Of a stretch of DNA of 32,518 nt, positions 1-32,518 are shown in pieces (position 1 is the first letter of the stretch; each line of letters begins with the position of its first letter). This DNA is from Alphaproteobacteria bacterium. GTDB lineage: Bacteria > Pseudomonadota > Alphaproteobacteria > ATCC43930 > CGMCC-115725. The DNA lies in contig JASHNY010000039.1 in the NCBI GenBank assembly GCA_030041385.1, forward strand, positions 1 to 32,518, written 5' to 3'. Under the pieces are notes generated by a model that had not been told where the DNA came from, ran no database searches, and was given only the letters and a program-made list of their open reading frames with translations. The position numbers and the translations under genes were made by a program.

Positions 1-392
1 GGCACCCCGTCGCCATCGGCGTCGAACAACTGGCCGACATGGGCGAGGCTGTCCCACTGGGTCGAGTATTGCAGCGTCATCTCGACGATGTCGTCGCAGA
101 TCACGTCGACGAATTGCGGGTCCTCGCGCGCCAGCGGATAGGCGATATAGGGCATGCCGTTGCGCTTGTTGGCCATCAGCCGCGGCGGATGACGGCGCGG
201 GTTGACGACGGTGCCGCCGGGGTAGTCGAGCGGCAGACTAAGGCAAAACGTTAGTCCTTCCTTGACCTCGCCAACGGCGCTCTTGACCTTGTCCGGGGTC
301 AGCAGGTTGAGCCGGCCGAGCTGGTCGTCCGGCCCCCAATCGCCCCAGGTCGATCCCGGCGGGCGGTGCTTCCAGCGCGGATTGTCGGGCAT
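1..392 (-). CDS. Cyclase family protein (PF04199, kynurenine-formamidase-like), 3' end cut by window
   Basis: The first 130 codons read from an ATG at 392; the rest lies outside the window. Early residues WGDWGPDDQLGRLNLLTPDK (16-35) are the typical N-terminal signature of the cyclase/putative metal-dependent hydrolase family. QWDSLAHVG (112-120) is where this subfamily carries the first metal-ligand region, equivalent to HxGTHxD in kynurenine formamidase. Members hydrolyse amide or lactone-type bonds; the substrate here is unknown. The start is 1 nt after the stop of the upstream PAL-like gene (TGAGATG), so the two are almost certainly cotranscribed and translationally coupled. Completeness and the remaining metal ligands cannot be judged. 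The family call is strong; the biochemical role is open. Confidence 0.85.
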   Translation of the reverse strand, partial: MPDNPRWKHRPPGSTWGDWGPDDQLGRLNLLTPDKVKSAVGEVKEGLTFCLSLPLDYPGGTVVNPRRHPPRLMANKRNGMPYIAYPLAREDPQFVDVICDDIVEMTLQYSTQWDSLAHVGQLFDADGDGV

Positions 393-393
393 C

Positions 394-1365
394 TCAGCCG
401 ACCCTGACCAGCTTCTGCAGGCTGCGCAGACCCGGCGGGATCTGCTCGCCCCTGGCCCGGACGCGGCGGCCCCAATTGGTGTAGCTGACCTCGCCGACAT
501 AGATATCGCCGCGGCTGTCTACGGCGAGGCCGTGCGGCGAGATGAACTGCCCGGTCGCGAGGCCCGCGTGCTGATGGCCGAGCCGGGCCAAAAGCTCGCC
601 CTTGTGGGTGTAGATGCTGACCCGCGGGCCGCAATTCGGGATGTCGATATTGACCGCCATGTCCGGCCCGATCTCGCCGATATACATGCGGCCGTCCTTG
701 CCGCCTTCGAGATAAAGGCCCGACGGGCGGTGCATGTTGTTCCACTGCGCTTCGTACTTGCCGTTGCCGTCGAACACCTGGACGCGATGGTTTTCGCGGT
801 CGGCGACGTAAACCCAGCCGTCGGCGTCGCAGCATACGTTGTGGGCGATGTTGAACTGGCCGGCGTCGGTCCCGGGCTCGCCCCACGACATCACCCGCCT
901 GCCGTCCGGCGTGTATTTGTGCACCCGCGAATTTCCGTAACCATCGGAGATGTAGATGAAATCGCCTTGCGGCGACAGCGCGGTATGGGTGCAGCGATGG
1001 AACGGCTCGCCGCTCATATAGGGCGCCGGCTTGCCGGGAATGCCGATGGTCAGCAATACCTTGCCGTCGAGCGTGCAGTGGCGGACCGTGTGGTCGCCGT
1101 CGTCGGTCAGCCAGATCGTGTCGTCTGGCGCCATGTGCACGCCGTGCGGGCGCACGAAGACGCCTTCGCCCCATGAACGCAGGAAATTGCCTGCACGGTC
1201 GAACACGCACATCGGGTGCTTGCCGCGATTGAAGGCGTAGACATTGTCGTGGCGGTCGACCCCGACCGCGGCGACATCGGCGTTGAACTCCATCCCGGGC
1301 GGCAATTTCGCCCAGCCATCATCGACCTCGTAGCGGTACCCGTCCGTCCCGAGCACGACCGGCAT
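394..1365 (-). CDS. NHL-repeat protein of the peptidyl-alpha-hydroxyglycine alpha-amidating lyase-like family
   Basis: A 323-residue beta-propeller protein. Blade-like repeats run through the whole length. Diagnostic stretches are RPHGVHMAPDDTIWLTD (72-88), SDGYGNSRVHKY (140-151), FNIAHN (171-176) and ADRENHRVQVFD (188-199), the pattern of PAL-like bacterial proteins. In animal PAL, His residues of the propeller bind zinc and cleave peptidyl-hydroxyglycine; bacteria lack the partner monooxygenase, so the native substrate is unknown. No signal peptide is visible. I chose the ATG at 1365 because an AAGGGAG Shine-Dalgarno sits 6 nt upstream; an in-frame ATG at 1389 would add 8 residues but lacks this. 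The gene lies 55 nt downstream of an exported propeller gene and 1 nt upstream of the cyclase-family gene. Confidence 0.85.
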   Translation of the reverse strand: MPVVLGTDGYRYEVDDGWAKLPPGMEFNADVAAVGVDRHDNVYAFNRGKHPMCVFDRAGNFLRSWGEGVFVRPHGVHMAPDDTIWLTDDGDHTVRHCTLDGKVLLTIGIPGKPAPYMSGEPFHRCTHTALSPQGDFIYISDGYGNSRVHKYTPDGRRVMSWGEPGTDAGQFNIAHNVCCDADGWVYVADRENHRVQVFDGNGKYEAQWNNMHRPSGLYLEGGKDGRMYIGEIGPDMAVNIDIPNCGPRVSIYTHKGELLARLGHQHAGLATGQFISPHGLAVDSRGDIYVGEVSYTNWGRRVRARGEQIPPGLRSLQKLVRVG

Positions 1366-1420
1366 GGCGCTCTCCCTTCTTTTTCGCAATGTCAGGCGAG
1401 TATAGGCCCGGCCTGCCGGC

Positions 1421-2362
1421 CTACTCCAGGCGGGAAAGGTCGATCGCGAAGACCAGCGGGTAAAACGGCTCGATCAGCCAGGCAAAGGGGTGGTCGTAGA
1501 AATGCCGCGCGCCCGCCTCCGACACCGCCCAGAGCCGCCCGGCACGGTCGAAGGCGATCCCTTCGATGCTGGCGGCGGTCGCATAGCGCTGCCGGCGCGC
1601 GCCGGTCGCCGGGTCGAGCCGGTCGAGCGTGCCCCAGCGCGTATCGCTGCGCGCGACCCAGAGCTGGCCGCCGCCGATCGCCGCGCCCTGGGCGTAATCC
1701 GGTATCGGCAATTCCGCCGCGGCTTGCGCCGCGCCCAGCGTGTCGCCGTCGTTGAGGGCGGCAAGCGCAGCCTTGGTAAAGCGATAGAACCGGCCCGGCC
1801 CGTTCTCCTCGTAGGTGCCGAGCCAGATGCCGTCGGCGGTCGATGCGGCGAGCGCGCCGACCACGCCGGGGCCGAGCCGGATGCGGCGGAATTGCGCGCC
1901 GCCCGGGGCGAACGACGCGGCGAGCGGCGTGATGAACAGCGTGTGCGTGTCGGCGACGTAGAGGTTGCCGTCGCCCGCGGTCGCCAGGCCGCCGGCATGG
2001 CCGCAGGGGGTCGGCACGTCGAAATGCCCGGTCTCGCTGCCGCTGGTCGGATCGATGCGGAACACCCGGCAGGGCCCGCGATGGATCGTCAGGCTGTCGC
2101 TCCGGTAGGCCGAGACGTAGACGGCATCGCCGGCCACCGCCAACCCTTGCGGGTCGTACCCGGCATCGAGGCCCGGCACCCAGATGCGGCGGAGGATCGC
2201 AGCCGCATTCGGCACCGCGTCGACGGCACCGGCGCCGTAACTCGGCGCGACGCCGGCGATCGGCTGTCTCGGGCTCTCCGCGGTCGGGGCCAGCGCCCAC
2301 AGCGTCCCGGCTGCGGCCAAGGCCAGCGCCGCGGCGCCGGCGGCAAGCCGCCGCCGTCTCAC
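1421..2362 (-). CDS. Exported beta-propeller-like protein of unknown function
   Basis: A 313-residue protein starting with GTG. The N-terminus is RRRR followed by an Ala/Leu-rich hydrophobic stretch to about residue 26, fitting a Sec signal peptide or an N-terminal anchor; there is no lipobox Cys. The mature part has repeated blade-like units such as DPQGLAVAGDAVYVSAYRSD, HAGGLATAGDGNLYVADT and IEGIAFDRAGRLWAVSEAG, resembling SMP-30/NHL or YncE-like propellers. I do not recognise a named family. GTGA at its start overlaps the exporter's stop by 4 nt, so it is translated from the exporter mRNA. Periplasmic sugar-acid, lactone or ligand binding is possible but not shown by the sequence. Confidence 0.75.
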   Translation of the reverse strand: MRRRRLAAGAAALALAAAGTLWALAPTAESPRQPIAGVAPSYGAGAVDAVPNAAAILRRIWVPGLDAGYDPQGLAVAGDAVYVSAYRSDSLTIHRGPCRVFRIDPTSGSETGHFDVPTPCGHAGGLATAGDGNLYVADTHTLFITPLAASFAPGGAQFRRIRLGPGVVGALAASTADGIWLGTYEENGPGRFYRFTKAALAALNDGDTLGAAQAAAELPIPDYAQGAAIGGGQLWVARSDTRWGTLDRLDPATGARRQRYATAASIEGIAFDRAGRLWAVSEAGARHFYDHPFAWLIEPFYPLVFAIDLSRLE

Positions 2363-3852
2363 CGCGCGGTGGGGTGGATCGGGCTCAGCCGTCGCGGAAA
2401 TCCGAGCGTCGCCGCCCAGGTCAACGCCGCCACCAGCACGGCAACCAAGAACGCGCGGTGCGACGCCCAGCCCACCGCGTCGCCGAGGCGGGCGACGAGA
2501 CCGGCCCCGAGGCTCTGCCGCAAGGCGGGGTCGAGCAGCTTGTTCACCGCGTCGCCGGCTTCGGGAAGCCGCTGGTGGACGCCGAAATTGACGACCGCGC
2601 CGAGCAATGCCGCGCCAACTGATTGCCCGAGCATGCGCATGAACATCTGCGAGCTGGTGCCGACCCCGCGCTCATGCCACTCCACGGTCGCCTGGATCGC
2701 CACCAGAAACGTCGTGTTGCCGAACCCCATCGCGATGCCGATCAGCGCAGCTCCGGCCACCGGCCACAGATTGCCGCTGTCGGGGGCAAGGCTCAGCAAT
2801 ACCAGCGCACCCGCCACCAGCGCCGCGCCGCCGACCATTGCGGTCACGCGGAACGAGGTGCGGATCATCAGCCGGCCGGCCGCAAACGAAGCGAACATCC
2901 AGGTCACCGAGGTGGCGCCGACGGCAAAGCCGACATCGCCGGGGCCGAGCCCCATGACGCCCTGGATATAGGTCGGCAACAGGGCGGTCACGGCCATCAT
3001 CGTCGCCGAGGCGCCAAACCCGGCGATATTGCTGATTGCGACAACGCGCCGCCGCCACAGCGGAAACGGCAGCATCGGCTCGGCGACCCGCCGCTCGTAG
3101 GCGAACAGCAGCGCCAGCGCCGCCGCGCCGAGCACGACCAGCGCCGCAATCCCGCCGGCCCCGAGCGAGACCGCCTGCACCAGGGCCAGCATCAGCGCGC
3201 CGATGCCGATCACCAGCAAGACGCCGCCGAGATAATCGATGCGGTGCTCGCGCCGCTCGATCCGCTCGGGCAGGAATATCGCGAACATCGCGATGCCGAC
3301 GACGCCGATCGGCAGGTTGAGCCAGAACACCACCGACCAGTGCACGTGCTGGACCAGAAACGCGCCGAGCGCCGGCCCGACCACCGCCGAAATCCCGAAC
3401 ACGCTCGAAATATAACCTTGCACCCGGGCGCGCTCGGCCGGGGTGTAGATGTCGCCGACGATGGTCGAGGCGATCGGCTGGATGGCGCCGCCGCCGAACC
3501 CCTGCAGGGCGCGAAACCCGACCAGCATCAGCATGCTGCGGGAGAAGCCGCACAGCGCAGTGCCGAGCATGAAGATGCCGGTGCCGACAAAGAATACCCG
3601 CTTGCGCCCGTAGATGTCGGCAAGCCGGCCATAAATCGGGATCGTCACCGCCATCGCCAGCAGATACGCGGCAAACACCCAGCTGAACAGGCGAAACCCG
3701 CCGAGGTCGCCGACGATCGTCGGCATCGCCGTGGCGACGATCGTGCTCTCGACCGCCGGCATGAACGTGGCGATCAACGCCGCCGCCAGCACCAGACCGC
3801 GGCGCGGCACGGTGACGGCCGGCCGCACGTGCTGGGCAACGGCTTGGTCCAC
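2359..3852 (-). CDS. MFS transporter, DHA2 (EmrB/QacA) family
   Basis: A 497-residue inner-membrane protein with about 14 hydrophobic segments, the size of drug:H+ antiporter-2 exporters. Family motifs visible are PAVESTIVATAMPTI (32-46, DHA motif D1 in TM1), GRLADIYGRKRVF (75-87, motif A in the TM2-TM3 loop) and GISAVVGPALGAF (153-165, motif C, specific to antiporters). The start is GTG at 3852, preceded by GGAG 8 nt upstream. It is the first gene of a minus-strand operon with the exported propeller, the PAL-like and the cyclase-family genes. It could therefore move a catabolic substrate or product rather than a drug. The substrate cannot be predicted. A palindrome at 3884-3898 lies just upstream. 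Confidence 0.92.
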   Translation of the reverse strand: MDQAVAQHVRPAVTVPRRGLVLAAALIATFMPAVESTIVATAMPTIVGDLGGFRLFSWVFAAYLLAMAVTIPIYGRLADIYGRKRVFFVGTGIFMLGTALCGFSRSMLMLVGFRALQGFGGGAIQPIASTIVGDIYTPAERARVQGYISSVFGISAVVGPALGAFLVQHVHWSVVFWLNLPIGVVGIAMFAIFLPERIERREHRIDYLGGVLLVIGIGALMLALVQAVSLGAGGIAALVVLGAAALALLFAYERRVAEPMLPFPLWRRRVVAISNIAGFGASATMMAVTALLPTYIQGVMGLGPGDVGFAVGATSVTWMFASFAAGRLMIRTSFRVTAMVGGAALVAGALVLLSLAPDSGNLWPVAGAALIGIAMGFGNTTFLVAIQATVEWHERGVGTSSQMFMRMLGQSVGAALLGAVVNFGVHQRLPEAGDAVNKLLDPALRQSLGAGLVARLGDAVGWASHRAFLVAVLVAALTWAATLGFPRRLSPIHPTAR

Positions 3853-3883
3853 GAAACAGCTCCGAATTTTCGCGGGCGAACGT

Positions 3884-3898
3884 GCCTAAATTTCAGGC
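3884..3898. promoter_or_regulatory. Near-perfect palindrome in the divergent promoter region (candidate operator)
   Basis: GCCTAAATTTCAGGC is symmetric except at the centre and one pair (GCCTnAAnTTnAGGC). It lies 32 nt upstream of the exporter start and 119 nt upstream of the amidohydrolase start, in the 164-nt divergent gap. The position suits a repressor or activator site controlling one or both operons. No regulator gene is adjacent and no promoter hexamers are convincing. Confidence 0.35.
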
Positions 3899-4016
3899 GA
3901 CCGGCTACGACTAATAATGCAATCCAGGGATCGGCCGGGGTGCCATGCCCGCCCGGCAGTTGCGCCAGACGCAGCGACGCCGCAAGCTCGGGCGGTGGAC
4001 GAGCGGGAGCATGGCG

Positions 4017-5165
4017 ATGACCTATGATCTGTTGGTTGCCGGCGGCGACGTGATCGACCCGGGCGCCGGGCTCAAGGGCGCGATGGATGTCGGCATCGCC
4101 GGCGGCAAAATCGTCGCGGTGGCGCCGCACCTGCCCCATGCCGAGGCGCGCCGCACGATCAGCGCCAAGGGTTTGCTGGTGGCGCCCGGGCTTGTCGATA
4201 TCCATGCCCACGTCTTCGTCAACGCCCATGACATGGGCGGCCATACCGACCATTTCTGCCGCCACAGCGGGGTAACGACGCTGTGCGATGCGGGCAGCAC
4301 CGGCTCCTCCAATTTTGCCGGGCTGCGCCAGGTCATCGACGAGAGCGTGCGCACCCGCATCCGCGCCTTTGTCAACCTGTCGGCGATCGGCATCACCGGC
4401 ACGTCGCGCGGCGGCGAACTGGCGCATTTTCCCTATGCGGACCCCGAGGGCTGCGCCCGCACGATCGGCGAAAACCCCGACCTCGCGATCGGCGTCAAGC
4501 TCAGATACGGGCCCGGCCTCGTCTGGGAATACACCACCGAGCCGGTCAAATTGGCGCGCCGCACCGCGGCGATGGCCGGGGTGCCGCTGATGATCCACAT
4601 CACCGATTCGCCGATCCCGCTGCCCGACATCCTCGCCGAGATGGCGCCGGGCGACATCGTCACCCACTGCTATCACGGCCGCGCCAACGGCATCATGGGC
4701 GAGGAAAAGCAGTTCGTGCTCAAGGAGGTGGTGGAGGCGCAGCGCCACGGGATCATTTTCGACTGCGCCCACGGCCGCAACCATTTCAACTTTCGCATGA
4801 TCGAGAAGGCGCTGGACCAGGGCTTTCTGCCCGACACGATCTCGACCGACCTGACCCTGACCAGCGCCACCAGGGGGCCGGTATGGGACCTGGCGACGAC
4901 GATGTCGAAATTGCTGCATTTCGGCCTGCCGCTCGACGAGGTGATCCGCCGCGCCACCGCGGCGCCCGCCAAAATTCTCGGCTATGAGGGCACGGTCGGC
5001 ACGCTCAGGCCGGGCGCCAATGCCGACCTCGCGCTCATCGAACTGCGCGACGGCCGGTTCGAACTGACCGACAGCGACGGCGACACGATCACCGCCCGGC
5101 GCCGGCTGATCACCCGAACCACAATCAAGGACGGCCGCATCACCTACGAGCGCCCGGCCGATTAG
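4017..5165 (+). CDS. Amidohydrolase/deacetylase family metallohydrolase
   Basis: A 382-residue protein of the amidohydrolase superfamily (dihydroorotase/D-aminoacylase-like TIM barrel). An N-terminal beta domain (YDLLVAGGDVIDPG) is followed by the metal site: H63 and H65 in GLVDIHAH, K161 in GVKLRYG (probable carbamylated bridging lysine), H194 in MIHITDSP, H217 in THCYHG and D278 in ISTDLT. All superfamily metal ligands therefore appear present. The GTLRPGANADLALIEL segment near the C-terminus is the usual closing motif. No signal peptide is seen, so it is cytoplasmic. ATG 4017 was chosen because GGGAG lies 7 nt upstream; ATG 4011 is too close and the open frame upstream has no ribosome site. 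The substrate is probably an N-acyl or cyclic amide, which is inference. Confidence 0.88.
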   Translation: MTYDLLVAGGDVIDPGAGLKGAMDVGIAGGKIVAVAPHLPHAEARRTISAKGLLVAPGLVDIHAHVFVNAHDMGGHTDHFCRHSGVTTLCDAGSTGSSNFAGLRQVIDESVRTRIRAFVNLSAIGITGTSRGGELAHFPYADPEGCARTIGENPDLAIGVKLRYGPGLVWEYTTEPVKLARRTAAMAGVPLMIHITDSPIPLPDILAEMAPGDIVTHCYHGRANGIMGEEKQFVLKEVVEAQRHGIIFDCAHGRNHFNFRMIEKALDQGFLPDTISTDLTLTSATRGPVWDLATTMSKLLHFGLPLDEVIRRATAAPAKILGYEGTVGTLRPGANADLALIELRDGRFELTDSDGDTITARRRLITRTTIKDGRITYERPAD

Positions 5166-5249
5166 CCGGCCGGCGGCGAAACGGCGGTGCATCCCCGGCG
5201 AAGGCCGAGGGACGCGCGGATGGGGAGGTGGTCAGCTTGCGGAAGGACC

Positions 5250-5984
5250 ATGAGCGAGCTCGAATCTGAGACCCTGGCGCGAATCAGGGCGGCCGGCACC
5301 CTGCGGGTCGGCACGACCGGCGACTACCCGCCCTTCAGCCGCCTGCAGGCGGACGGAAATTACGCCGGCGCCGATATCGACATGGCGCACGACCTGGCGG
5401 GGCGGCTCGGCGTCGGCATCGAATTCGTGCCGAGCGTGTGGGTGAGGCTGCTCGGCGATTTCCTCGCCGGCCGCTTCGACATCGCGATGGGCGGAGTCAC
5501 GGTCACCCCGGCGCGCGCCGAGTTGGCATTCTTTTCGCTGCCGACCTTTGTCGACGGCAAACGGCCCTTGTGCCGGCGCGAATTCGCCGACCGGTTTACC
5601 AGCATCGCCGCCATCGACCAGCCGGGCGTGCGGGTCATCGCCAACCCCGGCTCGGCCAACGAGGCCTTTGCCCGCGCGCATTTCACCCGCGCCGAGGTGA
5701 CGATCCACCACGACAACGCCAGCGTGTTCGACGAGCTTGTCGCCGGCCGCGCCGACGTGATGGTCACCGACGGGCTCGAAGCCGACCATCAGGCGGCGTT
5801 GCACCCGGAACTGTGCGCGGTCAGGGTGAGCCCGTTCACCCGCCTCGAAAAGGCCTACATGTTCGCCCGCGACCCGGCGATGAAGGCGTTCATCGACGCC
5901 TGGCTGCAACGCCACTTCGCCGACGGCACGTGGCAGCGCGCGCTCGACCGGGCGATGGCGGCCGACCTGCCGGCCCGCGCCTAG
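5250..5984 (+). CDS. Cyclohexadienyl dehydratase-like protein (periplasmic binding protein fold) without signal peptide
   Basis: A 244-residue protein with the type-2 periplasmic binding fold. LRVGTTGDYPPFS (18-30), IDMAHDLAGRLG (43-54), RFDIAMGGVTVTPARA (75-90), VIANPGSANEAFARA (129-143), MVTDGLEADHQ (171-181) and HPELCAV resemble Pseudomonas PheC closely, as I recall that sequence. PheC converts prephenate or L-arogenate to phenylpyruvate or phenylalanine. W64 and E177 sit where PheC has its conserved Trp and catalytic Glu. PheC is periplasmic, whereas this protein starts directly at the mature domain, so it looks cytoplasmic. ATG 5250 follows GGAAGGA; the open frame upstream encodes Arg-rich residues, not a signal peptide. 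The alternative is an amino-acid-binding protein. It lies 84 nt after the amidohydrolase and 23 nt before the DMT permease. Confidence 0.78.
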   Translation: MSELESETLARIRAAGTLRVGTTGDYPPFSRLQADGNYAGADIDMAHDLAGRLGVGIEFVPSVWVRLLGDFLAGRFDIAMGGVTVTPARAELAFFSLPTFVDGKRPLCRREFADRFTSIAAIDQPGVRVIANPGSANEAFARAHFTRAEVTIHHDNASVFDELVAGRADVMVTDGLEADHQAALHPELCAVRVSPFTRLEKAYMFARDPAMKAFIDAWLQRHFADGTWQRALDRAMAADLPARA

Positions 5985-6007
5985 GCGCGGCGCGGCGCGA
6001 GGCGGCG

Positions 6008-6929
6008 ATGGACGACAGCGGCGCGCCGGTATGGCCGGCCACGCTGGCGGCGCTGTCGGGCAGCGTTCTGGTCGGCTTCATGCCGCTTCTGGCGCGGCAC
6101 CTTTACGCCGAGGGCATTGGCGCGCCGTCGATGCTGTTGTGGCGCTACACACTGGCGCTGCTGCCGCTGGGTATCGCCGGCCTGGCGACCGGGATCGATT
6201 TCCGGGCCGCCTGGCGCCGCGGCGCATGGCAGATCGCGGCCGTCGGCGCGACCCTCGGCGCGGCCCAAACCCTGTGCTTCTGGGAAAGCATCAAGACCCT
6301 CGACACCAGCATCGCCGAGCTTCTGTTCTACACGTACCCGGCCCTGACGCTGGCGCTGGAGCGGGTCGTGCTCCGCCGCCCGATCCGGCCGCTCGCGGTC
6401 TTGTGCATCGGGCTGATCCTCGCCGGCGCCGGGTTGATCACGATCCCCGGATTGCGTGCCGGCACGATCGACCCGCGCGGCCTCGCCTGGGCCCTGCCGT
6501 CGCCGATCACCTATGCGGTCTACCTGACCGCAACCTCGTCGCTGTTGCGCCGCCACAAGCCGCTGGTCGGCGCCGCTTCGCTCTATCTCGGCTTGACCGC
6601 AACCTTCGGCGTCTTCGCGCTGGCCGGAGGCCTCGACGTCCCGACCACGCCGACCGCGTGGTGGCTGCTGCTGGCCATCGCGCTCGGCCCCGGGGCACTG
6701 ACCGTGACCCTGTTTTCGTACAGCGTGCCGCGTCTCGGCCCGTCGAGCTATGCGATCATCGCCAATGCCGAGATGCTGACCGTGATCGCGATCGGCATCA
6801 CCGTGCTCGGCGAGAAGGTGACCGCGCCGCGCGCGGTCGGCGGCACATTGATTGTGACCGCGATCGTGCTGCGCGCCGCGTCGCTGCGGCGGAAGAGCGT
6901 CCCGCGCCCTCCCCCGCTGCGCGCCGCCG

Positions 6930-6943
<14 letters not shown>
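6008..6943 (+). CDS. DMT superfamily (EamA) transporter
   Basis: A 311-residue integral membrane protein with about ten hydrophobic segments in two EamA-like halves. Conserved features include [12 protein letters not shown] in the first half, [20 protein letters not shown] (the TM3-TM4 segment typical of EamA) and [20 protein letters not shown] with [14 protein letters not shown] at the end of the second half. Such permeases export amino acids or other small metabolites; the substrate is unknown. ATG 6008 is the start closest to the first membrane segment, though no strong Shine-Dalgarno is visible. It probably forms an operon with the PheC-like gene 23 nt upstream. Its last 14 nt overlap the 3' end of the convergent aconitase gene. 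Confidence 0.88.
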
Positions 6944-9626
<2,683 letters not shown>

Positions 9627-9650
9627 GGGAGTTCTCCTGCTCTCTTTTTC

Positions 9651-9706
9651 GTCATGGCCGGGCTTGACCCGGCCATCTGGATCCCCGGGTCACGCCCGGG
9701 AATGAC
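9651..9706. repeat. Alphaproteobacterial palindromic repeat (REP-like)
   Basis: The unit starts with GTCATGGCCGGGCTTGACC and ends with GGAATGAC. It holds two hairpins: ATGGCCGGG/CCCGGCCAT at its left end, and CCCGGGT-CAC-GCCCGGG at 9684-9700, with GTCAT/ATGAC at the ends. Similar 'gtcatggccgggcttg' units are common in Bradyrhizobium, Rhodopseudomonas and related genomes. It lies between the acnA start and the methyltransferase stop. It may act as a terminator for the methyltransferase gene. Confidence 0.75.
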
Positions 9707-9757
9707 GATGAAGGGTGGTGGACGATTGGGATTACGATAAACCCCCCTCCGATGGGA

Positions 9758-10534
9758 TCAAGGCCGCCGCGCGGCGACGATCGCCACCGGATAGGCGTAG
9801 TGGATCGCCTCGCCGTCGAGCCGGACCGGGATGCCGAGGCTGTCATCCGTCGCCGAGGCGCGGAACATGTCGATGATCTTCACCTCGTCGCCGGGGTTCG
9901 GGTACGACCGTGCCAGGAGATTTTTGGCCTCGTCGCGCAATTCGGTAAACGCCACGGCCGGCTCGCCGAGCCCTGCTGCGGCAAACAGGCTTTTCATCTC
10001 GGACAGCGGCAACGCCCTGGTGTGGGACGGGTCGCGCAGTTTTTCGAGCCGGTTGAACGCCGCCGCCTTGTTCTTGTCTTCCGACGGACAGCTGTCGACG
10101 ACGACGACGCGGCCGCCGGGCGCGCAGACCCGCACCATCTCGCGCAATACCTTGAGCGGATCGACAAAATGGTGAAACGAGAACCGGGTGGCGACAATCG
10201 TGAAATTGCCGTCCGGATAGGGCAGCGTCGTCACGTCGCCCTGGTCCCACGAAACGTTCGTCAGCCCTTTTTCCACCGCAGATTTGCGCGCGCGGTCGAG
10301 CATCGCCGGGGTCACGTCGATGCCGGTCGCGTGGCGCACATGCGGGGCGAAGGCGCCGGCGACGAGGCCGCCGCCGCAGGCGATGTCGAGCACGGTGTCG
10401 TCGGGACCGGGGCTCGCCGCCTCGACGATCAGCCGCAGCGCGTCGGCATTGGCGATCGGCGCCGCGGTGTTGAACACCGTCGCCTGGCGGGTGAACTGGT
10501 CGCGGATCAGCGCATCGTGCGCGGTATCGCTCAT
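9758..10534 (-). CDS. Class I SAM-dependent methyltransferase
   Basis: A 258-residue Rossmann-fold methyltransferase. Motif I is VLDIACGGG (48-56), followed by TGIDVTPAMLDRAR (motif II acidic residue), WDQGDVTTLPYPDGNFTIV (motif III/IV) and FSFHHFVDPLKVLREMVRV with APGGRVVVVD (motif V/VI). The pattern is that of UbiE/COQ5-like and small-molecule methyltransferases; the acceptor cannot be told. ATG 10534 is supported by GGAGAG 7 nt upstream. An open frame continues upstream to 11755 but crosses the lysR gene and is only a GC-rich shadow. It is divergent from the LysR gene, 159 nt away, so that regulator is a plausible controller. Confidence 0.9.
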   Translation of the reverse strand: MSDTAHDALIRDQFTRQATVFNTAAPIANADALRLIVEAASPGPDDTVLDIACGGGLVAGAFAPHVRHATGIDVTPAMLDRARKSAVEKGLTNVSWDQGDVTTLPYPDGNFTIVATRFSFHHFVDPLKVLREMVRVCAPGGRVVVVDSCPSEDKNKAAAFNRLEKLRDPSHTRALPLSEMKSLFAAAGLGEPAVAFTELRDEAKNLLARSYPNPGDEVKIIDMFRASATDDSLGIPVRLDGEAIHYAYPVAIVAARRP

Positions 10535-10660
10535 CGTCAACTCTCCAACAGGGCACAGCCGCGCGCAGTGAGCACGATGCCGCCAGTGCCGGTCAAGGCG
10601 ACGAGACCGCCGCCGAGCGCGTCTGGCCAATAGTAAGGGAGCAACGGAAGTACCTCCAAT

Positions 10661-10696
10661 ATATCGTTCGTTGATTCTTGATATGCTGTCGATATG
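10661..10696. promoter_or_regulatory. Inverted and direct repeats upstream of and overlapping the lysR start (candidate LysR site)
   Basis: ATATC (10661-10665) and GATAT (10680-10684) form an inverted repeat with a 14-nt spacer. GATATG occurs twice 11 bp apart (10680-10685 and 10691-10696), the second copy containing the lysR ATG. LysR proteins usually bind AT-rich interrupted dyads between divergent genes and often autoregulate. No Shine-Dalgarno precedes the lysR ATG. The assignment is tentative. Confidence 0.35.
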
Positions 10697-11593
10697 GAAC
10701 TGCGCCACCTGCGCTACATCATAGCGGTTGCCGAGGAGCGGCACATGACGCGTGCGGCCGAGCGGCTCGGCATCCAGCAGCCGCCGCTGTCGCAGCAGAT
10801 TCGTGCCCTCGAACGCGAGCTCGGCGTGCAGTTGTTTCGCCGCCGACCGCGCGGCATGGAGCCGACCCAGGCCGGGGCGGCACTGGCCGAGGAGGCGCGC
10901 GCGATCCTCGCCCGCGTCGAACAGGCAGAGGCGGCTGCGCGCCGCACCGGACGGGGCGAGGCCGGCAGGCTCGGGGTCGGCTTCACGAGCTCGGCCTCGT
11001 TTCACCCGCTGGTGCCGCGCGCGATCCGCGCCTTCCGCGACGCCCATCCGCTGGTGTCGCTGAGCCTCGAGGAGAGCGGCACGGTCGAACTGGCCGCCGC
11101 ATTGCGCGCCGAGCAGCTCGATGCCGCCTTCGTCCGCTCGCCGATCGCGCCGCACGACGACCTGTCGGTGCACGCGCTGCTCGAGGAGGAAATGTTTGCG
11201 GCATTGCCGGGCGGACACGCCCTCGCCAGCGCGGAGACCCCGCTCGACCTGGCGGCGCTTTCCGGCGAGACCCTGATCCTCTATCGCCGGCCGCTCGGCC
11301 CCGGGCTTTACGATGCGATCATCGCCGCCTGTCACCGCGCCGGGTTCAGCCCCCGCATCGGCCAGGAGGCGCCGCGCATGCTGTCGACGCTGGGCCTGGT
11401 CGCGGCCGGGCTCGGCGTATCGCTGGTGCCGGCGTCGATGCGGCGGTTGCAGGCAGAAGGGATCGCCTATCGCCCGCTCGACCCCAAGGTGGGGTTGACC
11501 GCGCCGCTCAACCTGGCCTACCGACGCGGCGAAACCGCGGAAGCGGTGCGCCGGTTTGTCGTTCTGGTCCGGCGCGGCGCGGCGATCGGATAG
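10694..11593 (+). CDS. LysR family transcriptional regulator
   Basis: A 299-residue LTTR. The N-terminus MELRHLRYIIAVAEERHMTR with AAERLGIQQPPLSQQIRALE (residues 1 to about 40) is the canonical winged-helix domain, with PPLSQQI as the recognition-helix core. The remainder is the effector-binding domain (RLGVGFTSSASFHPLVPRAI, then GLGVSLVPASM), of the BenM/CatM-like type that senses small acids. ATG 10694 is fixed by family alignment even though no ribosome binding site precedes it. It is divergent from the methyltransferase and lies 121 nt upstream of the thiamine-diphosphate enzyme, separated by a palindromic repeat. Either neighbour could be its target. Confidence 0.95.
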   Translation: MELRHLRYIIAVAEERHMTRAAERLGIQQPPLSQQIRALERELGVQLFRRRPRGMEPTQAGAALAEEARAILARVEQAEAAARRTGRGEAGRLGVGFTSSASFHPLVPRAIRAFRDAHPLVSLSLEESGTVELAAALRAEQLDAAFVRSPIAPHDDLSVHALLEEEMFAALPGGHALASAETPLDLAALSGETLILYRRPLGPGLYDAIIAACHRAGFSPRIGQEAPRMLSTLGLVAAGLGVSLVPASMRRLQAEGIAYRPLDPKVGLTAPLNLAYRRGETAEAVRRFVVLVRRGAAIG

Positions 11594-11597
11594 GTTT

Positions 11598-11696
11598 GTC
11601 ATTGCGAGCGAAGCGACGCAATCTCGCGCGAAATGCGCAGGCCCGTCGAGATTGCTTCGTCGCCGCGGGTCAAGCCCGCGGGTTCCTCGCAATGAC
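11598..11696. repeat. Composite palindromic repeat in the lysR-TPP enzyme gap
   Basis: The ends are an 11-bp inverted repeat, GTCATTGCGAG (11598-11608) and CTCGCAATGAC (11686-11696). An inner pair, GCGACGCAATCTCG and CGAGATTGC-TTC-GTCGC, and a right-hand hairpin CCGCGGG/CCCGCGG (11663-11681) fill the rest. This 'attgcgagcgaagcgacgcaatct' unit is widespread in alphaproteobacteria. It starts 4 nt after the lysR stop and ends 18 nt before the next gene's ATG. It could terminate lysR or form mRNA structure ahead of the next ribosome site. Confidence 0.85.
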
Positions 11697-11714
11697 GGGA
11701 AACAGGAGATAGGG

Positions 11715-13514
11715 ATGGCGCACAGCAACCGGATGCTCAACGGCGGGCAGATCATCGTCGACCACCTGATCCGCGCCGGGGCGCCCTATGCGTTCGGCCT
11801 GTGCGGTCACGGCAATATCGGGTTTATCGACGCGCTCTACGAACGCGCCGACGAGATCAAGACGATCTCGTCGCGCCACGAAACCGTGTCGGGCTTCATG
11901 GCTGACGTCTATTACCGGGTGTCGGGCCGGCCGGTCGCAACCTTTACCTCGTGCGGGCCGGGTTCGGCCAATTTGCCGATCGCGCTCGCCAACGCCTATC
12001 TCGATTCGGTGCCGTTCCTGGCGGTGACCGGCAACATCCCCACCGGCCAGTTCAGCCGCGGCGCGTTTCAGGAATTGTACCGCCAGTACCAGGCCGATTT
12101 CCCGGCGACCGTCCGCAGCATGTGCAAGCACGTCTTCCAGCCAACGCGCGGCGAGCAGGTGCCGCTGATGGTGCGCCAGGCGTGGAAGACGATGGTGACC
12201 GGACGGCCCGGCCCGGTCGTGCTCGATGTGCCGTTCGACATCTTCAAGGAGGACGCGGCGCCGGACGCGCCGAGCCCGCAGGAATGGAGCGCCAACATTT
12301 CGTGCCGCTGCGGCGCCGACCCCGAAGGCGTGGCCAAGGCAGCCGACCTGCTGATCGCCGCCGAGCGGCCGGCGATCATCGTCGGCCAGGGCGTGCGCTA
12401 CGGCGGCGCGAGCGGGGAACTGCTGAAGCTCGCCGAACGGCTCAACATTCCGGTGGCCGCCTCGGCGAGCGGGCTCGGCGCGATCGACACGCAGCATCCG
12501 CTGTCCTTGGGCCTCGTCTCGCGCGGCGGGCTCTACCAAGCCAACGGGGCGACCCGCGAGGCCGACGTATTGCTGGCGCTGGGCGTGCGCTTCGACGACC
12601 GCACCTCGTCGTCGTGGCTGCAGGGCTATTCGTTTACGATCCCGCCGACCAAGCTGATCCACGTCGATATCGACCCCGACGAGATTGCCCGCAATTATCC
12701 GGTCACACTCGGGCTGATGGCCGATGTGCGCACCTTTCTGCGCCAGCTTCTCGCCGAGATCGAGGTGCGCAAGGCAGCGCGCACGACGCCGGCGCGAGAG
12801 GCCTGGCTGCAGCGCATCGAGGGCTGGCGGCGCGAGTGGGAGGCGGCGGTCGCGCCCGGCTACCGCGACGACTCGACCCCGATCAACCCGCAGCGCGCCG
12901 CGCATGAGATCGACAAGGCCTTGCCCGACGACGCGATCCTGGTCAGCGACATCGGCGTCCACCACAACTGGCTGCTGCAGTTCTGCAGGCCGCAACGCCC
13001 GGATTCGCTGATCGGCTGCATGGGGTTCGGGCCGATGGGGTTCGGCGTCGCCGGCGTGCTCGGCGCCAAACTGGCGGCGCCCGACCGGCCGTGCGTGTCG
13101 GTGTGCGGCGACGGCGCCTTTTTCATGCATGCAAGCGTGCTCGGCACCGCGGTCGAATACGGCATCCCGGCCGTGTGGGTGGTGTGGAACAACTACTCCT
13201 TCGCCTCGATCCGCGGCTTGCAGCGCGGCTATCTTGGCGGCCGCGAACTCGCCACCGATTTCCGCCATCCCGAGACCGGCGAGCGCTACAACCCCGATTT
13301 CGCCGCTTTGGCCCGGTCGTGCGGGGTCGAGGGGGTCAGCATCGACCGGGCCGGCGACCTCGGCGACGCGATCAAGGCGGCGATCGCCAGCGGCAAGCCC
13401 TTCCTGATCGACGCCAATATCGGCGCCGACCTCAACCCCGGCGGCGCCGGCGTCTGGGAATTGCCGCGCCACGGCACGAGCAAGCCGTTTATCGGCGGCC
13501 GGTACGAGCCGTAG
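11715..13514 (+). CDS. Thiamine-diphosphate-dependent enzyme, acetolactate synthase-like
   Basis: A 599-residue three-domain TPP enzyme. The N-terminal Pyr domain carries FGLCGHGNIGFIDAL (27-41) and the catalytic E56 in SSRHETVSGFMADVY. The central Rossmann-like domain contains ERPAIIVGQGVRYGGA. The C-terminal PP domain has G465-D466-G467 through N492-N493 (the GDG-NN metal/diphosphate motif). It belongs to the family of acetolactate synthase, glyoxylate carboligase, sulfoacetaldehyde acetyltransferase and IolD. The GHGN signature and lack of a nearby small subunit argue against the biosynthetic ilvB enzyme; the substrate is unknown. ATG 11715 has AGGAGA 5 nt upstream. The longer upstream open frame reads through the palindromic repeat and is not real. 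Confidence 0.88.
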   Translation: MAHSNRMLNGGQIIVDHLIRAGAPYAFGLCGHGNIGFIDALYERADEIKTISSRHETVSGFMADVYYRVSGRPVATFTSCGPGSANLPIALANAYLDSVPFLAVTGNIPTGQFSRGAFQELYRQYQADFPATVRSMCKHVFQPTRGEQVPLMVRQAWKTMVTGRPGPVVLDVPFDIFKEDAAPDAPSPQEWSANISCRCGADPEGVAKAADLLIAAERPAIIVGQGVRYGGASGELLKLAERLNIPVAASASGLGAIDTQHPLSLGLVSRGGLYQANGATREADVLLALGVRFDDRTSSSWLQGYSFTIPPTKLIHVDIDPDEIARNYPVTLGLMADVRTFLRQLLAEIEVRKAARTTPAREAWLQRIEGWRREWEAAVAPGYRDDSTPINPQRAAHEIDKALPDDAILVSDIGVHHNWLLQFCRPQRPDSLIGCMGFGPMGFGVAGVLGAKLAAPDRPCVSVCGDGAFFMHASVLGTAVEYGIPAVWVVWNNYSFASIRGLQRGYLGGRELATDFRHPETGERYNPDFAALARSCGVEGVSIDRAGDLGDAIKAAIASGKPFLIDANIGADLNPGGAGVWELPRHGTSKPFIGGRYEP

Positions 13515-13538
13515 CGCCTGCAGGCGGCACCACAGTTT

Positions 13539-13569
13539 TTGACAGATTCGCGGGTGCGGCCCATATAAT
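13539..13569 (+). promoter_or_regulatory. rnpB promoter (sigma70-type)
   Basis: TTGACA at 13539-13544 and TATAAT at 13564-13569 are exact consensus hexamers. The 19-nt spacer is slightly longer than ideal. The -10 ends 6 nt before the inferred 5' end of RNase P RNA, as expected. It lies 25 nt after the stop of the TPP enzyme gene, so rnpB is independently transcribed. Confidence 0.85.
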
Positions 13570-13575
13570 CCCATC

Positions 13576-13993
13576 GCCAGACGGTCGGATGGCCGCTCTT
13601 CCCGGCGACGGGAAGGGAGGAAAGTCCGGGCTCCACGGAGATGCGGTGCCGGTTAACGGCCGGCGGGGGCGACCCCAGGGAAAGTGCCACAGAAAACACA
13701 CCGCCGAGCCCCGGGATTCCGTGATGGGATTTCATGGGCGGCAAGGGTGAAATGGTGCGGTAAGAGCGCACCGCGCCGACGGCAACGCCGGCGGCAGGGA
13801 AAACCCCACCGGGAGCAAGACCAAGTAGGAGCGGCAGGCATCATATGCTATATATGGTGTCGGGCGGATCTTCGCGCCGCCGCTCGGGTCGGTCGCGCGA
13901 GGCGTTCGGCAACGAACGCCCCAGATGAATGGCCATCCCCGCCCTCCCGCCTGTGGGGCGGCGGGACAGAACCCGGCTTACAGACCGTCTGGC
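13576..13993 (+). ncRNA. rnpB: RNase P RNA (bacterial class A)
   Basis: This is the catalytic RNA that removes 5' leaders from pre-tRNAs. The ends pair as helix P1: GCCAGACGGTC (13576-13586) with GACCGTCTGGC (13983-13993). Universally conserved blocks are GAGGAAAGTCCGGGCTCC (13617-13634), GGTAAGAGCGCACCGC around P10-P11, AGATGAATGGCC near the 3' domain and ACAGAACCCGGCTTA (13966-13980). At about 418 nt it has the normal length for the class. The apical part of P12 (about 13707-13741) holds ATGGGATTTCATGGG, also found inverted in the mraZ promoter. A 10-bp AU-rich hairpin with a 5-nt loop occupies 13837-13861 in the P15-P17 region. It lies directly upstream of mraZ on the same strand. Confidence 0.98.
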
Positions 13994-14128
13994 GCTTTCT
14001 CTTACCTGGAACGAACAAAGAACAATTACAATAGCAATCGCTCGCATTCAACCGATCATCTACATGCTGTGGCCGGACAAGGTGACAGACAAAGATTTAG
14101 AAGCCGCAAAATAATACTATCGGGGGTG
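13994..14128 (+). other. AT-richer spacer between rnpB and the mraZ promoter
   Basis: This gap is clearly lower in G+C than its surroundings. There is no obvious U-tract terminator after rnpB. A 16-codon ATG frame at 14064-14114 (MLWPDKVTDKDLEAAK) has no convincing ribosome site. I see no gene or RNA that I can name here. Confidence 0.4.
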
Positions 14129-14158
14129 TTGACTCCCCATGAAATCCCATGCTATCCC
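14129..14158 (+). promoter_or_regulatory. Candidate mraZ (dcw cluster) promoter
   Basis: TTGACT (14129-14134) is a good -35. TATCCC at 14153-14158 (18-nt spacer) is a weak -10; the frame of the -10 is uncertain. The predicted start near 14165 leaves an untranslated leader of about 95 nt before mraZ. A GACTC (GANTC) site overlaps the -35. The four TGGG boxes cover the -10 and spacer, an arrangement suited to repression. Confidence 0.55.
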
Positions 14159-14170
14159 ATACGCACCCAC
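14136..14170 (-). promoter_or_regulatory. MraZ operator: four TGGG boxes with 10-bp period
   Basis: CCCAT at 14136, 14146 and 14156, then CCCAC at 14166, read as TGGG on the minus strand with exact 10-bp repeat spacing. MraZ is known in several bacteria to bind direct TGGGN repeats separated by 5 nt upstream of its own gene. The location over the mraZ promoter fits autorepression of the whole division/cell-wall operon. Confidence 0.85.
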
Positions 14171-14259
14171 AGACGAGCGTCGCCGATCCGGGGGGAAGAA
14201 AGCGACGCCGCCGGGCCGCCCCTTGCCGGACGTTTGCGGGGAGAGCGTTGGGGGAAGAA

Positions 14260-14724
14260 GTGGAACTGTTCCTGTCCACTTACACGAACAAGGTCGACCG
14301 CAAGGGGCGAGTTTCAGTGCCGGCGACCTTTCGTTCCACCCTGGCGACCCACCGCCACCCGAATACTGTGATCCTGTTTCCTTCGCTGAAAGACACCGCA
14401 CTCGACGGCAGCGGCAGCGATTACATGGACGACCTGCAAAATCGTCTGTCGCTGCTCGATCCGCTATCCGACGAGCACGACGACCTGTCGATGATGTTCG
14501 CCGACTCGCATCAGCTTGCGATCGACGGCGAAGGACGCATCATCCTGCCCGAGGCGCTGAAGGAATTTGCGCAGATCGCCGACGAGGTCGCCTTTGTCGG
14601 CCGCGGCGCGATGTTCCAGGTATGGCAGCCCGCGCTGTTTGCCGCCCACCGCGAAACCTCGCGCGAGCGCACTCGGCGCCAGCGTCCCAGCCTGCCGCCG
14701 GCCGGCGGCGGGCGGCCATCGTGA
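14260..14724 (+). CDS. mraZ: Transcriptional regulator MraZ
   Basis: A 154-residue protein with two SpoVT-AbrB DNA-binding domains. FLSTYTNKVDRKGRVSVPA lies near the N-terminus, and LAIDGEGRIILPEALKEFA with DEVAFVGRGAMFQVW forms the second half. MraZ forms ring-shaped oligomers and represses the dcw operon through TGGG repeats, which are present upstream. I prefer GTG 14260 (VELFLSTY, with GGGGA about 5 nt upstream), since family members begin at this point; TTG 14248 with GGGGAG upstream is a possible alternative. The in-frame ATG at 14149 lies inside the operator and promoter and is unlikely. The last codons overlap the rsmH start (GTGA). Confidence 0.93.
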   Translation: MELFLSTYTNKVDRKGRVSVPATFRSTLATHRHPNTVILFPSLKDTALDGSGSDYMDDLQNRLSLLDPLSDEHDDLSMMFADSHQLAIDGEGRIILPEALKEFAQIADEVAFVGRGAMFQVWQPALFAAHRETSRERTRRQRPSLPPAGGGRPS

Positions 14725-15743
14725 GCCGCGAGCGGCCGAACGATACCGGCCGCGCCCCGCCGTCATCGGCCACGACCCATCGCCCGGTATTGCTCGAAGC
14801 CGTGCTGGCGGCATTGGCGCCGCGTGATGACGCCGTCTACATCGACGGCACCTTCGGCGGCGGCGGATATGCGGCCGCGCTGCTCGCGGCAGCGCGTTGC
14901 CGGGTCTTCGGCATCGACCGCGATCCCGACGCGGTGCGCCGCGGCCAGGACCTGGCAGCGCGGCACGGCGGCAGGCTGACCCTGATCGAGGGCCGGTTCG
15001 GCGACATGGAGCGCCTCGTCGGGGCGTTCGCGCCGGGGCCGATTGCCGGGGTGGCGCTCGATCTCGGCGTCTCTTCCGATCAGCTCGACCGCCCGGAGCG
15101 CGGATTTTCGCTGCGCTCCGACGGCCCCCTCGACATGCGCATGGAACGGAGCGGGCAAAGCGCCGCCGATCTCGTCGCGCGCCTCACCGAAGCCGAACTG
15201 GCCGAGCTGATCCGCACGCTGGGCGAAGAGCGGTTCGCGCGCCGCATCGCCCGCGCGATCGCCGCGGCGCGGCAGCGCGGGCCGATCCGCCGCACCGGCG
15301 AGCTGGCCGAGATCGTTCGCGCCGCGATCCCGCGGGCCGAACCCGGGCTCGACCCGGCGACGCGGACGTTCCAGGCGCTGCGCATCGCCGTCAACGACGA
15401 GCTTGGCGAGCTCGATCGCGGGCTCGAAGCGGCCGAACGCGTGTTGATGCCCGGCGGCCGTTTCGCAGTCGTCTCGTTCCATTCGCTCGAGGACGGGCGG
15501 GTCAAGAATTTCTTGCGCCGGCGCAGCGGCAACGCGCCTGCCGGATCGCGCCACGCGCCGCCGCGGCCGGGATCGGCGGCCCCGAGCTTCGCCCTGCTGT
15601 CGCGCCGGGCGACGCGGCCCGGCGCCGACGAGATCGCTGCCAACCCGCGGGCCCGCTCTGCACGAATGCGCGCGGCGGAGCGGACGGCGGCGCCGCCATG
15701 GCCGGCGCGGCAAGACCGGCCGACACTGCCGGGGGGCGTGTAG
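14721..15743 (+). CDS. rsmH: 16S rRNA (cytosine(1402)-N(4))-methyltransferase
   Basis: A 340-residue enzyme (formerly MraW) that N4-methylates C1402 of 16S rRNA using SAM. Visible motifs are HRPVLLEAVLAAL, YIDGTFGGGGYAAALL (SAM-binding motif I), GIDRDPDAVRRG, LDLGVSSDQLDRPERGFS, DGPLDMRM and the C-terminal VVSFHSLEDGRVKNFLRR. The start is GTG 14721, overlapping the mraZ stop by 4 nt; an ORF upstream in this frame is a shadow of mraZ. About 20 extra residues precede the conserved HRPV motif. The C-terminus is Arg/Pro rich. The stop abuts the ftsL ATG with no gap. Confidence 0.96.
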   Translation: MSRERPNDTGRAPPSSATTHRPVLLEAVLAALAPRDDAVYIDGTFGGGGYAAALLAAARCRVFGIDRDPDAVRRGQDLAARHGGRLTLIEGRFGDMERLVGAFAPGPIAGVALDLGVSSDQLDRPERGFSLRSDGPLDMRMERSGQSAADLVARLTEAELAELIRTLGEERFARRIARAIAAARQRGPIRRTGELAEIVRAAIPRAEPGLDPATRTFQALRIAVNDELGELDRGLEAAERVLMPGGRFAVVSFHSLEDGRVKNFLRRRSGNAPAGSRHAPPRPGSAAPSFALLSRRATRPGADEIAANPRARSARMRAAERTAAPPWPARQDRPTLPGGV

Positions 15744-16259
15744 ATGGGGCGGCTCAGGACATTGTTCTGGATGACCCTGGCGACGGCGATGCTGTTTGCC
15801 ACGTTCGCCGTCAAATACGCGGTCCAGAACCTCGAAAACAGCCTTGACCACGTCCGCAAGGAAACCGCGGCGGAGCAGGCGAGGATTCACGATCTCCGGG
15901 CGGAATGGAGCTACCTGACGCAGCCGGAGCGGCTGGCCGAGCTCAACCAGCGATTCCTGTTTCTCGCCCCGGAGGCGCCGAAGCAGCTTGAACAGGCGAT
16001 CGCCGACATTCCGTTCCGCATAGCGCCGCCACCGCCGCCCGACATGATCGCCCGGGCAGCCCCGGCAGCGGCTGCGGCCCCGGCCCCGGCTGCGAGCCCG
16101 GCCGCCGAACCGGTCGGTCCGCATCTGGCGGTCAGCGGCCTGGCGGTCACTCCGGTGGCGCTGAGAACAGCCCCCCGCACCGCCGCGCGGGCGCCTAGCC
16201 GGGCGCGGGCAACGCATGCGCTCGATCAGCTTTTTGCCCAGATCGCCGGCGCACGCTGA
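15744..16259 (+). CDS. ftsL: Cell division protein FtsL
   Basis: A 171-residue bitopic membrane protein. A short cytoplasmic MGRLR is followed by one transmembrane helix (about 6-25), then a predicted coiled coil (VQNLENSLDHVRKETAAEQ and following heptads to about 70), which pairs with FtsB in the FtsQLB complex. NQRFLFLAPEAPKQLEQAI matches alphaproteobacterial FtsL. The Pro/Ala-rich periplasmic tail (about 95-155) is long and low-complexity compared with the roughly 120-residue proteobacterial FtsL. The ATG abuts the rsmH stop and its own stop overlaps the ftsI ATG by 1 nt (TGATG). Confidence 0.88.
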   Translation: MGRLRTLFWMTLATAMLFATFAVKYAVQNLENSLDHVRKETAAEQARIHDLRAEWSYLTQPERLAELNQRFLFLAPEAPKQLEQAIADIPFRIAPPPPPDMIARAAPAAAAAPAPAASPAAEPVGPHLAVSGLAVTPVALRTAPRTAARAPSRARATHALDQLFAQIAGAR

Positions 16260-18028
16260 TGCTGTCGGCCCAGCGCCAGGACGAGAACCCGTGCCGGCCG
16301 CGGCATTTCAAACCGCCGCCCTGCGCCCCCGTCGTCACCGATAGCGAGGCGAGCGCGCGGCTTGAAACCTGCCGCATGCGGCTGTTGTTCTCGGCGGCCG
16401 CGTTTGTGCTGATTTTCGTCGTCATCGGCCTGCGTCTCGTCGACATTGCGCTGATCCCTGGCGCCGCAGCCGAGCCGCACATCGCCCGCGTGGCACCGCC
16501 GCCGCCGGTGCCGGCGCGCGCCGACATCGTCGACCGCAACGGGCGCCTGTTGGCGACGATGATCGATTCGCCGAATCTTTACGCCGACACCCGCCAGATC
16601 ATCGACCCGCGCGAGGCGACCCGCGCATTGCTGACCGTGTTGCCGCAGCTCGACGCGGCCAAGGTTTACGCCGCGCTCACCTCGGGCAAGACCTTCGTCT
16701 ACCTGCAGCGGCACCTGACCCCGCGCCAGCAATACGACATCAACCGGCTCGGCATTCCGGGCTTCGAGTTCGAGCCGGGAACCCGCCGCTTCTATCCGCT
16801 CGGCGATCTGGCGGCGCATGTAGTGGGCTACACCGACATCGACGATAACGGCCGGGCGGGGCTGGAATACGACCTCAACGAAGAGCTGAAGAACCGCAGC
16901 CAGCCGCTGCAATTGTCGCTCGACTCGCGGGTCCAGTTCGTGTTGCGCGACGAATTGCAGAAAGTTGTCAACAACTTCACCGCCAAGGGCGCGGCCGGCA
17001 TTGTGATGAACGTGCGCACCGGCGAGATCGTGGCGATGGTGTCGTTGCCCGATTTCGACCCCAACCATCCCGGCGCCGCGGAGCGCGATGTCGAGCCCGG
17101 CCACGTCAACCAGGCGATGTTCGACAAGGCCACGCTCGGCGATTACGAGCTCGGCTCGGTGATGAAAATCTTCAATACCGCGATGGTGCTGGACGACGGC
17201 GTATCGTCGATGACCTCGGAATACGACGCCAGCCACTCGATCCATATCGGCCGGTTCACGATCAGCGACTACCACGGCAAACACCGCTGGCTCAGCGTTC
17301 CCGAGATCTTCATCTATTCCTCGAATATCGGCTCGGCGCGCGAGGCGCTCGCCGCCGGCGCCGAGCGGCAGAAGGCGTTTCTCACCCGCCTCGGCCTGCT
17401 GACGCCGCCTAAAATCCAATTGCACGACGTGGCGATGCCGCACTATCCGAAGGACTGGCGCGAGATCAACGTGATGACGATCGCCTATGGGCACGGCATC
17501 GCGATCAGCCCGCTCGCCTGCATCACCGGGGTTGCCGCGATCATCAATGGCGGCATATTGCGCCCGGCGACGCTGCTGAAGGTGCCGCCGGGCACCGACC
17601 CGCCCGGAGTGCGGGTGATCTCGGCGCGAACCTCTGAGGAGATGCGCAAATTGATGCGGCTGGTGGTCGAGTACGGCACCGCCCGGTTCGCCGAAACCCC
17701 GGGCTACGTCGTCGGCGGCAAGACCGGCACGGCCGAAAAAAACAAACATGGCCGCTACGAATTGACGACGCTAGTTTCGACCTTTGTCGGCGCCTTTCCG
17801 ATGAACGATCCGCAATACGCCGTGCTGGCCCTGGTCGACGAGCCGCACGGCAACAAGGAAAGCCACGGCTATGCCACCGCCGGGTGGACCGTCGTTCCGG
17901 CGACGGGCCGCATCATCGAGCGCATCGCGCCGCTTTTGGGGGTGGCGCCGGTCGATGAATCCTCCCCCGCAATCGAGCAGTCGCTGCAGATTTCGAGCCT
18001 GCAGGGAAAACGGATTGAAGCTTACTGA
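16259..18028 (+). CDS. ftsI: Peptidoglycan transpeptidase FtsI (PBP3)
   Basis: A 589-residue class B penicillin-binding protein, the septal DD-transpeptidase that works with FtsW. A cytoplasmic tail and single TM helix (about 41-64) precede the pedestal domain (PARADIVDRNGRLLATMIDS). Catalytic motifs are S300-V-M-K303 (in YELGSVMKIF), S354-S-N356 and K488-T-G490 (GGKTGTAEK), so the active site is complete. SVMK differs from the more usual STFK. The start overlaps the ftsL stop by 1 nt and the 3' end overlaps murE by 14 nt. C-terminal residues after the transpeptidase domain are short. Confidence 0.97.
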   Translation: MLSAQRQDENPCRPRHFKPPPCAPVVTDSEASARLETCRMRLLFSAAAFVLIFVVIGLRLVDIALIPGAAAEPHIARVAPPPPVPARADIVDRNGRLLATMIDSPNLYADTRQIIDPREATRALLTVLPQLDAAKVYAALTSGKTFVYLQRHLTPRQQYDINRLGIPGFEFEPGTRRFYPLGDLAAHVVGYTDIDDNGRAGLEYDLNEELKNRSQPLQLSLDSRVQFVLRDELQKVVNNFTAKGAAGIVMNVRTGEIVAMVSLPDFDPNHPGAAERDVEPGHVNQAMFDKATLGDYELGSVMKIFNTAMVLDDGVSSMTSEYDASHSIHIGRFTISDYHGKHRWLSVPEIFIYSSNIGSAREALAAGAERQKAFLTRLGLLTPPKIQLHDVAMPHYPKDWREINVMTIAYGHGIAISPLACITGVAAIINGGILRPATLLKVPPGTDPPGVRVISARTSEEMRKLMRLVVEYGTARFAETPGYVVGGKTGTAEKNKHGRYELTTLVSTFVGAFPMNDPQYAVLALVDEPHGNKESHGYATAGWTVVPATGRIIERIAPLLGVAPVDESSPAIEQSLQISSLQGKRIEAY

Positions 18029-19508
18029 GCTGATGCAATTCGCCGCCGTTTCCCCCTCGGCGGATTTGTCGATCGCCGACCCCGAGATCGCCGGCCTGGC
18101 GACCGATTCGCGGCAGGTTGAACCCGGTTTTCTGTTTGCGGCATGGCGCGGCACGCAGCGCGACGGGCGCCGCTTTGCCGGCGAAGCGGCATCGCGCGGC
18201 GCTGTCGCGATCCTGACCGACGATGCCGGCGCGCTCGACCTCGACCCCGACGCCCGCCGCCGCATCGCGATCGTCACCGCGGCCAACCCGCAGCATTGCC
18301 TCGCCCTCGCCGCTGCCCGCTTCTATGGGCGGCAGCCGGCGACGATCGCCGCCGTTACCGGCACCAACGGCAAAACCTCGGTCGCCCACTTCACCCGCGA
18401 AATCTGGTCGGCGCTCGGCCATCCGGCGGCGAGCCTCGGCACCCTCGGCCTGGTGACGCCGAGCGGGCGTCGGCCGGGTGCGCTGACGACCCCGGACCCG
18501 GTCGCACTGCATCGCGACCTGACGATGCTGGCCGCTTCTGGCATCGACCACGCGGCGATCGAGGCGTCCAGCCACGGGCTGGACCAGTGCCGTCTCGACG
18601 GGCTCGCAGTCGCCGCCGCGGCCTTTACCAATCTGACCCGCGACCATCTCGACTACCACCGCGACATGGCCGCCTACCGTGCCGCCAAGGAACGGCTGTT
18701 CACCTCGCTGCTGGCGGCTGACGGGCATGCCGTCCTCAACGCCGACAGTTCGGAATACCCGCGCCTTGCCGCGCTGTGCCGCGCCCGCGGCCAGCGGGTG
18801 ATCGCTTACGGCGGCACCGACGGCGCCGAGCTGCGGCTGCGCGAGCGCATTGCCGAGCCGGGCGGCCAGCGCCTCGGGCTCGATGTGTTCGGCACCCGGC
18901 ATCAATTGACGCTGCCGCTGGTCGGCGATTTTCAGGCGATGAACGCGCTGGCTGCGCTCGGCCTCGTCATCGCCACCGGGTCGCCGGCGGCGCCCGCAAT
19001 CGCCGCGCTGCAGCGGCTGCCGCCGGTGCCGGGGCGGCTGCAGTTCGTCGGGGCGCCGAACCGCGCCGCCGTCTACGTCGATTACGCCCATACGCCCGAT
19101 GCGCTGGCGACCGTGCTCGCCGCCTTGCGGCCCCATGCCGAGGGCCGGCTCGTTGTCGTGTTCGGCGCCGGCGGCGACCGCGACCGCGGCAAGCGCCCGC
19201 AGATGGGAAGGATCGCGAGCGAGCTCGCCGACCGCGTCTATGTAACCGACGACAATCCGCGCACCGAGGCGCCCGCAGAAATCCGCCGGGCGATCCTCGC
19301 CGCCGCGCCGCACGCGGTCGAGATCGGCGACCGCCGCGCCGCGATCGCCGCCGCGACCGGGGATCTGCGCCCCGGCGACGTGCTGGTCATCGCCGGCAAG
19401 GGCCATGAAAGCGGCCAGATCGTCGGCACCGAAATTCTGCCGTTCGACGATGTCGAGGTCGCACGCGCGGCGATCGCCGCGCCGGGCGAGGCGCAAGGCT
19501 CGGCATGA
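18015..19508 (+). CDS. murE: UDP-MurNAc-L-Ala-D-Glu:meso-diaminopimelate ligase
   Basis: A 497-residue Mur ligase that adds the third stem residue in the cytoplasm. The ATP P-loop is TGTNGKTS (115-122); IEASSHGLDQ and NLTRDHLDYH follow. D413-N-P-R416 is the meso-DAP specificity motif, at the same numbering as E. coli MurE, so this cell makes DAP-type peptidoglycan. The start is TTG 18015: it gives MKLTELM, the usual N-terminus, with AGGGAA 6 nt upstream. The frame is open further upstream inside ftsI, but that is a shadow. It overlaps ftsI by 14 nt and murF by 4 nt. Confidence 0.97.
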   Translation: MKLTELMQFAAVSPSADLSIADPEIAGLATDSRQVEPGFLFAAWRGTQRDGRRFAGEAASRGAVAILTDDAGALDLDPDARRRIAIVTAANPQHCLALAAARFYGRQPATIAAVTGTNGKTSVAHFTREIWSALGHPAASLGTLGLVTPSGRRPGALTTPDPVALHRDLTMLAASGIDHAAIEASSHGLDQCRLDGLAVAAAAFTNLTRDHLDYHRDMAAYRAAKERLFTSLLAADGHAVLNADSSEYPRLAALCRARGQRVIAYGGTDGAELRLRERIAEPGGQRLGLDVFGTRHQLTLPLVGDFQAMNALAALGLVIATGSPAAPAIAALQRLPPVPGRLQFVGAPNRAAVYVDYAHTPDALATVLAALRPHAEGRLVVVFGAGGDRDRGKRPQMGRIASELADRVYVTDDNPRTEAPAEIRRAILAAAPHAVEIGDRRAAIAAATGDLRPGDVLVIAGKGHESGQIVGTEILPFDDVEVARAAIAAPGEAQGSA

Positions 19509-20908
19509 CCCCGCTGTGGACCGCCGCCGAGGCTGCGGCCGCGACCGGCGGGACCGAGGCGGGCGACTGGTCCGCGACCGGCGTCTCGATCGACAGCCGC
19601 ACGCTGGCCGCGGGCGACCTGTTCGTCGCGCTCGACGGCCCCAACCACGACGGCCACGATTTCGTCGCCGCCGCCTTTGCCCGCGGCGCGGCAGCGGCGA
19701 TGGTGGCGCGCGATCCCGGCGCCGGAGCGCCGCCCGCGGGGCTGCTGCGCGTCCCGGACACGCTTGCCGGCCTTGCCGCGCTCGGCGCGGCGGCGCGGCG
19801 GCGCAGCAGCGCGCGCATCGTCGCGGTCACCGGCAGCGTCGGCAAAACCGGCACGAAGGAGGCCTTGCGCCTGGCGCTCGGCGCGAGCGGCGCGGTCGCC
19901 GCCTCCGCGGACAGCCTCAACAACCATTGGGGCGTGCCGCTGTCGCTCGCCCGCATGGCGCGCGACGCCGAGTACGGCGTGTTCGAGCTGGGCATGAACC
20001 ACGCCGGCGAGATCGCGGCGCTGACGCGGCTGGTGCGCCCGCACGTCGCGATCATCACGACGATCGCCCCGACCCATCTCGGCTTTTTTGCATCCGTCGC
20101 CGCGATCGCCGACGCCAAGGCCGAGATCTTTCTCGGGGTCGAGCCGGGCGGCGGCGCCGTTCTCAACCGAGACAACCGCTTTTTCGCGCGGCTGGCCGGC
20201 GCCGCCAAGGCGGCGGGCGCGACCGTGATCGGCTTCGGCGCGCACCGGCAGGCCGATGCCCGCCTCCTCGCCTGCACGCCCGACACCGAAGGCAGCGCGG
20301 TCGAGGCCGAGATCGCCGGCACCCGCATCGCCTATCGGCTCGGCATTGCCGGCCGGCACTGGGTGCTCAACTCCCTCGCCGTGCTGGCGGCGACGGTCGC
20401 TGCCGGCGGCAGGCTCGAACCGGCGGCGGCCGCCTTGTCGCGGCTCGAAGCGCCACCCGGCCGCGGGCGCCGCCACCAATTGTCGTGGCGCGACGGCACC
20501 CTGACGGTGATCGACGAAAGCTACAACGCCAGCCCGGCGGCGGTGCGCGCCGCATTAAACGTGCTGGGCGCAGCGGAGCCGGCACCCGGCGGGCGCCGCG
20601 TTGCAGTTCTCGGCGACATGCTCGAACTCGGCAGCCGGGCCGCGCGCTTGCACCGTGCGCTGGCCGAGCCGATGGCGGCGGCCAAGGTCGACCGTGCCTT
20701 TCTCGTCGGCTCGGCGATGGCCGCGCTGCACGACGCCTTGCCGGCGGCGATGCGCGGCGGGTTGTGGCCCTGCGCCGATGCCGCTATCCCTTCCATCCTC
20801 GATTTCCTTCGTCCTGGCGACGTGGTGACGGTCAAGGGCTCGCACGCCGGCCGGATCAGCCGCATCGTCGAACGGCTGCGGGCGCACGCGGCGCCCGGCG
20901 GAGCGTGA
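19505..20908 (+). CDS. murF: UDP-MurNAc-tripeptide:D-Ala-D-Ala ligase
   Basis: A 467-residue Mur ligase that attaches D-Ala-D-Ala to complete the UDP-MurNAc-pentapeptide. The N-terminal domain has [16 protein letters not shown] (28-43). The P-loop is [10 protein letters not shown] (110-119), followed by [13 protein letters not shown] and [12 protein letters not shown]. The C-terminal domain carries [17 protein letters not shown] and VLGDMLELG. All features are normal. The ATG overlaps the murE stop (ATGA), and mraY begins 4 nt after its stop. Confidence 0.97.
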
Positions 20909-20912
20909 GTGC

Positions 20913-22001
20913 ATGCTGTATCCGTTGCTTTTTCCGCTCGCCAACCAGTTCCAGGCGTTCAACCTGTTCCGCTACATCACGTTCCGGTCCGGCGGCGCGG
21001 TCGTCACCGCGCTGCTGATCAGCTTCATCGCCGGGCCGCGAATCATCGCCTGGCTCAGATCGAAGCAGGGCGACGGCCAGCCGATTCGCACCGATGGGCC
21101 CGAGAGCCACCTGGTGCGCAAAAAGGGCACGCCGACGATGGGCGGGGTTCTGATCCTGCTGGCGCTGACGGTCTCGACCCTGCTGTGGGCGGACCTGACC
21201 AACCCTTATGTGTGGATCGTGCTGCTGGTGACGGCCGGGTTCGGCCTGATCGGGTTTTTCGACGACTACGCGAAATTGTCGCGGCGCTCGCATCGCGGCC
21301 TTCCTGGCCGCTTGAAGCTGCTGCTCGAAGCGCTGCTCGCCGCGATCGCCTGCGCGGTTCTCGCCTACATCATGCCACCGTCGCTGGCCCACACGGTCGC
21401 GGTGCCGTTTTTCAAGAACGCGCTGTTGAACCTGCATTGGCTGTTCCTGCCGTTCGGGATTTTCGTCGTGACCGGCGCGTCCAACGCCGTCAACCTGACC
21501 GACGGGCTCGACGGGCTCGCCATCGGCCCGGCGATGATCGCCGCCGGCTGCTTCGGCTTTATCGCCTACCTCGTCGGCAATGCGATCTTTGCCAACTATC
21601 TGCAATTGCACCATGTGCCGGGCGCCGGCGAGCTGGCCGTGTTCTGCGCCGCGATGGTGGGAGCGAGCCTCGGCTTCTTGTGGTTCAACGCGCCGCCGGC
21701 CTCGGTGTTCATGGGCGACACCGGCTCGCTGTCGATCGGCGGCGCGCTGGGCGCGATCAGCATCATCACCAAGCACGAGATCGTGCTCGCGATCATCGGC
21801 GGGCTGTTCGTGCTCGAAGCGGTCTCGGTGATCATGCAGGTCGCGAGCTTCAAACTGACCGGGCGGCGGGTGTTTCGCATGGCCCCCTTGCATCATCATT
21901 TCGAGCAGAAGGGGTGGGAGGAGCCGACCATCGTGATCCGCTTCTGGATCATTGCCTCGATCCTGGCGATCGCCGGGCTGTCGACGCTTAAATTGCGGTA
22001 G
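20913..22001 (+). CDS. mraY: Phospho-MurNAc-pentapeptide-transferase
   Basis: A 362-residue inner-membrane enzyme with about ten TM helices, making lipid I from UDP-MurNAc-pentapeptide and undecaprenyl phosphate. Signature residues are D117-D118 (GFFDDYAKL), [13 protein letters not shown] (191-203, magnesium site), D269 in FMGDTGSLS and H327-H329 in MAPLHHHFE. The N-terminal [10 protein letters not shown] is typical of proteobacterial MraY. There is a 4-nt gap from murF and 6 nt to murD. Confidence 0.98.
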
Positions 22002-22007
22002 GCGGCG

Positions 22008-23399
22008 ATGGTCGTCGTCGACGGCTTTGCCGGACGAGACATCGGCGTGCTCGGCCTGGCGCGCTCGGGTCGCGCCGCCGGCGCCGCGCTTCGTGCCGGC
22101 GGGGCGCGGGCGATCGGCTGGGACGATTCGGCAAAGGTCCGCACCGCCGTCGAGGGCGAGATCCCGCTGGTCGCGCCCGACCGCCCGGAATGGGACCGGG
22201 TCGCCGCACTGGTCCTGTCGCCCGGCATCCCGCACAGCTTTCCGAAGCCGCATCCGCTGGTCGAACGCGCCCGCGCCGCCGGGGTCGAGATCATCGGCGA
22301 TCTCGAACTCCTCGGGCGGGCGCAGCCGCTGGCGCGCTATGTCGGGATCACCGGCACCAACGGCAAATCGACGACGACGGCGCTGATCGGGCACATCCTG
22401 CGCGCCGCCGGCATCACCGCCGAGATTGGCGGCAATCTCGGCACCCCGGCGCTGGCCCTGGCGCCGCTCGGGCGCGGCGGCGTGTATGTGCTCGAAGCCA
22501 GCTCCTACCAGCTCGAATTGCTGAGTTCGCTGGTGTTCGACGTCGCCGTCCTGCTCAACATCACGCCGGACCATCTCGACCGGCACGGCGGCATGGCCGG
22601 GTACATCGCCGCCAAGCAGCGCATCTTCGATCGCCAGGGCGCGGAGGCGACCGCCGTGATCGGCATCGACGACCCGATCTGCGCCGCGATCTGCGCGCGG
22701 ATGCAGGCTGCCGGACGGCAGCGAACCGTGCCGATCTCGGTCAAAGAGCCGGCACCCGGCGGCGTCTACGTCGATCGCGGCTGGCTGGTCGATGCCCTCG
22801 ACGACCGGCCCGAGCGGGTTCTCGACCTCGCCGCGGCCGAGCGCCTGCCCGGCACCCACAACTGGCAGAACGCGGTCGCGGCCTATGCCGCGGCGCGCCG
22901 GATCGGGGTTTCCGCGGCGCCGGCAGCCGCCGCGATCCGGTCGTTCCCGGGCCTCGCGCACAGACAAGAACTGGTAGATACGATTGACGGGGTGCGCTAT
23001 ATCAACGATTCGAAGGCAACCAATGCGGATGCGTCGGAAAAGGCGCTGATCTGCTACGACGCGATCTACTGGATCGCCGGGGGCCTCGCCAAGGCAGGGG
23101 GGATCGCTCCGCTCGCGCCCTATTTCGGCCGGTTGCGGCACGCGTTCCTGATCGGCAACGCGACGGAGGAGTTTGCGGCGACGCTCGACGGCAAGGTTCC
23201 TTACACCCGCTGCGGCGAACTGGCGGCCGCGGTGGCGGCGGCGGCGGAACGCGCCCGTGGCGACGGCGTGCCGGGCGCGGTCGTTTTGCTGTCTCCGGCC
23301 TGCGCCTCGTTCGACCAGTTCAGCGATTTCGAAGCCCGCGGCGACCGCTTTCGCGACCTCGTCGCCGCGTTGCATTCCGCAGCCGCCGGTTCACGGTGA
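22008..23399 (+). CDS. murD: UDP-MurNAc-L-alanine:D-glutamate ligase
   Basis: A 463-residue cytoplasmic ligase adding D-Glu, the second stem residue. The N-terminal Rossmann domain (IGVLGLARSGRAAG, 12-25) binds UDP-MurNAc-Ala. The P-loop is GTNGKSTTT (116-124). VLEASSYQLE and NITPDHLDRHG follow, and the C-terminal domain has YINDSKATNADAS and VLLSPACASFDQFSDFEARG, the standard MurD ending. ATG 22008 is 6 nt after mraY; ftsW starts 7 nt after the murD stop. Confidence 0.98.
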   Translation: MVVVDGFAGRDIGVLGLARSGRAAGAALRAGGARAIGWDDSAKVRTAVEGEIPLVAPDRPEWDRVAALVLSPGIPHSFPKPHPLVERARAAGVEIIGDLELLGRAQPLARYVGITGTNGKSTTTALIGHILRAAGITAEIGGNLGTPALALAPLGRGGVYVLEASSYQLELLSSLVFDVAVLLNITPDHLDRHGGMAGYIAAKQRIFDRQGAEATAVIGIDDPICAAICARMQAAGRQRTVPISVKEPAPGGVYVDRGWLVDALDDRPERVLDLAAAERLPGTHNWQNAVAAYAAARRIGVSAAPAAAAIRSFPGLAHRQELVDTIDGVRYINDSKATNADASEKALICYDAIYWIAGGLAKAGGIAPLAPYFGRLRHAFLIGNATEEFAATLDGKVPYTRCGELAAAVAAAAERARGDGVPGAVVLLSPACASFDQFSDFEARGDRFRDLVAALHSAAAGSR

Positions 23400-23406
23400 G
23401 GCAATC

Positions 23407-24525
23407 ATGCGATTCGCACGCATCGACCAGAGCCTTGTCGCGCGGTGGTGGTGGACGATCGACCGCTGGAATCTGGGCGCGCTCGGGGTATTGCTGGTCT
23501 GCGGCATCGTTCTCAGCCTGTCGGCGAGCCCGGCCGTCGCGCTCAGGCTGCATCTCGGCGCCTTGTATTTCGTTAAGCGCCAGATGGTGACGGCGCCATT
23601 GGCGCTGGCGATCATGATCTGGGTGTCGCTGCTGTCGCCGCGGTGGATCCGGCGGATCGCGGTTATCGGCTTCGTGATCTCGCTGGTGGCGCTGGCCCTC
23701 ACCTTTGTCATCGGGGTCGAGATCAAGGGCTCGCGGCGCTGGATCGACTTTGCCGGGCTGTCGCTGCAGCCGTCGGAATTCATCAAGCCGACCTTTGCGA
23801 TCGTCGCCGCGTGGCTGTTTGCCGAGCAGAAACAGCGGCCGAATTTTCCCGGCAACGCGATCTCGGTCATCCTGTTTGCCGCGATCATCGCCATGACGAT
23901 CATGCAGCCGGATATCGGCATGACGGTGGTGATCGCGGCGGTGTGGTTCTCGCAGTTTTTTATGACCGGGCTCCGGCTCTACTGGGCCGCCGTCGGCACG
24001 TTCGGCGGGCTCGCCGGCCTCGCCGGCGCCTATTTCTGGGTGCCGCATGTCACCGTGCGCGTGAACCATTTCCTCGACCCGGCGCTCGGTGACAGCTACC
24101 AGGTCAACCGCTCGCTCGAAGCCTTCGCCCATGGCGGGATCTGGGGCACCGGCCCGGGCGAAGGCACGATCAAGAACGTCTTGCCCGACGCCCATGCCGA
24201 TTTCGTCTTCGCCGTCGCCGGTGAGGAATTCGGCTTGATCGCCTGTCTGGCGATCGTCGCCCTGTTCGCCTTTATCGTGTTGCGCGGGCTGTCGCGGCTG
24301 ATGCAGGAGAACAACCTGTTCGTGCTGCTCGGCGCCAGCGGGCTGCTGATCCAGTTCGGGTTGCAGGCGGTCATCAACATGGCCTCGACCGTGCATCTGA
24401 TCCCGACCAAGGGCATGACGCTGCCGTTTCTGTCTTATGGCGGATCGTCGATGCTGGCCTTGGCGCTGGGCATGGGGATGGTGCTGGCCTTGACCCGCCG
24501 CCGGCTCGGCGGCGACCAGCTATGA
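23407..24525 (+). CDS. ftsW: Peptidoglycan glycosyltransferase FtsW
   Basis: A 372-residue SEDS polymerase with about ten TM helices, partner of FtsI in septal wall synthesis. Conserved stretches are [20 protein letters not shown] (108-127), [47 protein letters not shown] (periplasmic loop with the catalytic Asp) and [20 protein letters not shown] 23407 sits 7 nt after the murD stop with GTGAGG upstream as a weak ribosome site. An N-terminal WWWTIDRWN precedes TM1. Its end overlaps the murG ATG by 4 nt. Confidence 0.97.
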
Positions 24526-25628
24526 GCGGGCCGATCGTGCTCGCCGCCGGCGGCACCGGCGGTCACCTGTTTCCGGCCGAGGCCCTGGCCCGCCACCTCG
24601 CCGACAAGGGCATCGCGGTGCATTTGATAACCGACCGCCGGGTCGATGCCTTTGCCGAGACGCTGCCCGGCGTCGCGGTCAGCCGGGTGTGCGCCGGCCG
24701 GCTCGGCGGCGGGCCGCTGCACGCCGCCTGCGGCATCGCCGAGATCGCGGTCGGGATCGTCCAGGCGCGCCGCTTGCTGCGCCGGCTGATGCCGGCGGCG
24801 GTGGTCGGGTTCGGCGGCTATCCGTCGGTGCCGACGATGCTGGCGGCGGCGCAGCTCGGCTGCCCGAGCGTGATCCACGAGCAGAATGCGGTGCTCGGCC
24901 GCGCCAACCGCCTGCTCGCACCGCGCGCCCGGCGGATCGCCACCGGCTTTGCCGAGACCGCGGGGTTGCGCCCGGCGGACGGGGCCCGCAGCGTGCGCAC
25001 CGGAAACCCGGTGCGCCCGGCGATCCTCGCTGCGGCCAGCGCCTATGTTGCGCCCGCGCCGGGTCTGCCGGTCGAGCTGCTGGTCACCGGCGGCAGCCAG
25101 GGCGCCCGCGCCTTCAGCGAGATTGTGCCGCCGGCGCTCGCCGCCCTGCCCCCGGCCTTGCGCGCATCGCTGCGGGTGAGCCAGCAGGCCCGGCCCGAAG
25201 ACCGCGACGCGCTGGCGGAGCAATACCGGGCGCTCGGCATCGCCGCCGAGATCGACAGCTTCTTCACCGACGTGCCGGCTCGGCTGGCCCGCGCCCAGCT
25301 CGTGATCTGCCGCGCCGGCGCCTCGACCGTGGCGGAACTGGCCGCGATCGGCCGGCCCGGCCTGCTGGTGCCCTACCCGTTCGCCGCCGACGACCATCAA
25401 AGCGCCAACGCCCGCCAATTCGCCGCCGCCGGCGCCGGCTGGGTATTGCCGCAGGATGCGCTGACCCCCGCCGTGCTGGCGTCAAAGCTCGCCGAATTGC
25501 TCGGCGACCCGGCAACGCTGGGCGCGGCGGCCGCGGCATCGCGCAAGTTTGCCTGCGACGATGCCGCCGCCCGGCTGGCGGCGGTGGTCTTCGGCCTCGT
25601 CCCCGATCGCGTGGAGCAGGCGGCATGA
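24522..25628 (+). CDS. murG: UDP-GlcNAc:lipid I N-acetylglucosaminyltransferase
   Basis: A 368-residue peripheral-membrane GT-B transferase producing lipid II. The N-terminal glycine-rich loop [30 protein letters not shown] and [14 protein letters not shown] form the acceptor side. [14 protein letters not shown] and [20 protein letters not shown] with [10 protein letters not shown] form the donor UDP-GlcNAc site. The protein is complete. ATGA overlaps link it to ftsW upstream and murC downstream. Confidence 0.98.
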
Positions 25629-27049
25629 GAACCCTGCCGGCCACGCTCGGCCCGCTGCATTTCGTCGGCATCGGCGGCATCGGCATGAGCGGCATCGCCG
25701 AGGTCTTGTACAATCTCGGCTACCGGGTGCAGGGCAGCGACCTCGCCGCCAGCGCCAACACGCGGCGGCTCGCCGCGCTCGGCATTCCGGTAACGATCGG
25801 GCACCGGGCCGAAAACATCGGCGCTGGCGAGGTTGTCGTGGTGTCGTCGGCGGTCAAGCCCGACAACCCGGAATTGGTCGCGGCACGGGCGCGGCGGCTG
25901 CCGGTCGTGCGCCGTGCCGAGATGCTGGCCGAACTGATGCGGCTCAAATGGTCGATCGCCGTCGCCGGCACCCACGGCAAGACGACGACGACCTCGATGG
26001 TCGCGACATTGCTGGAAACGGCCGGGCTCGACCCGACCGTGATCAACGGCGGCATCATCAACGCCTACGGCACCAATGCGCGGCTCGGCACTGGCGAGTG
26101 GATGGTGGTCGAGGCCGACGAGAGCGACGGCACCTTTACCCGCCTGCCGGCGACGATTGCGGTCGTCACCAACATCGATCCCGAGCATCTCGATTTCTAC
26201 GGCGATTTCGCGGCCTTGCAGCAGGCGTTCGAAAGCTTTGTCGCCAACATCCCGTTCTACGGGTTTGCCGTGCTGTGCATCGATCATCCGGTCGTGCAGG
26301 GCATGATCCCGCGATTGTCGGACCGGCGCCTGTTGACCTACGGCTTCAGCCCGCAGGCCGATATTCGCGCCGCCAACGTCGTCGCCACGCGCGACGGGTC
26401 GCGCTTCGATGCGGTGATCACCGACCGGACCACCGAGCAGGAACGCACGATCGCCAACCTGTTCCTGCCGATGTTCGGCGACCACAACGTGCAGAATGCG
26501 CTGGCGGCGGTCGCGGTTGCCGAGGAGATGGGGCTCGGCGACGCCGTCGTCCGCGCCGCGCTGCGCAATTTCGAGGGGGTCAAGCGCCGCTTCACCAAGA
26601 CCGGCGAGTGGAACGGGGTCGCGGTCATCGACGATTACGGCCACCACCCGGTCGAGATCGCCGCCGTGCTGAAGGCGGCGCGCGCGATCGTCGCGGGCAA
26701 GGTGATCGCCGTCGTCCAGCCGCACCGCTACACCCGCGTGGCGCACCTGTTCGACGGGTTCTGCACCTGCTTCAACGATGCCGACGCGGTGCTGGTCGCA
26801 GACATCTACGCCGCCGGCGAGACCCCGATCGACGGTGTCAGCCGCGACGCGCTGGTCGCCGGCATCCTCGCCCATGGCCACCGCAACGTGCGTGCGCTGG
26901 AGGCAGCCGACGACCTCGCGCCGGCCGTCCGCACGCTGGCACGCCCCGGCGACATGGTGGTATGCCTCGGTGCCGGCTCGATCACCGGGTGGGCGAACAG
27001 CCTGCCCGCCGAGCTCGCCGCGCTCGACCAGCGGAGCCGCGTCGCATGA
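25625..27049 (+). CDS. murC: UDP-MurNAc:L-alanine ligase
   Basis: A 474-residue ligase adding the first stem amino acid. [20 protein letters not shown] (13-32) is the UDP-binding N-terminus, [12 protein letters not shown] (114-125) the P-loop, EADESDGTF and [11 protein letters not shown] the metal region, and [10 protein letters not shown] plus QPHRYTR mark the C-terminal domain. The murC frame is open for about 300 codons upstream through murG, which is a GC-rich coincidence; ATG 25625 is fixed by the family N-terminus. It overlaps murG and murB by 4 nt each. Confidence 0.98.
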
Positions 27050-28020
27050 TCGCCTGCGCCGAACCGCCGGCCCCGCTTGCCGGCGATGCCTTGATGCAGC
27101 TTCTGCCGCCGGTGCGCGGGCGGCTGGCCGCGAATGCGCCGATCGGCGCATTGACCTGGTTCCGCGTTGGCGGGCCGGCCGAGGTGCTGTTCCGCCCGGC
27201 CGATGCCGAAGACCTGGCCGGGTTTCTCGCCGCATTGCCGGGCGACATCCCGGTGACGGTGATCGGGGTCGGCTCGAACCTGCTGGTGCGCGACGGCGGC
27301 ATTCGCGGCGTCACCATCCGCCTCGGCCGCGGCTTTGCCGCGGTCGAGCCGGGCGGCGACCGCATCCGGGCCGGGGCCGGGGCGCTCGACGTCAATGTCG
27401 CGCTGGCGGCGGCGGAAGCCGGAATTGCCGGGCTCGAATTCCTCAGCGGCGTGCCCGGCACGGTCGGCGGCGGCCTGCGCATGAACGCCGGCGCCTATGG
27501 CGGCGAGGTCAGGGATGCGCTCGTCCACGCCGATGCGGTCGACCGCAGCGGCACCCGGCATCGCCTGAACGCGGGCGAGATGCGGCTGTCCTATCGTCAC
27601 TGCGGCGTTCCGGAGGATTGGATCTTTACCGGCGCGGTGTTTCGCGGCAACGCCGGCGAGCCCGCGGCGATCGCCTTGCGCATGGCCGAGATCAGCCGTG
27701 CGCGCGAGGCCTCCCAGCCGATCCGCGCCCGCACCGGCGGCTCGACCTTTGCCAACCCGCCGGGGCATCAGGCCTGGCGGCTGATCGACATGGCGGGCTG
27801 CCGCGGCCTTGTGCGCGGCGGCGCGATGGTGTCGGAGAAGCACACCAACTTCCTGATCAATACCGGCGAGGCCACGGCCGCCGATATCGAGGGGCTGGGC
27901 GAAGAGGTGCGGCGCCGCGTCCACGTGCAATTCGGCATTGTGCTCGAATGGGAGATCCGCCGCATCGGCCTGCCGCTGCCCGGCGTCGCCCCGGTCGCTG
28001 CCGCCGCAGGCGCGCGATGA
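27046..28020 (+). CDS. murB: UDP-N-acetylenolpyruvoylglucosamine reductase
   Basis: A 324-residue FAD enzyme reducing UDP-GlcNAc-enolpyruvate to UDP-MurNAc with [36 protein letters not shown] and [20 protein letters not shown] are the FAD-binding blocks. [36 protein letters not shown] (containing the proton-donating Ser) and the C-terminal [10 protein letters not shown] (catalytic Glu) complete the active site. It resembles the type II MurB form common in alphaproteobacteria. It overlaps murC and ddl by 4 nt each. Confidence 0.97.
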
Positions 28021-28937
28021 GCGGCAATGTCGCCTTGTTGATGGGGGGCTGGTCGCCGGAGCGCGAGGTGTCGCTGTCGAGCGGGATCGAGTGCGCCAAG
28101 GCATTGGCCGACCGCGGCTACCGGGTGCGAAGCATCGATGTCGGGCGCGACCTGCCGGCACTGCTGCGCGCGCTCGACCCGCGCCCGGACTTGATTTTCA
28201 ACGCCCTGCACGGGGTCGGCGGCGAGGATGGCACGATCCAGGGCGTCCTCGAAATGCTCGCCATCCCCTACACCCATTCCGGGGTGCGCGCCTCGGCCGT
28301 GGCGATGCACAAGCCGACCGCGAAGGAAATCTTCATCCGCGCCGGATTGCCGGTCGCCGGCGGCATGGTGGTCAGCCGCGAGGCGGCGCTTGCCGCCGAC
28401 CCGATGCCGGCGCCGTTCGTGGTCAAGCCGACCGACCAGGGATCGTCGATCGGCGTTCGCATCGTGCGGATCGGCGACAATTCCTGGCGGGATGAGGTTG
28501 CCGGGTGGAGTTACGGCGAGGAATTGCTGGTCGAGCCGTTTGTCGGCAATCGCGAACTGACCGTTGCGGTGATGGGCGAGCGCGCGCTCGGCGTGTGCGA
28601 GATCGTGCCGCGCGGCAGCTTTTACGACTACACCGCAAAGTACAGCGAGGGCGGTTCCGACCATCTGATCCCGGCGCCGATCCCGCCACGCGACTATGCC
28701 GCGGCGCTCGACATCGCGGCGCGCGCCCACCGCGCGCTCGGCTGCCGCGGCGTCAGCCGCGCCGATCTGCGCTATGACGCGAACGCCGCCGAGGGAGCAC
28801 GGCTCTACCTGCTCGAAATCAACACCCAGCCGGGGATGACGCCGACCTCGCTGGTTCCCGACATCGCCCGGAGCGTGGGCATCGGCTTTGACGAGCTGGT
28901 CGCCTGGATCGCCGAGGACGCCTCATGCCCGCGGTGA
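28017..28937 (+). CDS. ddl: D-alanine--D-alanine ligase
   Basis: A 306-residue ATP-grasp enzyme supplying D-Ala-D-Ala to Mur[20 protein letters not shown] (with the N-terminal D-Ala-binding Glu), [37 protein letters not shown] (ATP lid) and [20 protein letters not shown] (magnesium and second D-Ala) are all intact. It is the DdlB type by location in the dcw cluster. ATG 28017 overlaps the murB stop by 4 nt, and the 3' end overlaps ftsQ by 13 nt. Confidence 0.97.
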
Positions 28938-29791
28938 AACCGTCGCGTGCCGCCCGCTCGCGGCGACCGCGCCGGCGCCGCCTGCCGCGGAGTCTGCGCC
29001 GGCTGTCGGCGTGGGCAGTGCCGGCGCTGGCCTGCGCCTTTGTTTTCGGCACGGTCGCGAGCACCAGGCTGCCGCTCGGCGCGGCGGTGGCGCAGCACGC
29101 CAGGGATGTCGCCATCGACGCCACCGCCGCGCTCGGCTTTGTCGTCACCGATGTCGAGGTCGAGGGCCGCCTCACCACCGATCCGGCGACGATCATGGCA
29201 GCGCTCGGCGCTGCCCGCGGCACGCCGATCCTGGCGGTGAACCCGGAGCGCGCCCAGAAAAAGCTCGAAAGCCTGCCCTGGGTGCGCTCCGCCGCGATCG
29301 AACGGCGCCTGCCCGACACCCTCTTTATCCGCCTTGTCGAGCGTATCCCGCTGGCAGTGTGGCAGCACGACGGCAGGCAGCAGCTGATCGGCCGCGACGG
29401 CACCGTGATCGCGGTCACCGATCTGCGCCGCTTCGCCAGCCTGCCGACCGTCGTCGGCGACGACGCGGCCAGCCATGCGCGCGCCTTGATCGACATGCTG
29501 TCCAGCGAGCCCGACCTCGCCGCCCGCGTCACCGCGGCGATCTGGGTCGGCGGGCGACGCTGGAACCTGCGCATGGCCCATGCGATCGACGTATTGCTGC
29601 CAGAGGACGACCCCGCCGCGGCATGGCGGCACCTGGCGCAGCTCGAACGGACGACCGGCCTGTTGAAGCGCGACGTGCAGACCATCGATATGCGGCTGCC
29701 CGACCGGTTGGTGATCCGGACCACCGCGGCGGCCGCACCGAAGGAAACCACGTCGGCAAAGAAGCCTCACCCGGCGGGGAAAAACACATGA
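28925..29791 (+). CDS. ftsQ: Cell division protein FtsQ
   Basis: A 288-residue bitopic divisome protein. A strongly basic cytoplasmic segment (residues 5-26, mainly Arg) precedes one TM helix (about 29-47). The POTRA domain begins at VVTDVEVEGRLTTDPATIMA and the beta domain includes LPWVRSAAIERRLPDTLFIR and the LIGRDGTVIAV block. This is the typical layout of FtsQ, which binds FtsB/FtsL in the periplasm. The Lys/Pro tail is short. The start lies 13 nt inside ddl, and ATGA couples the stop to ftsA. Confidence 0.94.
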   Translation: MPAVKPSRAARSRRPRRRRLPRSLRRLSAWAVPALACAFVFGTVASTRLPLGAAVAQHARDVAIDATAALGFVVTDVEVEGRLTTDPATIMAALGAARGTPILAVNPERAQKKLESLPWVRSAAIERRLPDTLFIRLVERIPLAVWQHDGRQQLIGRDGTVIAVTDLRRFASLPTVVGDDAASHARALIDMLSSEPDLAARVTAAIWVGGRRWNLRMAHAIDVLLPEDDPAAAWRHLAQLERTTGLLKRDVQTIDMRLPDRLVIRTTAAAAPKETTSAKKPHPAGKNT

Positions 29792-31116
29792 GCCTGCGCG
29801 AGGCAGCGAGCGAGACGGCGGCGGCGCGGGGGCCGAGGTCGGCGCCGCATGCGGATAGCGGCAGGGCGAGGCTGCGCCCGGCTCCGGTTCGCCCGCGCGG
29901 CAGCGTCGTCGCCGCGGTCGATATCGGGACCTCGAAAATCTGCTGCTTCATCGCCCGGGTCGAGGCTGAAGGGCCGCGCATTTTGGGCATCGGCCACCAG
30001 GTGTCGCGCGGGGTGCGGGGCGGCACCATCGTCAACCTCGAAGCGGCGGGCGAATCGATCCGCAACGCCGTCCACGCCGCCGAGCAGATGGCCGGCGAGA
30101 CGATCGAGCGCGTCGTCATCAACCTGTCGGGCGGGTTTCCCGCTTCGCGCATCGTCAACGCCGAGATCGGCATCGCCGGGCGCGAGGTGACCGACGCCGA
30201 CATGCACGAGGTCCTGGAGCGCGGCTACCAGATGCGCGAGTCGGACGACAGCCAGGTCATTCACTCGATCCCGGTGGGGTTTTCGATCGACGGCAGCCGC
30301 GGCATCCGCGATCCGCGCGGCATGGTCGGCGAGCGGCTGGGCGTCAACATGCACCTCGTCACCGCAGCGACCGCCAGCGTGCGCAACCACAGCGCCGTGA
30401 TCGGCCGCGCCCACCTGGCGGTCGATGCGCTTGTCGCCAGCCCCTACGCCGCGGGTCTCGCCTGCCTCGTCGAGGACGAGATGGCGCTCGGCGTCACGGT
30501 CATCGACATGGGCGGCGGCACCACGACGATCGGCGTGTTTTTCGACGGCAACATGATCTTTGCCGACACCGTGCCGATCGGCGGCGGCCACGTGACCAAC
30601 GACATCGCCCGCGGGCTGTCGACCCCGCTCGCCCATGCCGAGCGCCTGAAGGCGCTGTTCGGCAGCGCCATCGCCGCGACCCGCGACGAACGCGAGATGA
30701 TCGCCGTGCCGCAGATCGGCGAGGAAGAAGACGGGCACGTCAACCATGTGCCGAAATCGCTTTTGGTCAGCATCGTCGCGCCGCGCGTCGAGGAGACCTT
30801 CGAGTTCGTCCGCAACCGGCTCGAGGTCGCCGGTTTCGACAAGGTGGCCGGCCGCCGGGTGGTGCTGACCGGGGGCGCGTGCCAGCTCCATGGCGTGCGC
30901 GAGTTGGCGGCGGTGATCCTCGACAAGCAGGTGCGGATCGGACGCCCGCTGCGGATTGCCGGGCTCGCCGAGGCGACGCACGGGCCGGCCTTTTCGACGA
31001 CCGCGGGCCTGTTGCATTTTGCCGTTTCGGAGCGGGCCGAGACGCCGCGGCCGCGGCGCGCCGCGGCCGGCGGAGTGCTCGGCCGGGTCAGCCAGTGGTT
31101 GCGCGAAAATTTGTGA
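29788..31116 (+). CDS. ftsA: Cell division protein FtsA
   Basis: A 442-residue actin-like ATPase that anchors FtsZ to the membrane. VVAAVDIGTSKICCFIARV (phosphate 1), INLSGGFPASRIVNAEI in the 1C domain, VTVIDMGGGTTTIGVFFDG (phosphate 2) and VVLTGGACQLHGVRELA (adenosine motif) are all present. The C-terminal GVLGRVSQWLRENL is the amphipathic membrane-targeting helix. An extra low-complexity, basic segment of about 38 residues precedes the actin fold. The start overlaps the ftsQ stop by 4 nt. Confidence 0.97.
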   Translation: MSLREAASETAAARGPRSAPHADSGRARLRPAPVRPRGSVVAAVDIGTSKICCFIARVEAEGPRILGIGHQVSRGVRGGTIVNLEAAGESIRNAVHAAEQMAGETIERVVINLSGGFPASRIVNAEIGIAGREVTDADMHEVLERGYQMRESDDSQVIHSIPVGFSIDGSRGIRDPRGMVGERLGVNMHLVTAATASVRNHSAVIGRAHLAVDALVASPYAAGLACLVEDEMALGVTVIDMGGGTTTIGVFFDGNMIFADTVPIGGGHVTNDIARGLSTPLAHAERLKALFGSAIAATRDEREMIAVPQIGEEEDGHVNHVPKSLLVSIVAPRVEETFEFVRNRLEVAGFDKVAGRRVVLTGGACQLHGVRELAAVILDKQVRIGRPLRIAGLAEATHGPAFSTTAGLLHFAVSERAETPRPRRAAAGGVLGRVSQWLRENL

Positions 31117-31309
31117 GGTTGCGATTGAAATTCTTTGGCATTGGATATCTCGTCTGCGGCAAAACGGGTAATATGCGCGGCGCCGCGCCGCGACAGCGCG
31201 GCGAATCGGCAATCGGTACCAGTTCGGGCCGATCCGCGGGGGCGGAACGAGGGGCGCGCCGGCATCGCGGCCGTTTTGACGAAAACCCCACAGGCGTGGA
31301 GGCGACAGG
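31117..31309 (+). promoter_or_regulatory. ftsA-ftsZ intergenic region, likely ftsZ regulatory region
   Basis: This 193-nt gap is the only sizeable break in the cluster. It holds a perfect 14-nt palindrome GCGCGGCGCCGCGC (31175-31188), a GANTC site (GAATC, 31203-31207), a small GTTTT-gacg-AAAAC hairpin (31273-31286) and GGAGG (31298-31302) 7 nt before ftsZ. The first part is AT-richer (TTGAAA at 31125, TTGGCA at 31135), but I cannot pair a convincing -10. A separate ftsZ promoter is likely by position. Confidence 0.5.
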
Positions 31310-32518
31310 ATGATCAATCTCAGCATCCCGAGAGACGAGCAGGAGCTTAAGCCCCGCATCACCGTGGTCGGGGTCGGCGGCGCCGGGGGAAATGCCGTCA
31401 ACAACATGATTCGCTCCAACCTCGTGGGGTGCGAATTCATCGCCTGCAACACCGACGCCCAGGCGCTGCAATTGTCCACCGCCCCGCGCAAGATCCAGCT
31501 CGGCATCGGCGTCACCCGCGGCCTCGGCGCCGGCTCGCGGCCCGATGTCGGGCGCGCCGCGGCCGAGGAGGCGATCGACGACATCCTCGAAGCGATGCAG
31601 GGCTCGAACATGGTGTTCATCACCGCCGGCATGGGCGGCGGGACCGGCACCGGGGCCGCGCCGGTCATCGCCCGCGTCGCCCGCGAATCCGGGATCTTGA
31701 CCGTCGGGGTCGTGACCAAGCCGTTCCAGTTCGAGGGCATCCACCGCATGCGCCTCGCTGAAAGCGGGATCGAAGAATTGCAGAAATTCGTCGATACGCT
31801 GATCATCATCCCCAACCAGAACCTGTTCCGCATCGCCAACGAGCGCACGACCTTTGCCGACGCCTTCAAGATGGCCGACGACGTATTGCATTCGGGGGTG
31901 CGGGGCGTCACCGACCTGATGGTGATGCCGGGCCTGATCAACCTCGATTTCGCCGACATCCGCACAGTCATGAGCGAGATGGGCAAGGCGATGATGGGCA
32001 CCGGCGAAGCCGAGGGCGAGCGCCGCGCGATCGACGCCGCCGAGGCGGCCATTTCGAACCCGCTGCTCGAAGACGTGTCGATGAAGGGCGCCCGCGGCGT
32101 ATTGATCAACATCACCGGCGGCGGCGACATGACCCTGTTCGAGGTCGACGAGGCGGCCAACCGCATCCGCGAGGAGGTCGACCCCGACGCCAACATCATC
32201 TTCGGCTCGACCTTCGACGAAAAGCTGCAGGGACGCATGCGCATCTCGGTCGTCGCCACCGGGATCGAGGCCGAGTTGAGCCCGCGCGGCGACGGCAGGC
32301 CGGCGTTGAGCCGTCAATCTGAGGCGGCCCGCGAATCCGGCTCCGGCTACACCCAGCCGATCCTGACCCAGAACGCCGCAACCCCGGCCGCTCGCGGCGA
32401 AGCGCCGGCCGCCGAGCAGCGCGCCGAGCCCGCCGCCGAGGCAACCCCGCCGGCGGCAGCGGCGGCGGAAACCGCGGCTGTCCGCGGCGGCGCCTTCATC
32501 GCGCCGCGGCCGGTCGAT
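31310..32518 (+). CDS. ftsZ: Cell division protein FtsZ, 3' end cut by window
   Basis: The first 403 codons of the tubulin-like GTPase that forms the Z-ring. [18 protein letters not shown], the tubulin signature GGGTGTG (109-115) in [15 protein letters not shown], and the T7 loop N211-L-D213-F-A-D216 are intact, so the GTPase core is complete. From about residue 325 it enters an Ala/Glu/Pro-rich linker ([20 protein letters not shown]), long as in most alphaproteobacteria. The conserved C-terminal FtsA-binding peptide is beyond the window. ATG 31310 has GGAGG 7 nt upstream. Confidence 0.98.

Follow-up and report, generated by a model that had tools for sequence, protein, structure and literature searches.

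Candidate auxiliary MraZ sites in and around the RNase P RNA gene next to the mraZ operator in Alphaproteobacteria

In an alphaproteobacterial genome, the RNase P RNA gene (rnpB) carries in its helix P12 an inverted copy of two boxes of the neighbouring mraZ operator, which raises the question of whether this repeat belongs to RNase P, to chance or to MraZ. Few bacterial regulators are as conserved as MraZ, which assembles into oligomeric rings; to our knowledge, it is unclear which targets it has outside its own operon and why it is ring-shaped. The PDB has MraZ entries such as 1n0e, 9qlg, 9qlr and 9sx6. According to the accessible part of one report (PMC7761207), the Burkholderia cenocepacia protein binds a fragment with four 7-nt repeats separated by 3-nt gaps, each of which is, in its authors' view, probably recognised by an octameric ring, and oligomeric rings are stated for Mollicutes. 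In literature searches that mostly did not extend to subscription journals, no report of MraZ sites at rnpB was found, and a term search in the accessible part of a paper on the Rhodobacter sphaeroides dcw leader (PMC5089854) gave no match.

Two-box sites at the rnpB-mraZ locus and in close relatives

The features of the locus within the window, i.e., the whole stretch of DNA analysed (32,518 nt), are compiled in Table 1. rnpB lies directly upstream of mraZ, the identity of which, proposed in the initial annotation, is supported by the PF02381 match; the encoded protein contains DRKGR and DGEGR, which we take to be two copies of the DxxxR motif.

Table 1. Features of the rnpB-mraZ locus in the window.
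Feature	Position	Strand	Basis or remark
rnpB, class A RNase P RNA	13577-13996	+	Rfam RF00010, 294.8 bits
rnpB promoter (presumed): TTGACA 13539-13544, TATAAT 13564-13569	13539-13569	+	19-nt gap; consensus match alone
Two MraZ-type boxes, CCCAT ATAAT CCCAT (CCCATATAATCCCAT), across rnpB -10	13560-13574	+	Script pattern search
Two MraZ-type boxes, CCCAT GAAAT CCCAT on the minus strand, apical rnpB P12	13724-13738	-	Sequence and Rfam match
mraZ operator: four CCCA boxes (14136, 14146, 14156, 14166), 10-bp period	14136-14170	+	Sequence
mraZ promoter (presumed), overlapped by the mraZ operator	TTGACT 14129-14134, TATCCC 14153-14158	+	Sequence
mraZ, GTG start inferred	14260-14724	+	PF02381, 5.9e-16

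The P12 segment ATGGGATTTCATGGG is indeed the exact inverse of positions 14136-14150, and the shared 15-mer, CCCATGAAATCCCAT, is read on the plus strand in the operator and on the minus strand in P12, with no other copy either in the window or in the 4.39-Mb genome. It was also absent from 100 shuffles, and the shorter pattern CCCA-N6-CCCA occurs five times in the window, once in P12, once in the rnpB promoter and as three overlapping pairs in the operator, so that five of the 53 pairs in the entire genome fall within this stretch of around 600 bp. Both counts agree with the earlier judgement that chance is a less expected origin at this spot. The P12 pair reads GATGGGA TTT CATGGGC, which keeps the 10-bp TGGG period, and the third phase is degenerate, with GGGT standing 10 bp further on, as had been described. 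The Rfam match places the 15-mer within the apical insertion of P12. On these sequence features, the repeat is an MraZ-type box pair and not a product of RNase P conservation, in keeping with the wide variation of P12 sequence across 33 relatives. Strong conservation of P12 had been considered separately and was rejected on that divergence. The P12 and the promoter site comprise two boxes each and lie at rnpB; neither forms a series of at least three boxes at the mraZ promoter.

The window's genus is represented by eight genomes in the sample, from seven of which, including G000, the rnpB locus was retrieved (none from G006). Six of these seven loci (G000, G001, G002, G004, G005 and G007) carry the promoter pair, CCCATATAATCCCAT in the window, which the initial annotation had overlooked and which is better conserved in the genus than the P12 pair; G003 has CCCA followed by CCCG, and G033, labelled as another genus, shows three boxes at its rnpB promoter. 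Within the genus, the promoter boxes keep their spacing to one another, and the stretch between the second box and the 5' end of rnpB varies in length. P12 pairs are present in G000, G002 and G003 and absent in G001, G004, G005 and G007, and these four relatives retain their mraZ boxes, so that the proposed alignment of P12 with the mraZ promoters came out against the P12 copy as a conserved partner of the operator. G020 and G010, of other genera of the same family, have P12 pairs of their own. In G003, G020 and G010, the letters between the P12 boxes are not those found in the operator, and the 10-bp box spacing is retained. The exact 15-nt identity was rejected as the conserved unit: the spacer GAAAT varies, and the boxes and their period are kept.

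Exact copies of the 15-mer numbered eight in 61 relatives and 13 in 250 class genomes, and since five are common to both sets, the union is 16. By inspection, nine of them lie at mraZ operators (G000, G043, G053, G054, G131, G142, G152, G177 and G196), two in P12 (G000 and G002) and four upstream of rnpB (two in G018, one each in G199 and G284). The sole copy found away from mraZ and rnpB is at G134:C7:224751-224765 (L261), with no MraZ coding sequence detected by tblastn within 1.5 kb. A separate observation concerns the P12 helices of G010 (L095) and G498 (L353), which have CCCA-N6-CCCA on the 5' strand and TGGG-N6-TGGG on the 3' strand; there, judged from the letters, one helix combines RNA pairing with a two-sided MraZ-type site.

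Distribution of box pairs over rnpB and mraZ loci of the class

The class sample consisted of 183 rnpB loci, made up of family relatives and class-draw loci (250 genomes) among the matches listed, and was split by the presence, in the downstream flank that had been fetched, of an MraZ match (tblastn) or a three-box operator into 115 adjacent and 65 non-adjacent loci, after exclusion of three of the 68 non-adjacent ones for short flanks (G026, G033 and G106). The scripts located rnpB, P12 and 5' ends from anchor motifs and not with Rfam, the rnpB end of G538 being a hand estimate; eight loci at 37-46% MraZ protein identity were left out of the comparisons. Three to five operator boxes were found in 90 of the 115 adjacent loci.

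From -300 to the rnpB end, the adjacent loci contain 29 period-10 TGGG or CCCA pairs, as compared to a mean of 4.61 in dinucleotide shuffles (sd 2.10, maximum 11, n = 200), a result whose P12 part is exploratory for the first sample, as those pairs had been seen before the test was set up. In particular, 21 TGGG pairs at spacing 10 occur in 14 genomes (other spacings, mean 1.17, maximum 5) and eight CCCA pairs in eight genomes (mean 0.71, maximum 4). With regard to genomes, a pair is present in 19 of 115 adjacent versus none of 65 non-adjacent loci (Fisher p = 0.0002, ignoring phylogeny), leaving 96 adjacent loci without one, and without the added family relatives the ratio is 9/90 versus 0/64, the nine including G008, a class-draw member of the same family. 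Positive rnpB clusters amount to 18 of 99 at 90% identity, 13 of 85 at 85% and 4 of 32 at 80%, the last of which means that independence is limited. Between -900 and -300, the adjacent loci showed no clear excess (one TGGG and three CCCA pairs versus means of 0.96 and 1.12 at other spacings).

The pairs are located in P12, in other parts of rnpB, in the rnpB promoter and in an upstream amidase gene, and the pair of G108 sits in the presumed rnpB core promoter, as in the window's genus. Orientation is not fixed under this looser pattern, with CCCA on the sense strand in eight of the 29 pairs. As for P12, nine of ten TGGG pairs and two of three CCCA pairs among 180 adjacent or f49/f74 loci (two families described below) have spacing 10. 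In 385 genomes across the class, many of them already in the earlier samples, the 3' base of P12 was searched for two TGGG words separated by 0-22 letters, which revealed no new certain case: there were 15 matches in 14 genomes, of which, on known rnpB coordinates, G000 alone has period 10 and G156 alone period 7, seven genomes match off the listed rnpB, and five have no rnpB coordinates (G277, G582, G602, G611 and G621). As this search gave no further certain pair, the use of P12 is rare, with two families so far in our samples.

MraZ is encoded in 57 of the 65 non-adjacent genomes, yet none of the 65 rnpB loci has a pair. Of these 57 genomes, 30 were available as loci, 20 were fetched (G084 as 270 bases only) and seven were not (G141, G115, G096, G146, G220, G206 and G268), G206 being covered by a locus from a phylum-wide triple-box search. 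That search contributed its alphaproteobacterial loci to the mraZ loci considered next and, among the matches listed, returned by reading mostly non-mraZ triples outside Alphaproteobacteria. Altogether, tblastn gave a match in 76 of 82 candidate mraZ loci, corresponding to 75 genomes; removal of ten with rnpB in the flank and eight without a two-box operator gave 57 loci. In these 57 mraZ loci with at least two boxes and no rnpB in the upstream flank, which do not count as independent (genus g215 alone supplies six) and some of which have rnpB just past the flank of about 1.3-1.5 kb, no pairs were found at -1300 to -400. The same loci hold five pairs at -400 to -150, in G129 (L313), G055 (L331) and G232 (L340), at about -200 to -245 from the operator.

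In the 90 adjacent loci with three boxes, the excess is uneven and lies upstream, at about -150 to -1300 from the operator, and 200-900 downstream there are one TGGG and no CCCA pairs. Distant pairs thus accompany the rnpB-operator neighbourhood in this sample, and their occurrence only in cis with the main operator (19/115 versus 0/65) is an association and not proof, since adjacent and non-adjacent genomes differ in ancestry; their base composition is also unlike.

Box specificity and the families f49 and f74

Among all four-letter words compared at spacing 10, TGGG comes out on top in the adjacent set (252 words), where CATG is third and CCCA fourth, and also in the f49/f74 set (245 words), and it is outside the top 12 in the non-adjacent set. 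Outside the box words, only AGGT shows a strong period of 10; it is second in the adjacent set and leads the non-adjacent one, and is therefore probably a feature of rnpB itself. When the box words were rotated (six rotations), the adjacent set had 0-2 pairs at this spacing and the f49/f74 set 0-3.

Three flank positions, which are letters outside the search pattern, were also compared. The base before the box is A in 0.70 of paired boxes, 0.73 of operator boxes and 0.16 of the background, i.e., unpaired TGGG from these same regions; the base after it is A in 0.68, 0.61 and 0.24, and C at -2 has 0.56, 0.46 and 0.28, respectively. At group level, the pairs hence have operator-like flanks (CATGGGA) around the TGGG core, form direct repeats at a 10-bp period and share the box of the main operator, as auxiliary operators would. 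The wider spacer differs, A at -4 being found in 0.47 of operator boxes versus 0.09 of paired boxes. The repeat does not run into the spacers, those after the first and the second box agreeing on average at 1.68 of 6 positions (94 pairs).

A further 65 new genomes came from f49 and f74, families chosen since members had shown pairs, and for this reason the following counts are not an unbiased replicate: 55 TGGG pairs at spacing 10 in 31 of the 65 genomes (other spacings, mean 2.08, maximum 12) and ten CCCA pairs in ten genomes (mean 0.71, maximum 7), with f74 contributing pairs in 1 of its 17 new genomes. The flank contains a three-box operator in 40 of the 65. The pairs stand mostly upstream at -180 to -284, at about +29, in P12 at about +150 (G489, G498, G508 and G513) and at +260 to +280, and a further 13 TGGG pairs in eight genomes lie at -900 to -300. 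At the position of about +29, TGGGATCCCATGGG is found in G502, G494 and G516 (L364, L366 and L368).

In 44 f49/f74 loci with three boxes, five TGGG and six CCCA pairs lie 0-250 downstream of the operator, and the excess in these families is not purely upstream. At 600-1200 downstream of the same 44 operators, TGGG pairs occur in six genomes (other spacings, mean 0.00), possibly as sites inside dcw genes.

The gene upstream of rnpB in G513 encodes an N-acetylmuramoyl-L-alanine amidase (PF01510) in which the boxes are translated as GTAWD-like repeats near its C-terminus, and the translations of G489 and G498 are similar. In the AmpD-like amidase at L354:716-1489, and also in L351 and L353, the boxes encode GTAWD/DGTAWDG-like repeats. 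It may be that this insertion in the amidase protein is kept for its DNA.

A stricter pattern, TGGGANNNCATGGG, was searched in 16 genomes picked for having pairs and gave 71 sites, 53 of them within 2.5 kb of rnpB and 18 elsewhere, whereas the reversed control pattern gave nine sites in all in the same genomes. The 53 sites divide into 22 upstream of rnpB, seven inside and 24 downstream, 22 of the latter in operator orientation. Each of the 29 that lie upstream of rnpB or within it is oriented against the operator, with TGGG on the sense strand of rnpB; the genus promoter pairs have CCCA on that strand, and orientation is mixed under the looser pattern.

Possible functions of the pairs

We consider it somewhat likelier than even, at a rough probability of 0.55, that the P12 and promoter repeats are two-box auxiliary MraZ sites working together with the main mraZ operator. 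MraZ, held at the strong four-box operator, would also grip weak pairs about 150-1300 bp upstream, and the DNA across rnpB would thereby be folded or coated. The rnpB promoter, its -10 being covered by the pair in this genus, would be transcribed less, and/or repression of mraZ-dcw would be tightened, with P12 serving as a second grip or a roadblock. Given the pair over the presumed rnpB -10, occlusion of rnpB would be the simplest local effect. MraZ binding, bridging and rnpB as the target are what we infer from the arrangement of the boxes, and a pair of boxes may not suffice for firm binding. The pairs seem to be placed where letters can change, namely in P12, further places in rnpB, promoter spacers and a protein loop. 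As regards the bridging or action on rnpB suggested in the initial annotation, it is favoured by recurrent pairs that were found only in rnpB-mraZ neighbourhoods; the P12 copy itself is labile. For Mycoplasma genitalium, the accessible part of PMC8475190 states that repression by MraZ needs the transcriptional linkage of mraZ, operator and cluster, which we count in favour of auxiliary sites.

The strongest competing explanation holds that the pairs are MraZ sites that serve autorepression of mraZ-dcw by looping alone, rnpB being incidental DNA. It would account for an excess spread over about 150-1300 bp upstream regardless of content (rnpB, promoter or amidase gene) and for the lack of pairs at the 65 rnpB loci away from mraZ, but the 57 mraZ loci without rnpB in the flank have none at -1300 to -400, and the pair of the genus and of G108 lies inside the presumed rnpB core promoter; we regard it as rather unlikely. 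Still less probable is that the P12 match arose here by chance in a G-rich variable hairpin. P12 evolves fast, its basal TGGG is partly set by pairing with CCC in the folds, and no further certain P12 pair was seen in the 385 genomes; against this, spacing 10 prevails among the P12 pairs of the 180 loci, the 15-mer is in the P12 of two species, and all but one of its 16 copies fall at mraZ, in P12 or upstream of rnpB.

Spread by a small repeat element or by 10-bp slippage, independent of MraZ, could be invoked for pairs that sit in variable RNA helices and an amidase loop, as inserted palindromic elements do by general description, and for f49 amidases with runs such as GTAWDGTVWDG, but the poor agreement of the spacers, the position of AGGT as the sole other strong period-10 word, one that also leads the non-adjacent set, and the concentration of 53 of 71 sites at one locus instead of many dispersed copies make it very improbable. 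Pairing between the P12 and operator transcripts, for which the 15-mer is perfectly complementary in the window genome, or a G-quadruplex from the GGG tracts, as reported at the Staphylococcus aureus mraZ promoter in the accessible part of PMC11796246, is hardly credible, as the spacer mismatches in G003, G020 and G010 mean that complementarity is not kept, and the fixed 10-bp period and the flanking A and CA are not expected of a quadruplex.

Auxiliary MraZ sites would represent a known regulator with a new placement of its candidate sites. They share with the MraZ dcw operator of E. coli, as generally described, and of B. cenocepacia, in the accessible part of PMC7761207, a heptamer-like box at a 10-bp period, here CATGGGA NNN CATGGGA, and differ from it in having two boxes, hundreds of bp off, often inverse and in another gene or promoter. 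The lac operators O2 and O3, as commonly portrayed, are likewise weak extra sites within about 1 kb around a main operator, some of them in genes; here, by contrast, the sites are in a structural RNA gene, a promoter or an amidase gene, their places vary by lineage and looping is putative. Rickettsia palindromic elements, as usually depicted, resemble the pairs in occupying variable helices and protein loops, whereas the pairs are confined to one locus, short and free in their spacers.

A broader reading, which we put forward tentatively and judge a little short of even odds from the sequence patterns, is that in several alphaproteobacterial lineages MraZ may unite the amidase, rnpB and the dcw cluster as one regulatory unit, bridging the strong operator to weak pairs in dispensable letters of neighbouring genes (the variable helices of rnpB and the loop of an AmpD-like amidase). 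The extra pairs beside the main operator make bridging by MraZ testable. The arrangement suggests that operators can be accommodated in the variable regions of a gene for a catalytic RNA, and it hints that RNase P RNA may be connected to cell-division control; if true, the supply of RNase P would be coupled to that control.
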